64,000 bases of DNA, taken from Haloarcula mannanilytica. GTDB taxonomy: Archaea; Halobacteriota; Halobacteria; Halobacteriales; Haloarculaceae. Made by a program: the position numbers and the translations under genes. Shown in pieces: positions 1 to 64,000 of this stretch. The first letter of the stretch is position 1. Every line of letters begins with the position of its first letter. The stretch is from positions 558,001 to 622,000 of the forward strand of contig NZ_BIXZ01000001.1 of assembly GCF_005406125.1 (NCBI RefSeq), written 5' to 3'. The notes under the pieces are model-generated. The model had not been told where the DNA came from. It worked only from the letters and a program-made list of their open reading frames with translations, and did no database searches.

Positions 1-1145
1 TGGCGACGCCCGCCGCGACGATGGTCGGGACGGCTATCGGCGCGCGCAACGGCGTCCTGTTCAAGGGCGGTGACATACTCGAACGCGTCCACGAGGTCGA
101 CACCGTCGTCTTCGACAAGACGGGGACGCTGACGAAAGGCGAGATGGAACTCACAGATGTAGAAGTCGTCGGCCCGGCCGCCGACGGCGGAACGCTCAAG
201 CCCGAGCGCGAACTGACCGCGGAGTTCGTCCTCGAAGTCGCCGCCAGCGCCGAACACGCCAGCGAGCATCCGCTGGCCGAGGCCATCGTCGAGGGCGCAC
301 GCGACCGCGGCATCGAAGTCGAGGACCCCGAGGCGTTCGAGAACGTCCCCGGCCAGGGCGTGAAAGCGACGACGCGCCACGGCCGCGTTCTCGTCGGCAA
401 CCGGAAACTGCTGTCCGAGGCCGGCGTCGACATCGAACCGGCGGAGGACCGGATGGACACGCTCGAACGCGAGGGCAAGACGGCGATGCTGGTCGCACTG
501 GCTGACGAGGCCGAAGAAGACAGCGACGGCGAACCGAACTACCGCCTCATCGGCGTCGTCGCCGACGCCGACACGGTCAAGGAGTCCGCGAAGGCAGCCG
601 TCAGCGGCCTGCGCGAGCGCGGCCTCGGCGTCTGGCTCATCACCGGCGACAACGAGCGTACAGCCCGCGCCGTCGCCGAAGAAGTCGGTATCGACCCCGA
701 CAACGTGATGGCCGACGTACTCCCCGAGGACAAGGCCGACGCCGTCGACGAACTCCAGAGCGACGGCGACCAGGCGATGATGGTCGGCGACGGCGTCAAC
801 GACGCGCCCGCGCTGGCTGCCGCAAGCGTCGGCTGTGCCATCGGTTCGGGGACCGACGTGGCAATTGAGGCCGGCGACGTGACGCTGCTTCGGGACGACC
901 CCGCGGACGTGGTGAAGGCCATCCGAATCTCCGAGGCGACGCTCCGGAAGATCAAGCAGAACCTCTTCTGGGCGCTCGGGTACAACACCGTGATGATTCC
1001 GCTGGCCTCGCTGGGCCTGCTTCAGCCGGCGCTGGCCGCCGCCGCGATGGCTGCCTCGTCCGTGTCTGTGCTCGCAAACAGCCTCGCGTTCCGCCAGTAC
1101 ACCCCGGATTCGGCGTATCGCCTGCTCGGCTTCCTCCGTCGCTGA
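1..1145 (+). CDS. copA: P1B-type copper-transporting ATPase, C-terminal part
   Basis: C-terminal half of a heavy-metal P-type ATPase that exports monovalent copper across the cell membrane using ATP. The reading frame is already open at the window edge (ATPAAT precedes the first ATG at 21), so the true start lies upstream. Visible motifs are the phosphorylation site DKTGTLT about 30 residues after that ATG, the P1B-specific SEHPL in the nucleotide-binding domain, and the hinge GDGVNDAPAL. The last two membrane helices carry YN and MAASS, the pair typical of the Cu(I) subgroup P1B-1. The N-terminal metal-binding domains and first six helices are outside the window. It is followed after 43 bases by an AarF-like gene on the same strand, and two copper-binding halocyanins lie about 8 kb away. 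Confidence 0.93.
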   Translation, partial: ATPAATMVGTAIGARNGVLFKGGDILERVHEVDTVVFDKTGTLTKGEMELTDVEVVGPAADGGTLKPERELTAEFVLEVAASAEHASEHPLAEAIVEGARDRGIEVEDPEAFENVPGQGVKATTRHGRVLVGNRKLLSEAGVDIEPAEDRMDTLEREGKTAMLVALADEAEEDSDGEPNYRLIGVVADADTVKESAKAAVSGLRERGLGVWLITGDNERTARAVAEEVGIDPDNVMADVLPEDKADAVDELQSDGDQAMMVGDGVNDAPALAAASVGCAIGSGTDVAIEAGDVTLLRDDPADVVKAIRISEATLRKIKQNLFWALGYNTVMIPLASLGLLQPALAAAAMAASSVSVLANSLAFRQYTPDSAYRLLGFLRR

Positions 1146-1188
1146 GCGGGCACCGTCTCCAGCAGACTCATTTGTCGCCGGGCCTCAC

Positions 1189-2952
1189 GTGCCGACAGTG
1201 ACTGCCGAGGAGCGTGTCGCCGACGAGCCGACGGGACAGCCAGTGTCACAGCCGGCGGGGATCGGCGTCCGACTTCGTGCCCTCTGGCGCGCGCTGGTCA
1301 TCGTCTGGCAGTTCGTCCCCCTGCTCTGGCAGTGGGGCCGGGACCGGAAGCGGTTCCTCCTGTTCGGTCGGTCTCGCACAGTTGCGCCGGAGACCCGAAC
1401 CAGGCGCGCACGCTATCTGAAGGACACCTTCGTCGACCTCGGCCCGGCGTTCATCAAATTCGGGCAGATGCTGTCCACGCGGCCCGACGCGCTGCCGCGT
1501 GCCTACGTCGAGGTGCTATCAGAGCTACAGGACAACGTCCCGCCGGATGCGTGGGCGACTATCGAACCAGTCATCGAGCAGGAACTCGGCGACGACATCG
1601 ACGCGCTGTTCGAGGAGTTCGACACGACGGCGATTTCTGGGGCTTCGCTGGGGCAGGTGTACGAAGCGCGGATCGACGGCCAGCGGGTCGCCGTGAAAGT
1701 GCTGCGGCCCAACATCAGAACACGCGTCGAGTCCGACCTTCGGGTGCTGTCGACGCTGCTGCCGATACTCACCTACGGCGCGGACCCGGGCCAGGCGTTC
1801 ACGCTGGAGAACCTCACCGAAGAGTTCGCGGCGACGGTCCGCCGGGAGATGGACTACGGCCACGAAGCGCGGATGCTCCGGGAGATTGGCGACAACTTCG
1901 CAAACGACGACGATGTCGCCATCCCGGATGTCGTCCAGAGCCACTCGACGGACCGCGTGCTGACGATGACGTATCTCGACGGGGTGAAAATCGACGACGT
2001 GGAGCGGCTGGACGAACTGGGCATCGACCGCCCGGCACTGGTCCGCCGTCTCGAAGAGGCGTACATCCAGATGATCGTCGAGGACGGCCTCTTTCACGCC
2101 GACCCCCATCCCGGTAATCTGGCGGTCCAGCCAGACGGGACGCTGGTTTTCTACGATTTCGGGATGACCGGCTATCTCGGCCCCAAAACGCAGGATCAAC
2201 TGCTTGAGTTCTACGTCGGCCTGGCGACCGACGACGTGGACCGCGTGATGGACGCCTTCGTCGAGATGGGGGCACTGGATCCGATGGCCGACCGCGAGGT
2301 GATGCGGGAGGCCTTCGAGATCGTCATCGAGCAGTTCCGCGGCGAGGACATCAGCGAGTACCGCATCGAGCAACTGGTCGGCCAGTTCGAGACGCAACTG
2401 TACGAGTTCCCGATGCGCTTGCCTCAAGACCTCGCGCTGGTGGTCCGCGTGACGACGGTGCTTGAGGGTGTCTGTCGCACACTCGACCCCGACTTTGACT
2501 TCATCGAGATAATTTCGGAGTACGTGATGGAGCAGGGCGCTGGTGAGGATGTCAAAGAGCAGATCAAGACGGAAATTCAGGAGACCGTCACGGACGCGAC
2601 CCGGTCGGCAGTGCGGACCGCGCCGAAGTTGGAGGACGCACTCGACCGTGCCGAGCGGGAGGAACTGCTCGTCAAAACGGTACTGAAAGACAGCGACGGG
2701 CTGAGCCGGGTGCTCGCCAAGCGGCTCCTGCTCGGTATCGTCGCCAGCGCCGGAATCCCGCTGAGTGCGTATCTCTACACGGTGGACGGCATCCAGGCGG
2801 CCGGACTCGCGCTCGGCGGGAGCGCCGCAGTGCTCGGAGTTCTCGCGTGGTCGTTCCGGCGGCGCAGCGGGCCGGCGCTGTCGACGCCACAGTTCACCCG
2901 CCACGAGATGCAACAGCGGCAGGCGGCCGACACACCCGAATTAGACGAGTAA
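1189..2952 (+). CDS. AarF/UbiB (ABC1/ADCK) family atypical kinase
   Basis: A 587-residue member of the ABC1/UbiB family, protein-kinase-like ATPases linked to isoprenoid quinone and lipid metabolism; the substrate in archaea is not known. The family signature FIKFGQMLSTRPD is near residue 85, followed by GASLGQVYEA with the ATP-binding lysine in VAVKVLRP. The catalytic-loop equivalent HADPHPGN and the metal-binding YDFGMTG follow near residues 300-325. Two hydrophobic segments at about 510-555 (LLLGIVASAGIPLSAYLY onward) should anchor it to the membrane. The chosen start is GTG at 1189; no ATG gives the full N-terminus. Its stop overlaps the stop of the convergent DsrE-like gene by 12 bases. 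Confidence 0.9.
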   Translation: MPTVTAEERVADEPTGQPVSQPAGIGVRLRALWRALVIVWQFVPLLWQWGRDRKRFLLFGRSRTVAPETRTRRARYLKDTFVDLGPAFIKFGQMLSTRPDALPRAYVEVLSELQDNVPPDAWATIEPVIEQELGDDIDALFEEFDTTAISGASLGQVYEARIDGQRVAVKVLRPNIRTRVESDLRVLSTLLPILTYGADPGQAFTLENLTEEFAATVRREMDYGHEARMLREIGDNFANDDDVAIPDVVQSHSTDRVLTMTYLDGVKIDDVERLDELGIDRPALVRRLEEAYIQMIVEDGLFHADPHPGNLAVQPDGTLVFYDFGMTGYLGPKTQDQLLEFYVGLATDDVDRVMDAFVEMGALDPMADREVMREAFEIVIEQFRGEDISEYRIEQLVGQFETQLYEFPMRLPQDLALVVRVTTVLEGVCRTLDPDFDFIEIISEYVMEQGAGEDVKEQIKTEIQETVTDATRSAVRTAPKLEDALDRAEREELLVKTVLKDSDGLSRVLAKRLLLGIVASAGIPLSAYLYTVDGIQAAGLALGGSAAVLGVLAWSFRRRSGPALSTPQFTRHEMQQRQAADTPELDE

Positions 2953-3489
2953 CTGGATGTCGGCGTCGGCCATGTGTTCAAGCGCTGTTGCCGCACCCAC
3001 ACCGGTCGTGACGCCGTCGTAGAACACGTCGGTATCGTAGTCGAACAGCTCAGTCGTCATCTCACAGGCCTGCAAGTCGACGCCCATATCGAGTGCTGTG
3101 TCGATGAGTTCCTCGATAGTCGGCGTCCCGTTAGCGTCGATTTCTCTGTTCATGTACCAGGTAGTCAGCGAGTCACCGCCGGGGAGCGCCCCGAGAATGT
3201 TTGGCATGGGCAGGCTGGGGTTGCCGACGGCGCTGACCTGAAGCTCGCGTGAGCGCTTCTCGTGGAGGATGTCCAGCGCCCAGAAGGTGTGAAACACCGT
3301 CACGTCCCAGCCGAAAGCGGCGGCCGTGCTCGCCAGGATGAGCGGTGGGTAGGCCATGTCGAGTGAGCCTTTCGTCGCGATGATCGTCATCCGCGTCGGC
3401 TCGTCTGCACCCAGCGCCGCTACCTCGGATTCCAGGTCGGCCACGCGCTGTTCGAGCGACTGCTCGGGCGTCGCCGCGTCGCTGCTCAT
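2941..3489 (-). CDS. DsrE/DsrF/DrsH-like sulfur-relay family protein
   Basis: A 182-residue protein of the DsrE/F/H-like fold, a family that carries or senses cysteine-bound sulfur. A short coiled coil (residues 10-27) precedes a Rossmann-like core starting MTIIATKGSLDMAYPPLILA. A cysteine in VDLQACEMT near residue 140 sits at the end of the core, where related proteins bear the persulfide cysteine. Its ATG overlaps the stop of the upstream tusA gene by 4 bases (3486-3489), so the two should be translationally coupled and may act as donor and acceptor in one sulfur relay. The pairing with a divergent persulfide dioxygenase supports this. The exact partner is inferred from context. Confidence 0.82.
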   Translation of the reverse strand: MSSDAATPEQSLEQRVADLESEVAALGADEPTRMTIIATKGSLDMAYPPLILASTAAAFGWDVTVFHTFWALDILHEKRSRELQVSAVGNPSLPMPNILGALPGGDSLTTWYMNREIDANGTPTIEELIDTALDMGVDLQACEMTTELFDYDTDVFYDGVTTGVGAATALEHMADADIQLLV

Positions 3490-3755
3490 GCGTCCACCCG
3501 CTCGATGCGATGGTGATAGACCGTCGTCCCGTCGTCTTCGGATTCGGTCTGTTCGCGCAGTACGACGGAATCGAGCGTCGATGCCCAGCCCGCGATGTCA
3601 CTGACGCTGCCGGCATCGGTTGCCAGGACTTCCAGCACCTCGCCGACTGCAAGGTCGTCGACGGCCTGTTTCGTTTTGACCACGGGCATCGGGCACGACG
3701 CTCCCGTCACGTCTAGCGTCTTCGCAACAGCCAGTTCGTCGTTGTTGGTTGCCAT
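3486..3755 (-). CDS. tusA: TusA-family sulfurtransferase
   Basis: An 89-residue TusA/SirA/YedF-type sulfur carrier. The hallmark CPMP motif (CPxP, cysteine about residue 21) lies at the start of the first helix, after the strand LAVAKTLDVTGAS. The length is normal for the family. The start is taken as the ATG at 3755, giving MATNNDEL; a longer upstream extension in the same frame is uncharacteristic and runs through the AT-rich promoter. A TATA-like stretch about 25 bases upstream, inside the palindrome at 3773-3784, suggests a leaderless transcript. It is first in a two-gene unit with the DsrE-like gene and divergent from the persulfide dioxygenase. Confidence 0.9.
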   Translation of the reverse strand: MATNNDELAVAKTLDVTGASCPMPVVKTKQAVDDLAVGEVLEVLATDAGSVSDIAGWASTLDSVVLREQTESEDDGTTVYHHRIERVDA

Positions 3756-3758
3756 TGG

Positions 3759-3882
3759 ATTGTACTCACAACACAATATATTGTACAATCGAATAAGCTC
3801 TTCGGATTGTAAAGCGTTATTTGGGCCTTTTTGTGGGTCTGAGAAAGGGTGGCGTTCGATACTATTGTATATTTTGCACAAT
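3759..3882. promoter_or_regulatory. Divergent promoter region with repeated ATTGT/ACAAT operator half-sites
   Basis: The 173-base gap between tusA and the dioxygenase gene is far more AT-rich than its surroundings. It holds two overlapping perfect palindromes, ACAATATATTGT (3773-3784) and ATTGTACAAT (3780-3789). Further ATTGTA copies lie at 3759-3764, 3806-3811 and 3864-3869, the last paired with ACAAT at 3878-3882. The palindromes overlap the probable TATA box for tusA, and TGTATATTTTG at 3867-3877 may be the TATA box for the rightward gene. This is the pattern expected of a dimeric repressor controlling both directions; the regulator gene at 6095 is the obvious candidate, which is inference. 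Confidence 0.65.
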
Positions 3883-3928
3883 TCTATCAAAGGCCTTTTG
3901 TACGTCTGGCGGCTACAGGGCGTACAGA

Positions 3929-5119
3929 ATGACCGACAAACCGTTCGAGATTCCGGAGACAGTCGAGACGATTGCGCCAGCGGCACTGGCTCAAAAACTC
4001 GCAGATGGCGAACCGATTGGTATCCTGGACACGCGTTCGCCGGATTCGGTGGACGACTGGCGAATCGACGGACCGGATGTCGAGTTCGCGAACGTCCCGT
4101 ATTACGAGTTCCTTGACGACGTGACGGCGGACAGTCTCGCCGCACTCCCGGATACGCGGCCGCTGTACACGGTCTGTGCCAAAGGGGAGTCCAGTCGGTT
4201 CGTGGCTGACCGTCTCGACAATGCCGGGGTCGATGGTGTCGTCGCCGTAGCGGACGGCATGGAAGGCTGGGAGCGTGTTCTCACCTCGACGGTGCTCGAT
4301 GTCGAAACGGCCGCGACAGTCGTCCAGTTCCACCGGCCCGCATCGGGGTGTCTCTCCTATCTCGTCGTTTCCGGAGACGAGGCGGTCGTCGTCGACCCGC
4401 TCCGGGCTTTCGCTGCCGATTACGTCGCGGCCGCAGAGGACCACGGAGCGGACCTGGTCGCCGCAGTTGACACACACGTCCACGCGGACCACATCAGCGG
4501 AGTCCGCGCGCTCCAGCGCGACCACGGCGTTACGGCGATGGTTCCCGACAGCGCGGTCCAGCGGGGCATCGACTACGACGGTCCCTACCGGACGATTGGC
4601 GACGGGGAAACAGTCTCGGTCGGATCGGTCGCCATCGAGGCAGTCCACACGCCCGGCCACACCAGCGGGATGACCTCGTTCCTGGTCGAGGACACGGTGT
4701 TGCTGACCGGCGACGGGCTGTTCGTCGACAGCGTCGCTCGGCCGGATCTAGAGGACGGGGCCGACGGCGCACCGGCTGCCGCCGGGCAGTTGTACGAAAC
4801 ACTGCAGGAGCGTGTCCTCGCGCTGCCCGAAGCCACCATCGTTGCACCGGGACACGCGAGCGAGGGGACGACGCGCGCGGCCGACGGCAGTTTCACGGCC
4901 ACGCTGGGCGACCTCGTGGACTCGCTGGACGTGCTCACGCTGGACCGTGAGGGGTTCGTCGAGCGCGTGCTTCGTGACATGCCGCCGCGGCCGACCAACT
5001 ACGAGGAGATAATCGCCACGAACCTGGGCCAGCGCCGGGTCGCCGACGACCTGGTCGCCGAACTGGAGCGTGGGCCGAACAACTGCGCGGCCAGCGCCGA
5101 CACTATGCAGGGGGACTGA
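3929..5119 (+). CDS. Rhodanese-metallo-beta-lactamase fusion, probable persulfide dioxygenase
   Basis: A 396-residue two-domain protein predicted to oxidise persulfides, with an inverted order compared with many fusions: rhodanese first, then a metallo-beta-lactamase domain. The rhodanese domain (about 15-120) has the active-site loop CAKGES with Cys83. The lactamase domain (about 130-390) has THVHADH (His183, His185, Asp187, His188), His244 in HTPGHTSG, Asp262 and a final His309, matching ETHE1/Blh enzymes that bind one iron. The C-terminal MPPRPTNYEEII is also typical of that group. The start is the ATG at 3929; a longer frame from 3821 would encode an unlikely cysteine-rich leader across the promoter. 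YeeE-type permease genes follow directly. Confidence 0.88.
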   Translation: MTDKPFEIPETVETIAPAALAQKLADGEPIGILDTRSPDSVDDWRIDGPDVEFANVPYYEFLDDVTADSLAALPDTRPLYTVCAKGESSRFVADRLDNAGVDGVVAVADGMEGWERVLTSTVLDVETAATVVQFHRPASGCLSYLVVSGDEAVVVDPLRAFAADYVAAAEDHGADLVAAVDTHVHADHISGVRALQRDHGVTAMVPDSAVQRGIDYDGPYRTIGDGETVSVGSVAIEAVHTPGHTSGMTSFLVEDTVLLTGDGLFVDSVARPDLEDGADGAPAAAGQLYETLQERVLALPEATIVAPGHASEGTTRAADGSFTATLGDLVDSLDVLTLDREGFVERVLRDMPPRPTNYEEIIATNLGQRRVADDLVAELERGPNNCAASADTMQGD

Positions 5120-5120
5120 G

Positions 5121-5594
5121 ATGGGGCCAGAGACCCTGCTCCCGAACGGTATTGCCCACTACCTCCTCGGTGGCTTACTCATCGGCGCTGGGACGGTCGT
5201 CATCTACGGGGCGACGGGCATCACCGCCGGCGCGAGCACGTTCCTCGAATCGACGCTCTCGTACGTCTCGGGTCTCCCCCGGTTTCAGCAGTTCCGCTTC
5301 ACTGCGACCCGCGACTGGCGGGTCGTGTTCACGCTGGGCATCGTCCTCGGCGGCGCGCTGTACGGCCTCGCGTTCGGTGAGTTCGGCTGGACGACGGACG
5401 TACAGTGGTGGCGGCTGCTCGGCGGGGGCGTCCTCGTCGGCATCGGCACGCGAGTGGGCAAGGGGTGTACCTCGGGCCACGGCGTCTGTGGCGTCGGCTC
5501 CCTCTCAGAGGCGTCGCTGCTCAATGTCAGCGTCTTCGTGAGCATCGCGGTCGGTACGGCTCTGACCGTGCAAGCACTGGGGGTGTCGCCGTGA
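5121..5594 (+). CDS. YeeE/YedE-family sulfur-compound permease, first half-size subunit
   Basis: A 157-residue membrane protein of the YeeE/YedE (sulphur transport) family, whose characterised bacterial members import thiosulfate through conserved cysteines. About four hydrophobic helices are visible. The signature GKGCTSGHGVCGV lies near residues 114-126 with two cysteines that in the family pass the substrate along the pore. The protein is half of a full transporter; the next gene supplies the other half. The ATG follows the dioxygenase stop after one base and the stop overlaps the next start by 4 bases, so the three genes form one tight operon. Confidence 0.88.
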   Translation: MGPETLLPNGIAHYLLGGLLIGAGTVVIYGATGITAGASTFLESTLSYVSGLPRFQQFRFTATRDWRVVFTLGIVLGGALYGLAFGEFGWTTDVQWWRLLGGGVLVGIGTRVGKGCTSGHGVCGVGSLSEASLLNVSVFVSIAVGTALTVQALGVSP

Positions 5595-6055
5595 GCGACA
5601 GCGGTCGCCACCCGCTGTTCCTCCCCGCAATACTTGTCGGTGGCGTCGTGTTCGGCTTCGGCCTCGGTCTCAGCCAGATGTACCGGCCGGAGGTCGTCCT
5701 CCGGTTCCTCCAGCTTTCGGACCTCGGCCTCCTGTTCGTCATGGGTGGAGCGAGTCTGGTCGCCGGGACGGCGTTCACAGTTTTGAGCCGAACGGGCCGC
5801 CGTGCTCCGCTAACGGGGACCGAATTCGGCAAACGGCTGAAGACGCTGGATCGGAACATCGTCCTCGGCGGCGGGATATTCGGTGTCGGCTGGGGGCTCT
5901 CGGGAATCTGCCCGGGGGCGGCGTACGCCAGCCTCGGTGTCGGCAACCTTCCCATCCTCTATGGCGTTCTCGGGATGTTCGTTGGCGCGTACCTGCAGGG
6001 CTATATTCGGTCGCTGTCGAGCGGGGCCGGCCACCCAACGGAGGAAGCGGCGTGA
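5591..6055 (+). CDS. YeeE/YedE-family sulfur-compound permease, second half-size subunit
   Basis: A 154-residue partner of the preceding permease. It starts at GTG 5591 within the GTGA overlap with the upstream stop. Four hydrophobic segments are seen, and the family signature GWGLSGICPGAAYASLG lies near residues 100-116 with a single cysteine, matching the second half of full-length YeeE proteins. The two subunits probably assemble into a heterodimer that moves thiosulfate or a related sulfur anion across the membrane. The linkage with a persulfide dioxygenase, TusA and DsrE suggests uptake or release of sulfur made or used by those enzymes; the direction cannot be read from sequence. Confidence 0.87.
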   Translation: MSDSGRHPLFLPAILVGGVVFGFGLGLSQMYRPEVVLRFLQLSDLGLLFVMGGASLVAGTAFTVLSRTGRRAPLTGTEFGKRLKTLDRNIVLGGGIFGVGWGLSGICPGAAYASLGVGNLPILYGVLGMFVGAYLQGYIRSLSSGAGHPTEEAA

Positions 6056-6094
6056 GCGACACCACTATCAGCGACCCGTGGGGAGAATTCCGAT

Positions 6095-6484
6095 ATGCCT
6101 GAGCCGATTCGCACGATGCTGTCTGAGGAGTTCGAGTGCGACTACCTGCTTGAGTGCTTCCACGACCTCACCGACCTCGACCGGGCCTGTTTCGAGCGCC
6201 TCGTCGAGACTGACGAGCCGGTGACTGTGGACGAACTCGCGGAGCAGGTCGAGCGCGAGCGGACGACCGTCTACCGGTCACTGCAGCGCCTCCTCGACGC
6301 AGACCTCGTCGTTCAAGAGCAGGTCAGCGGCGAGGGCAGCGGCTACCACCACGTCTACGACGCCGCCGACCCCGACGAGGTGGCCGACCAGATGCAACGG
6401 GAACTCAACGACTACTACGCGATGATGGGCCAGCTCATCAGCGACTTCCGCCGGAAGTTCGGGGAGCGCGTCGAAGATGACTGA
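6095..6484 (+). CDS. Winged-helix transcriptional regulator with N-terminal cysteines
   Basis: A 129-residue TrmB/ArsR-like DNA-binding protein. The winged helix spans about residues 25-80, with the recognition helix in RERTTVYRSLQRLLDADLV, and a C-terminal helix (about 95-125) probably dimerises. Three cysteines, Cys15, Cys21 and Cys32, cluster before and within the first DNA-binding helix, an arrangement suited to sensing sulfane sulfur, oxidants or metal; that role is inferred. It lies 39 bases after the YeeE pair and its end overlaps the DUF2270 gene by 8 bases. It is the best candidate for binding the ATTGT palindromes upstream of tusA and the dioxygenase. Confidence 0.85.
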   Translation: MPEPIRTMLSEEFECDYLLECFHDLTDLDRACFERLVETDEPVTVDELAEQVERERTTVYRSLQRLLDADLVVQEQVSGEGSGYHHVYDAADPDEVADQMQRELNDYYAMMGQLISDFRRKFGERVEDD

Positions 6485-7181
6485 CGACCAGTTCACGCCG
6501 GACGGCGAACGAGAGCGCCGACTCGGTGCAGGTCTGTTCGAGCGGGAGATGGGACCCAGTTCGTCGATGGCCCACCTCTATCGGGGCGAGGTCCACCGGA
6601 TGACCCGCTGGCGGGAGCGACTCGACCGCACGACGAACTGGGCCGTGACCGTCATCGCCGCCATCCTCACATGGGCCTTTTCCGACCCGGGAAACCCCCA
6701 CTATCTCATCCTCGTCGGACTCATTACGCTGGCGGCGTTCCTGGGTATCGAGGCCCACCGCTACCGTGGGTTCGACGTGTGGCGCTCCCGGGTCAGGCTC
6801 ATCCAGCAGAACGTCTGGGCACAGGGACTCGATCCGAGCAGCGATGTCGAAGACCACGCCTGGCGAGAGAAGCTACGGGCGGATTACAACCAGCCAACGC
6901 TGAAAGTACCCTTCGAAGAAGCGCTGGCCCATCGGCTCAGGCGTGTCTACCTCGCGCTGGTCTCGGTCGTGGCGGCCGCGTGGCTCATCCGCGTGACCGC
7001 CTTCGCCGAGTCGGGACCGTGGCCGGCGAGCGCGAGTATCGGTATGGTCCCCGGAACGGTGGTCACCGTGGCTGTCGCGCTCACCTATCTGGGAGCGGTC
7101 ATCATCGCTGTTCGCCCCCGGACCTGGCACTCGCGGTCGGAACTCCGCGAGTACGTCGTCAACGACTGGGTGGACGAATGA
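6477..7181 (+). CDS. DUF2270 family integral membrane protein
   Basis: A 234-residue predicted membrane protein of the DUF2270 family, function unknown. The N-terminal 60 residues are soluble and charged and include the family-like MAHLYRGEVHRMTRWRERLD. Four hydrophobic segments follow at about 55-72, 75-95, 158-176 and 190-210, separated by a cytoplasmic loop rich in arginine (FDVWRSRVRLIQQNVWAQG). The start overlaps the preceding regulator by 8 bases, so the two are probably co-transcribed, though the functional link to sulfur metabolism is unclear. Confidence 0.82.
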   Translation: MTDDQFTPDGERERRLGAGLFEREMGPSSSMAHLYRGEVHRMTRWRERLDRTTNWAVTVIAAILTWAFSDPGNPHYLILVGLITLAAFLGIEAHRYRGFDVWRSRVRLIQQNVWAQGLDPSSDVEDHAWREKLRADYNQPTLKVPFEEALAHRLRRVYLALVSVVAAAWLIRVTAFAESGPWPASASIGMVPGTVVTVAVALTYLGAVIIAVRPRTWHSRSELREYVVNDWVDE

Positions 7182-7193
7182 ATCACGGGAGCG

Positions 7194-8720
7194 TCAAAGT
7201 TCGCCAGTCTCGGCCAGCTCCCGGATTTCTGTGGCCCGCTCGCGGATTTCATCGAGTTCCTCGTCGCCCTTATTGTCGACGTGGCTGTACATCAGCCCCA
7301 TCCGGTGGTTCGACCGGAGGCTGTCCTCGTTGCGGTCCAGAAAGTCCCAGTACAGCGCGTTGAACGGACAGGCCCCCTCGCCGGTCGTCTTCGTCTTGTA
7401 GTAGGGACAGCCCGAGCAATAGTCGCTCATCTTGTCGACGTAATTAGCCGACGAGGCGTAGGGCTTGGTGGCAAATACGCCCGCACCGTACAGCCCCATC
7501 TCGACGACGTTCGGGGTCGTCACCCAGTGGAAGGCATCGACGTAGCTGGCGTGGAACCACTGATTGAGCTGGACCGGCTCGACGCCGTAGATGAGCCCGA
7601 AATTGGCAAGGACCATCAGCCGCTCGATGTGATGGGAGTAGCCCCGCTTCCGGACGCCGTCGACCACGTCAGAGAGACAGGCCATGTCGGTGTCACCGTC
7701 CCAGTAGAATTCAGGCAGGGGCTCGCTCGCGCCGAGCTGGTTCGCCTCAGCCAGAGCAGGCATCTCTCGGCGGTAGACGTGCCGGAGGAACTCGCGCCAG
7801 CCAAGGACCTGCCGGACGAACCCCTCGACGCTGTGCAGGGGCGCATCACCGTCCTCGTAGGCGGCGATAGCCCGTTCGATGACCTCAGCGGGACCCAGGA
7901 GACCGAGATTCAGCGACGTGGAGAGCAGGCTGTGGCTCATGGCCCACTCCGCGCCCAGCATGGCGTCCTGGTATGGTCCGAATTCGGCCAGCCGCTCCTC
8001 GATGAAGTGATCCAAAGCCTGGACGGCCTGCCGGCGGGTGACCGGCCAGCGGAACGGCTCGGGATCGGCCCAGTCGCCGCCGTACGGGCGCTGGTCGTAG
8101 CCGCCCTCGAACGTCTCTTCGACCCACTCGATAACCGCCTGAGTCACGCTGTCCGGTTCGAACTCCCGGGGTTCCGCTGGTGTCCACCCATCGGGTGGGG
8201 TCTCCCGGTTCTGGTCGTCGTAGTTCCACTCCCCGCCAACCGGGTCGCCGTCAGTCATCAGATACCCCGTCTCGCGGCGCATGAACCGGTAGAAGTCTTC
8301 GTGGCGGTAGCGGCCGTCGCCCGCCCAGTCGTCGAACTGGGCCGGTGAGCACAGAAACCGCTCGTCGGGAACGAACTCGACAGTGCCACCGGCCTCAGTC
8401 ACCAGCGATTCGAGCCGGTTCCGTGCGGACTCGGTCTGTGGTCGGTGCGTCACGAGCGTGTCGTCCGGATTGGAATCGAAGTGTGCGACCAGTCCGTCCT
8501 CGAAGGTCGCTACCTGGCGGTAGTGGACCCTCCGGCCGTCCGCCCGCAGGTCCTCCCTGAAATGCCGCATCGCGCTGAACAGCAGGACCAGTTTGTGTGG
8601 ATGGTACGGCAGCTTCCGAGCGAACGACTTCGCCTCTATCAGGAGTACGGACTCGTCGGGCCGGCGAGCGACGGGACCGGCCCGCCGGGTGAGATGGTCG
8701 CCACGGAGCCAAACAGTCAT
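7194..8720 (-). CDS. FeS-BCP (PhrB-type) photolyase/cryptochrome
   Basis: A 508-residue deoxyribodipyrimidine photolyase-related protein of the iron-sulfur bacterial cryptochrome/photolyase class, whose characterised members repair (6-4) photoproducts with FAD under light. The N-terminus MTVWLRGDHL matches the family opening. Four cysteines at positions 348, 435, 438 and 451 (in MACLSDV, CSGCPYY and GACPFN) have the spacing of the [4Fe-4S] ligands of Agrobacterium PhrB. The FAD-binding helical domain contains WREFLRHVYRREMP and HHIERLMVLANF. The gene is convergent with DUF2270, 12 bases away. Length is normal and no defects are seen. Confidence 0.93.
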   Translation of the reverse strand: MTVWLRGDHLTRRAGPVARRPDESVLLIEAKSFARKLPYHPHKLVLLFSAMRHFREDLRADGRRVHYRQVATFEDGLVAHFDSNPDDTLVTHRPQTESARNRLESLVTEAGGTVEFVPDERFLCSPAQFDDWAGDGRYRHEDFYRFMRRETGYLMTDGDPVGGEWNYDDQNRETPPDGWTPAEPREFEPDSVTQAVIEWVEETFEGGYDQRPYGGDWADPEPFRWPVTRRQAVQALDHFIEERLAEFGPYQDAMLGAEWAMSHSLLSTSLNLGLLGPAEVIERAIAAYEDGDAPLHSVEGFVRQVLGWREFLRHVYRREMPALAEANQLGASEPLPEFYWDGDTDMACLSDVVDGVRKRGYSHHIERLMVLANFGLIYGVEPVQLNQWFHASYVDAFHWVTTPNVVEMGLYGAGVFATKPYASSANYVDKMSDYCSGCPYYKTKTTGEGACPFNALYWDFLDRNEDSLRSNHRMGLMYSHVDNKGDEELDEIRERATEIRELAETGEL

Positions 8721-8844
8721 CTATCAACAGACACTCCCATTGGGCAGTATGGGGCCTATCCGCATCAATCCCGGACCGAACTGTGTCGGTGCGGAGCGAT
8801 ACAAACCCCAATTATTGTTCCCAGCTAAACGACAGAAACGACTT

Positions 8845-8855
8845 CCTTATAAGTA
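8845..8855 (+). promoter_or_regulatory. TATA box of the first halocyanin gene
   Basis: CCTTATAAGTA lies about 27 bases before the ATG at 8877, the distance expected when transcription starts at or just before the start codon, so a leaderless mRNA is likely. The remainder of the 156-base gap back to the photolyase start holds no other obvious element. Confidence 0.6.
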
Positions 8856-8876
8856 CCCAGTCATAACTCTAGCTGC

Positions 8877-9446
8877 ATGACAGACGACCTCGACAGGCGG
8901 ACGTTCATCCGCACGACGGCGGCCGTATCAGGCGCTGGACTACTCGCTGGCTGTGGCGGGTCCGGCGGCGATGGCGGAAGTAGCGGTGACGGCGATAGCG
9001 GCTCTGACGGCGGCGACACCGAGATGGAAACCACCGAACCTGCGGAGGAGACCACCGAGAGCAGCGGTGGGATGGAGACCGCTGAAGCACCGAGCGAGGT
9101 CGCGGACTACGTCGGCGATTCGTCGAACTTCGACGGCGCTATGGTCGTGATGACTGACCAGGACGAGGTGACAGTTGCCGTCGGGGCCGAAGGCAACGGC
9201 GGGGCGTTCGCGTTCGATCCGCCAGCCGTGCAAGTCTCGACCGGAACGACGGTCGTCTGGGAGTGGACCGGCGAAGGGGCCGGCCACAACGTCGTCTCCG
9301 AGGGCGACGGCCCGCTTGACTCTGGATCGGCTGTCTCAGAGGAAGGGACCACCTACGAGTACACGTTCGAAGAAACCGGTACCTACCTCTACAACTGTGT
9401 GCCCCACGTCGCGCTGGGGATGAAAGGCGCAGTCGTCGTCGAATAA
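8877..9446 (+). CDS. Halocyanin, Tat-exported copper lipoprotein
   Basis: A 189-residue blue-copper protein of the halocyanin (plastocyanin-like) family, a membrane-anchored electron carrier on the outside of the cell. The N-terminus has a Tat motif (RRTFIRTT) and a lipobox ending LAGC, with the lipid-modified Cys26. A Gly/Ser/Asp/Glu linker covers about 27-75. The single cupredoxin domain (about 80-189) has all four type-1 copper ligands: His137 in GHNVV, Cys174, His177 and Met182 in YNCVPHVALGM. The gene has its own promoter. The related two-domain protein at 10369 suggests an old duplication nearby. Confidence 0.93.
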   Translation: MTDDLDRRTFIRTTAAVSGAGLLAGCGGSGGDGGSSGDGDSGSDGGDTEMETTEPAEETTESSGGMETAEAPSEVADYVGDSSNFDGAMVVMTDQDEVTVAVGAEGNGGAFAFDPPAVQVSTGTTVVWEWTGEGAGHNVVSEGDGPLDSGSAVSEEGTTYEYTFEETGTYLYNCVPHVALGMKGAVVVE

Positions 9447-9468
9447 CCCGACAGTTAGCGGCCAGTTT

Positions 9469-9771
9469 TTATCGTTTTAGTAGCGTTGAGCGACTGGTAA
9501 CGTACAGCGAGTACGCGATGACAGCGAAACCGACTGCGGTAAGCGCGTTCTCGAAGATCAGTGCAGCGTTGGTAGGCAGGCCAAACAGTTGGTCCGCGAT
9601 ACCAGCGATGAGCGACCCGACAGTGATGGTCGCGAAACCGACGGCGAGATACGTGAGTCCGGTTGCCCTCGTTTTCAACGCCGCGCGGGCGGCAAAGTAG
9701 GTGATGAGCCCGCCGAGCAACACCGTGACGGTCTTGAATCCGATGACGATGAGTGGAATGTCTCCGTTCAT
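9469..9771 (-). CDS. DUF7521-like small membrane protein
   Basis: A 100-residue hydrophobic protein with three predicted membrane helices (about 8-28, 38-58 and 70-92) and a short basic tail, resembling the haloarchaeal DUF7521 group. The function is unknown. The start is the ATG at 9771, which overlaps the stop of the upstream regulator in ATGA; eight extra residues further upstream in frame are less likely. The tight coupling to a winged-helix gene is recurrent in haloarchaea and suggests a membrane partner or target of that regulator. Confidence 0.75.
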   Translation of the reverse strand: MNGDIPLIVIGFKTVTVLLGGLITYFAARAALKTRATGLTYLAVGFATITVGSLIAGIADQLFGLPTNAALIFENALTAVGFAVIAYSLYVTSRSTLLKR

Positions 9772-10130
9772 AGTTCCTCGCTGACGCGAGACCACAGGTG
9801 CGCGAGCCGGTCGCTCGGCCGCTCCTCGGCCGGCAGGACATCGACATCGAACGCGCCGTCACCGTCGATGCCGACGAACACCCCGTCACAGTCCCGGACG
9901 TACGCGGTCGCGTGATGGCCGTCGGCGCGCACCTCCGTCTCCTCGGCGACCAGGTCGGCCTCGCTCAGTTGTTCGAGCTTCCGGTACGTGCTTGTCTGGG
10001 GCAGGTCACAGATCGAGGCGACCTCTTTGGCTGGCAGCGGCTCGTCAAGTACCCTGAGTATGTCGCGACAGTCAGGGTCGGCGAGGGCGTCAAACAGCGC
10101 CTGTGTCTCGCTCGCGTCGTTGTGTGCCAC
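9768..10130 (-). CDS. ArsR-like winged-helix transcriptional regulator
   Basis: A 120-residue DNA-binding protein. The winged helix covers about residues 8-65: DPDCRDILRVLDEPLPAKEV, then the recognition helix QTSTYRKLEQLSEADLV. The remainder (65-120) is a small beta-rich region with a cysteine in VRDCDGVFVG, perhaps an effector or dimer domain. It is transcribed leftward as the first gene of a two-gene unit with the DUF7521-like protein. Its promoter faces away from the second halocyanin, so the 238-base gap may be shared control DNA. Confidence 0.83.
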   Translation of the reverse strand: MAHNDASETQALFDALADPDCRDILRVLDEPLPAKEVASICDLPQTSTYRKLEQLSEADLVAEETEVRADGHHATAYVRDCDGVFVGIDGDGAFDVDVLPAEERPSDRLAHLWSRVSEEL

Positions 10131-10305
10131 GGAGGGACCCTCTCAGGGGGACAGCCGGAGTGGTTCTGGGTTCGATTCCGATGTGACGGCGCAGCGACGT
10201 GAATCCTGTGGGTTACCGTTGCCCCGGCGTTTGTCGATACCCGGACCCCAGTACCCGACCGATGTCGAGAACATAAAACACCGTTAGATAAAGGGCGATT
10301 GTTCG

Positions 10306-10322
10306 TTTCCAGAATCTGGAAA
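10306..10322. promoter_or_regulatory. 17-base palindrome upstream of the two-domain halocyanin
   Basis: TTTCCAGAATCTGGAAA is a perfect palindrome with 8-base arms around one central base, 46 bases before the ATG at 10369. It is directly followed by a second symmetric block, GGGGACACCCCC (10323-10334). Both lie where a promoter-proximal operator would be expected. A regulator cannot be named; the winged-helix gene at 9768 is the nearest. Confidence 0.55.
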
Positions 10323-10368
10323 GGGGACACCCCCTTTTCTATCCCGGAATGACAACGGCTAGCGTGCC

Positions 10369-11253
10369 ATGCGACCGCCCTCCACTCGCAGACAGTTCCT
10401 CGTTAGCACAGGCCTAACAGCACTCGCCGCCACCGCTGGCTGCGTCTCTTCGGGCAGTACTGGTTCAGCAGGCGAGAACGGGACCGAAACTACCACCACA
10501 ACACCCACGGAGACGGCGACACCGTCATCAACACCCGAGTCCCTCGACAACTGGCTTTCCGACGCCAACGGCTACGACGGTGAGCCATACCGCTACGGGC
10601 CGGCCGCCAGACCGACGATTATGGTCGGTGCGGAGACTGACGAAGGACTAGCGTTCGACCCGCCAGTCTTCGAGGTCCCGCCGGAAACGTATGTCCGATG
10701 GGACTGGACCGGACACGGCGGCCAACAGAACGTGGTCGCTCTGGACGGCACCTTTGACAGCGGCCGGACGAACGCCCAGCCCGGGACTCAGTATCACTTC
10801 GTCTTCGAGGAGACCGGCGAGTACCGCTACGTCTCCGAGCCACACCGCGATGACGGCATGAAAGGCGCAGTTATCGTCAAAGAGCCCCCAAAATCGGGCA
10901 ATTCAAAAGTCGACGAGTGGCTCGCACATGCGAGTAACTTCGACGGCAGCATCAGTGACCGCACCGATACTGCCACCGCGACTGTAACCGCCGGAGCGGA
11001 AGGCAACGGCGGTCAGTTCGCATTCGACCCGCCAGCATTGAAAATTACGACCGGAACGACCGTCCGCTGGGACTGGACCGGAAAAGGCGGCCCACACAAC
11101 ATCGTCTCCAGAGGTGACGGGCCGCTCGACTCGGACCTCGTCGTCGATGAGGGAAGCGCCTACGAGCACACCTTCGAGAAGACCGGAACCTATCTGTACT
11201 CCTGTAAACCACACGAGGGACTTGGAATGAGAGGGACAGTCGTCGTAGAGTAG
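10369..11253 (+). CDS. Two-domain halocyanin with one copper site lost
   Basis: A 294-residue exported lipoprotein with a Tat signal (TRRQFLVS), a lipobox ending in Cys25 and a Thr/Pro/Ser-rich linker (about 36-58). Two halocyanin domains follow, about 60-172 and 183-294. The second keeps all copper ligands: His243 in GPHNIV, Cys279, His282 and Met287. In the first, the equivalent of His243 is Gln120 (GQQNVV) and the equivalent of Cys279 is Ser156 (YVSEPH), while His159 and Met164 remain. Domain 1 therefore should not form a blue-copper centre and may serve as a docking or structural module. It is monocistronic. Confidence 0.9.
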   Translation: MRPPSTRRQFLVSTGLTALAATAGCVSSGSTGSAGENGTETTTTTPTETATPSSTPESLDNWLSDANGYDGEPYRYGPAARPTIMVGAETDEGLAFDPPVFEVPPETYVRWDWTGHGGQQNVVALDGTFDSGRTNAQPGTQYHFVFEETGEYRYVSEPHRDDGMKGAVIVKEPPKSGNSKVDEWLAHASNFDGSISDRTDTATATVTAGAEGNGGQFAFDPPALKITTGTTVRWDWTGKGGPHNIVSRGDGPLDSDLVVDEGSAYEHTFEKTGTYLYSCKPHEGLGMRGTVVVE

Positions 11254-11279
11254 CCCGCAGAAGTCGTCGCGTCGGCCCG

Positions 11280-12053
11280 TTATGGAATCTTGACGCTGTG
11301 TTTGAGCGTCCCGATTCCTTCGATTTCGATTTCGACCTCGTCGCCGTCCTCCATCGGCCCGACACCCTCGGGCGTTCCAGTGGCGATGACATCGCCCGGT
11401 TCGAGGGTCATGTACGACGTGATCTCCGCGATGAGTTCCGGAACCGAGAAGATGAGATGCTCGCGGGAGGAGGACTGTTTCGTCTCGCCGTTCAGTCGGA
11501 GTTCGATGCTGGCGTCCTCGGGGACGTGCTCCGGCGTGGCGACGAGCGGGCCGATAGGACAGGCGTTGTCGAAGGCCTTCCCGCGGACCCAGTTTTGCTC
11601 AATCTCTTGGTCGTCGCGGTTCGAGATGTCGTTGACGCAGGTGTACCCCGCCACGACATCCATCGCGCCCGACTCGCTGACGTTCCGGCACTGCTCGCCG
11701 ATGACGACGCCGAGTTCGGCCTCGTAGTCGATGCGCTCTTTCCCCGAGGGCAGCGTGAGGTGCTTGCCATGCGAGGCGACGGCGTTGGGAGCCTTCAGGA
11801 ACAGCATCGGCCTGTCCGGGAGGTCCGAGTCCATCTCCTCGGCGTGGTCGGCGTAGTTGCGCCCGATACAGACGACTTTCGTCGGCTCACAGGGCGGGAG
11901 AATGTCCACCTCGTCGGGGTCGTAGGACTCGTCGCCAAAGGCGATGCGGCCGTACGGTCCGGCGGCGGCGGTGACGACCGGCTCGCCGTCCTCGACGGTC
12001 CAGCGACCGCCGCGGACGTTCCCCGCGGTATCACGGAATCGAACGCGCTTCAT
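11280..12053 (-). CDS. Fumarylacetoacetate hydrolase family protein
   Basis: A 257-residue FAH-superfamily enzyme. These use a divalent metal to hydrolyse or decarboxylate 2-oxo-acid intermediates of aromatic catabolism, or oxaloacetate. Conserved elements include VVCIGRNYADHAEEM (about 60-75), the metal-binding acidic residues in IDYEAELGVVIGE, the NDISNRDDQ loop, and the C-terminal GDVIATGTPEGVG. The substrate cannot be told from sequence. It is monocistronic and convergent with the halocyanin gene. Confidence 0.88.
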   Translation of the reverse strand: MKRVRFRDTAGNVRGGRWTVEDGEPVVTAAAGPYGRIAFGDESYDPDEVDILPPCEPTKVVCIGRNYADHAEEMDSDLPDRPMLFLKAPNAVASHGKHLTLPSGKERIDYEAELGVVIGEQCRNVSESGAMDVVAGYTCVNDISNRDDQEIEQNWVRGKAFDNACPIGPLVATPEHVPEDASIELRLNGETKQSSSREHLIFSVPELIAEITSYMTLEPGDVIATGTPEGVGPMEDGDEVEIEIEGIGTLKHSVKIP

Positions 12054-12215
12054 GTCATCGTTCTCTCAGGGCCGACAGATAAGCGTTTAGGAGGGGAAAC
12101 CGGACCGTAGCAGGCTGTTCGACGGCTGTCTACCTGCGAATCGTCACCTGCGGTGGCCCGACCGTCGGGTACGTGACCGAACGGCTTTTGAGACGGGCCG
12201 GGCTACGCTGGGCCG

Positions 12216-12950
12216 ATGAACGTTCTCGTCGTCGGTGCCGGCGCGATGGGCCGGTGGTTCGCGCGCACAGTCCGGACCCACGCCGACGCGTCCGTCGCCT
12301 TCACCGATGTCGACCGGTCGGCCGCCGAAGCCGCCGCCGACGCGGTCGGCGGGCGCGCCGTCGCCAGCGACGCCAGTGAGACTTTCGACGTGGTCTGTAT
12401 TGCGGTGCCGATGCCCGTCGCCGAGACGGCCATCGAGAAGTTCGCGCCGCTGGCCACGGGCGCAATCGTCGACGTGACGGGGAGCATGGCCGGCCCCATC
12501 GCCGCAATGCGGGACGTCGTACCCGACGGCCAGCGGCTGAGTCTGCATCCGCTGTTTGCCCCCGAGAACGCGCCCGGGAACGTCGCCGTCGTCGCCGACG
12601 CAGCAGGACCCGAGGCCGACGCCGTGGTCGACGCACTCGCCGAGGCCGGGAACAACTGCTTCGAAACGACGGCGGCGGAACACGACGAGGCCATGGAGAC
12701 CGTCCAGGCCAGCGCCCATGCGGCCGTCCTCGCGTTCGCAATGGCCGCCGCCGACGTGCCTGACAGGTTCCAGACACCGATCTCGGCGGGCCTGTTCGAC
12801 CTCGTCGAACAGGTCACCGGCGGCGACCCGCGGGTGTATGCAGATATTCAGGACGCCTTCGATGGCGCGGACGCGGTCGCCGACGCCGCCCGGCAGATTG
12901 CCGACGCCGACGCGGACACCTTCGAACAGCTGTACGAGCAACTCTCATGA
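12216..12950 (+). CDS. tyrA: Prephenate/arogenate dehydrogenase
   Basis: A 244-residue haloarchaeal prephenate dehydrogenase for the tyrosine branch of aromatic amino acid synthesis. A Rossmann motif MNVLVVGAGAMGRWFAR opens the protein with the NAD(P)-binding glycines, followed by VVCIAVPMP and the conserved IVDVTGSMAGP. The conserved histidine of the family is in LSLHPLFAPEN. The helical C-terminal dimerisation half contains the typical SAHAAVLAFAMA. Its end overlaps the following Rsm22-like gene by 4 bases. Confidence 0.88.
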   Translation: MNVLVVGAGAMGRWFARTVRTHADASVAFTDVDRSAAEAAADAVGGRAVASDASETFDVVCIAVPMPVAETAIEKFAPLATGAIVDVTGSMAGPIAAMRDVVPDGQRLSLHPLFAPENAPGNVAVVADAAGPEADAVVDALAEAGNNCFETTAAEHDEAMETVQASAHAAVLAFAMAAADVPDRFQTPISAGLFDLVEQVTGGDPRVYADIQDAFDGADAVADAARQIADADADTFEQLYEQLS

Positions 12951-14401
12951 ATCAGGAAACCCGCACGCAGATACGCGAGAACGCGCAGTACCTCCGGAAC
13001 GTCCGGCCGCTTGACCCCGAGGAGTTACAGGAGTACGTCGAGGGCCAGCCCCACCCCGCCGTCGTGAAGCAGGTGCTCCGGGAGGAGGCGTTCGACCTGG
13101 GCATCGTCGAGCAGGATGACGGGACCTTCGTTCCGGCACCAGAAGGCCGCCTCTCGGTAGCGTTCGATGGCGTCGAGCGGTTCCCCGACCGCTACGAACA
13201 GCAGGTCATGGACCTGCTGACAGAGTGGGGCGGCCCGGACTGGCACAGTGGCGAGCGCGGGGACGAACTACGGGAGCGTATCCGCGACATCAAGGAACGC
13301 TACCTCCAGGGCCAGGCCGTCGAGTACGACGAACTGACGGCGCTTGGCTACGCCGTTTACCACCTCCCCGACTACTACGCCGTGGCGAAGTACGTCCTCG
13401 CGGACCTCGCCGCGGACGGCCTGCTCCCGTCCCAGCTCCGCGTGCTGGACGTGGGGGCCGGCGTCGGAGGCCCGGCGCTCGCACTGCGGGACCTGCTGCC
13501 CGACGACGCCCTGCTTGACTACCACGCCGTCGAACCCAGCGCCGCCGCGGACGTGCTTGAACACCTGCTGGAGGACAGCGGCCAGAACATCCGCTGGGAG
13601 ATTCACCGGGCGCTCGCCGAGGAGTTCGAGCCGTCGTCGCCGCTCGGTGGCGACGACAGCGGTGGCGGTGCCGACGACGGCACCGACGAGGGGTACGACC
13701 TCATCATCTTCGGCAACGTCCTCAGCGAACTCGACGACGCGGCCGCGACCCTCTATCGGTACGTCGAGTCGCTGGCCGACGACGGAACGTTGCTGGCGCT
13801 GGCCCCTGCCGACCGCAACACGGCGATACAGCTCCGGAAAGTCGAGCGTGAAGTGGCGGATGGCGGCCCGGCGACGGTGTACGGGCCGACGGTGCGACTC
13901 TGGCCCCACCAGTCCCCCGACAGCGAGTCGTGGTCGTTCGACCGCAAGCCCGACATCGAGGTGCCGACGATGCAACAGCGCCTCGACGACCCCGCTGGCG
14001 GGACCGGCGAGTTCGTCAACACGGACGTACAGTACGCCTACAGCGTCCTGCGGACGGACGGCAAGCGAAAACACGACGTGACGCCGGACCGGGGCATCCA
14101 CGCGCCGATGGCCGACGCCGAGAACTACGTCACCGACCGGGTGAATTTCCTGGGTGTGAAACTCAGCCACGACCTCGCCGAACGCGAGGGTACGAACCCG
14201 CTGTATCTGCTGGGCGACGGCAGTCAGCAGGTCGACCACTTCGCTGTCCTCACCGAGTCGTCGATACTGAACGAAGACCTCCGGAAAGCCGACTACGGCG
14301 ACCTGCTGTCCTTCGAGAACGCCTTGGTGCTGTGGAACGACGACGAGGAAGCCTACAACGTCGTCGTCGACGGCGAGACGGTCGTCGACCGAGCCCGCTA
14401 G
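12947..14401 (+). CDS. Rsm22-like SAM-dependent methyltransferase
   Basis: A 484-residue protein similar to the small-subunit ribosome assembly factor Rsm22/METTL17. The SAM-binding motif VLDVGAGVGGPALALRD lies near residues 165-181, followed by YHAVEPS and the motif IIFGNVLSEL near 253. Upstream is a helical domain with TALGYAVYHLPDYYAV. A short acidic Gly/Asp insertion (about 231-245) interrupts the methylase core. The C-terminal 170 residues form a separate region around DRGIHAPMAD. Known family members bind a ribosomal or iron-sulfur partner; whether this one methylates is open. The start overlaps tyrA in ATGA. Confidence 0.78.
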   Translation: MNQETRTQIRENAQYLRNVRPLDPEELQEYVEGQPHPAVVKQVLREEAFDLGIVEQDDGTFVPAPEGRLSVAFDGVERFPDRYEQQVMDLLTEWGGPDWHSGERGDELRERIRDIKERYLQGQAVEYDELTALGYAVYHLPDYYAVAKYVLADLAADGLLPSQLRVLDVGAGVGGPALALRDLLPDDALLDYHAVEPSAAADVLEHLLEDSGQNIRWEIHRALAEEFEPSSPLGGDDSGGGADDGTDEGYDLIIFGNVLSELDDAAATLYRYVESLADDGTLLALAPADRNTAIQLRKVEREVADGGPATVYGPTVRLWPHQSPDSESWSFDRKPDIEVPTMQQRLDDPAGGTGEFVNTDVQYAYSVLRTDGKRKHDVTPDRGIHAPMADAENYVTDRVNFLGVKLSHDLAEREGTNPLYLLGDGSQQVDHFAVLTESSILNEDLRKADYGDLLSFENALVLWNDDEEAYNVVVDGETVVDRAR

Positions 14402-14437
14402 CGGTGGGCTTTTCTCGCCGACGACCTGACGGAGCGT

Positions 14438-15274
14438 ATGGACGAGCCGACGATTCTGCTGACGAACGACGACGGCATCGAGAGCGCCGGCCTCCGGGCG
14501 CTGTACGACGGTCTCTCGACAGTCGGCGACGTGACCGCGGTCGCCCCGGCGAAAGACCAGAGCGCGGTCGGTCGGGCTATTTCCCACGAAGTGACCGTCC
14601 ACGAGCACGAGCTCGGCTACGCCGTCGAGGGGACGCCGTCGGACTGCGTCGTGGCGGGACTCGAAGCGCTCGTCACCGATACCGACCTCGTCGTCGCGGG
14701 CTGTAACCGCGGGGCGAACCTCGGCGCGTACGTGCTGGGCCGCTCGGGCACCGTCAGCGCCGCCGTGGAGGCCACCTTCTTCGATGTGCCGGCGATTGCC
14801 GTCTCGATGTACATCCCGGTCCGCGAGGACGCCGCGTTTTCGGATATCGAAGCCAACGGCGACAGCTACGGCGAGGCCGCACGGGCGACGACGTATCTCG
14901 CCGACCACGCCGTCGACGCCGGCGTGTTCGAGCAGTGTGACTACCTGAACGTTAACGCGCCCGTCGCTGAGTGGGGCGAAGCGCCGATGTCGGTCACGCG
15001 CCCCTCGCACCTCTACGAGATGGACGCCGTCCGGGAGGATGACGCCGTGACGCTCCACGACCGCATCTGGGAGCACATGGCCGAGGGCGACATCCCGGAC
15101 CCCGAGGGGACCGACCGCCGGGCCGTCGTCGACGGACAGGTCAGCGTCTCGCCGCTGACCGCGCCACACACGACGGAACACCACGAGGCCCTTGACGCCC
15201 TCGCCGAAACGTACGAGCCGGGAGACGACGAAGCGGCGGACGACGAGTCAGCCGACGGCGAGGCGGCCGACTGA
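14438..15274 (+). CDS. surE: 5'/3'-nucleotidase SurE
   Basis: A 278-residue SurE survival-protein phosphatase acting on nucleoside monophosphates. The signature ILLTNDDGIESAGLRAL at residues 6-22 holds the metal-binding Asp-Asp, the Ser of APAKDQSAVGRAIS is present, and the last ligand is the Asn of VVAGCNRGANLG. The C-terminal 20 residues are an acidic Glu/Asp/Ala repeat tail, a common haloarchaeal extension. An EamA transporter gene begins 7 bases later on the same strand. Confidence 0.92.
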   Translation: MDEPTILLTNDDGIESAGLRALYDGLSTVGDVTAVAPAKDQSAVGRAISHEVTVHEHELGYAVEGTPSDCVVAGLEALVTDTDLVVAGCNRGANLGAYVLGRSGTVSAAVEATFFDVPAIAVSMYIPVREDAAFSDIEANGDSYGEAARATTYLADHAVDAGVFEQCDYLNVNAPVAEWGEAPMSVTRPSHLYEMDAVREDDAVTLHDRIWEHMAEGDIPDPEGTDRRAVVDGQVSVSPLTAPHTTEHHEALDALAETYEPGDDEAADDESADGEAAD

Positions 15275-15281
15275 GTCGTCG

Positions 15282-16205
15282 ATGCGGTTCCGCAACGCCA
15301 TCCTCTTCGTCGCGCTCGCCGTCGCGTGGGGCAGCGCCTTCACCGCCATCAAAGCCGGCCTGGAGTACTTCCCGCCGGTCCTGTTCGCGGCGTTCCGGTA
15401 CGACCTCGCCGGCCTGCTGATGCTGGGGTATGCCGTGTACGCCACAGACCAGTGGGTCCCCCGGAGTCGGGCCGACTGGATCGTCGTGGGTATCGGTGGT
15501 TCGCTCCTGATCGCGGCGTATCACATCTTCCTGTTCATCGGCGAACAGGAGACCACCAGCGCCGCCGCCGCAATCGTGGTGAGCCTCTCGCCGATTCTGA
15601 CGACCGGGTTCGCCCGGGCATTCCTCCCGGACGAGCGGCTCACGCCGCTTGGCATCGTCGGTCTGCTCGTCGGTTTCGTCGGCGTCGGCGTCCTCAGCAA
15701 CCCCGACCCGAGCAATCTGTTGGACCCACGGACAGTGTCGCTGTTCCTGGTGTTTCTCGCGGCCACGTCGTTTGCGCTCGGGAGCGTGTTGACCCGGCGG
15801 TTCGACGACGACCTCGAAATCGAGACGATGGAGGCGTGGTCGATGCTGCTGGGGGCGGTTCTCATGCACGGCGTCAGCGTCGGTCTCTCCGAGTCAGTCG
15901 CCGACGTGCAGTGGACAATTGAGGCGGGACTGGCCCTGCTGTATCTGGTCGTCGTCGCCAGCGCGCTGGGGTTCCTGATTTACTTCGACCTGCTGGAACG
16001 GCTCGGCCCCATCGAAATCAACCTCGTCTCCTATGCCGCGCCGGTCGTCGCCGCCGTGACCGGTCTCCTCTTCCTCGGTGAGCGGCCGACGGTCTTCACT
16101 GGCGTCGGGTTCGGCTGTATCCTCGTCGGGTTCGCGCTCCTGAAACGGGACGCGCTGCGGGACGAGGTCGCGCGGTTCAACGGGACGCCAAATCGTAGCG
16201 ATTGA
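15282..16205 (+). CDS. DMT-superfamily EamA transporter
   Basis: A 307-residue membrane protein of the drug/metabolite transporter superfamily with ten predicted helices in two EamA repeats. Repeat 1 starts FRNAILFVALAVAWGSAF; repeat 2 starts near 148 at FLVFLAATSFALGSVLTRR. The characteristic AAPVVAAVTGLLFLGERPT is at the end of the second repeat. The start is the ATG at 15282; an extra 30 residues upstream in frame overlap surE and are Arg/Thr-rich, unlike this family. The substrate is unknown. Confidence 0.87.
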   Translation: MRFRNAILFVALAVAWGSAFTAIKAGLEYFPPVLFAAFRYDLAGLLMLGYAVYATDQWVPRSRADWIVVGIGGSLLIAAYHIFLFIGEQETTSAAAAIVVSLSPILTTGFARAFLPDERLTPLGIVGLLVGFVGVGVLSNPDPSNLLDPRTVSLFLVFLAATSFALGSVLTRRFDDDLEIETMEAWSMLLGAVLMHGVSVGLSESVADVQWTIEAGLALLYLVVVASALGFLIYFDLLERLGPIEINLVSYAAPVVAAVTGLLFLGERPTVFTGVGFGCILVGFALLKRDALRDEVARFNGTPNRSD

Positions 16206-16207
16206 GC

Positions 16208-16387
16208 TCAGTCGCCGTGGTCCTCCGTTACAGACACGTCCCGGAGGAACGCAGCAATGTCGTCCCCGTCGGCACCGAGTCCAACAACTTGTGCACGGTT
16301 ACCGCCGACCACAAACAGCGCACCCACAGTTTGTCGAAGAAGTAGCGTAGGGACCGACTTACGCCGTTCCGAGCGACTATCGAAGGG
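16208..16387 (-). pseudogene. Possible thioredoxin C-terminal remnant
   Basis: On the leftward strand a 59-codon open stretch has no usable ATG and reads ...KSVPTLLL... followed by FVVGGNRAQVVGLGADGDD and IAAFLRDVSV. This resembles the cis-proline strand (SVPTLLLF), beta-hairpin and final helix of a thioredoxin, with a disordered insertion after PTLLL. The CxxC active-site half is absent: an in-frame stop precedes the stretch. It is likely the decayed 3' end of a thioredoxin gene. The identification rests on pattern similarity only. Confidence 0.45.
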
Positions 16388-16464
16388 TCAATCTATCGTT
16401 TCACATTGGATCCATCTTCGGTACAGTACGATTAATTAAATATTAGCAGGTCGTTTAACAAGTC

Positions 16465-16593
16465 ATGCTTGGGAGTGGGGTCCCGTCGATACTGGTCTGG
16501 CTGGTGGTGGGCTGGCTGTTCGCAATCGGTCTGTTCATGGCGCTGCTGTACGCGTCCGGCAAGCGGGACCGCCGCAAGCAGGCCCGCGCGTAA
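16465..16593 (+). CDS. Small single-span membrane protein (42 residues)
   Basis: A short gene from ATG 16465 to TAA 16593. The product has one strongly hydrophobic helix (about residues 7-30, PSILVWLVVGWLFAIGLF) and a basic C-terminal tail (KRDRRKQARA), giving an N-out, C-in topology. It is preceded by an AT-rich segment (16429-16446, GATTAATTAAATATTAGC) that could supply the promoter. No function can be assigned; the regular structure and promoter argue for a real gene. Confidence 0.55.
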   Translation: MLGSGVPSILVWLVVGWLFAIGLFMALLYASGKRDRRKQARA

Positions 16594-16729
16594 TCGGGGC
16601 AGAGTTGCCGGGACAGTGGCGTCTGACGTTCGGCTGACGGCCCCATCGAAACCACCGCGCAGTCGTGCGGTTTTCACTTCCGCCATGGATTGCCCGGTTA
16701 TATGTCTCTCTGGCCCATTGCCGAAACAC

Positions 16730-16870
16730 ATGATCAAGCGATTACGCCAGGTCGTGGGGACTCGACAGCCGTCGCATCTGGAATGTCGACAGTGTGGGAC
16801 CACTCTCGAAACGGGTGGGGCGACCTGTCCGGCCTGTGGCTCCGGCGATATCGTGCAGTACGACCTTTGA
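16730..16870 (+). CDS. Small zinc-ribbon protein (46 residues)
   Basis: A 46-residue protein with two CxxC knuckles, CRQC and CPAC, 14 residues apart, followed by SGDIVQYDL: a compact treble-clef/zinc-ribbon fold. The start at ATG 16730 is favoured over an in-frame ATG at 16685 because a TATA-like GGTTATATG sits about 30 bases upstream, consistent with leaderless transcription. Tiny zinc ribbons are abundant in haloarchaea and several affect stress or biofilm; no specific role can be assigned here. Confidence 0.62.
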   Translation: MIKRLRQVVGTRQPSHLECRQCGTTLETGGATCPACGSGDIVQYDL

Positions 16871-16964
16871 TCGGAACGACGGGTCAGTTCCCAATGTTTG
16901 CGAGGGTGGTACGGGTATGTTTTCTCGGCTATCGCCGCAATGACGAAAAGACGAGATGCAGAGC

Positions 16965-17378
16965 TTACTGCTCGACGGATTCCCACACGTCAGATGAAAT
17001 CTTCGCCTTCGGATTGTCGGGATGTGTTACCGTCAGTCGGTCCCCGGATTCGATAGCGATGAGATCGACGGTGTTGCTCTCCGCGTGATTCCGCGTCGGG
17101 TACGTAAACGGCCGTGACCGCGTCGGAAGGTCACTTATCGGCGGGCACTCCGGCGGCGCGACGACATCGTCAGCGAATCCATCGGTGTGGATCTTCGATT
17201 GTGGCTTGTCTCGACCACGTGTATCGAGCCACTGGAGACATCGCTCCCCAATCGAAGTAGTCTCAATGGCTGAGCGCACGCGATGCCTGGCCCGTTCCAG
17301 AAGCGAGGGTGACGGCACGTCGCCGTCGTCCGTCCTGCCTCGGGCACCCCGTGGCTCATCCATGGGTGTGAGACTCAT
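16965..17378 (-). CDS. Conserved-looking hypothetical protein
   Basis: A protein of about 137 residues, not recognised. The N-terminal two thirds are polar and arginine-rich (LLERARHRVRSAIETTSIG near 25-45). The C-terminal part is more structured: TVDLIAIESGDRLTVTHPD then AKISSDVWESVEQ, a strand-turn-strand pattern. The start is uncertain: ATG at 17378 or 17363; a longer frame from 17405 is also open. Codon use fits the surrounding haloarchaeal genes. It lies 47 bases downstream of the HD-domain gene on the same strand. Confidence 0.55.
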   Translation of the reverse strand: MSLTPMDEPRGARGRTDDGDVPSPSLLERARHRVRSAIETTSIGERCLQWLDTRGRDKPQSKIHTDGFADDVVAPPECPPISDLPTRSRPFTYPTRNHAESNTVDLIAIESGDRLTVTHPDNPKAKISSDVWESVEQ

Positions 17379-17425
17379 GGGCACAGCTAGGGAACCCCGG
17401 TACAAAACCGTTGTGTCGGTCCGTC

Positions 17426-18238
17426 TCAGAGCTCGATTCGCTCGACGATCTGGTTGCCGTCTTCCCGGGTGTTGAGCGCGACGATGCGGACGTACTCCTC
17501 TAGCCCGGAATCGGTGAGCTTAGCCTTCAGGAGGTTGTCGACTTGATAGACGCCGGCCGCGTTGTTCATCGCGATTTCAACGAGGACGGGATAGTCATCG
17601 CCGGGGCTCAGCGTCACCGTCTCGATAGCCTGGCTGGAAACGGTGTCGATGCCGCGGCCGCCGCGCTTGTAGGGGATGCGCGAGCGACCCCGTTCCATGT
17701 CCAGCGCGTCGGCGACGCGCACGACGCCGGCTTCCAGCGTCAGCGGGTTTTCCTCCGTGTGGTGACAGAGAATCGCGTGTAACACCTCGCCTTTCACCTG
17801 AACGGCCTGTCGAACGTCGTAGAACTCATCGAGCAGGTCATCAAGGATATCGGCCGCGAGCGGAATCGAATAGTACGGGTGTGCATCGCGGTGGACGACG
17901 TGGCCGATGTCGTGCAGCGTCGCCGCAAGCCCGATAATGACGGCCTCGTCGGCCTCGTCGAGCCCGTGGTCGGCCGCGCCGTTGAACTCGACGCCGCCCT
18001 GTTTGAGGAGGTCATACAGGCACAGCGCTCGGTTCCGGACGATGCCGATGTGTTTTGCGCCATGGTCGTTGTATCGCTTGCGCGCAACGGGATTGACGTT
18101 CTGGGCTTCGAGATACGCCTGGATCTCCTCGTCAGACGTGACGGTGTCGAGGACTGCGTTCAGCCGCCCGTCCGGGAACGCGTGGTCCTCATCGGGGTCA
18201 TAGATACGGCCGCTGGTGTCGTCTCGGTCAACGCTCAT
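17426..18238 (-). CDS. HD-domain phosphohydrolase
   Basis: A 270-residue HD-superfamily metal-dependent phosphohydrolase. The HD core spans about 60-170: HGAKHIGIVRNRALCLYDLL supplies the first histidine, LAATLHDIGHVVHR the HD pair, and ILCHHTEENPL the later histidine. The C-terminal part (VLVEIAMNNAAGVYQVDNLL onward) is a beta-rich domain often seen with haloarchaeal HD proteins. It may cleave a nucleotide or cyclic nucleotide, but the substrate is not visible in the sequence. The start is the ATG at 18238. Confidence 0.85.
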   Translation of the reverse strand: MSVDRDDTSGRIYDPDEDHAFPDGRLNAVLDTVTSDEEIQAYLEAQNVNPVARKRYNDHGAKHIGIVRNRALCLYDLLKQGGVEFNGAADHGLDEADEAVIIGLAATLHDIGHVVHRDAHPYYSIPLAADILDDLLDEFYDVRQAVQVKGEVLHAILCHHTEENPLTLEAGVVRVADALDMERGRSRIPYKRGGRGIDTVSSQAIETVTLSPGDDYPVLVEIAMNNAAGVYQVDNLLKAKLTDSGLEEYVRIVALNTREDGNQIVERIEL

Positions 18239-18282
18239 ACCACAACCCAGACAACCCACGGCGAAAAATCCCCCCGGCGCGG

Positions 18283-18750
18283 TCAGGTGGCGGCGTCGAT
18301 GACCTCGTCGTAGTCCGGTTCGACGCCGGGGTCGTCGCTGACCCAGGCGTACGTGACTTCCCGGTTCTCGTCGACAACGAAGACGGCTCGCTTGGCCACG
18401 TTCGGCACGCCGAGTGCCTCGAAATCCATCGAGATGTCGTAGGCGTCGACGATCTCACGGCCGGCGTCGCTGAGGAGGTCGAACTCGATCCCGAGTTCGT
18501 CCCGGAACGCGTTCTGTGCGAACGGCGTGTCGATACTGACGCCGTACAGCGTCGTCCCCGCCTCAGTGAGCTCGTCGAGTCGGTCCTGGAACGTGTTTAG
18601 CTCGTGACTACAGACGCTTGTGAACGCGCCCGGGAAGAACGCGAGGACAATCGGTCCGTCTCCGATCTCCTCGGACAGCGTTATCTCATCGATGTCGCCG
18701 TTTGCGACCGGTGCAGTGAAATCTGGTGCGTCGTCTCCGACTGAGACCAT
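18283..18750 (-). CDS. 1-Cys peroxiredoxin
   Basis: A 155-residue AhpC/TSA-family thiol peroxidase that reduces hydrogen peroxide and organic hydroperoxides. The peroxidatic Cys47 is in FFPGAFTSVCSHEL, with Pro40 and Thr44 of the PxxxT/SxxC motif. It contains no other cysteine, so it is a 1-Cys enzyme of the BCP/AhpE type that needs an external thiol. The loop GVPNVAKRAVFVVDENREV near 115 is typical. It is transcribed leftward, apparently as a single gene. Confidence 0.92.
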   Translation of the reverse strand: MVSVGDDAPDFTAPVANGDIDEITLSEEIGDGPIVLAFFPGAFTSVCSHELNTFQDRLDELTEAGTTLYGVSIDTPFAQNAFRDELGIEFDLLSDAGREIVDAYDISMDFEALGVPNVAKRAVFVVDENREVTYAWVSDDPGVEPDYDEVIDAAT

Positions 18751-18819
18751 ACTGGCGACCTGTACCCTGTCCGGTAAAACCCTTTCCGACGCGGTCGAGA
18801 GCTGGTGTTTTTTCCCCGG

Positions 18820-19065
18820 TTAAAACTGCGCGAACTTCGCCGTCACTTCGTCGATCCACTCTGGGAGCTCGCGGTCCGCAAGCGTGCCATCCGCGTCACG
18901 AGTTGTGACGACATCTGCGATTTCTCCCTCGCGCGTGATATCGAGCCGCCAAACGCCATCGGCTTCGATATCGACTCTGACGACATCCTCTCCGACGGGT
19001 TTGATCGGTCGAACCGTTACCTCTTCCCCGCTTCTGACTTCCATCGTGTGACTCTCAGCCGGCAT
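18820..19065 (-). CDS. Small conserved-looking hypothetical protein
   Basis: An 81-residue acidic protein, not recognised. It reads as a small all-beta domain (EVTVRPIKPVGEDVVRVDIE, then GVWRLDITREGEIADVV) with a final helix (LPEWIDEVTAKFAQF). There are no cysteines or membrane segments. A second in-frame ATG at 19044 gives a 74-residue version starting MEVRSGEE. It is same-strand and 69 bases upstream of the peroxiredoxin gene, so they may be co-transcribed. Confidence 0.6.
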   Translation of the reverse strand: MPAESHTMEVRSGEEVTVRPIKPVGEDVVRVDIEADGVWRLDITREGEIADVVTTRDADGTLADRELPEWIDEVTAKFAQF

Positions 19066-19619
19066 TTGGTATCCCTGAGCACCCGACAGTAGTTATATCT
19101 CCGGGCAAGGCAGTGTTTCGCCCACGCTGTACTCGGTAAGCTGTGGTTTAACAAACGTATAATAAATTGACACTACTGCATAGACAGTACTGCGGGTGCG
19201 AACCCGTGTGCGGACAACAGAAGTCATGTACCGGACAGCTACCAGCTATCGGCCTGTTCCCATAGACACGTAGCGGCCTGTCTGTCAATTGCAGTGTCAA
19301 GCCAGGGACACCGTACGGCCAGGGACACGGTGTCTCGTTGCCCCCTCTACACCACATCCCACTCCCCCCGTTCCGGGCTTCGCCGTCGGTTCCCGGCGAG
19401 CCCGGTTCTGCGGCCGTGGACGATTGGTGCTTCCCGTCATAGACCGTCACTGCACGTTTCTCGCCGGCCTAGTCGTCGGAAGCGGTTCAAAACCCGGCGA
19501 CGGGACTGGTGCGGCACTGAAATGCTGTAGCGCAGGTCCCGAGAGTAGCGAAACGCCTGGCAGCCCCTCCTGAAGGAGGCAAAAAGGTTATAATAGCAAC
19601 CACGTAACCTTCGGATACA
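19066..19619. other. 554-base gap without a convincing gene
   Basis: No reading frame here has convincing protein features; leftward and rightward frames of 78-100 codons are rich in Cys/Arg/Ser and look like chance. The only structure noted is an inverted repeat GACACCGT/ACGGTGTC (19307-19314 and 19327-19334). AGGTTATAATAG at about 19585-19596 is probably the tatA promoter. I looked for SRP RNA and RNase P RNA landmarks on both strands and saw none. Confidence 0.4.
19307..19334. repeat. Inverted repeat, possible RNA hairpin
   Basis: GACACCGT at 19307-19314 and ACGGTGTC at 19327-19334 can pair in an 8-base stem with a 12-base loop. It stands alone in a gene-poor stretch; no function assigned. 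Confidence 0.4.
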
Positions 19620-19892
19620 ATGTCAGCGACAATCGGAATACTGTTCCCGGGGATGCCCGGGACGACGGAGATGATGGTCATCCTCCTCATCGCCGTCCTG
19701 CTGTTCGGTGCGAACAAGATTCCAAAGTTAGCACGGTCGACCGGCGAAGCCATGGGCGAGTTCCAGAAGGGGCGCGAAGAAGTCGAGCAAGAGCTTGAAG
19801 AGATGCGTGAGGGCGGCACTAAAGAGGGAACCGACGCATCCACCGTGGACTCGGCCGAGTCGACCGAGACGGCGACGGAAACCGAGACGTAA
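19620..19892 (+). CDS. tatA: Twin-arginine translocase subunit TatA
   Basis: A 90-residue TatA/TatB-family protein, the pore-forming part of the Tat system that exports folded proteins, used by most haloarchaeal secreted proteins including the halocyanins above. It has an N-terminal transmembrane helix (about 15-30, MMVILLIAVLLFG), the conserved hinge FGANKIPKLARSTGEA and an amphipathic helix, then an acidic Glu/Thr-rich tail (60-90). A TATA-like GGTTATAATAG lies about 28 bases before the start, so the transcript is probably leaderless. No tatC is in the window. Confidence 0.93.
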   Translation: MSATIGILFPGMPGTTEMMVILLIAVLLFGANKIPKLARSTGEAMGEFQKGREEVEQELEEMREGGTKEGTDASTVDSAESTETATETET

Positions 19893-19968
19893 CTGGACCA
19901 CTTCTCCGTTTTCAGCGCTCTGTAGTGATAACGAAAGGGCTTTTCGCCGATCCATCGACCATCCGGTA

Positions 19969-20042
19969 GGGCGTGTGGCCTAGTGGACCAGGGCGAGGGG
20001 TTCCTAACCCCTAGAACGCGGGTTCGAATCCCGCCACGCCCG
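19969..20042 (+). tRNA. tRNA-Arg (anticodon CCT)
   Basis: A complete cloverleaf of 74 bases: acceptor GGGCGTG pairs with CACGCCC, D stem GCCT/GGGC, anticodon stem AGGGG/CCCCT around loop TTCCTAA with anticodon CCT (decodes AGG), T stem GCGGG/CCCGC with loop TTCGAAT, discriminator G. There is no intron and no encoded CCA. Twelve bases of its 3' end recur 78 bases downstream. Confidence 0.95.
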
Positions 20043-20118
20043 CTTCGTGGTTTCTCGTGTCCGCTCGAAACACACTCGCGGCCGTGGCGACCCTCGCGAA
20101 ACCTTCGGTTTCGCTCAG

Positions 20119-20130
20119 TCCCGCCACGCC
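20119..20130 (+). repeat. Duplicated 3' end of tRNA-Arg (possible att remnant)
   Basis: TCCCGCCACGCC here repeats the final T-stem and acceptor bases of the tRNA-Arg gene (20029-20040), 90 bases apart. Partial duplication of a tRNA 3' end is the mark left by tyrosine-recombinase integration at tRNA genes. The 78 bases between the tRNA end and the repeat hold no gene, so if an element was here it is gone. Confidence 0.45.
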
Positions 20131-20181
20131 GTACAGCGAACAAACTGAATCACAGTATCCACAGCACCTGAGATGCCAACG

Positions 20182-20202
20182 TATAAGTTTAGGCTTACCT
20201 AA
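20182..20202 (+). promoter_or_regulatory. TATA box plus DtxR/SirR-type iron operator
   Basis: TATAAG (20182-20187) is followed by TTAGGCTTACCTAA (20189-20202), an interrupted palindrome with TTAGG/CCTAA arms like the DtxR/IdeR consensus and the sites of archaeal Idr/SirR regulators. It lies between the TATA box and the start codon at 20214, where bound repressor would block transcription. Iron control of the downstream oxidoreductase is inferred. Confidence 0.6.
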
Positions 20203-20213
20203 CTCCGGCTGAG

Positions 20214-21845
20214 ATGGATCGGGAGCCGTCCGAGCGGGCGGACGTGTGCGTCATCGGGGCCGGACCGGCAGGAGCACTCGTCGCGAGCCAACTCGCCAGC
20301 GACGGGGAAAGCGTGGTCGTGTTAGAGGCTGGGCCGCGGTTCGACAGGTCGAAACGCGAACAGCAGATGGAGCAGGCGATTCGGCCCGGCGACCACGGTT
20401 CAGTGTGGGGCATGGGCGGCGACCGCGACGCGTTCAGCACCAGCGGCGAGCGGTACTACCCGCTGAACGTCTCCCGGGTGAAAGGCGTCGGCGGGTCGAC
20501 GCTGCACTGGCAGGGGATGGTGATGCGGTTGCATCCCTCGGATTTCGACGGGAGCCACGACACCGAGGACCCAGCGTGGCCGATCAGCTACGACGACCTG
20601 CGCCCCTATTACGCCGATGCCGAGCGGGCGCTGGGGGTCGCCGGCGACGCGGACAACCCCTTCGCGCCACCGCGGGACGGCCCATATCCGTTGCCCGGCT
20701 TCCCGCCGTCGTACAGCGACTCGCTGTTCGCGGAGGTCTGCGAGGAACTGGGCATCACGATGCACTCCGTGCCCAACGCCCGGAACTCCGAGCCGTACGA
20801 CGACCGGGGGCCGTGTGTCGGCTACGGAACCTGCCAGCCGGTGTGTCCCTCCGGCGCGAAATACGACGCCAGCGTCCACATCGAGGACGCCGAAGACGAG
20901 GGGGCCAGGGTCATCGACCGTGCTCCGGTCCAGCGCTTCGAGACCGACCGTGAGGGCCGTACTGAGGCGGCCGTCTACGCGACGCCGGACGGAACGGAAC
21001 ACCGCCAGACGGCCCGCGAGTTCGTCATCGCGGCGGGCGGCGTCGAGACGCCGCGGCTTCTCCTGCTGTCGGCGAGTGAGGACCACCCCGAGGGGTTGGC
21101 CAACGGGTCCGGGCTCGTCGGCCACTACTTCATGGATCACCTGTTTGCGGGCGCTGGCGGCACGCTCGATCAGGAAACGCGCCAGAACCACATCGGCTTT
21201 CTCACGAGCGAGTGCCACCAGTTCTACGACGACCCCGGACAAGCGGTCGAGCGCGTCGCGGACGGCGAAACAGTAGTCGACGCCACCGACGAGGCGCTGT
21301 CGCCGCTGAAACTGGAGTTTCTGAACTACGCCGGCCCGTCGCCGGTCGAACTCGCGCTCTCCGGGGAGGAGTGGGGCGATACGCTGCTGTCGAGTCTCCG
21401 AGAGAGTTACGGCAACAGCATCGCGATGGGCGGGCTGGTCGGCCAGCCGCCGCGGAAGGAAAACCGGGTGACGCTGGACACGTCGACGACGGACGACCAC
21501 GGGAACCCGGTGCCGGACATCCAGTGGTCGTGGGGCGACCGGCTGGGGCGGTCGCTCGCTCGTGCGAACGAGATTCAACACGCCGTGCTGTCGGAACTGG
21601 GCGTCGACATCTCCTGGACGGTCGGTCCCAAGAACACCGGGCCGGCGTACCACCACATGGGCACGACGCGGATGGGGACCGACCCAGAGGAGAGCGTGGT
21701 CAACCCACAGCTACAGGCCCACGACGTTCCGAACCTCTCTATCGCGTCCTCGTCGGTGTTCGTCAGCGCCGGATCGATGAACCCGACGCTGACCATCGCT
21801 GCACTCGCACTGAAGTGTGCCGACCACGTTTCTGAGCGGCTTTAA
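20214..21845 (+). CDS. GMC-family FAD-dependent oxidoreductase
   Basis: A 543-residue glucose-methanol-choline oxidoreductase, closest in layout to membrane-linked sugar or alcohol dehydrogenase large subunits. The FAD-binding VCVIGAGPAGALVA is at residues 11-24, then VKGVGGSTLHWQGM near 92. A cysteine motif GPCVGYGTCQPVCPSGA near 200-216 is characteristic of the gluconate-dehydrogenase-like branch. The catalytic region is AYHHMGTTRMG (about 481-491) with the final NPTLTIAALA. It lacks an export signal and no small or cytochrome subunit is adjacent. The upstream DtxR-type operator suggests iron regulation. It converges with the next gene with a 4-base stop overlap. Confidence 0.9.
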   Translation: MDREPSERADVCVIGAGPAGALVASQLASDGESVVVLEAGPRFDRSKREQQMEQAIRPGDHGSVWGMGGDRDAFSTSGERYYPLNVSRVKGVGGSTLHWQGMVMRLHPSDFDGSHDTEDPAWPISYDDLRPYYADAERALGVAGDADNPFAPPRDGPYPLPGFPPSYSDSLFAEVCEELGITMHSVPNARNSEPYDDRGPCVGYGTCQPVCPSGAKYDASVHIEDAEDEGARVIDRAPVQRFETDREGRTEAAVYATPDGTEHRQTAREFVIAAGGVETPRLLLLSASEDHPEGLANGSGLVGHYFMDHLFAGAGGTLDQETRQNHIGFLTSECHQFYDDPGQAVERVADGETVVDATDEALSPLKLEFLNYAGPSPVELALSGEEWGDTLLSSLRESYGNSIAMGGLVGQPPRKENRVTLDTSTTDDHGNPVPDIQWSWGDRLGRSLARANEIQHAVLSELGVDISWTVGPKNTGPAYHHMGTTRMGTDPEESVVNPQLQAHDVPNLSIASSSVFVSAGSMNPTLTIAALALKCADHVSERL

Positions 21846-22420
21846 TCCGCGGATTCGGTGACGGCTGCCTTGCTCCGGCGAGTGACCGACTGGAGCCCGG
21901 GTGCGCCGTGAGCGAGCCACACAGCGACGGCGAGGCCGAACAGCCCGAACTGGAACAGGACGTACGGCTCGAACGAGAGCGAGGCGAACTGTTCGACGAA
22001 GGAGGTATCGGTGGCGTATGGCGGCGGAGGCTGGAGCGGCCAGACGAGAAAGCGCAGCCACTGGACCTGTGTCAGATCGCCGCCGACCAGCCCCGCTACC
22101 GCGGTCGGGCTCATGTCCGTCAGCGTATGCGCGAACGCGCCGAGCGTGAACGCCGTCGAGAGGTCCGTCCGGCGATAGCGGACGGCGAGCCGGTGCAAGA
22201 CGACGGCGAGGACGAGAAGCGTGAACAGCGAATGAGCCAGCGACCGGCCCGACGGCAAGACGCCGAAAGTCCAGGCGAACGGTTTGTCGATCAGGTCCGG
22301 GAACTGCGATCCCACCGCGAGCGCGGTGAGTGTCGCCGCAGTCTGTCGACGGGTCGGTTCAAGGCGAGTGTAGACGACGTAGACGAGATAAGCGACGGCG
22401 AGGTGTCCCCACGGCCACAT
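21842..22420 (-). CDS. YdjM-like membrane-bound metal-dependent hydrolase
   Basis: A 192-residue membrane protein of the YdjM/DUF457 family (LexA-binding membrane-bound hydrolase). The N-terminal MWPWGHLAVAYLVY has the conserved GH, SQFPDLIDKPFAW the PD pair, RSLAHSLFTLL the HS pair and FTLGAFAHTLTDM the HxxxD motif, together forming the presumed metal site. Four to five helices are predicted. The physiological substrate is unknown. An inverted repeat TGTATC-TGCT-GATACA lies 28 bases upstream of the start. Confidence 0.85.
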   Translation of the reverse strand: MWPWGHLAVAYLVYVVYTRLEPTRRQTAATLTALAVGSQFPDLIDKPFAWTFGVLPSGRSLAHSLFTLLVLAVVLHRLAVRYRRTDLSTAFTLGAFAHTLTDMSPTAVAGLVGGDLTQVQWLRFLVWPLQPPPPYATDTSFVEQFASLSFEPYVLFQFGLFGLAVAVWLAHGAPGLQSVTRRSKAAVTESAD

Positions 22421-22447
22421 TGGGATTCAGTACGCCGGATAGTGATT

Positions 22448-22463
22448 TGTATCTGCTGATACA
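22448..22463. repeat. Short inverted repeat between two leftward genes
   Basis: TGTATC/GATACA arms (6 bases, 4-base loop) sit in the 85-base gap between the CopD-like gene and the YdjM-like gene. It could be an operator of the downstream gene or part of a terminator of the upstream one. Confidence 0.35.
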
Positions 22464-22505
22464 GGATGTGCACAGTCGAATCAGCAAATTCGGTGCGTCG
22501 GCCGT

Positions 22506-22958
22506 TCAGTACAGGCCGAGAATCGCGCCGGCGTTGAGCAGGAGCAGGATGGCGACGACAGAGGCACCGAGCAGGAACGGGCGCGCGTTCCGGGCCGGTT
22601 CGCGGACCTTCTGCTGGTCGAAGCCGTCGGCGAGTTTCGACGCGCCGACCTCAACGAGACCGGCAAGCAAGAACCACAGGACGACCATCGTGATAACGAG
22701 ATGGCCGCGCCCGGTCCCCGTCAGTGACTCGGCGGTGTAGCGGGTCGCAGCCAGGTGCCCGCCGGTCAGCAGCAGGAGCAGCGCGCTCGTCCGGGAGACC
22801 GTCTGGAGCTTCCCGGTAATGGCCGACAGCGGCCCCGGCGAGGAGTCGCCGTTCAGCGCCGTCGGAAGGACGGCGTAGGTCATGAACAACACGGTACCAG
22901 CCCACAGCGCGGCGAATATCAGGTGGACCCCGAAAATAGCCGCGTTTACGACACTCAT
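22506..22958 (-). CDS. CopD-like four-helix membrane protein
   Basis: A 150-residue integral membrane protein with four predicted helices: 6-28, 50-70, 85-108 and 128-148. The opening VVNAAIFGVHLIFAALWAGTV and the later SRTSALLLLLTGGHLAATRY resemble CopD-type (copper resistance D) and cytochrome-b-like domains with histidines in helices, in keeping with haloarchaeal proteins annotated as CopD-like transporters. A direct copper role is not proven. The start is the ATG at 22958; a longer frame upstream is out of character. Confidence 0.65.
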   Translation of the reverse strand: MSVVNAAIFGVHLIFAALWAGTVLFMTYAVLPTALNGDSSPGPLSAITGKLQTVSRTSALLLLLTGGHLAATRYTAESLTGTGRGHLVITMVVLWFLLAGLVEVGASKLADGFDQQKVREPARNARPFLLGASVVAILLLLNAGAILGLY

Positions 22959-23016
22959 ACACGGCGGTTGGACGCGACCCCCTTCAACGTCGTGGGTTCG
23001 CGCTCGCCGTGTGCTG

Positions 23017-23715
23017 TCACTCCTGTGTGTCCAGGGCGTCCAGCGCGTCCACGTCGGCGGACATGTCGAGTTCTTTGACGGCGTCGGTGTCCGCCGAGAT
23101 GTGTGTCTCGCGGTCAACGTCGTAGTCCAGTTGGTCGATGAGATGGACGAACGAGCCGGGGTCGGGGATGAGGAATATGCGAAGCGAGAACGCCACGTCG
23201 CTCTCCTTGATGTCGACAAGCGAGTCGAGCACGATAGTCAGCGAGTCCCGGCGGACGTGCGAGAGGGCCTTGTCGGCGATTTCGGTCGCGTCGTCCTGGA
23301 CGACCGTCGGCGTCCCCATGTTGATGGTCGCGTCCAGCGTGTTCGCGATACCGTCGATGAATCCCGACGTGAGGATATTGCACATCTCCTGGAGCGCGGA
23401 CTCGTGCAGTTGTGTGAACCCGTCATCGACGCTGGAGCCGGTCATCAGCTCCGCGATCTCGGCGGCTGTCTCGGTCTCGAAGGTCATCAGAAAGACGCCG
23501 TAGGGCGGCTCTGTCAGTCGAACTCTGGCGCTGTAGATGGTCCCCCCGCCCATCTCCGTGGCGATGTCCTCCGGCTGGACGAACGAGAGGCTCTTGATTT
23601 CGACGGCGGCGTCGACGCCGGCCAGCGTCGCCAGCGAGTCGGCGACCTGCTCGGCTCCGTCCTGAATGAGTCTGGTGATGAGTGTGAGTTTCCGGATATC
23701 GATGAGAAGCGGCAT
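23017..23715 (-). CDS. CheC-like chemotaxis phosphatase
   Basis: A 232-residue CheC/CheX-family protein, predicted to dephosphorylate CheY-P or to bind CheD in archaeal taxis. The family active-site helix is seen once, as HESALQEMCNILTSGFIDG with Glu110 and Asn113. The first helix, which in two-site CheC proteins carries another E-x2-N pair, reads LITRLIQDGAEQVADSL and lacks it, so only one site looks competent. The C-terminal region after about 200 is acidic and low in complexity. No other che gene is in the window. Start at ATG 23715, three residues inside a longer frame. Confidence 0.82.
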   Translation of the reverse strand: MPLLIDIRKLTLITRLIQDGAEQVADSLATLAGVDAAVEIKSLSFVQPEDIATEMGGGTIYSARVRLTEPPYGVFLMTFETETAAEIAELMTGSSVDDGFTQLHESALQEMCNILTSGFIDGIANTLDATINMGTPTVVQDDATEIADKALSHVRRDSLTIVLDSLVDIKESDVAFSLRIFLIPDPGSFVHLIDQLDYDVDRETHISADTDAVKELDMSADVDALDALDTQE

Positions 23716-23850
23716 TGGACACAATCATGATCTACGGTATGTTACCGTTTTCGGTCAGACCGGAACCCGATGACGGAGCGGTGGCCCACCGTAACGCTCA
23801 TTACCACTGGCTGACACGGCTCCGATGGGGAGCGTGCTATTCCGTGTCTC

Positions 23851-23867
23851 ACCCGTCATCGACGGGT
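23851..23867. repeat. Perfect short inverted repeat upstream of hisC
   Basis: ACCCGTC-ATC-GACGGGT, a 7-base perfect stem, lies in the 257-base gap between cheC and hisC, about 106 bases before the hisC start. The rest of that gap has no gene. Confidence 0.4.
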
Positions 23868-23972
23868 TTCACACGGGAGGCCGCCAGCGGATTTCTATGC
23901 GAGACTAACTGGAGAGCCGCGGCCACGCCCGATGTGAGCACGCTTAAGCCGCCCCGTCCGTTTTGCACAGCC

Positions 23973-25055
23973 ATGGAACCACGGGACCTCTCCGCTCACA
24001 CTGTCTACCGGGCAGGTCGCGGTATCGAGGAGGTCGCCCGGGAACTCGGTCTCGACCCGGACGACATGGTGAAGCTGGCGTCGAACGAGAACATGTACGG
24101 CCCGAGTCCGAAAGCCGTCGAAGCGATCCGCGGCGCGGCCGAGCGGATGCACTCCTATCCGAAGGCCTCCCACGCCGACCTCGTTGACGAATTGGCTGAC
24201 AAGTGGGACGTAACGCCGGAACAGGTGTGGCTGAGCAACGGCGGCGACGGCGCACTTGACTGTCTGGCCCGAGCGATGCTTGACCCCGGACAGGACGTAC
24301 TCGTCCCGTCGCCGGGCTTCGCGTACTACGCGATGAGCGCCCGCTATCACCACGGCGAGGTCACCGAGTACACGCTCTCGAAGGCCGACGACTTCGCTCA
24401 GACCGCCGACACCGTCCTGAAAGACTACGACGGCGAGCGCATCGTCTACCTCACAAGCCCACACAACCCGACCGGCGCGGAGTTTTCGACCGACGCGGTC
24501 CGAACAATCGCCGAGGAGACCGACGAACAGACGCTGGTCGTCGTCGACGAGGCCTACGGGGAGTTCTCCGAGCAGCCGAGTAAGCGGCCGTTGCTTGACG
24601 ACCGCGACGACGTAGCGCTCCTGCGGACCTTCTCTAAGGCCTACGGGCTCGCCGGCGTTCGGCTCGGCTACGCGGTCGTCCCCGAGGACTGGGCCGACGC
24701 TTACGCCCGTATCAACACGCCGTTCTCGGCCAGTGAACTCGCTTGCCGGGCCGGGCTGGCGGCGCTTGAGGACGACGACCACGTCGAGCGCTCCGTCGAC
24801 ACCGCCGCGTGGGCCCGCGAATACATCGCCGAGGAACTCGACGCACCGACCTGGGACAGCGCGGGGAACTTCATCCTCGCTGCGGTCGGCGACGCCTCAG
24901 CCGTCGCGGACGCCGCCCAGGAGCGGGGTATCATCATCCGCGACTGCTCCTCGTTCGGGCTGCCCGAATGCATCAGAATTACCTGCGGGACCCGCGAGGA
25001 CACCGAGCGTGCCGTCTCGGTGCTGAACGAGGTCATCGAGGTGGTCGAGGCGTGA
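23973..25055 (+). CDS. hisC: Histidinol-phosphate aminotransferase
   Basis: A 360-residue class I/II PLP-dependent aminotransferase converting imidazole-acetol phosphate and glutamate to histidinol phosphate. Visible features are KLASNENMYGPSP near 34, YLTSPHNPTGAEF near 165, the VVVDEAYGEF strand, and the PLP lysine in LRTFSKAYGLAGVRLGY near 220, with the phosphate-binding RITCGTRED at the C-terminus. The start is the ATG at 23973; the frame is open further upstream but that part is not family-like. It is the first gene of a three-gene overlapping operon. Confidence 0.92.
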   Translation: MEPRDLSAHTVYRAGRGIEEVARELGLDPDDMVKLASNENMYGPSPKAVEAIRGAAERMHSYPKASHADLVDELADKWDVTPEQVWLSNGGDGALDCLARAMLDPGQDVLVPSPGFAYYAMSARYHHGEVTEYTLSKADDFAQTADTVLKDYDGERIVYLTSPHNPTGAEFSTDAVRTIAEETDEQTLVVVDEAYGEFSEQPSKRPLLDDRDDVALLRTFSKAYGLAGVRLGYAVVPEDWADAYARINTPFSASELACRAGLAALEDDDHVERSVDTAAWAREYIAEELDAPTWDSAGNFILAAVGDASAVADAAQERGIIIRDCSSFGLPECIRITCGTREDTERAVSVLNEVIEVVEA

Positions 25056-25558
25056 GAGTCGCCGTCACCGGCACGCCGGGCACGGGCAAGACCACGGCGA
25101 CGGAGTGCCTCGACACCGACCTCGACGTGCTCCATCTCAACGATGTCATCAAAGACGAGGGGTTCTCGACGGGTATCGACGAGGACCGCGGGAGCCTCGT
25201 CGCGGACCTCGACAAATTGTCCGAGTGGCTCGATGGCCGCGACGACGTGCTGTTCGAGTCCCACCTCGCACATCACTTCGAGGCTGACCGCGTGATTGTG
25301 CTGCGAGCGCACCCTGAAACCATCGTCGAACGGCTCCGGGAGCGCGGCGACGACGATTCGAAGGCCTACGAGAACGCGGAGTCGGAAGCCCTCGATGTAA
25401 TTCTCGGGGAATCCGTCGAGGAACACGGCATGGAGTCCGTCTACGAGATCGAGACGACGGACCGGGACCCCGACGAGGTGGCGAGTGAAATCAGCGCCGT
25501 CGTGGACGGCGAGCGCGAGCCGAGTGCGGGGACCGTCTCCTACATCGACTGGCTATGA
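25052..25558 (+). CDS. AK6/Fap7-type nucleoside monophosphate kinase
   Basis: A 168-residue adenylate-kinase-like ATPase of the AK6/hCINAP/Fap7 type, which in eukaryotes and archaea also helps late small-subunit rRNA maturation. The Walker A loop GTPGTGKTT begins at residue 7; the NMP-binding ESHLAHHF and VLRAHPETIVERLRERG follow, and YENAESEALDVIL is typical of AK6. It starts with GTG at 25052 overlapping the hisC stop, and its end overlaps the next gene (ATGA at 25555). Confidence 0.88.
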   Translation: MRVAVTGTPGTGKTTATECLDTDLDVLHLNDVIKDEGFSTGIDEDRGSLVADLDKLSEWLDGRDDVLFESHLAHHFEADRVIVLRAHPETIVERLRERGDDDSKAYENAESEALDVILGESVEEHGMESVYEIETTDRDPDEVASEISAVVDGEREPSAGTVSYIDWL

Positions 25559-26163
25559 CGCTCGATAAATTCCGCCCGCTGGCCGACCGCGCGCTCGGGC
25601 CGTTCGTCAGCGCGGCCAAGGTCGCTGGCCTCTCGCCCAACGGCGTCAGCGTCATCGCCTTCCTGCTCGCGCTGGGGGCCGGCGGGGTGTACGCTGTCGC
25701 GACGCGTGACCCGCTGCTGTATCTCGGCGGCGCAGTGCTGGTCTTCCTGAACGGCTGGCTCGATCTCGTGGACGGCGCGCTCGCGCGGGAACTGAACGTC
25801 GCCTCCTCCGGCGGCGACCTGCTCGACCACGTACTGGACCGCTACGCCGACATCGGCATCATCGTCGGCCTCGCGGCCGGCGTGAGCCAGTGGGAACTGG
25901 GCATCGCCGCCGTCACCGGCGTCCTGATGACCTCCTATCTCGGGACCCAGGCACAAGCGGTCGGCCTCGACCGCGTCTACGGCGGCCTGCTCGGTCGCGC
26001 CGACCGGCTTGCGCTCGTAGGTATCGTGACCGGTGTGGCTGCATTCGTCCAAACCACGCTGACTGGGCTGACACTCGTGGGCTGGCTGCTCGTCGTCTTC
26101 GCCGTCGTCGGCCACGTCACCGCCGCCCAGCGGTTCTATCACGCGATGAGAGCGCTGGAGTAG
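25555..26163 (+). CDS. CDP-alcohol phosphatidyltransferase family enzyme
   Basis: A 202-residue integral membrane enzyme that transfers an alcohol phosphate onto a CDP-activated diether lipid, as in archaetidyl-glycerol, -serine or -inositol synthesis. The family signature DG-x2-AR-x8-G-x3-D-x3-D is complete: DGALAR, then GDLLDHVLD. Five to six helices are predicted. Which head group is used cannot be told. It is the last gene of the hisC operon. Confidence 0.88.
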   Translation: MTLDKFRPLADRALGPFVSAAKVAGLSPNGVSVIAFLLALGAGGVYAVATRDPLLYLGGAVLVFLNGWLDLVDGALARELNVASSGGDLLDHVLDRYADIGIIVGLAAGVSQWELGIAAVTGVLMTSYLGTQAQAVGLDRVYGGLLGRADRLALVGIVTGVAAFVQTTLTGLTLVGWLLVVFAVVGHVTAAQRFYHAMRALE

Positions 26164-26174
26164 TCAGCGCACCA

Positions 26175-26180
26175 TTTATA
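26175..26180 (+). promoter_or_regulatory. TATA box of the aMBF1 gene
   Basis: TTTATA lies 25-30 bases before the ATG at 26205, pointing to an independent, leaderless transcript for the bridging-factor gene although it follows the hisC operon by only 41 bases. Confidence 0.6.
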
Positions 26181-26204
26181 CCGCGCCCAGTCCAAGCCGT
26201 CGGT

Positions 26205-26735
26205 ATGGTTCAGTGCGAGATGTGCGGGACGGAGGTTTCGTCTCCGAACCGCGTCAAAATCGAAGGGGCCGAACTCGACGTTTGCGACGAGTGTACCGAC
26301 TTCGGCACGGAGGTCAAGACGGAGGAAACGTCCTCCACGTCGACGAAGTACTCAACGTCGTCTTCGTCTTCATCGTCGTCGAGTTCGTCCTCGACATCGA
26401 GTTCATCGGGTGGTGGCGGCTCCGGCGGCCGTCGCCGGGACATGTTCGACGAGATGGACGAGATCGCACAGGATTACCACGACCGAATCCGCAAGGGTCG
26501 AGAGTCCCAGGGTCTCAGTCAAGAGGAACTCGCCAAGCAACTCAACGAGAAGGCGAGCCTCATCCGGAAGCTCGAACAGGGCAACTCCCTGCCCAGTGAC
26601 GAGGTGCAGTCGAAACTCGAAAACGCGCTCGATATCTCGCTGAGCGCCGGCGGCAGCGCCGACGAGACCGAGTGGTCCGGCGGCAGTAGCGACGGCGAGT
26701 ACACACTCGGCGATGTCGTAAAGCGGAAAGACTAG
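26205..26735 (+). CDS. Archaeal multiprotein bridging factor aMBF1
   Basis: A 176-residue homologue of multiprotein bridging factor 1, a ribosome- and transcription-associated protein. It has an N-terminal zinc ribbon (Cys4, Cys7, Cys27, Cys30 in CEMCG and CDECTD), a long Ser/Thr/Gly linker (about 43-75) with a run of 12 serines, and a Cro/C1-type helix-turn-helix (about 90-150, SQEELAKQLNEKASLIRKLE). The Ser-rich linker is longer than usual. The C-terminal GEYTLGDVVKRKD matches the family end. Confidence 0.9.
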   Translation: MVQCEMCGTEVSSPNRVKIEGAELDVCDECTDFGTEVKTEETSSTSTKYSTSSSSSSSSSSSSTSSSSGGGGSGGRRRDMFDEMDEIAQDYHDRIRKGRESQGLSQEELAKQLNEKASLIRKLEQGNSLPSDEVQSKLENALDISLSAGGSADETEWSGGSSDGEYTLGDVVKRKD

Positions 26736-26736
26736 A

Positions 26737-27297
26737 TCATAGCTGCAGGTCGTCTTTCTCGACATCGAGTTCGTCCGCGAGCGACTCGACGTTCGCCGAG
26801 ATGGTTTCGATATCGTCCTGCAGTTGCTGATACCGCGTGCTGTCCTGTAGCTCCTGTCCGGTTTTCTCGACGCGGAGGACGTTTCGCTTGAGCTTCTTCG
26901 AGGTTAGCTTCTGGAGGCGTTCGTTGTACTCCCGGATCTTGTACAGTCGGTCGACGACCTCCTGCAGGTCATCTCGGGTGACGGGCTTGACGAGGTAGTC
27001 GTCGACGCGCATCTCGATGATGTCGAAGTCCGGATCGACGGCGGTCACCATCGCGACGCGGCAGCGAAGGCCCTGTTCTTCGATCTGTGCGAGCACCTCG
27101 TTGCCGGAGACGACTGGCATCCGGCGGTCGAGCAGCACCACGTCGATGTCGGACGACAGCATCTCTAACCCCTCTTCACCGCTGTAGGCCGTCTGGACGT
27201 GATACTGGTCGCTGAGGTAGTCAGTGTACAGATCGGCCAGGTGTTGCTCATCCTCGACAATCAGAACGGTCGGTGTGTCGTCATCCCCTGCTGTCAC
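26737..27297 (-). CDS. HalX-type response regulator
   Basis: A 186-residue single-receiver response regulator. The receiver domain (about 8-120) has the acidic pair in VLIVEDEQ, the phospho-acceptor Asp in [13 protein letters not shown], and the lysine in YLVKPVT. The C-terminal part is a helical coiled-coil HalX domain ([19 protein letters not shown] onward) in place of a DNA-binding domain. The start is GTG at 27297, giving MTAGDDDT; the open frame upstream runs through an AATTATT promoter-like element. No partner kinase is adjacent; output may be through protein contact. Confidence 0.85.
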
Positions 27298-27435
27298 GGC
27301 TTGTCTCGTTTCTTCTCTCGTCTGGACAGTAATAATTGTCTCCCCCGAGCGGCGGATCTGACCGACGGAGGCGGGTGCCCTCGTCCCAGCGGCGGCTTCG
27401 CAATCTATTTCCCGACAGCAGCCGGTGGGTTCGGT

Positions 27436-28083
27436 ATGTTCGTCCTTGTTAATCTGAAGGCGTACCCGTGTGATCCGGTCGAGGTAGCGACAGCCGCTGC
27501 CGACGTGAGCGACGACTCCGGCGTTCGCGTCGCCGTCGCACCACAGGCCGCACAGATCGGCGCTGTTGCCGAAACCGGCGTCGAGACGTGGGCGCAGCAC
27601 ATCAGCGCCGTCGAACACGGCAGCCACACCGGCAGTACCCTCGCCGAAGCCGCCGCGGACGCCGGCGCTGTCGGGACGCTCCTGAACCACTCCGAGAACC
27701 GACTCAAGCTCGCGGACATCGACGGCGCGCTCGACGCCGCCGACCGCGCGGACCTCGAAACAATCGTCTGTGCGAACAACCCCGCACAGATCGGCGCGGC
27801 CGCTGCGCTCGACCCCGACGGCGTGGCCGTCGAACCGCCGGAACTCATCGGCACCGGCACGCCCGTCAGCAAGGCCGACCCGGACATCGTGACCGGCGCA
27901 GTCGACGCCGCCGCCCGCGTCAACGGCGACGTGGACGTGCTCTGTGGCGCTGGCATCTCGACGGGCGAAGACCTCGTGTCCGCGAGCGATCTCGGCGCAA
28001 GCGGTGTCCTGCTGGCAAGCGGCGTCGCGAAGGCAGATGACCCGCGTGCGGCGCTCGAAGACCTCGTCGAACCGTTGCTGTAA
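27436..28083 (+). CDS. tpiA: Triosephosphate isomerase
   Basis: A 215-residue archaeal-type triosephosphate isomerase interconverting dihydroxyacetone phosphate and glyceraldehyde 3-phosphate. The N-terminal VNLKAY holds the catalytic lysine, the histidine-containing strand is TLLNHSENR, and the catalytic glutamate is in [12 protein letters not shown]. The length is normal for archaea, where the enzyme is shorter than in bacteria. It is divergent from the HalX regulator with 138 bases between. It would feed the aldolase and fructose cluster at 48 kb. Confidence 0.93.
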
Positions 28084-28110
28084 AATCGCCGGTATCGCGG
28101 TACTGACTTT

Positions 28111-29964
28111 TCAGTCGCTGTCGCCGTCTAAAAACGCCGATTCGAGTCGAGCGACAACTGACTCGACTTCGTCCTCGTCGAGTCGGCCGTCGCTCTCTTC
28201 TCGGACCAGGTCCGTCAGTCGAGCGTCGTACTTCCCGCGGCCGACGTGTTCGACCAGCCCGCGGAGCCGGAGTTCCCTGTTTCGCGCGTAGGCCGCCGTC
28301 CGGTCGCCGGAGCCGCCCGCCGAGAAATGGGCGTTCAGCGGCGTCCCGGGTCCCTGTTCGCGGTAGTACGCCAGCATCCGCCGGGTCTTTCGCTCTAGCT
28401 CCTCGATATCGGCCCGCAAGTCACCGTAAACAGCGGGACCGTCGAAGTCGTCGCTCTCGCCGGCAGGAGAGTCGGTCTCCCCGCTCGATTCCTCGGCTTC
28501 GACAGCTTCTGCGATGGCCGCTTTCAGCGCGGCGTCGTCAGCGTCAGCGGTGTCCGTCTCAGCCTGCCCGTTCACTGGGACGGCCACCGCACCGTCGTCT
28601 GCGCTCGCTCCGTTCGTTGCTACGTCGGCGTTTGCGGCGTGACCGTTCGATGTCGGTTCGCCGTCCACGGTGCTGTCGTCCGTCGCTACTTCGTCATCCG
28701 CGCTACCGCCGTTCATCGCGGCCCCGTCCGCGGCAAAGGCGCTGAATGCGTCGCCGAATCCGCCGCCGGACGTGGCGTCGGCGGTCTCGTCCGGCTCCGG
28801 GGGCTGCTCGTCGCGGGTGCTGTCGGCATCTGTCTCGCTATCTGAATCCGAGGAGTCAGCGAACCGCTCGCGCTGGCGGCGCATCTTCTCCTGTTCCGTC
28901 CGGCCTGGGTTGTAATCCTCGGCCTGGCTCAACATGGCCTCGGTGAACTGCTCGGCCATCCGCGAGAGGTCCCGGGCGTCCTGCAGTTCCGCCTCCAGTT
29001 CGGCGATGCGGGAGTTCTTCTTGTCCAGTTCCTCGCGGAGTTCCTTGATACGGTTCTCCGTCTCCTGTTGTTCCTCGCTGATGGTCTCCAGTTCGGAGAC
29101 GAGGTCGTCGCTGACGGATTTGAGTTCAGGCCGCTCGAAGTCGTCGAGGCCGGGCGTCGCGCCGGCGTCGAACGTCTGCTTGCGGTGGAACTGGACCCGG
29201 CGGACCTGCTCGGCCCAGTCGTTCATCATGAACGCCTCGCCGTCGTCTAAGTCCTCGACGGCGTCAGCGTACTTGTTGTCGAGGATGCGCCCGACCACTT
29301 TCGTGTCGTTGTTCCATGTCAGGCGGTGCCAGACCAGCCAGTCGCACTGGGTGATGTAGTCCTTCTTCACGTCTGCCGGACGCTGGCTGATGCCGACGAT
29401 ACCCAGCCCGTGTTTCCGGCCGCGCTTCCCGATTTTGATGAGCATCTTCCCGACCTCGCCCATCGACCCCTTTTCGGGCATCCACTCGTGGCACTCCTCG
29501 ACGAGCATCAGGAACGGCTGTTTCTGCTTTTTGGCCTTGGCGAACAGTTGCTTGGCGACCTCGGTCAGCAGCGTCTCGGCCTCCTCCTCGTCGAGGAACG
29601 AGGAGATGTCCAGAATGATAGGGACGTTCTGTTCCAGCGCCAGCGAGGCGATTTTGCCGGCGTGGTCCTCTGTGACCTGGATGTCACACTCGTCGTCGCC
29701 GCCGACGTGAAGAATTTCGTACTCCTCTTTCAGGCCGTAGTACTCGCCGTCGATGTCGACGATGAGCAGGCCAAAGCCGTTGTCAAGCAGTTTCTCGGCG
29801 ACGACACTCGCCGTGTTCGATTTCCCGGATCCGCTCTTGCCGGTGATGAACCCCCGGCCGGTCAGCAGTTCCACCACCGGGAGATTGACAGTCTCGCCCG
29901 GCTCCCCGGTCCCACCCGGTCCCGCACTCGTTGTCGCGACAGTTATCTGTTCGGTCTCTGCCAT
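28111..29964 (-). CDS. HerA-like (DUF87) ATPase with acidic spacer and C-terminal domain
   Basis: A 617-residue FtsK/HerA-superfamily ATPase. The Walker A GKSGSGKSNT is at residues 42-51, Walker B in FGLLIVDIDGEYYG, and LMLVEECHEWMPEKG plus GIVGISQRPADV are typical of the DUF87 group. A coiled coil (about 285-345, ENRIKELREELDKKNSRIAE) is followed by a very acidic, low-complexity segment (about 365-520). A final domain (about 535-610) resembles a winged helix (NRELRLRGLVEHVGRGKYDA). No HerA-associated nuclease (NurA, Mre11, Rad50) is adjacent, so a role in DNA end resection is not supported; the target is unknown. Confidence 0.82.
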   Translation of the reverse strand: MAETEQITVATTSAGPGGTGEPGETVNLPVVELLTGRGFITGKSGSGKSNTASVVAEKLLDNGFGLLIVDIDGEYYGLKEEYEILHVGGDDECDIQVTEDHAGKIASLALEQNVPIILDISSFLDEEEAETLLTEVAKQLFAKAKKQKQPFLMLVEECHEWMPEKGSMGEVGKMLIKIGKRGRKHGLGIVGISQRPADVKKDYITQCDWLVWHRLTWNNDTKVVGRILDNKYADAVEDLDDGEAFMMNDWAEQVRRVQFHRKQTFDAGATPGLDDFERPELKSVSDDLVSELETISEEQQETENRIKELREELDKKNSRIAELEAELQDARDLSRMAEQFTEAMLSQAEDYNPGRTEQEKMRRQRERFADSSDSDSETDADSTRDEQPPEPDETADATSGGGFGDAFSAFAADGAAMNGGSADDEVATDDSTVDGEPTSNGHAANADVATNGASADDGAVAVPVNGQAETDTADADDAALKAAIAEAVEAEESSGETDSPAGESDDFDGPAVYGDLRADIEELERKTRRMLAYYREQGPGTPLNAHFSAGGSGDRTAAYARNRELRLRGLVEHVGRGKYDARLTDLVREESDGRLDEDEVESVVARLESAFLDGDSD

Positions 29965-30070
29965 GCGTTTCTGTCAAGATGGAGACGCTCACGCCCCATA
30001 ACTCTCCGTCAGACGACCATCAACTGTGAAACAGGTTCGGAATGGGTTCCCCGTGCTACCAGTTCCGAAG

Positions 30071-30334
30071 TCAGACTAACTTAGGCACCTGGAGAAAGAG
30101 GATGACAACAGTACCCACGACCACCGCCCAGAAGGCCAGGTCACCGATATTGAACGCCGCTGTGGAGCCTGTAACCATCTCGTACAGTGACCCAATGACC
30201 ATCCCAAGACCGGCGATGCCTGCCAAAACTATCGGTAAACTCGAATCCCCAGCAACGATTGCAGACACTGCACTGAGCCCGAAAACTGCACCATACGTCG
30301 CTAAACACACATAAAAAAGATAGAACCGTTTCAC
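30071..30334 (-). CDS. Small three-helix membrane protein
   Basis: An 87-residue hydrophobic protein with three predicted helices (about 3-22, 27-45 and 62-82), starting VKRFYLFYVCLATYG from GTG 30334. A GTG at 30355 would add seven residues. It is not recognised. The low-charge loops and the ending VPKLV give no functional clue. It lies between the HerA-like gene and a divergent hypothetical gene. Confidence 0.55.
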   Translation of the reverse strand: MKRFYLFYVCLATYGAVFGLSAVSAIVAGDSSLPIVLAGIAGLGMVIGSLYEMVTGSTAAFNIGDLAFWAVVVGTVVILFLQVPKLV

Positions 30335-30445
30335 ACCCGCACAGTAACGTTTCACTCGACAAAAACGTTCAGCCTGGCTCCGCAAGGGGTAACGGCTATT
30401 GTGGTGGCACACCATGTGACATCCGTTCGGTGGCCGGGGCTGTCC

Positions 30446-30793
30446 ATGGACAGATACGAGACGTTCGTCGAGGACGGAACGGTGTACGTCGGGAGTGACG
30501 ACGGCCCGCTGGAAGTCGCACCGCTCGACGACATCGTCGCGGCCGCCGGCGGCCCGGCCTGGACGATTACCTACTCCGAGGCTGAGAAAGAGCGCTACGC
30601 CGGTATGGATACCAGCGACGAGGGACTGGTGGTCGACGTGGTCGACATGTTACACGCGATGACTCACAGCCAGCGGTTCGTCGAGACGCTGGCAGCGCAC
30701 CCGACAGAAGTTTCAGCGGATGACACCATCTCACCGCGAGCGGGCTTGTTCGTCGGGAAACTTCTGGAGAATTTGGAACACGGTGTCGCCTGA
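30446..30793 (+). CDS. Hypothetical haloarchaeal protein
   Basis: A 115-residue acidic soluble protein from ATG 30446 (MDRYETFVEDG). It begins with two beta strands (TVYVGSDDGPLEVAPLDDI) and ends in helices (VDMLHAMTHSQRFVETLAAH, then FVGKLLENLEHGVA). The single histidine-rich stretch HAMTHSQ is notable but no motif is recognised. It converges with dinB with six bases between the stops. Confidence 0.6.
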   Translation: MDRYETFVEDGTVYVGSDDGPLEVAPLDDIVAAAGGPAWTITYSEAEKERYAGMDTSDEGLVVDVVDMLHAMTHSQRFVETLAAHPTEVSADDTISPRAGLFVGKLLENLEHGVA

Positions 30794-30799
30794 GAGCGA

Positions 30800-32161
30800 T
30801 TAGAAATCCGCGAGCGTGGTCTGGCCGGCCGGGAGTGAAATTCGCTCATCCTCGGCGTCTGGCCCTTTGTTCGCTGCATTTGCAGCGCTCTCGCTGCTCC
30901 CGTCGGCTTCCGCAAACGTCCCGAGACCGACCTGTCCTTCATCGGTTTCACCCGCAGGTGTCTCTGCGCCGTTGGTAGCCACTGAACTGTGGGTCGCCCC
31001 GCCAGTACCTGAGTCACCGCCGAACCCGTCCAGATTGGCCTGTTCGCCGGCCGAGAAATCCAGGTTCGAAACCCGGACCCCAACCTTCCGAACCGGGTCG
31101 TCGTCGAACTCCCCGAGGAGGTCCAGCGCGACGCGCCTGACGAGGTCGGGCTCCTCGACCGGGCCGGGGAGCGAACGGGCGCGCGTGTTCACATCGAAGG
31201 GCGGCGTTACGACCTTGATGCCGATCGTCTGGTAGCGCGCGCCCTTCCGCTTGGCGCGGTCGGCGACGGCGTCGGCGAGGGTACGGACCTGCCGGCATTT
31301 GGCCTCCATGTCGGCCGTCGCGTCGGTGAAGGCAGACTCCCGCGAGAGGCTCTTGGGGTCGCCTTTCGGCGTCACCGACCGCTCGTCCTCGCCGCGGGCG
31401 TAGCGGCGTATCTCGCGGCCGCGTTCGCCGAAGCGGTCGGACAGCAACTCAGGGTCAGCGGCCGCCAGATCGCCCGCGGTCTCGATGTCGAGTGAATCGA
31501 GTTCCCTGGCGGTAACCGGGCCGACGCCGTGGACATCCTCGACGGGCAGGTCGGCGAAGAACTCCCGGACGGTTCCGGGTTCCACGACGACGAGGCCATC
31601 CGGCTTGTCCCGGTCGCTGGCTACCTTCGCGGCGCTCATCGTCGGCGCGACGCCGACGCTCGCCGCCACGCCCACCTCCGCCTCGATAGTGTCTTTCAGC
31701 TCTTGTGCCCACGACTCGACGGTCTCCCAGGCGAGGTGATCGGTGACATCCAGGTACGCCTCATCGATACTCACCTCGCGGACGACATCCGCTTCCGCGT
31801 GGAGGATGTCCCGAACATCCGCGGCGACGGACTCGTAGAAGTCCATATCTACCGGGCGGTAGTACCCGGCCTCCTCGACATCCAGATCCGGGTCCTCAAC
31901 TGCCTCGACTTTGCGGGGGAGCCGTTCCAGCGCCTCGGAGATCGCCATCGCGGACTCGACGCCGTAGGCCCGCGCCTCGTAGCTCGCGGTGGCGACGGCC
32001 CCGTGGGTCGCGCCGTTCTCGTAGCCCATCCCGACGACGAGCGGCTCGCCCCTGAGTGCCGGCTCCCGCCGCTGTTCGCAGGCGGCGTAGAAACAGTCCA
32101 TGTCGACGTGCGCGACGATCTGTTCGGGGCCGCTGGTCCCAGGGAGCCGCGCGGCGTCCAT
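30800..32161 (-). CDS. dinB: DNA polymerase IV (Y-family) with PCNA-binding tail
   Basis: A 453-residue translesion polymerase of the DinB/Dpo4 family. The catalytic motif HVDMDCFYAACEQR is near residue 17, SIDEAYLDVTD near 141 carries the second metal-binding pair, the helix-hairpin-helix region follows DVHGVGPVTARELD, and the little finger domain spans about 265-375. After an acidic, Gly/Ser-rich linker (about 376-440) the protein ends QTTLADF, a good PIP box for binding the PCNA clamp. All catalytic residues look intact. Confidence 0.93.
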   Translation of the reverse strand: MDAARLPGTSGPEQIVAHVDMDCFYAACEQRREPALRGEPLVVGMGYENGATHGAVATASYEARAYGVESAMAISEALERLPRKVEAVEDPDLDVEEAGYYRPVDMDFYESVAADVRDILHAEADVVREVSIDEAYLDVTDHLAWETVESWAQELKDTIEAEVGVAASVGVAPTMSAAKVASDRDKPDGLVVVEPGTVREFFADLPVEDVHGVGPVTARELDSLDIETAGDLAAADPELLSDRFGERGREIRRYARGEDERSVTPKGDPKSLSRESAFTDATADMEAKCRQVRTLADAVADRAKRKGARYQTIGIKVVTPPFDVNTRARSLPGPVEEPDLVRRVALDLLGEFDDDPVRKVGVRVSNLDFSAGEQANLDGFGGDSGTGGATHSSVATNGAETPAGETDEGQVGLGTFAEADGSSESAANAANKGPDAEDERISLPAGQTTLADF

Positions 32162-32548
32162 ACCCGAAGCTACGCGTACTGGTAGAAAACCCCTCCGGCC
32201 TCGCTGGGACTGTCACGTCAGTACCGACCCAGTATGTCAAAAATACGGCGAAAACGGGAGCAGGGAAGGTGGTGGGGTGGGGGTGTCAAATGCTCCGTGC
32301 GCCGTTGGTTTCGAAACGATACGTAGTCGGTGGAGTGGCCATGCTCCACCGACGAGTTGTCGTCCGCCGATGCCAATCCCGGATGGTACGACGGTCGTTC
32401 CCGCCGGGAGCGTCGGAAGCTCCATGTTAACAAAAGACATGGTTGTACTTCAATGTTGCCCGAGGTTACAACTGAGTCACATTTTGACCTGCGCTGGGCT
32501 GATCTGTGCTCGAAACGCTTTCAGTTCTCTTTCCATGACTGCCAGATG
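32162..32548. other. 387-base gap with one strong hairpin
   Basis: No gene is supported. Reading frames here are short or Cys/Arg/Ser-rich. The main feature is a perfect 10-base inverted repeat at 32326-32353. The sequence around it is moderately AT-rich near 32410-32470 and may hold the promoter of the gene at 32549. Confidence 0.4.
32326..32353. repeat. Perfect 10-base inverted repeat (hairpin)
   Basis: GTCGGTGGAG (32326-32335) pairs exactly with CTCCACCGAC (32344-32353) around an 8-base loop that itself contains TGGCCA. It lies between the dinB start and the next gene. It could fold in RNA or bind a dimeric protein. Confidence 0.5.
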
Positions 32549-32863
32549 ATGACGGAACTGACGGACTCACTCCCGGACAGACCGCTCTCGACGAGCGAGA
32601 TCTCGGCCCTCGAAGCCCAGCACGACGACTACGGGTTCGCCCCGGTTGGGTTCTTCCCCGACCTCGACGTGGTGGCCGCATTCGTCGTCATCATCAACGG
32701 CGACCGAGGTTACAGCCTCGGCTACGACCGCGACGGCGACGGCTGGGTCGTCGTCGAGTCCTTCGAGGACGGTGAGGACTTCGCCGGCGTCACCGACCGC
32801 CTACAGGAGTGGATGGGCGACGACTGGGAGGAATTCGAGCAGGCCGCCGTCGAACCGGAGTAA
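32549..32863 (+). CDS. Hypothetical acidic protein
   Basis: A 104-residue protein starting MTELTDSLPDRP (ATG 32549; the codon before it is also ATG). It has a helix (TSEISALEAQHDDYG), two strands rich in aromatic residues (VVAAFVVIINGDRGYSLGYD, then DGWVVVESFED) and a C-terminal acidic helix. The alternation suggests a small alpha/beta domain. No family is recognised. The 73 codons open upstream are not plausible protein. Confidence 0.6.
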   Translation: MTELTDSLPDRPLSTSEISALEAQHDDYGFAPVGFFPDLDVVAAFVVIINGDRGYSLGYDRDGDGWVVVESFEDGEDFAGVTDRLQEWMGDDWEEFEQAAVEPE

Positions 32864-32956
32864 CGGGGTCGGCTGGCGGTTAGCCTGTCTGAGAACGAAC
32901 GCAGCGACGTTCAAGCGCCGGACAGCGCAGCGGCTAATTTTTTGTGGGCTGTAGAA

Positions 32957-32990
32957 TGCGGCGGCTAGGATTTGAACCGGGCCATGAGCT
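32957..32990 (-). repeat. Duplicated 3' part of tRNA-Gly, copy 1
   Basis: On the minus strand this matches the 3' 35 bases of tRNA-Gly(TCC) at 33156-33190 (end of the anticodon stem, variable loop, T arm, acceptor and discriminator) apart from one missing base and a few substitutions. The 5' half of the tRNA is absent, so it cannot be a functional tRNA. Confidence 0.7.
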
Positions 32991-33049
32991 ATCACTGGTT
33001 TCAACCGGTTTATGCCGTACTGCCTGTAATTGATGGGTAGAAGGTTGTA

Positions 33050-33073
33050 TGCGGCGGCCGGGATTTGAACCCG
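33050..33073 (-). repeat. Duplicated 3' part of tRNA-Gly, copy 2
   Basis: A second, shorter copy of the tRNA-Gly 3' end: acceptor, T arm and the first bases beyond are kept nearly exactly, then similarity ends. It lies between copy 1 and the intact tRNA. The three sites are spaced about 93 and 106 bases apart. Confidence 0.7.
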
Positions 33074-33155
33074 ATGGCGAGACTCGTTTCACTCGTCTCG
33101 CGTGATTCAAATCCCTCTGTACAGCATCCGCTCGTCACGTCCGTTCCTCGCAGGA

Positions 33156-33226
33156 TGCGGCGACCGGGATTTGAACCCGGGCCATGAGCTTGGAAGGCTC
33201 AGGTCCTACCACTAGACCACCGCCGC
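33156..33226 (-). tRNA. tRNA-Gly (anticodon TCC)
   Basis: A complete 71-base cloverleaf on the minus strand: acceptor GCGGCGG with TCGCCGC (one G-U pair), D stem GTCT/GGAC, anticodon stem TGAGC/GCTCA around CTTCCAA with anticodon TCC, T stem CCGGG/CCCGG with loop TTCAAAT, discriminator A. No intron or encoded CCA. Decodes GGA and GGG. Confidence 0.95.
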
Positions 33227-33278
33227 TCGTTCACACCGTTCACTCGCGGCGAGGTTCGCAAATCCGTCGGATTTGCTC

Positions 33279-33291
33279 ACCACCGCCGCTC
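33279..33291 (-). repeat. Duplicated 5' end of tRNA-Gly
   Basis: Thirteen bases (plus strand ACCACCGCCGCTC) repeat the 5' end of tRNA-Gly at 33216-33228, 63 bases away on the other side of the gene. Together with the two 3' copies it shows repeated recombination around this tRNA. Confidence 0.5.
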
Positions 33292-33365
33292 ACTCGCTTG
33301 GACACAGGCCAAATGGACTGCGTTCCACCCGAGTGCGAACGTACACGTCCATAGATGGAAGGCAA

Positions 33366-34058
33366 TTAAGTGCGTTTCCCTTCCGGCTCGACAACCCCGT
33401 AACAGTTGCCGCTTGACAGCTCCAGTGACACGAGCCGGAGGTCGCTGTCGGCGACATCGCGCTCGAACTCGGCCGGCGCGTAGATATGATAGAACCGCGG
33501 GACTGTCTCACCGCCGGGGAGCGTCCAGTCGACGGTCGTGTCGAAGCCTTCGTCCGCGTCGGGGCTGGCGTCGAAGCGGTCGTGGGCCGTACTCCACGCG
33601 CTGACGAGCGCCCGAGCGTCCGGCGCGAGCACGCGGGCAAGTTCGTCCAGACTGGCGCGGCGGGCGGATTGTGACGGGAGGTGGTGCAGCGTCGCGACGT
33701 ACACCGCCAGGTCGACGGACTCAGCGGCGAGCGGGAGGCGGGTCGCATCGCCCTGGACCAGCGCAACGTCGTCGCCGACGCGGTCGGTCGCCGCCCGCAG
33801 GAGCGCGCGGCTGGCGTCGAGGCCGACGACAGCGTCTGCCGTCTCCGCGAGCAGTTCCGCGTGGCGGCCGTTGCCACAGCCGACATCGAGCGCCGTCTCG
33901 ACACCGCCGGCCTCGTCGACGAACGATTCGACCTCCGGCCAGGCGTACTCGCGGGTCTTCGAGAAGTGGTCGCCGATATCCTCGTAGGTCCGGCGGACGG
34001 CGGCCCGCGATGGCTCGGTGTCGGTCTCACCGCTGGCGCTCTGGTCGGGGGACGGCAT
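33366..34058 (-). CDS. Trm9-like SAM-dependent methyltransferase
   Basis: A 230-residue class I methyltransferase. The motif DHFSKTREYAWPEVESFV near residues 30-47 resembles the HFSxTR-x2-WP signature of Trm9/ALKBH8 wobble-uridine tRNA methylases. The SAM-binding motif ALDVGCGNGRHAELL is near 56, followed by VVGLDAS and VALVQGDATRLPL; YVATLHHLPS is the post-II region. Methylation of a tRNA wobble uridine side chain is the likely role, by family. It is 12 bases downstream of tyrS on the same strand. Confidence 0.82.
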   Translation of the reverse strand: MPSPDQSASGETDTEPSRAAVRRTYEDIGDHFSKTREYAWPEVESFVDEAGGVETALDVGCGNGRHAELLAETADAVVGLDASRALLRAATDRVGDDVALVQGDATRLPLAAESVDLAVYVATLHHLPSQSARRASLDELARVLAPDARALVSAWSTAHDRFDASPDADEGFDTTVDWTLPGGETVPRFYHIYAPAEFERDVADSDLRLVSLELSSGNCYGVVEPEGKRT

Positions 34059-34070
34059 CGAGAATCGGTG

Positions 34071-35111
34071 TCACTCCGCGCCGTACTTGTCGGGGTAGGC
34101 CTCGGCGAGCAGGTCCTCCTCGTCGCTCAGTCGCTCCCGGACCGGGTCAATCACGTCCGAGATGGCGCTGGCAGCGGACGGCTTCAGGTCGGCGGGGTGG
34201 AGTTCGCCACTGACGAAGTCTGACTCGACCTCGTCGTAGGTCTCGTAGGTGAGGTCGCCACCGTACTCCTCCGGGCGCTCGACGACGAACGATTCGTCGC
34301 GGACCGCCAGAATCGGGAAGACGAGGTGATTGAGATATTCCAGCACGCCGTTTTCCTCGACCTCGCCGGCCGGGCAGTACGCCTGGTTTATCTTCTCGTC
34401 GACCTCGTCGGGGCTGTCGGTGAGGTTCACCTTCGAGGCCTCGTCGGAGGCGCTCATCTTGCCGCCGGAGAGGCCCGACAGGAGCGGCGCGAACAGGCAT
34501 ATCGGCGACTCGCCGCCGTGGTCGGGGAGAATCTCGCGGGAGAGCATGTAGATGCCGCGCTGGTCGACGCCGCCGTAGGCGATGTCGGCGTCCAGCGCCT
34601 TCACGTCGAGCGTCTGCATCAGCGGGTAGATGAGTCCGCCGAGGTTCGGGCTGTCGGACTCGCGGACGACCTCGCTGGCCGCGCGCTGGGTGCGCGAGAT
34701 GGTCGTCTCGGCGGCCATCCGGTACATCTCCAGCGTGTAGTCCTCGTCGAGCTGGAAGTCCGTCCCGCGGACGAAGCTCACGTCTTCGGGGTCTGCGCCG
34801 GCTGCCTCAATCATGCCCTCGATGGCCGTCTCGTAGTAGGCCGAGCGGGCATCAAGCAGGTCGAAGGGCGATTTGTTGTCGTCGAGGTGGGCGTGCAGGT
34901 CGGCGATGAGCACCGTCACGTCAACGCCGGCCCGCAAGAAGTCCGCAAGCTTTCGCATCGTCGTGAAGTGGCCGATGTGCATCTCGCCGGTCGGCGCGTA
35001 GCCGATGTACGCCGACGGGTCGCCGTCCTCGAACAACGTCCGCAGTTCCTCCTCGGTGACGACCTCTGTCGTGTGTTGTGTCACCAGATCGAGTCGCTCG
35101 GCGGTATCCAT
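34071..35111 (-). CDS. tyrS: Tyrosyl-tRNA synthetase
   Basis: A 346-residue archaeal-type class I TyrRS. The HIGH motif is in YAPTGEMHIGHFTTMRKL near residue 38, and the KMSKS equivalent is KMSASDEAS near 217. The tyrosine-pocket and dimer region (AYGGVDQRGIYMLSREIL) is present and the length is normal for archaea. A TATA-like GTTTTAATC about 27 bases upstream on the minus strand indicates a leaderless start at the ATG 35111. It forms a unit with the Trm9-like methylase. Confidence 0.94.
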   Translation of the reverse strand: MDTAERLDLVTQHTTEVVTEEELRTLFEDGDPSAYIGYAPTGEMHIGHFTTMRKLADFLRAGVDVTVLIADLHAHLDDNKSPFDLLDARSAYYETAIEGMIEAAGADPEDVSFVRGTDFQLDEDYTLEMYRMAAETTISRTQRAASEVVRESDSPNLGGLIYPLMQTLDVKALDADIAYGGVDQRGIYMLSREILPDHGGESPICLFAPLLSGLSGGKMSASDEASKVNLTDSPDEVDEKINQAYCPAGEVEENGVLEYLNHLVFPILAVRDESFVVERPEEYGGDLTYETYDEVESDFVSGELHPADLKPSAASAISDVIDPVRERLSDEEDLLAEAYPDKYGAE

Positions 35112-35328
35112 ACCGATGTGTGGCCGGTCCGGCGATTAAAACGTTCCTGTCCGGTGTGACGACGTGTCGAGGAGGGGCGTACTGTTTTATAATAGTAGGG
35201 CACAGCCATGGCGGGCATCGCTCCCGTCCGAGTACGTCACCGGGTCTGAGGCCACCGTAGCCCCACATCACCGACGAGTGACCGCCCTCCTGCGATGGGT
35301 CCAAATACGCGCAGTCCAATACCCGTAC

Positions 35329-35763
35329 ATGTACACGGGGAAGACGGAGAAGGCGTGTTGTCTGTGTGGCAACCCGGACACTGCGACCCGTCTGGACCTG
35401 CCGCCGCGGGCGGTCCCGCTGCTCAAGCACGCCGACCCCATCGCCTGGCAGGACATCGTCGGCGAGGTGTCCATCTACTTCTGTGACTCGGACTGGGAGA
35501 CGGTGCGGGACCTCGTATTAGAGACCGGAATGAGCCCGCTGTCCCGGTGTAACGCCGCCCGAGCTTCCTTCGACCTCCGGGAAGACTTCGAGGCGCTGCT
35601 GAACGACATCCGGGACGAGCCAGACCACACAGAAATCGAGGCGGAGATGCGCGCCGAGGCCGCGGAGACGCTGGCAAACCGCGACGACCCCTACGTCGAG
35701 GAGCGGGACCTCGTGGAGGCCCGCGTCATCGAGTGGGTGTTCGAGGATACCAGTGATGAGTAA
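35329..35763 (+). CDS. Hypothetical protein with N-terminal zinc-binding cysteines
   Basis: A 144-residue protein from ATG 35329 (MYTGKTEKACCLCGNPDTA). CCLC near residues 10-13 and cysteines at about 49 (IYFCDSDWE) and 71 (SRCNAARASF) could bind a zinc ion, in a treble-clef-like opening. The rest is helical and acidic, ending VIEWVFEDTSDE. It is not assigned to a family here. A longer frame from 35164 covers the intergenic region and is unlikely. The gene lies 217 bases from the divergent tyrS. Confidence 0.65.
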   Translation: MYTGKTEKACCLCGNPDTATRLDLPPRAVPLLKHADPIAWQDIVGEVSIYFCDSDWETVRDLVLETGMSPLSRCNAARASFDLREDFEALLNDIRDEPDHTEIEAEMRAEAAETLANRDDPYVEERDLVEARVIEWVFEDTSDE

Positions 35764-35831
35764 TCCTACGAGGGCAGCGGTATCACTCCGTATCCAAACT
35801 GTTTTGACCACCCACAGCCGTGTGTCAACCG

Positions 35832-36869
35832 ATGACTGTACGCGTAGGTGTACTCGGTGCGACGGGCGCAGTCGGGCAGCGACTTATCCAACTGCTTGAC
35901 CCCCACCCCGAGTTCGAAATCGCCGCATTGACTGCCAGTGAATCCAGCGCCGGCAAGACGTACAAGGAGGCCGCCAAGTGGCGCGTCAACTCCCCGATTC
36001 CCGAGGACGTGGCCGGGCTGGAAGTCCACGCCACCGACCCGGAGTCGGTGCCCGACGATGTCGATCTCATCTTCTCCTCGCTCCCGTCGAGCGTCGGCGC
36101 GGAAGTCGAACCGGGGTTCTGTGAGGCCGGCTACGTCGTCTCCTCGAACTCCTCGAACGGCCGGATGGATGAGGACGTGCCTCTCATCATCCCCGAGGTC
36201 AACGCCGACCATGTCGACCTGCTGGAGGTCCAGCGCGACGAGCGCGGCTGGGACGGCGCGCTGCTGAAGAACCCGAACTGCTCGACGATCACGATGGTCC
36301 CGCCGCTTGCCGGCCTTGACCGCGAGTTCAACCTGACCGACGTGCGCGTCTCCACGCTCCAGGCCGTCTCCGGCGCGGGCTACTCCGGGGTCTCGTCGAT
36401 GGAAATCATCGACAACGCTATCCCGCACATCGGCGGCGAGGAGCAGAAGATGGAGAGCGAATCGCGCAAACTGCTCGGTTCGTTCGACGGCGCGGAGGTC
36501 CACCTCAACGAGATGGACGTGGCTGCGTCCTGTAACCGCATCCCGACGCTCGACGGCCACCTGGAGAACGTCTGGGCCGACACGGCCGAAGACATCTCCA
36601 CGGCCGACGCCGAGGCCGCGATGGAGTCGGTTACCGGCGTCGACCTGCCGTCCTCGCCGGAGAAGCTCATCACGGTGTTCGAAGAACCGGACCGCCCGCA
36701 GCCCCGACTCGACCGGAACATCGACAACGGCATGGGCGTCGCAGTCGGCGGGTTCCGCGAGACGACTGACGGCGTCCAGTTCAACTGCCTGGCGCACAAC
36801 ACGATGCGCGGCGCGGCGGGCGCGAGTGTGCTGAACGGCGAACTGCTGAACAAGCGCGGCTACCTCTAA
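35832..36869 (+). CDS. asd: Aspartate-semialdehyde dehydrogenase
   Basis: A 345-residue enzyme that reduces aspartyl phosphate to aspartate semialdehyde with NADPH, on the route to threonine, methionine, isoleucine and lysine. The Rossmann motif VGVLGATGAVGQRLIQLL opens the protein. The active-site cysteine is in LLKNPNCSTITMVPPLA (about 150), and GAGYSGVSS and the conserved catalytic histidine region follow. Start at ATG 35832, four residues inside a longer frame. It supplies the threonine from which the isoleucine genes at 57-61 kb draw. Confidence 0.93.
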   Translation: MTVRVGVLGATGAVGQRLIQLLDPHPEFEIAALTASESSAGKTYKEAAKWRVNSPIPEDVAGLEVHATDPESVPDDVDLIFSSLPSSVGAEVEPGFCEAGYVVSSNSSNGRMDEDVPLIIPEVNADHVDLLEVQRDERGWDGALLKNPNCSTITMVPPLAGLDREFNLTDVRVSTLQAVSGAGYSGVSSMEIIDNAIPHIGGEEQKMESESRKLLGSFDGAEVHLNEMDVAASCNRIPTLDGHLENVWADTAEDISTADAEAAMESVTGVDLPSSPEKLITVFEEPDRPQPRLDRNIDNGMGVAVGGFRETTDGVQFNCLAHNTMRGAAGASVLNGELLNKRGYL

Positions 36870-36875
36870 CGCTTC

Positions 36876-37829
36876 TCAGAGGTCGATCTGGTTTCTGAGT
36901 CCGTCCCATTCGCCGGTTCGCTCGGCCTGCCGGACGTTTTCCGCCACGATATCGGCCAGTCGCTCGTAGTAACTCGGCGTGTGGCCGGCGTTGTGTGGCG
37001 TGATGAGGACGTTCTCGAAGTCCCACAGCGGATGGTCGCCGGGCAGCGGTTCGGGGTCGGTCACGTCCAGGGCCGCGCCGTCGATGTGGTTGCGCTGGAG
37101 CGCACTGACCAGCGCGTCCGTATCGACGACCGGGCCGCGGGCGACGTTGGTGAGCACCGTCTCGGGATGCATGGTCCGGAACACTTCCTCGTCGATGAGG
37201 TGCTCTGTCTCGTCGGTCAGCGGGCAGGCAAGCCCAATGTACTCCGTGTCGACGACGGCTTCGTGGATCTCGTCGAAGCCGTACACCTCGTCGGTCGGGC
37301 CGCCCTTCTCCGGCGAGTAGCGGACGCCGACAGTCTCCACGTCGAACCCCTGCACGCGGTCGACGATGGCCTCGCCGATTTCGCCGAGACCGACCACACA
37401 GACCCGACTCCCGGCGAAGTCGTCGGTGTGGAACGACTGCCAGACGTGGTTGCGCTGGTGGCGACGGGCAGTGAGAAAGCCCCGGGCGAAGGCGAGCCAC
37501 GACCCGACGACGTTCTCGGCGACGTTCGGACCGTGGACGCCCGAAGCCGTCGTCAGCGCGATGTCGCGGTCCGCGAGTTCTGAAAGCGGGAGGTGGTCGT
37601 ATCCGGCGTATGTCCCTGCAAACAGCTTCAGCGAGTCAGCAGCATCGACCAGTGCCGGCGAGAGGTCGTTGCCGGTCAACACCGTCGCGTCCCCGATCAA
37701 CTCCCGTTCCTCTTGGGGCGTCTCCGCGACGGCGATGTCCCACTCCGGCAGTCGCTCCCGGAGCGCTGTCACGTACTGCTCGACCGGCATTCCGTGAACG
37801 TCGTAGCGTGTCACGACGATATCGGCCAT
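36876..37829 (-). CDS. D-2-hydroxyacid dehydrogenase
   Basis: A 317-residue NAD(P)-dependent D-isomer-specific 2-hydroxyacid dehydrogenase. The dinucleotide motif VCVVGLGEIGEAIVDRV is near residue 146. The catalytic triad is the Arg in TNVARGPVVD, the Glu in DVTDPEPLPGDHPL and the His in ITPHNAGHTPSYY. The substrate (lactate, glyoxylate/hydroxypyruvate, phosphoglycerate or other) is undetermined. It converges with asd with six bases between the stops. Confidence 0.9.
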   Translation of the reverse strand: MADIVVTRYDVHGMPVEQYVTALRERLPEWDIAVAETPQEERELIGDATVLTGNDLSPALVDAADSLKLFAGTYAGYDHLPLSELADRDIALTTASGVHGPNVAENVVGSWLAFARGFLTARRHQRNHVWQSFHTDDFAGSRVCVVGLGEIGEAIVDRVQGFDVETVGVRYSPEKGGPTDEVYGFDEIHEAVVDTEYIGLACPLTDETEHLIDEEVFRTMHPETVLTNVARGPVVDTDALVSALQRNHIDGAALDVTDPEPLPGDHPLWDFENVLITPHNAGHTPSYYERLADIVAENVRQAERTGEWDGLRNQIDL

Positions 37830-38035
37830 CGAACCCCTCCTGTGTCGCGTGGAACCATATCGTCTGCTCCGCGCGGCGACCCCAAAACAATGCCGGCGTC
37901 GTCTCGCGGCAAATCAACAGTTGGTTGTTCGACAGGTAATTCGTAATTCCTGTCTGGGGAGCGTAAGTATCACGTTACACTCACTACTGGAATAGTTAAT
38001 TTATTTGTACGACCTCACTGTAGGGCACGCAAGGA

Positions 38036-38557
38036 ATGGGGAATCGAACGACTGTCGCGGTAATCGACGACAACAGGGACTACAGACAACTGTACAAGCT
38101 CTGGCTCCCGGAGGAGTACGACATCGTCGAGGCTGCAGACGGCCTCGAAGGACTTCAGCGGATCGACGACGCTGTCGACGCGGTGGTGCTTGACCGCCAG
38201 ATGCCGAAACTGGACGGAACGGCGGTCGCCTCGAAACTGCAGGACCGGTCGGCCACCCCCGGTCTCGTGATGATAAGTAGTGCCAAGCCGGACGTAGATA
38301 TTCTCGATATCCCTGTCGATACCTATCTCAGGAAACCCGCCGACCAGGAGACACTGATGTCTGCGCTTTCGATGGTTCAGGACCGGTGTGGGTATGAGAG
38401 CGAACGCCGGGAACTACTCGCACTCGCCGACCGACGGGCTACGGTGGCCGACGCTGTCCGAGCGACGACGCTTGCCGAGAGCGAGGCGTACCAACGGGCC
38501 GTTGAGCGACTAGAAAAACACGGTGTGGCCTTCGCCGATGCGAGGACCGGACCGTAA
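38036..38557 (+). CDS. Response regulator with HalX-like C-terminus
   Basis: A 173-residue receiver protein: acidic pair in VAVIDDNRDYR, phospho-acceptor Asp in VVLDRQMPKLDG, switch Ser in LVMISSAKPD and lysine in YLRKPADQ. The C-terminal 55 residues are a helical coiled coil like HalX (ERRELLALADRRATVADAVR). A TATA-like TTTATTTG (38000-38007) lies about 30 bases before the ATG. No kinase gene is near. It is related in layout to the regulator at 26737. Confidence 0.83.
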   Translation: MGNRTTVAVIDDNRDYRQLYKLWLPEEYDIVEAADGLEGLQRIDDAVDAVVLDRQMPKLDGTAVASKLQDRSATPGLVMISSAKPDVDILDIPVDTYLRKPADQETLMSALSMVQDRCGYESERRELLALADRRATVADAVRATTLAESEAYQRAVERLEKHGVAFADARTGP

Positions 38558-38652
38558 CCCGAAGGGACCTCAGTCCGGTCACGCTAGGGAGTCAGACCGT
38601 TGATTCGACCGAAGACAATAGGTTTTAGCGGGCGCGGGACGCCGTAGCGGGT

Positions 38653-40011
38653 ATGGAACACGTAGATGTCGCCATTGTGGGTGGCGGCCCGGCCGGGTCG
38701 TCGGCGGCCGAGGCTGCAGCCGACCACGGGGCCGACGCCGTTGTCCTCGAAAAGGGGGTCCCTCGGGCCGACCGCGAGGGGACGGGGCCGGACTCGACGG
38801 ACGCCGCCGGACTGTTGGACTACTGGTTCGACATCATGGGTATTCCGCGGTCGGAGTTCCCCGAAGACGTTGTGCTGAGCGAACTCGACGGGGCGAAGTT
38901 CTACGGTCCTTCGACGGAGATGACGCTCACCGAGACCGGTATCAGTTCCAGCGCCGACGGCTTCGGCATCACCTTCCACCGCGCACGGTTCGACGACTGG
39001 CTCCGCGAGCGGGCGACAGCGGCAGGTGCGGACTACCGGGTCGGCGTCAGCGTCACCGGTGTCGAATCCGACCTTCGGAGTTCACCCCACCACACCGTCC
39101 GGCTGGCAAACGGCGAGGATATCGCCGCCGAATACGTGATTCTCGCCGACGGCCCACAGCGTACTGTCACCGGCGGCACGCTTGACCAGTTCCTCCCGGC
39201 CGGGCAGACGATGGCCGACATCATGCCCTCGAACAAGGTGAACCACATCGCCTATCAGGAGCACCGCCGCATGCCCGAGGAACTGTTCACGCCGGAGTTC
39301 ATCGAGTTCTGGTGGGGCATCATGCCCGGCCATACGGCGTACCCGTGGATCTTCCCGAACGACGCCCCCGTCGCTCGTATCGGCCTGACGATGCCCATCG
39401 GGCTGGACATCGACACCTACGACCCCAGCGAGTGGGACCTGCTCAGACAGGATGACGACAGTATCCCACAGGGCAGACAATACATCAAGCGGCTGCTCGA
39501 ACGGGAGTTCCAGGCGTACGACCTCGAGGACTTCCCGCTTGTCGAGGACCGCGGGAAATCGAAGGGAACAGAAACGTACCCCATCTCCTCGACTCGCCCA
39601 ATTGAATCACCGGTGGGCGCTGGCATCGCCGTGGCCGGCGGCGCGATGGGGACCACCTCGGCGTTCCACGAGGGCGGCGACCACGTCGCCGTTCGCACCG
39701 GGCGAATCGCCGGCCGCCTCGCTGCCACCGACAGCCTCGAACGGTACAACGATGCCTGGCACGACGCCATCGGCGACGAAATCCTCCGGAACGCCACCTT
39801 CGCCGACATGGTTCGGGACTGGCGACCCGACGACTGGGACCGGGCCTTCAGGACCGCCAACGACCTGATGGACGCCCGCGGCATCAAGGCCGACGCGGCG
39901 CTCCGGGGCGGCCTCAACGGCATCAAAATGGTCCTCGGGTACAAGTGGGGGAAGTTCTCCTACCGCAACGGCAAGTACGTCCAGTTGCGCGAGGACGACT
40001 ACGCAATCTGA
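38653..40011 (+). CDS. Geranylgeranyl-reductase-like flavoprotein
   Basis: A 452-residue FAD-dependent oxidoreductase of the geranylgeranyl reductase/FixC superfamily. The N-terminal DVAIVGGGPAGSSAAEAA is the FAD-binding fold, YVILADGPQRTVTG the second nucleotide motif, and GAGIAVAGGAMGTTSAFHEGG the third, near 325. Family members saturate isoprenoid chains of archaeal lipids or carry electrons to quinone. The low number of cysteines and the tryptophan-rich middle (FIEFWWGIMPGHTAYPWIF) set it apart from the standard lipid saturase, so the substrate is unclear. It is monocistronic. Confidence 0.82.
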   Translation: MEHVDVAIVGGGPAGSSAAEAAADHGADAVVLEKGVPRADREGTGPDSTDAAGLLDYWFDIMGIPRSEFPEDVVLSELDGAKFYGPSTEMTLTETGISSSADGFGITFHRARFDDWLRERATAAGADYRVGVSVTGVESDLRSSPHHTVRLANGEDIAAEYVILADGPQRTVTGGTLDQFLPAGQTMADIMPSNKVNHIAYQEHRRMPEELFTPEFIEFWWGIMPGHTAYPWIFPNDAPVARIGLTMPIGLDIDTYDPSEWDLLRQDDDSIPQGRQYIKRLLEREFQAYDLEDFPLVEDRGKSKGTETYPISSTRPIESPVGAGIAVAGGAMGTTSAFHEGGDHVAVRTGRIAGRLAATDSLERYNDAWHDAIGDEILRNATFADMVRDWRPDDWDRAFRTANDLMDARGIKADAALRGGLNGIKMVLGYKWGKFSYRNGKYVQLREDDYAI

Positions 40012-40142
40012 ACGTCAGCCTTAGGTGTGCGACCGGCGAACTACGGATGCGTGCCTTTAATCCCCGGCTGAGACCCGTTACTGGGACGATGACGACCCGG
40101 AGAACCCGGGCACGCGACATGACCGCGGTTCACACCGCACCC

Positions 40143-40162
40143 GGTCGCCGGATACGGCGACC
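40143..40162. repeat. Perfect 8-base hairpin in the gap before the IS element
   Basis: GGTCGCCG-GATA-CGGCGACC, a strong GC stem with a 4-base loop, about 130 bases after the flavoprotein stop. It could end or process that transcript. The remaining gap (40012-40266) has only an Arg-rich, unlikely reading frame. Confidence 0.45.
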
Positions 40163-40266
40163 CGCCCGGCACGAGGGTTTGCCGGCTGACATGGCACACC
40201 GCCGAGGATGATGCCGGACGTTAGTGTTCCGGGCGTACATTTCAGATACAATAGTAGAATTATTTG

Positions 40267-40274
40267 AAAATAAT
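40267..40274. repeat. Target-site duplication, left copy
   Basis: AAAATAAT directly precedes the left terminal inverted repeat and is repeated exactly at 41091-41098 after the right one. Eight-base duplications are typical of the ISH1-like part of the IS5 family. Confidence 0.8.
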
Positions 40275-40326
40275 GGCTCTGTTGAAATCCTCAGAGAGTT
40301 ACAGGTTCGCCCGATAGTTTGACTGA

Positions 40327-40746
40327 ATGCAGGCCCTCCGAAAGTCGCAGCTCCTCGTAGACACGAGGTCGAACGCAATCATCGACTTACACGTGACGAC
40401 GACCCGAAAACACGACTCACAGATCGCACCGTCGCTCATGAAGCGGAATACCGATGACGTAGAGATTCCCCTCGGTGACAAGGGATATGACGACCAGAAG
40501 ATTCGCGCGTTAGCCCGCGAAGATGGTGTTCGTCCGGTCATCAAGCACCGAGAATTTTCGCCGCTCCACAAGGCGTGGAACTCCCAGTTGGACGCCGACC
40601 TCTATGGGCAACGTAGTCAGAACGAGATAGTAAAGTCTCGCATTAAACGGAAATATGGCGCATTCGTCCGCTCACGACTCTGGTGAAAGCAGTTCCGTGA
40701 ACTCGTTGTCGCCTGTCTCACTCACAATATCGACAGGGCACTCTGA
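40327..40746 (+). pseudogene. IS5-family transposase, internally deleted and interrupted
   Basis: The frame starts with the typical MQALRKS opening, then jumps directly to LLVDTRSNAIIDLHVTTTRK, so roughly the first half of the DDE domain, including the first catalytic Asp region, is missing without loss of frame. The second half keeps DKGYDDQKIRALARE and the helix SQNEIVKSRIKRKYG with the catalytic Glu. A TGA at 40684-40686 replaces what is usually a tryptophan codon; the frame continues KQFRELVVACLTHNIDRAL to a second stop at 40744. It cannot be active. Confidence 0.82.
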
Positions 40747-40767
40747 ACGTTCTACAGAGCTGGCACG

Positions 40768-40971
40768 CTAATCAGGCCGTCGGGATTGTACGACTGTTGC
40801 GACTCCAGAGATAACGAGAAGCAGGCTACCACCAATTGCAACCAAATTAACTGGTCTGTTTTGTATCTCTGGCCCAAGTGGGTTCTGAAATGCCCCAGTA
40901 ATTCCGAGAAGAGCAAGACCGACTGCGCCAAGAATGAGAGCTCCTATCCCCCACTTGAATTGGTCATTCAT
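40768..40971 (-). CDS. Two-helix membrane protein carried inside the IS element
   Basis: A 67-residue protein: MNDQFKWGIGALILGAVGLA opens helix 1 (about 8-28), a short loop (QNPLGPEIQNRPVN), then helix 2 (about 43-62, LVAIGGSLLLVISGVAT) and a basic end. It is a plausible small membrane protein of unknown function. A TATA-like TTTTTATTTATC lies about 28 bases upstream on the minus strand, still inside the element, so it should be expressed from its own promoter wherever the element lands. Base composition is more AT-rich than neighbouring genes. Confidence 0.6.
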   Translation of the reverse strand: MNDQFKWGIGALILGAVGLALLGITGAFQNPLGPEIQNRPVNLVAIGGSLLLVISGVATVVQSRRPD

Positions 40972-41090
40972 ACTCGGGAAATGCTATCGGATAAATAAAA
41001 AGCTGTGCCAGAGTCGGCGATCGGTTCGCAGTTCTACCCAACAACTGCATAGCGGGATAGGTGTCGATTCACTAGGACTTCAACAGAGCC

Positions 41091-41098
41091 AAAATAAT
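41091..41098. repeat. Target-site duplication, right copy
   Basis: AAAATAAT, identical to 40267-40274, directly follows the right terminal inverted repeat. Confidence 0.8.
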
Positions 41099-41180
41099 GC
41101 CGTCGGTGATGTCCACTGTTGTACCCGCTCTGCCCTTAGTTGATATACGAGTTAGGTCCGATGCTATCAGGAAAGCGTGT

Positions 41181-41429
41181 TTATGAGTGAATCTGTGCCA
41201 GCCACGAGGGTAGCAGTTGGCGGTCGTCCGACCGTGAAGGCAGGATACGACGGACTCGTACGATCCGACGGTACGGCTGGACTTGGTCAAGTGGTCGAAT
41301 CAACACTTCGTTGATGTCAACACGCTGGGGTTGCGTCACGACGAAGGTAATCGTCCGAGCGATGTCCTCGGGTGCGAGTGCATCCATCGATCCGACGTAC
41401 TCGCCCGGTAGTGGTCCCCGGGTAGCGTT
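41181..41429 (-). pseudogene. C-terminal remnant of a short-chain dehydrogenase
   Basis: The minus-strand frame reads GPLPGEYVGSMDALAPEDIA, then RTITFVVTQPQRVDINEVLI and RPLDQV, which is the end of a classical SDR protein (the L-PEDIA helix, then the V-x-INE-x-x-IRP strand). An in-frame stop cuts it off upstream and no Rossmann glycine motif or YxxxK site is present. After DQV, where SDR proteins usually end, the frame runs on for about 30 Arg-rich residues, suggesting loss of the original stop. A decayed gene fragment. Confidence 0.6.
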
Positions 41430-41540
41430 TTAATGACATATCAGAAACACCGCCGGGTCCGTCAGTCCGCTGTCGATGTGGACTTACGTTGCCTGCGATG
41501 AGGAGAGATACACCGATATCATGCCAGCTACAACCGCATC

Positions 41541-41711
41541 ATGACTGGGGTCTCGAAAGAGTGGATTCAGTACAATCAGGCCGGGCTGTACGCCGTTGCT
41601 GTCCTGCTCGCAATCGGTGTTGGACTCGGACAGCCGGGTGCAAGCAGTGCGCTGGAAACGTGTTCCCGAACCGAACGTCGCCACTTTCGTCGGATACTAC
41701 GGCGTTGCTGA
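41541..41711 (+). pseudogene. N-terminal fragment of a membrane transporter
   Basis: A 56-codon frame starting MTGVSKEWIQYNQAGLYAVA and continuing VLLAIGVGLGQPGASSALET, one amphipathic start plus one transmembrane helix, like the beginning of bile acid:sodium symporter/arsenite (ACR3-type) permeases. It then turns into CSRTERRHFRRILRRC and stops, as after a frameshift or junction. The remaining nine or so helices are absent; a CPBP protease gene converges 7 bases later. The family assignment is tentative. Confidence 0.4.
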
Positions 41712-41717
41712 CATCGT

Positions 41718-42578
41718 TCAGAACCCGCCACCAGTGAGAACTCCCGCAGCGGACGAGAGTTCATCGCTGTATTTGACGCTGACGTACAGCCCGGTAAACA
41801 GCGTCGCGTTGTACGCGCCGTGGATGAGCGAGGGCACGACGATGTTATTCGTGTACTCGTAGGTCGCACCGAGGATGAGCGCCGGGAGCAAGAGGGCGCT
41901 TATAGACACGAGTTTCCCCGTGACCGACCCGCCGCTGAGAGCGGGGTAGTGGATGCTGGCGAAGATAACGCTCGCAATACCGACGCCCGTGATCGGACCG
42001 AAGCGGTCCCGGATGCGACCCTGAACGACACCGCGGAACAGCAGTTCCTCGCCGGGGCCAATGAGGAGGAACGAGGCGGGGATCAACAGGAGGAGGAGAT
42101 CCGGATTCGCCATCCCGACCTCAGCCGCCTGATTTGAGGCCGGCTCGACCCCGTACATCGAGACCAGCGCCGTGATGATGACCGCCACCACCACGAGCCC
42201 GCCCATCGCACTGAAATAGCCCAGAACGACGATACCGGCCTCACGGAGACTCGGCACGGAAATGCCAATGCTGAATTCGTTGCTGTCTGTCTGGTAAGAG
42301 AAGTATTCGCGGAGTTTCGCTCTGATCACCGGTCTGAGCTTGATGTACGTGAACGCGATGACCGGGCAGCCGATTCCCTGAATCGTTATCAGCCCCAGCA
42401 CGAGCGTCTGTACTGTCGTTATCTGTATTCCGGCCCCGAAAGACAGGACAACAGCAACGATGGCCAGCAATATCGAGCCGAATCCGAGCCCGAGTACACC
42501 CAACAAGAGCGCCGAAAAGAGCGTAAAACCGTACTGGAGGGACTGTAGGACCTGCCGTTTGCGGGTCGCCGTTGCCAT
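41718..42578 (-). CDS. CPBP-family intramembrane metalloprotease
   Basis: A 286-residue membrane protein of the CAAX protease/bacteriocin-processing (Abi/CPBP) family with seven to eight predicted helices. The three motifs are present: GPGEELLFRGVVQGRI (EExxxR, about 174-189), FASIHYPA (FxxxH) and PSLIHGAYNAT (HxxxN/B), the residues that bind the catalytic zinc or act as base. Substrates may be prenylated proteins or peptide precursors. The C-terminus is a Gly-rich tail. It is transcribed leftward on its own. Confidence 0.88.
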   Translation of the reverse strand: MATATRKRQVLQSLQYGFTLFSALLLGVLGLGFGSILLAIVAVVLSFGAGIQITTVQTLVLGLITIQGIGCPVIAFTYIKLRPVIRAKLREYFSYQTDSNEFSIGISVPSLREAGIVVLGYFSAMGGLVVVAVIITALVSMYGVEPASNQAAEVGMANPDLLLLLIPASFLLIGPGEELLFRGVVQGRIRDRFGPITGVGIASVIFASIHYPALSGGSVTGKLVSISALLLPALILGATYEYTNNIVVPSLIHGAYNATLFTGLYVSVKYSDELSSAAGVLTGGGF

Positions 42579-42646
42579 ACGCCGCCTTGGTCGTGGCGAT
42601 GTGTAAACAATTCGTTTGATGTCGCCGCCGTAACTGTCGGGAACCC

Positions 42647-43195
42647 TCAGTCGATCCGCTCGCCGGCGGTCACCGCGGTGTCGAGCCAGTTCGACTCCGG
42701 CGGGAGCGGGCAGGAGAAGGTGTCGCTATAGGCACAGAACGGCGAGTACGCGAGGTTGAAATCCAGCGTGATCTCGTCGCCGTCGCTCAGGTCGCGGTCG
42801 GGTTCCAATTCCATGTATCGGCCGCCGTCGTAGGTCTGCTGGCCGGTCGTCTTGTCCCGGATGGGAACGAACAGCGTCCGGGACTCGTCGGCAGCCTGCC
42901 GGAACGCGTGGAGGGTCCGGGTCTCGCCGTCCAGGTCGAACGACAGTGTCGCGACGTGGAGATAGCGGACCGTTCGGTCGTCGCTCGTCTCTAGGTCGAC
43001 CGACTCCGGCGTGTCGTGGACGGTCACCGTCGCCTCGACCCGATATTTGGGGTCCGGGTCGAAGTAGCTGAGCCCGTCGAAATCGTCGCGCTCGTCCGGC
43101 GGAATCGGTGACTGGCGGTGCTCCGCGAAGAAGCGGTCCTTCTCGGCCCGGTTCTCCCGGAGTCGCGCCGCCCACTCCTCGCTGTCTATGTCCAT
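42647..43195 (-). CDS. DUF1684 family protein
   Basis: A 182-residue protein of the DUF1684 family, function unknown. The helical start EEWAARLRENRAEKDRFF leads into LSYFDPDPKYRVEATVTV, and the conserved end is LDFNLAYSPFCAYSDTFSC then PLPPESNWLDTAVTAGER, matching the family core with the two cysteines. It is soluble and has no signal peptide. The start is the ATG at 43195. The gene is divergent from the J-domain gene, with an AT-rich 130-base gap containing TTTATTATATG. Confidence 0.85.
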   Translation of the reverse strand: MDIDSEEWAARLRENRAEKDRFFAEHRQSPIPPDERDDFDGLSYFDPDPKYRVEATVTVHDTPESVDLETSDDRTVRYLHVATLSFDLDGETRTLHAFRQAADESRTLFVPIRDKTTGQQTYDGGRYMELEPDRDLSDGDEITLDFNLAYSPFCAYSDTFSCPLPPESNWLDTAVTAGERID

Positions 43196-43324
43196 ACTCG
43201 AACCGTAGTGCCCGGGCAGTTTCAGTCCGGCGACTCGGCGACGGTGATGGACAATATCGAGGCGTGAGAGAGTGACTACTTTATTATATGTCCAGTTCGA
43301 CCGGACGAACACACAGGGGTGTGT

Positions 43325-43984
43325 ATGGAAGCGACGTTCTACGGTATTCTGGGGGTGGCCCCGGATGCCACTGAAGAGACGATAGTCCGCGCCTACCGGG
43401 AGCAGACGAAGACCCACCACCCGGACGTGAGTGACGACCCTGACGCCGAAGAGCGGTTCAAGCGACTCACACGGGCAAAGGACGTGCTCACCGACGAGGT
43501 CGAGCGAGAGCGCTACGACCGGCTCGGCCACGACGCGTACGTCAGCGAGTACGTCGACGGCGGCGCGGACGGCGGCACAGCCACAGGCGGTGTCAGCGAC
43601 ATCGCACAGCAGTACGTCGACCAGCGGACCGACACGGAAACTGCGGGCGGGGCGACGGCAAAAGCGACACAGCGGCCCACACAGACTCGCGGCGGCAGCA
43701 CGGGCTACGGGACCGCAACGGACTACTACAAGCCCGGCCAGCGAGTCCGACCGACACAGCCGACGAGCGTCGAGACGCTGCGTACGTCGCTCCGTCGCGT
43801 CGGACCATGGCTGTTCGTCCATCTCGCCTTGCTTGTCTGTTCCGTCACCGCCGCCGTACTGCTCGGCATCGGCGGCCTCACCGGGGATCTCTCGCCGGTC
43901 GTCGCCGTCGTCATGGCCGTTTCGATGGTGATGATATCGGTGGTCATCTCCGCGACCCACGTCCTCACACGGATCTCGGGCTGA
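43325..43984 (+). CDS. Membrane-anchored J-domain protein
   Basis: A 219-residue DnaJ-domain protein. The J domain spans residues 1-70 (FYGILGVAPDATEETIVRAY, with HPD in KTHHPDVSDD), so it can stimulate an Hsp70 ATPase. A Gly/Thr-rich linker (about 75-140) leads to two transmembrane helices (about 160-182 and 190-212). It lacks the G/F and zinc-finger regions of true DnaJ, so it is a specialised co-chaperone that would recruit DnaK to the membrane. The start at 43325 gives MEATFYG; an ATG two codons earlier is possible. Confidence 0.85.
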   Translation: MEATFYGILGVAPDATEETIVRAYREQTKTHHPDVSDDPDAEERFKRLTRAKDVLTDEVERERYDRLGHDAYVSEYVDGGADGGTATGGVSDIAQQYVDQRTDTETAGGATAKATQRPTQTRGGSTGYGTATDYYKPGQRVRPTQPTSVETLRTSLRRVGPWLFVHLALLVCSVTAAVLLGIGGLTGDLSPVVAVVMAVSMVMISVVISATHVLTRISG

Positions 43985-44030
43985 TTGACCGGTTGTGGTT
44001 CCGGCGGGAGCGGTTTCGAACAGCGTTGAC

Positions 44031-44885
44031 TCAGGCCAGCGGTCGGAACCAGACAGCGGTGACGAGGACGGCCAACAAGAGATACGACCCGCGAATCAGC
44101 AGCATCGTCGCGGTCTCGGGGTCGCCCCGCTGGGCGATGGCCGCGACCGCTCCGAAGACGAGCGCGGCCGCCGCAGCGCTCGGCGGAATGCCAGGCAGCG
44201 CCACGGACAGGCCGACGATGCCGAGCAGTCCAGCCCCGAACAGCCCGAGCGCGAACTGTCGGGCGCGGGTCCGTCCCAGCACGACAGCGACAGTCCGTTT
44301 CTGTATCGACCGGTCGTAGTCGTAGTCCTGCTCGTCGTCGATTATCTTGATGCCGGTCAGCAACAGGAGGAACACGGCCGCGAGGCCGACGGCGCGCGCG
44401 GACAGCGTTGTCACCTGCGCGTAGTACCCGCCCAGCAACGCCAGTGCGATGCCCGTCGGGTAGCCCATCGTCGCCCCGACGGGGTGCATATCCAGTTGCG
44501 GCGCGTGGGTGTAGCCGATGACCCAAGTCGGGACCGTCAACAGCGCCGCGCCGGGACCGACCAGCAGCCAGAGCGCCGCCGTACAGAGCGCGAACCCGAG
44601 TCCAGCACCGACCAGGGCCATGCGACAGCCAGAATCAGTGAGTGGGTGGTCGTCGTCCTCGCCGCGGACGTGGAAGTCGACGTAGCCGTCCTTGACGTGA
44701 GCCGTGTAGACGGCGAAAAACATCGCGCCCGCGTGGAGCGCGGCCACCAGCGGCCAGAACCCGCCGGAAAGCAGCCCGCCGAACAGCGAGGTAGCGAGTG
44801 GTGGCAGCATAAACACCGGATGGACCTGCGACGCAAGGGCACTCAGGGCCGCAACCGGACCGTGTTCGTGTCGGGCGACTGCCAT
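44031..44885 (-). CDS. UbiA-family prenyltransferase
   Basis: A 284-residue polytopic membrane protein, eight to nine helices, of the UbiA superfamily. The two acidic motifs are modified but recognisable: HVKDGYVDFHVRGEDD near 75-92 (first Asp-rich region) and IKIIDDEQDYDYDRSIQKRT near 195-214 (second). These bind the prenyl diphosphate via magnesium. In archaea such enzymes make ether lipids, menaquinone or haem; the atypical first motif prevents a choice. The start at ATG 44885 (MAVARHEHG) is favoured over ATG 44921. Confidence 0.75.
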   Translation of the reverse strand: MAVARHEHGPVAALSALASQVHPVFMLPPLATSLFGGLLSGGFWPLVAALHAGAMFFAVYTAHVKDGYVDFHVRGEDDDHPLTDSGCRMALVGAGLGFALCTAALWLLVGPGAALLTVPTWVIGYTHAPQLDMHPVGATMGYPTGIALALLGGYYAQVTTLSARAVGLAAVFLLLLTGIKIIDDEQDYDYDRSIQKRTVAVVLGRTRARQFALGLFGAGLLGIVGLSVALPGIPPSAAAAALVFGAVAAIAQRGDPETATMLLIRGSYLLLAVLVTAVWFRPLA

Positions 44886-44937
44886 ACGAACCCAAGGCGC
44901 GGCTCTGGCAAAAAGCCCCATCCGCGTTGTTTCGGTA

Positions 44938-45309
44938 CTACCGCCAGTTCGACCGGTCCAGGACGAACCCCGAGATGTGCGAGGCCAGTTCTCTGGCGGC
45001 CTGTTCGGTGTCTGCGTGGAGTTCACCGGACACCGGGCCTGCCTCACCGCCGACGCCCTCGGTCTCGGAGATCGGGTCCGTCGTCGTCGGGTACGGCCGG
45101 CGGGACCGCACACGGTCACGAAGCGCCTGGACGGTGTCGTCGGAAAGCTCGTAGGACAGGTGTTGGAGGTCGTACCGGACGATGAACCCCCGCGTCGCGT
45201 CCCGAACAGCGAGGACCGGCTGGCCCCGGTCCCGACAGCGCTCCCAGATCTCGCGCTGGCGCTCCCGCGTGGCGTACACCGGGACGTTCGACGGTGCGAG
45301 GTGTTCCAT
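44938..45309 (-). CDS. Hypothetical haloarchaeal protein
   Basis: A 123-residue soluble protein: MEHLAPSNVPVYATRERQRE, then IWERCRDRGQPVLAVRDATR and GFIVRYDLQHLSYELSDDTV. The alternation suggests a small alpha/beta domain followed by an acidic linker (PISETEGVGGEAGPVSG) and a final helix. It is not recognised. It sits 52 bases upstream of the UbiA-family gene on the same strand and is divergent from osmC. Confidence 0.65.
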   Translation of the reverse strand: MEHLAPSNVPVYATRERQREIWERCRDRGQPVLAVRDATRGFIVRYDLQHLSYELSDDTVQALRDRVRSRRPYPTTTDPISETEGVGGEAGPVSGELHADTEQAARELASHISGFVLDRSNWR

Positions 45310-45461
45310 TGCCCGCGGATACGGGCTGAAGATGTATTATCTTTCGGCAGCCAAACCCGAACACAATAATGGACGGAGACAATCGCTGTGGAGCAACACC
45401 AGGCACGACCGAATTCCACGCAGGAAACGTTTAGGGGGAGGGCTGTGACCCCCAGAATGCT

Positions 45462-45857
45462 ATGGCAGACATCGAAGTCGAAAGCACGTGTGAAGAGGGC
45501 TACACAGTAGAGAGCGTCATCAACGGCGAGTGGGAACTTATCGTCGACGCCCTGAGCGAGAACGGGCCGTCGCCCAACGAGGTGTTGGCCGCCGACTACG
45601 CCTCCTGTTACATCCCGGCGCTGCGGGTCGCCGCCGACAAGTACGGCCACGAGGACATCGGTGCCGTCGACGTAGAAGTCGCCGCAGACCTTGACGAGGA
45701 CGACGACCTGGAGTCCATCGATTTCCACGTCCAGGTCGAGGAGTCCCTCGCCGACGAAGAGCAGGACATCGTCGAACTCGCCGAGGACATCTGTCACGTC
45801 CACTCGGCGCTACAGGACGAACTCCACGCGGACATCAGCATCGAATCTGGCGTCTAA
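45462..45857 (+). CDS. OsmC-family peroxide-reducing protein
   Basis: A 131-residue OsmC/Ohr-superfamily protein. The two conserved cysteines are Cys49 in AADYASCYIPALRVAA and Cys111 in AEDICHVHSAL, which act as peroxidatic and resolving residues in this fold against organic hydroperoxides. Note that the usual PE-x-LLA motif reads PNEVLAADYASC. It is very acidic. It is monocistronic and divergent from the gene at 44938. Confidence 0.88.
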   Translation: MADIEVESTCEEGYTVESVINGEWELIVDALSENGPSPNEVLAADYASCYIPALRVAADKYGHEDIGAVDVEVAADLDEDDDLESIDFHVQVEESLADEEQDIVELAEDICHVHSALQDELHADISIESGV

Positions 45858-45912
45858 GCGGGCGGAAACAGGGAGTATCCGTGACTTTTCCGCGGCAGCA
45901 GTCCTGTAGTCG

Positions 45913-47196
45913 TCACTCCGGGAACAGCAGTATGACCGAGGACGTGTTGTGATAGCCAGTGTAATCCTCGTCGGCCGAGCAGACTTCGCCGTACGTTTCG
46001 AAACCGGCGAAGGGCGCGTCAATGGCGCTGTGAATCGTGTCGACGGCGTCATCGAAGTCGTCGCCGAGAATCATCGCACGGCAGGCACAGTCGTACACGA
46101 ACCCACCCGCGACGTTTCCCCCGCCGAGTTCATTGACGGCGTTAGTCGCGGCGTTCCGCACTGCATACACCTGATCGGATTTATTGCTGTGTGTCACTCG
46201 GACCTCCGTTCCCTCGGAGACGGCAACGGCGAAATCAAGCGGCCCCTCGGTGTCAGTTGTATGGCCCGGCCACCGGATGTTGTACCCTTTCGTCGAGATG
46301 AGCTTGCTCTCGATGAAGCTCTTGATGCGGGAGGCAAGTCCGTCCGTGTCCGCTTCCGGTTCCGACTCGATACCGAGTTCGTAGCGGCCGAGCAACAGTA
46401 CGAGGTCGTCTGACCCCGCTTGCAGTTCATCCACGTCAATGTCGTAGGTCTCCATCGCGTCCTCGCGGATCGCGTCCCGCCAGGCCTCGAAGGCCGGACG
46501 GCCGTCGAGTTCGTACACCGTGCTGCCCTCGGCGCGGGTCACCGTCATCGGCTCGGAGATCGGTTCGTGACCGTGGTTGACCGTTACCGGAAGCGGGTCT
46601 TCAGAGGCGATCAGCACGAGGACGACGGCATCAGTCTCGACGCGCCCGTTCCGGAAGACGTGCGTCTCCTGTAACTGGAGATCGTCACCCGCCGAGCCAC
46701 CGACGACTGGCGTGTCCTCGCCGTCGAGGTACTGCTCGGTGAGCCTGGTGACTTTATTCCCGATCCCGGCCATCCCGTCGTGGAGATTGATGACCGTCCG
46801 GTGTGGGTACCCGTCGACGGCGGGGTCCTCCTTCGCAGGGAGGTCGTGGACGGCCTCAAACAGACAGCGCTCGGGATCGTCGCCGAGTTCCGTCGAGATA
46901 CTGGAGAAAAACCGCATCGAGTCCGACGAGACGACGCCGACCGTGACGGTGCCGTTCCCCGACCCGGACTCGATGAACTCGCCGGAAGACGAACAACCGA
47001 CGATTTCGGGTTCCGAGCCGATAACGCTCCGAGCGCCCCACAGCACCGCATCGTAATCGTACGTCGGCGAGCAGAAGATCTGACAGAAATCCGGCTCGTC
47101 GGCCGAGATGTCGGTCATCGCTTCCCGGATGGCGTCCATCGCGGCGGCGTCACCGGCGTCCCCCGTCGCTTGCCCCGTCCCAAACTCTGTAGTCAT
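45913..47196 (-). CDS. FIST-domain sensory protein
   Basis: A 427-residue protein with FIST_N (about 30-235) and FIST_C (about 235-390) domains, a module proposed to sense small ligands, perhaps amino acids. Features include FCSPTYDYDAVLWGAR, VGCSSSGEFIESG, TPVVGGSAGDDLQLQETHVF, and NGRVETDAVVLVLI in the N-domain; NHGHEPISEPMTVT and ELDGRPAFEAWRDAI at the boundary with the C-domain; and the ending FETYGEVCSADEDYTGYHN. No kinase, cyclase or HTH domain is attached, so a partner protein is needed for signalling. Confidence 0.87.
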   Translation of the reverse strand: MTTEFGTGQATGDAGDAAAMDAIREAMTDISADEPDFCQIFCSPTYDYDAVLWGARSVIGSEPEIVGCSSSGEFIESGSGNGTVTVGVVSSDSMRFFSSISTELGDDPERCLFEAVHDLPAKEDPAVDGYPHRTVINLHDGMAGIGNKVTRLTEQYLDGEDTPVVGGSAGDDLQLQETHVFRNGRVETDAVVLVLIASEDPLPVTVNHGHEPISEPMTVTRAEGSTVYELDGRPAFEAWRDAIREDAMETYDIDVDELQAGSDDLVLLLGRYELGIESEPEADTDGLASRIKSFIESKLISTKGYNIRWPGHTTDTEGPLDFAVAVSEGTEVRVTHSNKSDQVYAVRNAATNAVNELGGGNVAGGFVYDCACRAMILGDDFDDAVDTIHSAIDAPFAGFETYGEVCSADEDYTGYHNTSSVILLFPE

Positions 47197-47376
47197 CGAC
47201 CCGAGTTCTTTCGGGGAACCGTGTTAATCTGTTGGAAGCGTTATGACTACCATTATAAATCCTAGTACTATGATTCTACGGACTCTATTACAGCCAGCTA
47301 CTTATCACACGGTCATAGACCTCACCGCCGCTCGGAGCGGGAAACGCTCATACCGCCGGCCCGCAAACACCTGGGT

Positions 47377-47832
47377 ATGAGTGACTCAGACTGGACCGAC
47401 CGCATCGCTGGCGAACGGATGGCGGTCGATCAACGGTTCAACGAACAGGTCAAGGCATCGTCGTTCTCCAGCCAGCAGTGGGGCCTTGTAATGACCGCCG
47501 TCGAGTTCGAAATCGAGAACCCGGACGACCCCGACGCCGCTCGGATCGTGGCCGATACATCGAAGTTGTCCAGTGTCATGCCAGAGATGGAACGGGTCGC
47601 GAACCAGAGTCCGATGGGCGGGGGCGGTCCTGGCGGGGACAGCGGCGGTTCGGGCGGCGGCGGCCTGCTCTCGGGCGTGAAGGACGCCCTGGGCCTGGGC
47701 GGGTCCGGCGGCGGGAACAAGCAACAGGAGGAGGAAGCGGCTCGTCTGGCACAGGAGTACGCGGAGAAGCTACAGGAGAAACTGGAGTCCAACGGGCGCT
47801 GGGACGCTGTTTGTAAGCAGGCCCGGAGTTAG
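47377..47832 (+). CDS. DUF5799 family protein
   Basis: A 151-residue haloarchaeal protein of the DUF5799 type. The conserved part is the N-terminus (DWTDRIAGERMAVDQRF, then SSFSSQQWGLVMTAVEFEIE) followed by a region of about 80-115 almost entirely Gly/Ser/Pro. A C-terminal helix (QEEEAARLAQEYAEKLQEKL) has coiled-coil character. Function unknown. Its stop overlaps that of the convergent small gene at 47829 by 4 bases. Confidence 0.8.
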   Translation: MSDSDWTDRIAGERMAVDQRFNEQVKASSFSSQQWGLVMTAVEFEIENPDDPDAARIVADTSKLSSVMPEMERVANQSPMGGGGPGGDSGGSGGGGLLSGVKDALGLGGSGGGNKQQEEEAARLAQEYAEKLQEKLESNGRWDAVCKQARS

Positions 47833-47978
47833 TACTGTTCGCCACCGTGGAACAGCGTTAGCTCCTCGGCCTCGTAGATGTTGATGAGTTCCGTCACGAT
47901 GTCGTCGTAGGATTCGTCTTCGACACGAAGGTCGTCGAGGCGGTCCACCGTTTCCGCGTCCAATTCCACGGATAGCAT
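47829..47978 (-). CDS. VapB/antitoxin-like small protein (49 residues)
   Basis: A short gene from ATG 47978 to TAA 47829. The product opens MLSVELDAETVDRLDDLRVE and continues DESYDDIVTELINIYEAEEL. The strand SVELDAETVDRLDDL and helix SYDDIVTELINIY match the ribbon-helix-helix-like opening of VapB/CopG-type antitoxins and the related haloarchaeal DUF7557 group. No toxin gene is beside it; it may be a stand-alone regulator. It is too short to be caught by usual length cut-offs. Confidence 0.6.
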   Translation of the reverse strand: MLSVELDAETVDRLDDLRVEDESYDDIVTELINIYEAEELTLFHGGEQY

Positions 47979-48097
47979 ACACGAACCTTTCACTGGAACG
48001 TACTTAATTCCCGCCCACGATCAAAAACGAACGCGAACAGTAGTAACAAATCAGAACCGAAAACGGTTAATGGTCGTTCTCGGTAGGAACATACCAC

Positions 48098-48880
48098 ATG
48101 CGACCACTGGGAGACTCACCGCTCGTACGGAACGACAAGACGCTCGTGCTGGCACACGACCACGGGCTGGAACACGGTCCCAAGCAGTTCAGCGGCGTCG
48201 AGGAGCGCCTCGATCCCCGCGAAGTGTTCGAGATGGCGACCCACGACGCCGTGACGGCCCTGGCCGTCGGCAAGGGGCTGGCCGAGACGTACTACCCGAG
48301 CTACGAGGACGACGTGAACCTGCTGGCGAAGCTCAACGGCGGGTCGGACCTCTGGATGGGCGACCCGTACTCGCCACAGAACTGGTCCGTCGACTACGCC
48401 GCCGAACTCGGTGCCGACGCCATTGGCTACACCATCTACCCGGGTGTCAACCGCGAGACCGACATGTTCGAGGACTTCCGTCCGGTCCAAGAGAACGCGC
48501 GCGACCACGACCTGCCGATTGCGATGTGGTCGTACCCGCGCGGCCAGGCCATCAAGGAACACCGGAGTCCGTCAACGATTGCCTACGCGGCCCGCATCGG
48601 CCTCGAACTCGGAGCCGACTTCACGAAGGTCAAGTACCCGCGTGACAAGGAGGCGATGGCCCATGCTGTCCGCTCGGCAGCTGATAACCGCGTTCTGCTC
48701 TCCGGTGGGTCGAAAACATCCGACCGGGACTTCCTCGAACTCGTCGAGGACTGCATGGATGTCGGCGTCGCCGGCCTCGCCGTCGGCCGCAACGTCTGGC
48801 AGCGCGATGACCCCTACGACATTCTGGACAAGCTCGAAGGCGTCATCTTCGAGGACGCGACGGCCGACGACGTGCTGTAG
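48098..48880 (+). CDS. fba: Class I fructose-bisphosphate aldolase (archaeal DhnA type)
   Basis: A 260-residue archaeal class I aldolase that cleaves fructose 1,6-bisphosphate to triose phosphates through a Schiff base. The opening LVLAHDHGLEHGPKQF and the strand FTKVKYPRDKEA (about 175-186) holding the Schiff-base lysine are diagnostic, with YTIYPGVNRE and LLSGGSKTSD as phosphate-binding loops. It is the first gene of a pair with the probable ketohexokinase, 3 bases apart. With 1-phosphofructokinase opposite, it completes fructose breakdown. Confidence 0.92.
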   Translation: MRPLGDSPLVRNDKTLVLAHDHGLEHGPKQFSGVEERLDPREVFEMATHDAVTALAVGKGLAETYYPSYEDDVNLLAKLNGGSDLWMGDPYSPQNWSVDYAAELGADAIGYTIYPGVNRETDMFEDFRPVQENARDHDLPIAMWSYPRGQAIKEHRSPSTIAYAARIGLELGADFTKVKYPRDKEAMAHAVRSAADNRVLLSGGSKTSDRDFLELVEDCMDVGVAGLAVGRNVWQRDDPYDILDKLEGVIFEDATADDVL

Positions 48881-48883
48881 GCT

Positions 48884-50011
48884 ATGGACGAGCAGACGCG
48901 TAGAGCCGTCGCCGCGGCGGACGAGGCGTTGCCGTCCAGCGACGCGCTTCCCGGCGCTTTCGACACCGGACGAGTCGTGTTCGGCTTCGACGGCTACCTC
49001 GACCGCGTTCGGGAGGTCGTCGCTGACCGCATCGACCCCGAGAGCCACGAACGCCTTGCCACGCTGGAGAGCTTCGGCGACCGCATCGAACGCTCCGTCG
49101 CAGCCGACAGCTCTCTCTCCTTCGAGTGGTTCCAGCAGGGCAACCGAACCGGCGGTCACACCAGTCACCTCGCCCGGGCCTTCGGCGTCTGGTCGTTCGA
49201 CCCGGTGATGATTGGGATGTACGGCGACCCGGTCCACGACGCCTTCGAGGCGGAGTTCGGCGAGTACGACCTCCATTCGCTGGGCGAACCCGGCGTCACC
49301 GACGCCGTCGAGTTCGACGACGGGAAGCTCATGCTCACCGAGATCGGCGACACGATGGCCCTGGACTGGGCCGAACTCGACGCGGCCTTCGGCCACGAGC
49401 GACTGGCCGAGAAGCTCGACGGCGCGCGCCTACTCGGGACCGGCTACTGGTCCGAGACGCCGGACCTGCCGACCATCTTCGATGGGCTCCGTGACCTGTG
49501 GGACGACATCGAGGACCCACCGGAGACCGTCCTTGTCGACCCCGGCGACGTGCGGAAGCTCGATGCCGACCGTCTGCGCGCCGGCCGTGAGGCCATCGGC
49601 CGACTAGACGAGGTGACTGACGTGGTGGTCTCGTCGAACCGGGCCGAGACGGGCGTCCTCGCGGACGCCTACGCCGGCGAGGCCGAGTGGTCGTTCACCG
49701 AGGACGCCGAGGCGGTGTTCGACGCGCTGGAGCCGACCTGGTTCGTCGGTCACGGCGTCGAACGCTCGGTCGTCGTCTCCGCGGACGGCACCGACAGCGT
49801 CGCCGTCCCGGCCGTTTCGGACCCGGAGCTGACGACCAGTTCAGGCGACCACTTCAACGCCGGGCTGGGGCTCGCACTCATTGCTGGCCTCCCGCCCGCG
49901 GCCGCCGTCGTCGTCGGCAACGCCGTCGCCGGCTACTTCGTCCGGACCGCCGATCAGCCGTCGCTGACTGACGTGCGCGCGTTCGTCGACGACTACCTCG
50001 AAAAGTTCTGA
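48884..50011 (+). CDS. PfkB/ribokinase-type sugar kinase, probable ketohexokinase
   Basis: A 375-residue ribokinase-superfamily kinase. The substrate-side opening FGFDGYLDRVREVVADRID and NRTGGHTSHLARAFGVWSFD are atypical for bacterial ribokinases. The catalytic region is LTTSSGDHFNAGLGLALIAG near 325-345, where the base is the Asp of GDHFNAG. Haloarcula species are known biochemically to phosphorylate fructose at C1 with a ketohexokinase; sitting between class I aldolase and 1-phosphofructokinase, this is the prime candidate. The assignment is inference from context and should be tested by assay. Confidence 0.72.
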   Translation: MDEQTRRAVAAADEALPSSDALPGAFDTGRVVFGFDGYLDRVREVVADRIDPESHERLATLESFGDRIERSVAADSSLSFEWFQQGNRTGGHTSHLARAFGVWSFDPVMIGMYGDPVHDAFEAEFGEYDLHSLGEPGVTDAVEFDDGKLMLTEIGDTMALDWAELDAAFGHERLAEKLDGARLLGTGYWSETPDLPTIFDGLRDLWDDIEDPPETVLVDPGDVRKLDADRLRAGREAIGRLDEVTDVVVSSNRAETGVLADAYAGEAEWSFTEDAEAVFDALEPTWFVGHGVERSVVVSADGTDSVAVPAVSDPELTTSSGDHFNAGLGLALIAGLPPAAAVVVGNAVAGYFVRTADQPSLTDVRAFVDDYLEKF

Positions 50012-50037
50012 GCCGCGGTCTCCGATTTCTACGACGC

Positions 50038-50044
50038 TTTTTTT
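50038..50044 (+). terminator. T-tract terminator after the aldolase-kinase pair
   Basis: A run of seven T residues lies 27 bases after the kinase stop, in the 38-base gap before the convergent 1-phosphofructokinase stop. Oligo-T tracts are the usual archaeal intrinsic terminator. Confidence 0.6.
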
Positions 50045-50049
50045 GCCCG

Positions 50050-50958
50050 CTACAGCCGCCGAACCGTCACGTTGTCCCGAAGCGTCTCGATATCGCTCAG
50101 GTCGGGAACGGCCGTGCCGGCCCGCTGGACCACCTGCGAGGAGACGGCGACGCCGGTCTGGAGTGCCGTCTCGTCGTCCGCGCCGGCCTCCCAGGCGCTC
50201 AGGACGCCTGAGAGGAGCGCGTCGCCGGCTCCGACGGTGTCGACCACGTCGATGTCGAGCGCTTCGGCGTACAGCCGGCCCGCATCGCCGACAAGGACAG
50301 CACCGTCCGCACCGAGGGAGGCCAGGACGCGGTCGAAGCCCCGTTCCCGGAACGCCTCCGCCGCGTCCGCACACCCCTCGACGGTGGAGACATCGGCCCC
50401 GGTCGCGTCGCCGAGTTCGGCGCGGTTCGGTTTACAGAGCCCGTACTGAGCGTCGAGTTCCCGGAGAATGTCGCCCCCGGTGTCGACGATTGTCTCCCAG
50501 TCGCCGCCGGCCGCGATGCGGTCGATAGCGTCGGGGGACAGCCCTGGCGGCAGGCTCCCACCGACGAGCACGCGGTCGGGAGACTGCGCTCGCACCTGTT
50601 CGAGCAGCGAGTCGACGACCGACTCGCCGACAGTCGGGCCGGCCTGGTTCAGTTTGTACTCTTCGGCGGCCGCGATAGCGGTGGTGTTGAGCCGGGTCGT
50701 TCCGTCCACGTCGACGAAGGCCGTCTCGACGCCGTCGTCCTGCAGCGTCTCCCGAATAAATGTCCCGGTGAACCCGCCCAGTAGTCCCGTTGCGACGCAG
50801 GGCCGGTCCATCGCGGTGAGCAACTGTGCGGCGTTGATGCCTTTCCCGCCGGCGTCGAACTGCGCATCCTCGGCCCGCATGACACGGTCAGGGGCCATCT
50901 GTTCGTCGAACTGAATCGTCTGGTCGACTGCGGGGTTGTAGGTAACGGTGACAATCAT
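50050..50958 (-). CDS. pfkB: 1-phosphofructokinase
   Basis: A 302-residue PfkB-family enzyme phosphorylating fructose 1-phosphate to the 1,6-bisphosphate. The opening VTYNPAVDQTIQFD, GGKGINAAQLLTAM and the catalytic VDTVGAGDALLSGVLSAW (about 240-257) are those of FruK-type kinases rather than archaeal ADP-dependent ones. KPNRAELGDATG lies in the middle. It forms a leftward operon with glpR, overlapping it by 4 bases. Together with the ketohexokinase candidate and aldolase opposite it gives a complete fructose pathway. Confidence 0.92.
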   Translation of the reverse strand: MIVTVTYNPAVDQTIQFDEQMAPDRVMRAEDAQFDAGGKGINAAQLLTAMDRPCVATGLLGGFTGTFIRETLQDDGVETAFVDVDGTTRLNTTAIAAAEEYKLNQAGPTVGESVVDSLLEQVRAQSPDRVLVGGSLPPGLSPDAIDRIAAGGDWETIVDTGGDILRELDAQYGLCKPNRAELGDATGADVSTVEGCADAAEAFRERGFDRVLASLGADGAVLVGDAGRLYAEALDIDVVDTVGAGDALLSGVLSAWEAGADDETALQTGVAVSSQVVQRAGTAVPDLSDIETLRDNVTVRRL

Positions 50959-51716
50959 GTGCTGACCTCTTCGACGGTTACGTCTGCGTCCGCGAGTGCT
51001 GTGGCGAGTGCGCCCGACGGGCTGGCGTCGGTAACGAGCAAGTCGGCCTGGTCTAAGTCGGCGAAGCTGACGAAGCTCCGGTCGCCGAACTTCGACGCGT
51101 CGGCAACCAGGACGACTCGGCGGGCGCGCTCGACCATCAGTTCCTTGACGGCCGCCTCGTCCTCGTTGGGCGTCGACAGCCCGGCAGCGCTGTCGAGGGC
51201 GTTCGTCCCCAGAAACAACAGATCGAAGTTCATTCGCCCGATGGTTCGCTCGGCCATCGGGCCAACGAGTGCCCGGGTCCGCGGTCGGAGGCTCCCGCCG
51301 GTGAGTTTGGCGTCGACATCTCGCTCGGCCACTTCAGTGGCAAGCTCCGGCATGTTCGTCGCCGCGACGTAGTCCGTGTCCGGAATCGCGCGGGCGACCT
51401 CCATCGTTGTCGAGCCGGCATCGAAACAGACCACGTGGCCCTCGCGGACTTCCTGTGCGGCTCGGTCGCCGATAGCCTGTTTCTCCGCGTAGTGGTCGAC
51501 CTCGCGCTGGCCGTACGGTCGTTCGGTCCCCGCGGAGGACGCCGGTACTGCGCCGCCGTGAGACCGTTTTATCCGGCCTTGCGACTCCAGGTCCCGGAGG
51601 TCACGGCGTATCGTTGCCTTCGAGAACTCCAGTTCCGCGGCCAACTCCGACACTGAACAACCGTCTCGCTCTGTCACCAACTGCACGATAGTGCGCTTTC
51701 GCTCGGCCGGGAGCAT
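50955..51716 (-). CDS. glpR: DeoR-family repressor GlpR
   Basis: A 253-residue DeoR-type regulator. The N-terminal winged helix has the DeoR signature VSELAAELEFSKATIRRDLR (about 21-40), and the C-terminal sugar-phosphate-binding domain includes VCFDAGSTTMEVARAIP and MNFDLLFLGTNALD. In Haloferax the homologue represses fructose and glycerol genes; here it is upstream of and overlapping 1-phosphofructokinase, so it probably controls its own operon and perhaps the aldolase pair, with a sugar phosphate as inducer. Confidence 0.9.
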   Translation of the reverse strand: MLPAERKRTIVQLVTERDGCSVSELAAELEFSKATIRRDLRDLESQGRIKRSHGGAVPASSAGTERPYGQREVDHYAEKQAIGDRAAQEVREGHVVCFDAGSTTMEVARAIPDTDYVAATNMPELATEVAERDVDAKLTGGSLRPRTRALVGPMAERTIGRMNFDLLFLGTNALDSAAGLSTPNEDEAAVKELMVERARRVVLVADASKFGDRSFVSFADLDQADLLVTDASPSGALATALADADVTVEEVST

Positions 51717-51805
51717 TCTCTCGGCTGTGATTGTTTCGCTTCGGTTTTACCTCTTTCTATTGGAGTTGTGCTTGTTTCTGACCAAAGATCGGCCAACAAA
51801 AGCGG

Positions 51806-52789
51806 CTACAGCTCGTCGATGACCGCCGCGGTCACGTCCTCGGTGGACGCGTCCCCGCCCAGATCCGGCGTCCGGGGACCCGAGTCGAGCACGCGCTCGA
51901 CGGCCGACCGGACGGCGTCGCCCTGCTCGTCGTACCCCAGGTGATCGAGCAACATCGCGGCGGAGAGGATCATCGCCGAGGGGTTGGCAATGCCCTCACC
52001 GGCGATGTCCGGCGCGGAGCCATGGACCGGTTCGAACAGCGCGTTCTCCTCGCCGATGTTGGCCGAGGGCAGCAGGCCGAGACCGCCAACGAGGCCGGCG
52101 GCGAGGTCCGACAGCATGTCGCCGGCGAGGTTCGGAGAGATGACGACGCCGTAGTCCTGTGGGTTCATGACGAGATGCATCGCGAGCGCGTCCATGAGCG
52201 CGGTGTCGTAGGAGGCGTCGCGGTCCTCGCCGACCGCCGAGGCGGTATCGAGGAAGAGTCCGTCGGTGGTGCGCATGACGTTTGCCTTGTGGGCGATGGT
52301 CACGTCGTCGTAGCCGTTCTGCTTGGCGTAGCTGAACCCGTACTCGGCGATCTTCTCGGAGGCGTCTTCGGTGATGACCCGCGTACAGGTGGTGACGCCC
52401 TCGGCGATTTCGCTCTCGATGCCCTTGTAGACGCCCTCGGTGTTCTCCCGAATGAACACGATGTCGGTGTCAGGCTGGACGGCGTCGAGGCCGGGGTAGG
52501 ACCGAGCTGGACGGACGTTAGCGAACGAACCGACGACCTGTCGAAGTGGCAGTATAACGTCGGCCGCTGTTTCGCCGGCCGCGCCGAACAGCGTCGCGTC
52601 GGCATCAGCTGCTAGCTTCCGTGTCTCGTTGGGTAGTGCCTCACCGGTCTCGCCTTTCACGGCGTCGCCGGCCTCGCCCTCAACGAAGTCGAAATCGACG
52701 GCGTCGATGGCTTCCAGTACCTCGACCGCAGCGGGGGTGACCTCCTGTCCGATTCCGTCACCGGGGATAACGGCTATCTCGTGTGTCAT
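51806..52789 (-). CDS. leuB: 3-isopropylmalate dehydrogenase
   Basis: A 327-residue decarboxylating dehydrogenase for the third leucine step. [20 protein letters not shown] opens the protein; the substrate arginines are in [13 protein letters not shown], the metal-binding Asp residues in [13 protein letters not shown] and [19 protein letters not shown], and [12 protein letters not shown] follows. The start is the ATG at 52789. Leftward, in the same direction as leuCD but separated from leuD by about 2.25 kb with two regulatory genes; a TATA-like stretch at about 52889 suggests its own promoter. Confidence 0.92.
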
Positions 52790-53169
52790 TGCCGGTGAGA
52801 CGGGGGCGGCCGGTGAAAGTGGTTCGGTTCCGGCGTGTCGGTTCCGGCTGCAGCCACGCAAACCGACCAGCGGCGGACGGAGTCAGCATCATATAACGCG
52901 GCGTATGGACCGGAAACAGGCACAACACAGGGGAATGGCACGGGTGACCAGCGGACGACGTGAGCGTGTGGAGGGCCGAAGCGAATCGGGGAGGATCGCT
53001 GGCGACCCGTGCGCAACTACTCGTAGCGATGAGAGCTATGTATATTCTATCTCAATACTAATTATACAGTAGATACTATCTAAACTATTGATACAATAGG
53101 GCTACAGCGACAGGAGCACCGAACTGAAACGGGCCGGAGAAACTGATGAGCGACGTGCACGCGGTCCGA
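52790..53169. other. 380-base gap with AT-rich stretch
   Basis: No gene seen. The first part (about 52885-52900, CATCATATAACGC) may hold the leuB promoter, giving a leader of about 75 bases. The stretch 53037-53102 is unusually AT-rich for this genome and unexplained. Confidence 0.4.
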
Positions 53170-53931
53170 CTACCGATACAGCATCGCCTGGGCGACCTTC
53201 TCGCCGCGGTAGTAGCCGGGGGCAGTGGCGACTGTCGCTGTCTTTACGTCGCCCTCGGCGGTCACCACGCGGTACTCCTTTTGCGGAGCGGAGATGTCGT
53301 TACGCATCAACTGCTGGAACCGCTCTCTGGCCGACTCCCGCTCGTCGGGGTGGAGAAAGTCACTCGCCTTTTTGCCCGCGATCTCAGCAAAGGAGTCCGC
53401 ATCGAGAAACGCCACAGCTGCCTCGTTCGCGTACAGCGCTTCCCAGTCACGGTCAAAGAGGAGAATCGGAATCGGCGCAGTGTCGACGAGATTGTGATAC
53501 CGGTCTTCCGTGCGTTGCACCGCGGTTTCGGCCCGAACGCTCCGGACCGCGTTCTGGATTCGGTTCGCCAGCACGGTGTACTGCTCCGTCCCGGTCCCTT
53601 TCTGCAGGTAGTCAGTGACGCCGGCCGAGATCGCCTGGCTCGCGATTTCCTCTGACCCCTTGCCGGTGAACAGAATAAACGGCAGGTCGGGGTAGTCATC
53701 TCTGACCAGTTCCAGAAAATCTAGCCCGTCCCTGTCGGGCATATCGTAATCGCTGACGATGCAGTCTATCGAGTTGTCGTGCAGCACCGTCAGCGCCTCA
53801 TCGACACACGTCGCAGTCACTACCGAGAACGCCGTGTCCTCTCGTTCCAGAAACTCCGAAACGATCTCGCTAAAGTTCGGATTGTCGTCGAGATGGAGCA
53901 CCGTGATAGCATCTATCGAGACGTGGTTCAT
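53170..53931 (-). CDS. Receiver-PAS signalling protein without an output domain
   Basis: A 253-residue protein: receiver domain (about 8-125; VLHLDDNPNF, phospho-acceptor Asp in CIVSDYDMPDRDGL, FTGKGSEE with lysine in YLQKGTG) then a PAS domain (about 143-250; YHNLVDTAPIPILLFDRDW). It stops at AQAMLYR right after the PAS core, where haloarchaeal relatives continue into a histidine kinase. The stop codon lies in an AT-rich tract, so it may be a truncated hybrid or a true short form. A TATA box TATAATTAATTA lies about 20-30 bases before the start. Confidence 0.82.
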   Translation of the reverse strand: MNHVSIDAITVLHLDDNPNFSEIVSEFLEREDTAFSVVTATCVDEALTVLHDNSIDCIVSDYDMPDRDGLDFLELVRDDYPDLPFILFTGKGSEEIASQAISAGVTDYLQKGTGTEQYTVLANRIQNAVRSVRAETAVQRTEDRYHNLVDTAPIPILLFDRDWEALYANEAAVAFLDADSFAEIAGKKASDFLHPDERESARERFQQLMRNDISAPQKEYRVVTAEGDVKTATVATAPGYYRGEKVAQAMLYR

Positions 53932-54036
53932 GCGGGATGGTTCCCAAGTATAATTAATTATGGTGTGAAACTACGAAAGGGTTGGGTTCTGTTTATACGT
54001 GTTCTGCGTATGTGAGTGACAGAGACTGCAGCCACG

Positions 54037-54777
54037 TCATAGTTTGTGCCGGAACGCGTGGAGGACGTTCTCGCCGGTCTCGGTCAGTTCGACCTGTTTC
54101 GTCCGGCCGACATCGCTGACCGCGATGTACCCGTCCTCGACCAATGGATCAATGATGTTGGCGTTTAACAGCGCGAATTTCGCCTTGTCGTTTGCCGGGT
54201 CCGCATCGTCGATGAACGAAAGCCCGGCGTCTTCGGCAAACTCGATGAGGTCCGATTTCTTGGCGGTGTACGTGTCCGTGTTGGTCCGCTTCAGGTAGTC
54301 GAGGACAGCGACCTGGTCGCGGGAGATGGCTTCGATGGGATATGATGGCAGGACCTCCGCGCGCTCCATCCCGCGAGTGAGCGGTTCCGACGAAACTGAC
54401 GGGACGTGTTCCTCGGGGTGGACGTAGTACGCTGTGGCCGCTGTTGCCATGCACGCGATGGCGCTCCCGATAGCCGCCACCTTCGGCCCGCTGGAGACGT
54501 TGACGCGCACGATGTCCTCGGGATGGTCGGCGGTCAGTGTCGTCACGACCGCTAGCACGTCATAGAGGTCGTGTAAATCCGCTTGGTACAGTTCGACGTT
54601 GACGCCGTTGTCGTCCAGTTCGTCCACGAGTGCCTGCTGGTACGGTGTCAGCCGTTCCGGGTCCGTCGTCGCTGTGAGCAGGTACACCTCATCGGCGTTG
54701 TGCTGGTGGATCGGTTCGGCAATCCGGTCGCGCTCGTGCCCCAGCGGCGCGATGTGTATCTCCCGAATCTGGTCCAT
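54037..54777 (-). CDS. CARF-like/winged-helix regulator (DUF6293 type)
   Basis: A 246-residue protein with a Rossmann-like CARF domain (about 1-130) and a C-terminal winged helix (about 150-246). The N-terminal strand IREIHIAPLGHERDRI and VNVSSGPKVAAIGSAIACM carry the conserved ligand-side loops of CARF proteins (SSGPK in place of the usual TGGTK). The winged helix includes QVAVLDYLKRTNTDTYTAKK. It resembles the haloarchaeal HFX_2341 group. No CRISPR array or cas gene is in the window. A start at ATG 54777 is chosen; 20 more codons upstream are open but not family-like. Confidence 0.75.
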   Translation of the reverse strand: MDQIREIHIAPLGHERDRIAEPIHQHNADEVYLLTATTDPERLTPYQQALVDELDDNGVNVELYQADLHDLYDVLAVVTTLTADHPEDIVRVNVSSGPKVAAIGSAIACMATAATAYYVHPEEHVPSVSSEPLTRGMERAEVLPSYPIEAISRDQVAVLDYLKRTNTDTYTAKKSDLIEFAEDAGLSFIDDADPANDKAKFALLNANIIDPLVEDGYIAVSDVGRTKQVELTETGENVLHAFRHKL

Positions 54778-54841
54778 GTGGGAAGAGCGCCTCGCACAGC
54801 TATTGGTCTTACCATAGTCGAGACAAAAACCGTTCACGCAA

Positions 54842-55030
54842 ACCGAGGTCGCTCTGCGCCTCGCGTTAGTCGTCCGCTTCTGCGAACCGGACGCCTACGC
54901 CTTGGACACGCGAAGCGGCGCTCTGGCGCTCACGGCGTCGCCGTTCGCGCATACCGAGGTCGCGGGGCGCCCTCGCGCTAATCGTCCGCTTCTGCGAACC
55001 GGACGCCTATGCCTCGGACACGCGAAGCGG
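54842..55030. repeat. Degenerate tandem repeat, two units of about 78 bases
   Basis: Unit 1 (54842-54918) and unit 2 (54953-55030), starting 111 bases apart, share ACCGAGGTCGC, TCGTCCGCTTCTGCGAACC, GGACGCCTA and GGACACGCGAAGCGG with a few changes. The internal motif TAGTCGTCCGCTTC also occurs at 55041-55054, which is the 3' end of leuD (stop and last codons). The array looks like duplicated leuD-end DNA that has drifted. It fills most of the gap between leuD and the CARF gene. No coding frame. Confidence 0.7.
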
Positions 55031-55039
55031 TCCTCGTAG

Positions 55040-55684
55040 TTAGTCGTCCGCTTCGATATCCGACCGCGTCTGGTCCAGATACGGCAACTGCGAGGCCGTC
55101 TCCTCGATAGCGTTCCGGTTGGCCTTCATCAGCGCCGTCGTGTCCCAGTTGCCCTCGACGAGGGCCTCGCGCTGGGCGCGGTCGACGCTGACGTTGACCT
55201 CGTTGTCACCGTAGGTGACCGTCTCCGCCCGCACGTCGACTTCGATGTTGCCGTCGGGGTTGTCGTCGACCCATTGCTGGAGCGCGTTGATCGTCTCGTG
55301 GTCGGCGGTGACTGTCGGAATGCCGAGTGCCAGACAGTTCCCGGCGAAGATTTCGGCGAAGGACTCGCCGATGATAGCGTCGATACCCCAGCGCATGAGC
55401 GCCTGCGGCGCGTGCTCGCGGGAGGAGCCACAGCCGAAGTTGGCGTTGACGACCATCACGTTCGAGTCCTGGAATCGCTCCTCGTTGAACGGATGGTCCT
55501 TCTCGTTGTCCTCGTCGTCGAACCGCAGGTCGAAGAAGGCGAACTCGCCCAGGCCGTCGAAGGTGACGACCTTCATGAACCGCGCCGGGATGATCTGGTC
55601 CGTGTCGATGTCGTTGCCGCGAATCGGAATGCCAGACCCTTCGACGTAGTCGACTGACGGGATGTCCTCAGTCGGGTCGCTCAC
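55040..55684 (-). CDS. leuD: 3-isopropylmalate dehydratase small subunit
   Basis: A 214-residue small subunit of isopropylmalate isomerase, which moves the hydroxyl group in the second leucine step together with LeuC. Diagnostic features are [16 protein letters not shown] near residue 23 and [19 protein letters not shown] near 78, the swivelling-domain loop. It starts with GTG 55684 in a GTGA overlap with the leuC stop. Last gene of the main leftward operon. Confidence 0.94.
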
Positions 55685-57102
55685 GCTAAGTTCACCTCCT
55701 TCAGGTCGCGCACGTCAGACACCTCGCCGGTGATGGCTGCGGCGGCCACCATCCGTGGGTTCATCAGGACGGTCCGGCCATCCTTGCTGCCCTGGCGGCC
55801 GACGAAGTTCCGGTTCGAGGAGGAGGCACAGGCCTCGTCGCCCTCCAGTTGATCCTCGTTCATGCCGAGACACATCGAACAGCCGGCGTTGCGCCACTCG
55901 AAGCCGGCGTCCTCGAAGATGTCCTTCAGGCCTTCCTCCTCGGCGGCGCGCTGGACGCGCTGGCTGCCGGGGACGACGAACGCTCGCACGTCGTCGTCGA
56001 CCTCGCGGCCCTTGACGATGCGGGCGGCGCGACGGAGGTCGGGCAGTCGAGCGTTCGTACAGGAACCCAGGAAGGCCACGTCAATGTCGTAGCCTTCCAT
56101 CGTCTCGCCGGGTTCGACGCGCATGTGCTTCTGGGCGCGCCGGGCGGTGTCGACCTTGTCGTCGGCCAGCGACTCGGGCTCGGGAATCGGGTCGTCGATA
56201 CCGATGCCCTGGCCAGGCGTGGTCCCCCACGTGACGACGGGGTCCAGTTCGCCGGCGTCGATCTCGACGATGTCGTCGTATTCGGCGTCCTCGTCCGAGC
56301 GGATGGACTCCCAGTAGGGTTTGAGTTCCTCGAACTTCTCGGGGTGCTCCTGGAAGTAGTCGGTGTCTTTCAGCCACTCGTAGGTGGTCTCGTCGGGATT
56401 GACATAGCCCGCGCGAGCGCCGCCCTCGATAGACATGTTACAGATGGACATCCGCCCTTCCATGTCGAGGTTCTCGATAGTCTCGCCGGCGTACTCGTAG
56501 ACGTAGCCGACGCCGCCCTCGGTCCCGAGTCGGCGGATGATTTCGAGGATGATGTCCTTTGCTTCGACGCCCTCGTCGAGTTCGCCGGTGACTTCGATCT
56601 TGCGGACCTTCTGTTTCTCCATCGCGATGGTCTGGGTCGCCAGCACGTCCCGGATCTGGCTGGTCCCGATACCGAACGCGAGCGCGCCGAAGGCGCCGTG
56701 GGTGGAGGTATGGCTGTCGCCACAGACGATTGTCTTGCCGGGCTGGGTGATGCCCTGCTCCGGGCCGATGACGTGAACGATACCTTGGTCACCTGTCGTT
56801 GGGTCAGAGAACTGGATGCCGGCGTCCCGGACGTTCTCTTCGAGTTCGGCCATCATCGTCTCGGCCGCGTCGTCGCTGTAGGGCCGGTCCTGGTTCGCGG
56901 TCGGCACGATGTGGTCGACCGTCGCGTGGGTCAGGTCCGGGCGTGCGACTTCGAGGCCGCGCTCTTTGAGCATGCCGAAGGCCTGCGGGCTGGTGACCTC
57001 GTGGATGAGGTGGAGCCCGACGAACAGCTGGTCCTGCCCATTGGGCAGGGTCGTGACTTTGTGTCGGTCCCATACCTTGTCGTATAACGTGCCTCGGCTC
57101 AT
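55681..57102 (-). CDS. leuC: 3-isopropylmalate dehydratase large subunit
   Basis: A 473-residue aconitase-family subunit carrying a [4Fe-4S] cluster. Cluster cysteines are in [14 protein letters not shown] and the pair [10 protein letters not shown] near 410; [20 protein letters not shown] is the substrate loop. It overlaps both neighbours by 4 bases: the unknown small gene upstream (57099) and leuD downstream. Confidence 0.94.
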
Positions 57103-57362
57103 ACTGTCTCGTCCCGTCCTTCGGTTCCGCGCTCGTAGGCGCGGGTGACGCCCTCGCCGGGTGCCTCGTGGTCGATATCCTCCATCGTCTCGTCAGTCTC
57201 CTCGCCGTCGCGCTCGCCACCGTCGGCGGCGACGACCGGACCGCGGCGAAACACCGCGCCGAAGGTCGCGCTCGTCTTCGGGTGGGTGTGCTGAACGCTG
57301 CGCATCGTCTCGCGCGAGTCTGTCGATTCGCTCGTGTCTGTTGTTGGTTTGTCGTCAGTCAT
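57099..57362 (-). CDS. Uncharacterised small protein inside the ilv-leu operon
   Basis: An 87-residue hydrophilic protein, [20 protein letters not shown]..., from ATG 57362. The first 30 residues are Thr/Ser/Asp-rich and probably disordered. The middle, [20 protein letters not shown], is the only part with hydrophobic character and looks like the conserved core; the end is acidic ([19 protein letters not shown]). Its start overlaps the ilvC end by 8 bases and its stop overlaps the leuC start by 4, so it is translated as an operon member. No family or enzyme motif is recognised. Confidence 0.75.
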
Positions 57363-58386
57363 CTGCGGGTGCTTCTTCCTTCTGAGCGTCGGCGTCCTCG
57401 CCCCACGCGAACAGCTCGCGCAGGCGACCACCGACTTCCTCGATCTGGTGGTTCTGTTCGGCGTCGCGGTACTGCTTGTAGGCGGGCCGGTTGGCCTGGT
57501 TCTCGTTGATCCACTCGCGGGCGAACTCGCCGTTCTGGACCTCTTCGAGGATCTTCTCCATCCCCTCGCGGTCGATGACCTCCTCGCCGCGAGTCAGGCC
57601 GCCGTACTCGGCGGTGTCGGAGACGGAGTTCCACATGCCCATGTGGCCCCCCTCGTACATGAGGTCGACAATGAGCTTCAGTTCGTTCAGACACTCGAAG
57701 TAGGCCATCTCCGGCGCGTAGCCGGCGTCGACCAGCGTCTCGAAGCCGGCCTTGACCATCTCGGTGACGCCGCCACAGAGGACGGCCTGCTCGCCGAAGA
57801 GGTCCGTCTCGACCTCTTCCTGGAAGGTCGTCTCGATGACGCCGGCGCGGGTGCAGCCGATGCCCTTCGCGTAGGCCAGTGACTCTTCCTTGGCGTCGCC
57901 TGTCGCGTCCTGATAGACCGCGATGAGACCCGGCGTCCCTTCGCCGCGCTCGTAGGTCCGGCGCACGAGGTGGCCCGGCGACTTGGGCGCGACCATCGTC
58001 ACGTCCACATCTTCCGGCGGCTCGATCTGGCCGTAGTGGATGTTGAAACCGTGGGCGAACTGGAGCGTGTCCCCGGCGTCCAGTCCGTCCTCGATGGCTT
58101 CGTACACGTACGGCTGGACCGTGTCGGGGACCAGCATCACGACGCGGTCCGCCTCGGCGGCGGCCACGTCAGGGGCCTCGACGCGGAGGCCGGCGTCTTC
58201 GGCGTCGGCCCGCGACGAGGAGTCCTCCCGGAGGCCGACAACCACATCCACACCTGACTCGTGGAGGTTCAGCGCGTGGGCGTGGCCCTGTGAGCCGTAG
58301 CCCAGTACGGCTACGGTCTCGTCGTCGAGTGTCGATACGTCAGCGTCTTCGTCGTAGTAGACTGTGGTGGTGAATTCGTCAGACAT
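57355..58386 (-). CDS. ilvC: Ketol-acid reductoisomerase
   Basis: A 343-residue class I enzyme isomerising and reducing acetolactate or acetohydroxybutyrate with NAD(P)H and magnesium. The cofactor motif [20 protein letters not shown] is near residue 27, ending in [14 protein letters not shown]. The metal-binding region is [20 protein letters not shown] near 188 with conserved Asp and Glu; [19 protein letters not shown] follows. Its C-terminal overlap with the small gene and 8-base overlap with ilvN mark a tight operon. Confidence 0.94.
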
Positions 58387-58978
58387 CTTTCTCTAATGTT
58401 TTCGGGCCGCGTTCCAGTGCGGCGGCCCCGGTTCGCACGATCTCCTGCACGTCGAACTGCTTGAACGCCTCGACGGCGGCGTCGATCTTCTGCTTGCTGC
58501 CCGTGATCTCAACGGTGACCGAATCGGTCGACGCGTCGACGGCCTGCCCGTCGTACATGTCTGCGACGGCGTTCACGTCGTCGGGCTTCTCGCCGCTGAC
58601 TTTCACCAGCGCGAGCTCCCGCCGGACGGACTCGCCTTCGAGCTCCCTGACGGAGACGACGGGCACGAGCTTCCGCAGTTGCTTTTTCGCCTGATCGATC
58701 CCCGGTTCCGGCTCCTCGATGAGGATCGTCATCCGGGCTGTATCCTCGTCGACAGTCGGGCCGACGGTGAGGCTTTCGATATTGAACTGCCGCCGGCTGA
58801 ACAACGCCGACACCTCCGAGAGGACGCCCGGTCGGTGTTTAACCAGGGCTGACAGCACCGCCTGCCGCGGTTCGTGGGTCACTTCGGCCTCGGGGTCGAC
58901 GCGGATTCCCTGCGTGTTGCGTCGACCCTTCGGGCGCATCCGTTCGTCCGGCGCGGGGCCTGGCATGCCTCCTGTCAT
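58379..58978 (-). CDS. ilvN: Acetolactate synthase small subunit
   Basis: A 199-residue regulatory subunit of acetohydroxyacid synthase with an N-terminal ACT domain (about 38-112: [20 protein letters not shown], and [12 protein letters not shown]) that binds the feedback inhibitor, usually valine, and a C-terminal domain with a second ACT-like fold. The first 30 residues ([20 protein letters not shown]) are an extension absent from bacterial IlvN. The start overlaps ilvB (ATGA). Confidence 0.93.
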
Positions 58979-60732
58979 AGTTGGTCCAGATGGTCTTCTT
59001 CGAGCGCGAACAGGCCGTTGTCACCGCCACTCGGGACCATCGGGAAGACGTTCTCCCCGGGGTCGATGTGGGCGTCGATGACGCTTGGCCCGTCGTAGTC
59101 GCGTGCTTCCTGTATCGTTTCCTCGACGTTCTCGTACGATTCGAGCGTGAACCCGCGCGCGCCGAAGGCCTCGGCCAGCTTGTCGAACTGCGGAATCCAC
59201 GGGTACTCCGAGGCCATCCGGCGGCCCTCGTAGAAGCCGTCCTGCCACTGGCGGACCATCCCGACCGCCTCGTTGTTCAGAACGACGTAGGTGATATCGA
59301 GTTGCTCACGCACCGCAACGGAGAGGCCCTGAACGGTCATCAAGAACGAGCCGTCGCCGTCGAAGCAGACGACTTCCTGGTCCGGCGCGGCGAGTTTCGC
59401 GCCGATGGCGGCGGGCACGCCGTAGCCCATCGTCCCGAGGCCGTGGGAGGAGACCCACGTCCGGGGTTCGGTGTACTCCCAGAACTGGGAGGCCCACATC
59501 TGGTGCTGGCCGACGCCGGTACAGACGATGGTGTCGTCCGGCGTCAGATCCGAGAACGTCTCGACGACGTACTGCGGTTTCAGCGGCTCATCCTCGGGCA
59601 TCTCGTAGGTCATCGGGTACTCCGATTTCCACTCCTGGCACTGCTCGCGCCACTCGTCGGCGTCGGGCGCACGCGGCATCGCATCGAACAGCTGCCGGAG
59701 CACTTCCCGGGCGTCCCCGATGAGCGGGTAGTCGGCGTAGATGTTCTTGCTGATCTCGGCGGGGTCGATGTCGACGTGGATGATATCCGCATCGGGTGCG
59801 AAGGAGTCGACGCCGCCGGTCAGGCGGTCGTCGAAGCGCGTCCCGATAGCCAGCATGCAGTCGGTGTTGGTAATCGCCATGTTGGCGTACCCGGTGCCGT
59901 GCATGCCGGCCCACTCCAGGGAAAGTTCGTGGTCCTCGGGGAAGCTCCCGATACCGGGCATCGTCGTGATGACCGGAATCTCGTATTCTTTGGCGAACTC
60001 CCGGAGCGCGCTCGACGCGTTCGCCTTGATGACGCCGCCACCTGAGAGGATGACCGGGCGGTCGGCCTCAGACAGCGCCTCGGCGGCCTCCTGCACGTTC
60101 GCGTCGTCGGCCTCCTCGGGCACGTCGTAGGTGTCCGGCGTCTCCGGTTTCCCGGGTTCGACCTCGGTCTCGCCCTGGGTTACGTCCTTCGGGAGGTCCA
60201 CGAGCGTCGGCCCTTGCCGGCCGGCATCGGCGAGCGCGAACGCTTCGCTGACGTTGTCACCGACAGTGTCGGAGTCGGCGGCGAAGTAGCTCTCCTTCGT
60301 GATGGGCTGGGTGATGCCGACGGTGTCGGTCTCCTGAAAGGCGTCGTTGCCGACGAACTCCGTCGGGACCTGGCCGGTCAGTGCAATGACCGGGTCCGAG
60401 TCCATGTTCGCGTCGGCGATGCCGGTCACGAGGTTCGTCGCGCCGGGGCCCGAGGTTGCGAAACAGACGCCGGGGTCGCCGGTGACGATCCCGTACGCGT
60501 CCGCCGCGTGTGAAGCGCCCTGCTCGTGGGCCATCGTGACGTGGTTGATGTCGGAGTCGTACAGCGCGTCGTAGACGGGCATAATCGCGCCGCCCTGAAC
60601 GCCGAAGACGTAATCCGTCCCGGCGTTTTCCAGCGCGCGGATGACCGATTGTGCGCCCGTCGTGACCGGTTCCTGTTCGGTTTCGGACTCGGCGTCCTCG
60701 TCCTCTTTGGGAACTGATGCGCGTTCGCTCAT
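58975..60732 (-). CDS. ilvB: Acetolactate synthase large subunit
   Basis: A 585-residue thiamine diphosphate enzyme joining two pyruvates, or pyruvate and 2-oxobutyrate. The catalytic glutamate is in VTMAHEQGASHAADAYG, the substrate loop in CFATSGPGATNLVTGIADA, and the ThDP/Mg motif is VVCFDGDGSFLMTVQGLSVA to VLNNEAVGMVRQWQ. An FAD domain separates the two. The first 25 residues are an acidic leader. A clear GGAGG lies a few bases before the ATG, unusual in a genome with many leaderless genes, in keeping with its long leader. Confidence 0.95.
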   Translation of the reverse strand: MSERASVPKEDEDAESETEQEPVTTGAQSVIRALENAGTDYVFGVQGGAIMPVYDALYDSDINHVTMAHEQGASHAADAYGIVTGDPGVCFATSGPGATNLVTGIADANMDSDPVIALTGQVPTEFVGNDAFQETDTVGITQPITKESYFAADSDTVGDNVSEAFALADAGRQGPTLVDLPKDVTQGETEVEPGKPETPDTYDVPEEADDANVQEAAEALSEADRPVILSGGGVIKANASSALREFAKEYEIPVITTMPGIGSFPEDHELSLEWAGMHGTGYANMAITNTDCMLAIGTRFDDRLTGGVDSFAPDADIIHVDIDPAEISKNIYADYPLIGDAREVLRQLFDAMPRAPDADEWREQCQEWKSEYPMTYEMPEDEPLKPQYVVETFSDLTPDDTIVCTGVGQHQMWASQFWEYTEPRTWVSSHGLGTMGYGVPAAIGAKLAAPDQEVVCFDGDGSFLMTVQGLSVAVREQLDITYVVLNNEAVGMVRQWQDGFYEGRRMASEYPWIPQFDKLAEAFGARGFTLESYENVEETIQEARDYDGPSVIDAHIDPGENVFPMVPSGGDNGLFALEEDHLDQL

Positions 60733-60797
60733 CGTGCCATCCCTCCGTCTGTTCGTGTCTGCGTTCGATACCGCGGTAATGTGTGTGCTGCGTGCAT
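60729..60797 (-). CDS. Possible leader peptide (22 codons) overlapping ilvB
   Basis: A reading frame MHAAHTLPRYRTQTRTDGGM with two more codons ends in a TGA that overlaps the ilvB ATG (ATGA). It contains only one leucine and no isoleucine or valine, so it does not look like a bacterial-type attenuation peptide; it could couple translation. The frame is also open further upstream. Weak evidence. Confidence 0.3.
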   Translation of the reverse strand: MHAAHTLPRYRTQTRTDGGMAR

Positions 60798-61077
60798 GAC
60801 TGGTGACTCTGTGGTGTTGTGGCGAAGCGATTCGACCGGATATGAAAATGTGAAGTGAGGGGCTATAGGGCCCCTACAATACGCGCGCCGAGAATAGCGG
60901 TCGCGGTGCTGGCGAACGGTCGAACCTGACGCCCAGCGGCCGCGGTCATCACGTCCGAAAGCAGTTCGTCCCGAATAATAAACGTTCTGTGATAACTGCT
61001 GTCGAACGCTGTTGCGGGACCGGGCGGTCACCCGTGGCTGCTGGCTCGTAGTGACGGCCGGAGGCGAGGGCATGGGC
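60733..61077 (-). promoter_or_regulatory. Leader region of the ilvB operon
   Basis: A TATA-like TTTATTATT (minus strand, 60974-60982) would start transcription near 60950, leaving a leader of about 215 bases before ilvB, exceptional here. The leader has a stem AGGGGC/GCCCCT (60858-60863 and 60870-60875, 6-base loop) and a short frame overlapping ilvB. Such a leader may host regulation by RNA structure; the frame that spans it is not plausible protein. No terminator for leuA is seen, since leuA ends upstream at 61078. Confidence 0.5.
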
Positions 61078-62322
61078 CTACGCCCGGACCTCCTCGCTCT
61101 CCTCGGTCACGCCGATCTCCTCGGCGAACCGTTCGAGGACCGACATGGTGACCTGCTCCTCCGCGCCGTACTCCTTGACGCGGCGGGTCACTTCCCGAAC
61201 CTCGGCCTCGGTCGGATCGTAGCCGGCGTCGACGAGCCGCTCCCGTACCGAGTGGGCCCCGGTGTGTTTGCCGAGTACGAGTTCGCGCGTGGCCCCGACC
61301 ATCTCTGGGGTCATGACGCCCGGCTCGAACGTGTCGGAGTTCTCGATGACGCCCGCGGCGTGAATGCCGCTCTCGTGGGAGAAGGCGTTGCGCCCGACGA
61401 CGGGCTTGTTCGCCGGCACCCCGATATCGGATTTCTCCTCGACGATCCGCGACAGCTCCGTGATGCGGGTGGTGTCGATTCCGGTGTCGACATCGTACAG
61501 CGACTCCAGTGCCATCACGACCTCCTCGTAGGCCGCGTTGCCGGCGCGTTCGCCGATGCCGTTGACCGACACCTGCGCCTGGCTGGCTCCGGCCTCGAAG
61601 CCGGAGATGGCGTTGGCCGACGCCAGCCCGAAGTCGTCGTGCGTGTGCACGTCGATGTAGGCGTCGGTGCAGTCGTCGACAATCTCGATGAGGTCGTAGA
61701 ACCGCCGCGGCGTGGCGACCCCACACGTGTCCGGAATGTTGATCCAGTCCGCCCCCGCCGCGGACGTGGCCTCGATAACCTCGACGAGGAAGTCCTCGTC
61801 AGTCCGAGTCGCATCCATCGGCGAGAACATGCACTCGACGCCCGCGTCTTTGATCATCTCGACACAGTCGACGGCGGTGTCGAGCGCCTCCTGGCGGGTC
61901 GCGTGCATGGAATCCTGCAACTGTACGTCCGACGTCGAGACGAAGGTGTGGACCATGTCCACACCCGAATCCAAGGCCGCCTCGATGTCTTTCTCGACCA
62001 CACGCGCCAGTCCGCAGGTCGTCACTCGCGTGGACTCGGCGATGTCCCGAACTGCCTCGAACTCCGCGTCGGAGTTGACGGGGAACCCGGCCTCGATGAC
62101 GTGGGTCCCCATCTCGTCGAGCAGCGCGGCTATCTCGCGTTTGTCCTCGTAGTTGAACGACGTGCGTGGTGACTGCTCACCATCGCGCAGCGTGGTGTCG
62201 AAAATCCGTGCGTCTGTAATCTCAGACGTGGAATCCAGTGTGCCCTGGAAGAACTCGATCCGCCGGAGATCCCGACGTGCCCTCGTTGTTGGACATAAGC
62301 ACCTGTATCTGGTCGCTTCCAC
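61078..62322 (-). CDS. leuA: 2-isopropylmalate/citramalate synthase family enzyme
   Basis: An enzyme of the LeuA/CimA family condensing acetyl-CoA with 2-oxoisovalerate or pyruvate, about 390-414 residues. Motifs: RIFDTTLRDGEQSPRTSFNY, GADWINIPDTCGVATPRRFY, YIDVHTHDDFGLASANAI with the metal-binding HxH, and FSHESGIHAAGV. The C-terminal regulatory domain of leucine-regulated LeuA is missing (ends VTEESEEVRA), which is more like a citramalate synthase. The 5' end is uncertain: the only in-frame start before the conserved region is GTG 62322, which lies beside the TATA box, whereas the expected leaderless ATG (62296) is in another frame. Confidence 0.85.
   Translation of the reverse strand: MEATRYRCLCPTTRARRDLRRIEFFQGTLDSTSEITDARIFDTTLRDGEQSPRTSFNYEDKREIAALLDEMGTHVIEAGFPVNSDAEFEAVRDIAESTRVTTCGLARVVEKDIEAALDSGVDMVHTFVSTSDVQLQDSMHATRQEALDTAVDCVEMIKDAGVECMFSPMDATRTDEDFLVEVIEATSAAGADWINIPDTCGVATPRRFYDLIEIVDDCTDAYIDVHTHDDFGLASANAISGFEAGASQAQVSVNGIGERAGNAAYEEVVMALESLYDVDTGIDTTRITELSRIVEEKSDIGVPANKPVVGRNAFSHESGIHAAGVIENSDTFEPGVMTPEMVGATRELVLGKHTGAHSVRERLVDAGYDPTEAEVREVTRRVKEYGAEEQVTMSVLERFAEEIGVTEESEEVRA
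62222..62296 (-). other. Out-of-frame leaderless start upstream of leuA
   Basis: The ATG at 62296 is placed about 30 bases after a good TATA box (62324-62333) and opens MSNNEGTSGSPADRV, a typical haloarchaeal N-terminus, but meets a stop after 24 codons (62222) because it is one base off the leuA frame. It is either a frameshifted original start of leuA, a leader peptide, or chance. Confidence 0.45.
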
Positions 62323-62323
62323 T

Positions 62324-62333
62324 ATTTATAATT
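62324..62333 (-). promoter_or_regulatory. TATA box of leuA
   Basis: Minus-strand ATTATAAATA element (plus TATTTATAAT). Transcription should begin near 62300. It lies only 2 bases upstream of the GTG that opens the longest leuA frame, which therefore cannot be the start of an mRNA made from this promoter. Confidence 0.65.
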
Positions 62334-62465
62334 GTCTATGAATCCAGTGGCACGTGGACACGACACATGGTCCGGCGCTGCCGAGCACGGCTATCGCCGC
62401 CATCGCGGCTGCCGCGCGTCAGACAGGTGGGGAGGATTTTTGCTACTTCAGGCGTTGATATCGGC

Positions 62466-62768
62466 ATGAGCGATTTCGAGGGGCTGGACCTGCAGGCCGT
62501 GGAGGACCAGATGGACGACGACCGGGACGGCGCGGGCAGCAACCGGGTCGTGCTGGGTGTCCTCGACGGGTCGGAGCCGCCCGAGCAGTGGATATCCACC
62601 ATCGAGAACGGCTCCGTGCTGGTCCTCAACGTCGAGGGCGACCTGAACGAACTCGCCGCCGGGTTCGCCCGCCCAGTCCGGGAGGCCGGCGGCGAACTGA
62701 TGCATTTCCGTGGCTTTCTCGTCGTGACGCCGCCGGGCGTCAGCATCAACTCCGAACGGCTTGATTGA
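62466..62768 (+). CDS. DUF5779 family protein
   Basis: A 100-residue haloarchaeal protein, MSDFEGLDLQAVEDQMDDDR, then RVVLGVLDGSEPPEQWISTI, VLVLNVEGDLNELAAGFARP and GGELMHFRGFLVVTPPGVSI. The pattern fits a small alpha/beta fold of the DUF5779 family; function unknown. It begins at ATG 62466; longer upstream frames cross the leuA promoter region. Confidence 0.82.
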   Translation: MSDFEGLDLQAVEDQMDDDRDGAGSNRVVLGVLDGSEPPEQWISTIENGSVLVLNVEGDLNELAAGFARPVREAGGELMHFRGFLVVTPPGVSINSERLD

Positions 62769-62801
62769 GTGGTGTTACAGGCTCCCTGGCGAGAGAGATG
62801 C

Positions 62802-63080
62802 TTACGGCGAGAGCAATCGTTGCAGCAGTCCGTGCCACACGCGGACACCGTGGTCCCACGCGTGCCAGCAGTCGTCGAGAAAACGGGGGGAGCGCCCGTC
62901 GGTGTGGCTCATTCTGGTCGTGATCTCGGTGTGACAGTCCGGACAGCGGTAATGGGTCCCGCGGCGGTTCTGAACAGTGATCCAGTCGCCGTCGTACCGA
63001 CTCTGGTGCCCACAGTCCGGACAGAACAAGGTTGCCTTCGGCGGGACATTGCGCTCAGTCCCGGCGTCAGTTGGGGCCAT
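62802..63080 (-). CDS. Zinc-ribbon domain protein
   Basis: A 92-residue protein with a zinc ribbon: FCPDCGHQ and, 22 residues on, YRCPDCHTEI (two CxxC pairs), residues about 19-53. The C-terminal 40 residues are rich in Trp, His and Arg (FLDDCWHAWDHGVRVWHGLL) and form an amphipathic helix. Such proteins bind nucleic acid or act as small adaptors; no target is known. It converges with DUF5779. Confidence 0.72.
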   Translation of the reverse strand: MAPTDAGTERNVPPKATLFCPDCGHQSRYDGDWITVQNRRGTHYRCPDCHTEITTRMSHTDGRSPRFLDDCWHAWDHGVRVWHGLLQRLLSP

Positions 63081-63202
63081 CCTCAGTTACGGGGTGGCCG
63101 CCGACACGAAAAGAACCTGCCTATGAGGGGTCTATACGGCTACTAGTATAGGGGAGGTCATTATATCCGAGCCCAGCGGCTTCGTCCCGACACCCGCGAC
63201 CG

Positions 63203-63889
63203 CTACTCGGACACCAGCGTCAAGTAGTGCCCGTCCGGGTCCCTGATGCGGACGCCTTCCTCGACAGAGGTGACGGCGAGTGCGTCGTCGGCAACCGCTC
63301 TGGCCGTCGATTTCGGGTCCTCGGCGACGACGCCGAAGTCGACGTGGACGCCGCCGCGGGCGTCAGCGATACCAAGTCGTGGCGACCACAGCTCCAGGTC
63401 GAGGTCGCCCGTCGACAGCCTGACCCGGCCTTCGTCGCGGCCGTCGTCGACCAGTTCGAACCCCAGCGCGGTGTAGAACTCCAACGCCGCCGGCAGGTCC
63501 TCGACTTCGAGGACGAGTTCGAACAGCCCCGTGACGCCGTCACCGTCGACCGCCCGCTCGCCGAGTTCGACGCAGTTGCCCTCGGTGTCATAGAAGTACA
63601 GCGACCGCGCGTCCCCGAAGGTGTGCTCGACCAGGTCAAAGCGCTCGTCCAGTCGGTCGTACCAGTGGTCGTACTCCCGCTCGGGAATCGTGAGCGCGTA
63701 GTGGGTGTGCAGGCCGCCGCGGGGAACCGTTCCCGGCGCGCGGAGCCGGAGTTCGGTGTCGCCGGCCGCGAGCACGGCTTCCTCCGGCGTCTCCGAGCGT
63801 ACGTCGAGTTCCAAGAAGGCCTCGTAGAACGCCGTCGCACGGTCCGGGTACTTCACCTCTAGCGTGACCCAGGCAGGCGAAGAGAGCAT
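63203..63889 (-). CDS. Two-domain VOC (glyoxalase/dioxygenase) family protein
   Basis: A 228-residue vicinal-oxygen-chelate protein with two beta-alpha-beta-beta-beta repeats: WVTLEVKYPDRATAFYEAFL (from about 7) and ELVLEVEDLPAALEFYTALG (from about 121). Candidate metal ligands are His60 or His62 (GGLHTHYAL), Glu108 (CVELGERA) and His176 (GGVHVDFGVV). Resembles catechol-2,3-dioxygenase-like and related lyases; substrate unknown. Start at ATG 63889. Confidence 0.82.
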   Translation of the reverse strand: MLSSPAWVTLEVKYPDRATAFYEAFLELDVRSETPEEAVLAAGDTELRLRAPGTVPRGGLHTHYALTIPEREYDHWYDRLDERFDLVEHTFGDARSLYFYDTEGNCVELGERAVDGDGVTGLFELVLEVEDLPAALEFYTALGFELVDDGRDEGRVRLSTGDLDLELWSPRLGIADARGGVHVDFGVVAEDPKSTARAVADDALAVTSVEEGVRIRDPDGHYLTLVSE

Positions 63890-64000
63890 ACTCGTCCTTC
63901 GACCGCCACCGACAAAGCCGCTGTGGACGCCGCCCGGCGGTGACACAACGCCGAGACTGTCTTGTCCTGTTCTCGACCATTTATTCCTGTCTGGCCCGTA

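Follow-up and report, generated by a model that had tools for sequence, protein, structure and literature searches.

An internally deleted IS5-type element with a membrane-protein gene in Haloarcula mannanilytica, a probable relic of a cargo-carrying haloarchaeal transposon

The name transporter IS, or tIS, is given to insertion sequences with passenger genes which have no part in transposition (PMC3129680, PMC7986276). In the IS6 family a passenger has been described in a single member (PMC7986276). MITEs and mobile insertion cassettes have also been named in this literature (PMC3129680), and cargo is found in Tn7-like transposons (PMC8649781). The element described here can be compared with all of these systems. 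It shares with the IS5 family (NCBIfam NF033579, transpos_IS5_2) a DDE transposase of about 273 amino acids, ends of the GGCTCTGTTGAA type and an 8-bp target duplication. ISHla2 and ISHxa2 are the ISfinder names found on annotated relatives.

The window we have analyzed is a stretch of 64,000 nt from H. mannanilytica (contig NZ_BIXZ01000001.1, positions 558,001 to 622,000). The features of the element are collected in Table 1. Its terminal inverted repeats match in 16 of 17 positions and are bounded by an exact target duplication, both of which had been read correctly in an initial annotation made from the sequence alone. The 17-mer end is found without mismatches at only two sites in the 4.2-Mb genome, which are the two ends of the element; five further sites appear at 2 mismatches, and none with a reversed control pattern. 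There is a single copy of the 816-bp element in the host genome. An Rfam search at the element locus gave no match.

Table 1. Features of the element in the window (positions refer to the window).
Feature	Position	Strand	Remarks
Target duplication, 8 bp, left copy, AAAATAAT	40267..40274		
Whole element, 816 bp	40275..41090		Very probably a copy of an IS5-type cargo element of ~1,220 bp, with an internal deletion
Left terminal inverted repeat, GGCTCTGTTGAAATCCT	40275..40291	+	
Transposase remnant ORF	40327..40686	+	Residues 1-10 joined in frame to residue 145 onward; TGG to TGA at 40684-40686
Transposase frame beyond the nonsense codon, up to the original stop TGA	40687..40746	+	Match to residue 273 through TGA
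Cargo slot	40760..41024		From ~13 nt past the original transposase stop to the right-end block, by comparison with relatives
Passenger gene, 67-aa two-helix membrane protein MNDQFKWGIG...QSRRPD	40768..40971	-	Intact, convergent to the transposase
TATA-like AT-rich box, TTTTTATTTA	40992..41001	-	Centred ~25 nt 5' of the passenger ATG
Conserved right-end block (~66 bp), including the right terminal inverted repeat	41025..41090		
Right terminal inverted repeat, GGCTCTGTTGAAGTCCT	41074..41090	-	
Target duplication, 8 bp, right copy, AAAATAAT	41091..41098		Exact match to the left copy

The transposase ORF matches Pfam DDE_Tnp_1 (E 8.8e-11) and, when the remnant is read through the TGA, the NCBIfam IS5 transposase (1.2e-34). 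Against NF033579, the remnant read in this way reaches 120 bits at half length, and an intact relative 204.5 bits (cut-off 140). This 273-aa relative is our reference for the anatomy of the remnant, and comparison with it bears out the initial annotation, in which the transposase was short of its N-terminal half in frame and had a nonsense codon. The missing part includes the GIDASGF segment (residue 113), which we take to hold the first catalytic Asp. Given the loss of residues 11-144 and the TGG to TGA change, the window copy is dead in cis, with the passenger and the ends preserved.

A full-length relative of the IS was looked for in the host, a draft assembly of 33 contigs, as the initial annotation had suggested. 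No cognate transposase was found there: The nearest others are mostly 32–44% identical in amino acids, and none is closer than about 44%. A draft of this kind may lack a cognate transposase which exists. The element had been described as able to spread; its present mobility is doubtful, as it is a single copy in a host with no close cognate transposase.

The opposite-strand gene proposed between the transposase and the right end, with a TATA box of its own, is indeed present as an intact ORF. Its product has two hydrophobic helices, at about residues 9–28 and 41–61. The distance of the TATA-like box in Table 1 from the ATG is that of leaderless haloarchaeal promoters, and the box is conserved in the copies of the passenger borne by elements and in several free copies. 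No significant family was found for the 67-aa protein in Pfam or NCBIfam, where matches with E 0.02–0.09 are at chance level. Among 391 Halobacteria genomes searched with the 67-aa query, homologues 69–93% identical are found across scattered genera. Some are free: In G195, G127, G282 and G138, in Haloarcula salina and in plasmids of Halobacterium salinarum (among them pHS3 from strain R1), the locus of about 10 kb around the gene is without this transposase. The similarity between free and element-borne copies starts about 85 nt 5' of the ATG and stops about 15 nt past the stop codon, which is the span to be expected if gene and promoter were captured together. Pairwise dN/dS values are mostly 0.13–0.6, and 29 of the 67 positions are invariant in nine sequences. 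The passenger is a genuine haloarchaeal gene under purifying selection, which also exists free of any IS. It is absent from the phage and IMG/VR contigs searched, and the transposase is absent from phage records. In contig scans for relatives, an alignment-based query recovered three and a single-sequence query none.

The passenger-bearing lineage has only three known copies, the window element and two of full length, so that other copies with the same ends and cargo, which the initial annotation had proposed to look for, do exist. In Haloferax gibbonsii ATCC 33959 (G112), a 1219-bp element with the same ends has both transposase and passenger intact. In G347, a genome from the same family as H. 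gibbonsii, a 1221-bp element with the same ends has an intact 273-aa transposase and a frameshifted passenger (L028:4920-5122), with a one-base insertion at codon 9; the element is otherwise intact. It mirrors the window copy: The transposase is whole and the passenger is broken. The window element is 88% identical to bases 469–1221 of the G347 element and 84% identical to bases 1–82. No matching target duplication was found in these two full-length elements, so their completeness is judged by the presence of both ends. The window element had been considered a short non-autonomous carrier of a membrane-protein gene. It does carry the gene; its lack of autonomy is very probably due to decay of an autonomous 1.22-kb element. 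We should also note a miniature of 125 bp in H. gibbonsii which has these ends (GGCTCTGTTGAAACCCT ... AGGATTTCAACAGAGCC; L025:3263-3387), about 1.6 kb from the full-length cargo element.

The membrane-protein gene is only one of many cargos found in the same slot of related elements, which the initial annotation, correct in recognizing a passenger, had not contemplated. DNA similar to the 1221-bp element is present in 246 of the 391 genomes sampled. Relatives were picked by their similarity to the full-length element, in practice to its transposase, and strict criteria were applied: an exact 8-bp duplication, at most 4 mismatches in 16 positions of the terminal repeats, and distinct transposases. 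All 51 strict elements with at least 60% transposase identity have 295–3148 bp between the transposase stop and the right end, a region which differs from element to element in nearly all relatives. At 44% identity or less, all six qualifying relatives have only 40–44 bp there. This plain IS5 type is found in the same genomes, that of the window included. About 17 of the loci examined have no right end within reach, and L068 (950 bp) and L167 (994 bp), short candidates in which cargo is missing, have no target duplications. A sister group with GGCCTTGTTGAAACCC ends, about 67–70% identical in amino acids, also has cargo (L206, 2,606 bp), and an ISHxa2-type copy in the Halopiger plasmid pHALXA01 lies inside a 2,490-bp unit. 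From these sequences, carrying cargo in a fixed slot is the rule in a large haloarchaeal IS5 clade. None of the papers covered by our literature search describes such a rule.

A much larger unit has also been detected. L204 (G130:C103) has 8,323 bp, an exact 8-bp duplication (CGTTGTGA) and 7.45 kb past the transposase. L092 and L114 lack a right end at the corresponding place, and nearly all of their cargo is matched by a part of that in L204. It looks as if L204 had recruited a more distant right end.

The cargo is very diverse. According to Pfam, elements with exact target duplications contain a PLP-dependent enzyme (L067), a histidine kinase with an HTH_10/BAT regulator (L101), a periplasmic binding protein with an FAD enzyme (L107), a glutathione S-transferase (L112), a formate/nitrite transporter (L115), DUF7344 with HalOD1 (L064), a RibD-like reductase (L066), an archaeal pilin with a PKD domain (L091), an alpha/beta hydrolase with an HTH_10 regulator (L117), SnoaL (L120), a TehB-like methyltransferase (L125), an acyl-CoA dehydrogenase with an HTH_10 regulator (L139), a redoxin (L154) and a 7TM histidine kinase (L166). 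Many other cargos are small proteins without family. Among elements which share a cargo, the dN/dS of that cargo is about 0.08–0.6. L069 and L070, which belong to two families, have an identical element of 1,304 bp, cargo included, at different duplicated target sites, and so the cargo travels with the element; L062 and L087 are a similar pair.

Regulators of the HTH_10/BAT type are a recurrent cargo (L101, L117, L122, L138, L139 and L143). Several of them adjoin another gene, and the elements which carry them have different transposases. Nested insertions are also found: The slot of L088, with the same cargo as L069, contains an IS5-type element of 940 bp with its own duplication, and that of L158 an IS66 transposase.

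The edges of the slot can be located by comparing elements with near-identical transposase modules and unrelated cargo: L097/L115 (99.8%), L065/L082 (98.2%), L087/L184 (97.7%) and L129/L130 (96.4%). In all four pairs the left breakpoint lies about 15–18 nt after the usual position of the stop, and the right breakpoint 62–66 nt from the right tip, both within a few nt. L097 and L115 extend the transposase frame, and their left break follows CTGAATACAGAGGGTG. In several sub-lineages the two edges are inverted repeats of each other (for example in L066, L069 and L162), with up to 10 of 10 positions matching in L097/L115. The edges are CTGAATACAG/CTGTATTCAG in L097 and L115, and CGTTAGATA/TACCTAACG in the main group. 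When edges are paired within their own element the score is 5.94 of 8, against 5.45 +/- 0.11 in permutations, none of which (0/5,000) is as high. Matches are 5.68 with edges of near relatives and 5.18 with those of distant ones; the test is partly confounded by relatedness, and we take the repeats as a lead only. Inverted-repeat edges are not shown by the window copy. An integron-like interpretation of the edges (GTTRRRY/RYYYAAC; GTTAGAT...ACCTAAC in the main group) was dropped: The motif is not kept in other sub-lineages or in the window copy.

We consider it very probable that the window element is what remains, after an internal deletion, of a cargo-carrying IS5 transposon from this clade of gene shuttles, and that it can no longer move. 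Its parent, of about 1.22 kb, would have had a complete 273-aa DDE transposase followed by about 15–18 nt of conserved sequence. Next would have come the slot, occupied by the convergent gene for the 67-aa membrane protein together with the promoter of that gene, and then a right end of about 65 bp. The transposase would have moved this parent, duplicating 8 bp of the target, as suggested by its family membership and by the duplications. In this Haloarcula lineage, an in-frame deletion of about 405 bp would have removed residues 11–144 of the transposase and a nonsense codon would have arisen, the ends and the passenger being spared. Transposase and ends would constitute a small gene shuttle, whose cargo gene is kept by purifying selection and would be expressed from its own promoter. 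A chance juxtaposition of an IS fragment and an ordinary chromosomal gene, with coincidental ends, is hardly credible. The passenger family does exist outside insertion sequences, but here the gene is enclosed by exact 8-bp duplications and by ends matching at 16 of 17 positions, and the same arrangement in H. gibbonsii and G347, two full-length relatives, already refutes this idea. The initial annotation had pointed out that a passenger found at the same chromosomal place in strains without the IS ends would speak against its reading. In fact, in two genomes (G106 and G051) where the two flanks of the element are syntenic and lie about 100–150 bp apart, the passenger gene is absent altogether. 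It is also very unlikely that the passenger is an accessory gene, such as a regulator, an antitoxin or a targeting factor, which the IS needs for its transposition or maintenance. Its retention in three elements 88–94% identical from three genera would favor this, but the closest relatives hold unrelated genes (enzymes, transporters), so no one gene is required; passenger homologues live without the IS, and in G347 the frameshifted passenger lies beside an intact transposase.

How the cargo of a shuttle is renewed is a separate matter. The fixed breakpoints suggest specific capture or exchange at the slot edges, or microhomology-assisted capture limited by the cis sequences which the transposase would need. 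The clade might be a cassette system, with cargo inserted and exchanged at a fixed slot marked by inverted-repeat edges through a dedicated or transposase-dependent exchange rather than by chance capture; we put this forward tentatively, as on balance it is unlikely. Alternatively, elements in the same host might recombine by homology across the transposase module and the right end which they share. This would be the only source of the diversity apart from an occasional chance capture, and the edges would simply be the places where shared sequence stops. Such an origin is possible, if somewhat unlikely. The shared arms are the only homology between elements, and five pairs have the same cargo with transposase modules only 80–88% alike (the cargo of L083/L116 is 97% identical in amino acids). 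On the other hand, L097 and L115 show no mosaic of the kind a diverged donor would leave: Their arms keep 99.8% and 100% identity as far as the two breakpoints. Nor does recombination by itself bring in new genes.

The placement of the element among known systems follows from these features. It is derived from IS5 and is neither a plain IS nor a MITE, as had been proposed initially: It matches the curated IS5 model, it has terminal repeats starting with GGCT/C and a short target duplication, and it has a coding passenger. Compactness, usual in IS5 although not strictly defining, is absent in these elements, with 295 bp to 3.1 kb after the transposase, so we have filed them as a cargo-bearing IS5 variant. 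In plain IS5 relatives the distance from stop to tip is 40–44 bp, whereas this clade has a slot of 0.3–3 kb or more. As in a tIS, a single transposase and one or more passenger genes lie between the ends, the passengers are unrelated to transposition, and they move with the element, judging by sequence only (L069/L070, L062/L087). We therefore class the element as a transporter IS; the slot for the cargo is fixed throughout the clade to which it belongs. Unlike the tIS of the IS6 family, essentially every complete member of the clade has cargo, in the same slot and with rapid turnover. The window copy resembles a MITE or a mobile insertion cassette in having both ends and no functional transposase, but its lost transposase is recognizable and it carries a coding gene: It would be a decay product and not a member of an amplified miniature family. 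MITEs are short, non-coding and multicopy, driven in trans, and here there is a coding passenger in one copy, without a close cognate transposase. Diverse cargo in nearly all members is shared with Tn7-like transposons, which are multi-gene machines, while in this clade a lone IS5-type transposase is accompanied, as a rule, by one or two cargo genes.

Haloarchaea are known for their heavy gene exchange. To our knowledge, small vehicles which move single genes between their species are poorly described. If an IS5 lineage as common as this one always has cargo and swaps it in one slot, the patchy distribution of accessory genes such as regulators, transporters and enzymes among Halobacteria would be explained in part, and archaeal genetics would gain a compact natural vector. 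Near-identical elements with different cargo and identical breakpoints are directly comparable, which makes them a testable case of an IS turning into a gene shuttle.

The DNA just to the left of the element also deserves mention. An intergenic region of the window (40136-40244) is 95–100% conserved across many genomes of the genus (85/85 in G102), and the neighboring gene is only 74–91% conserved. This region has no match in Rfam; it has the appearance of a structured RNA or a regulatory element which has not been described.
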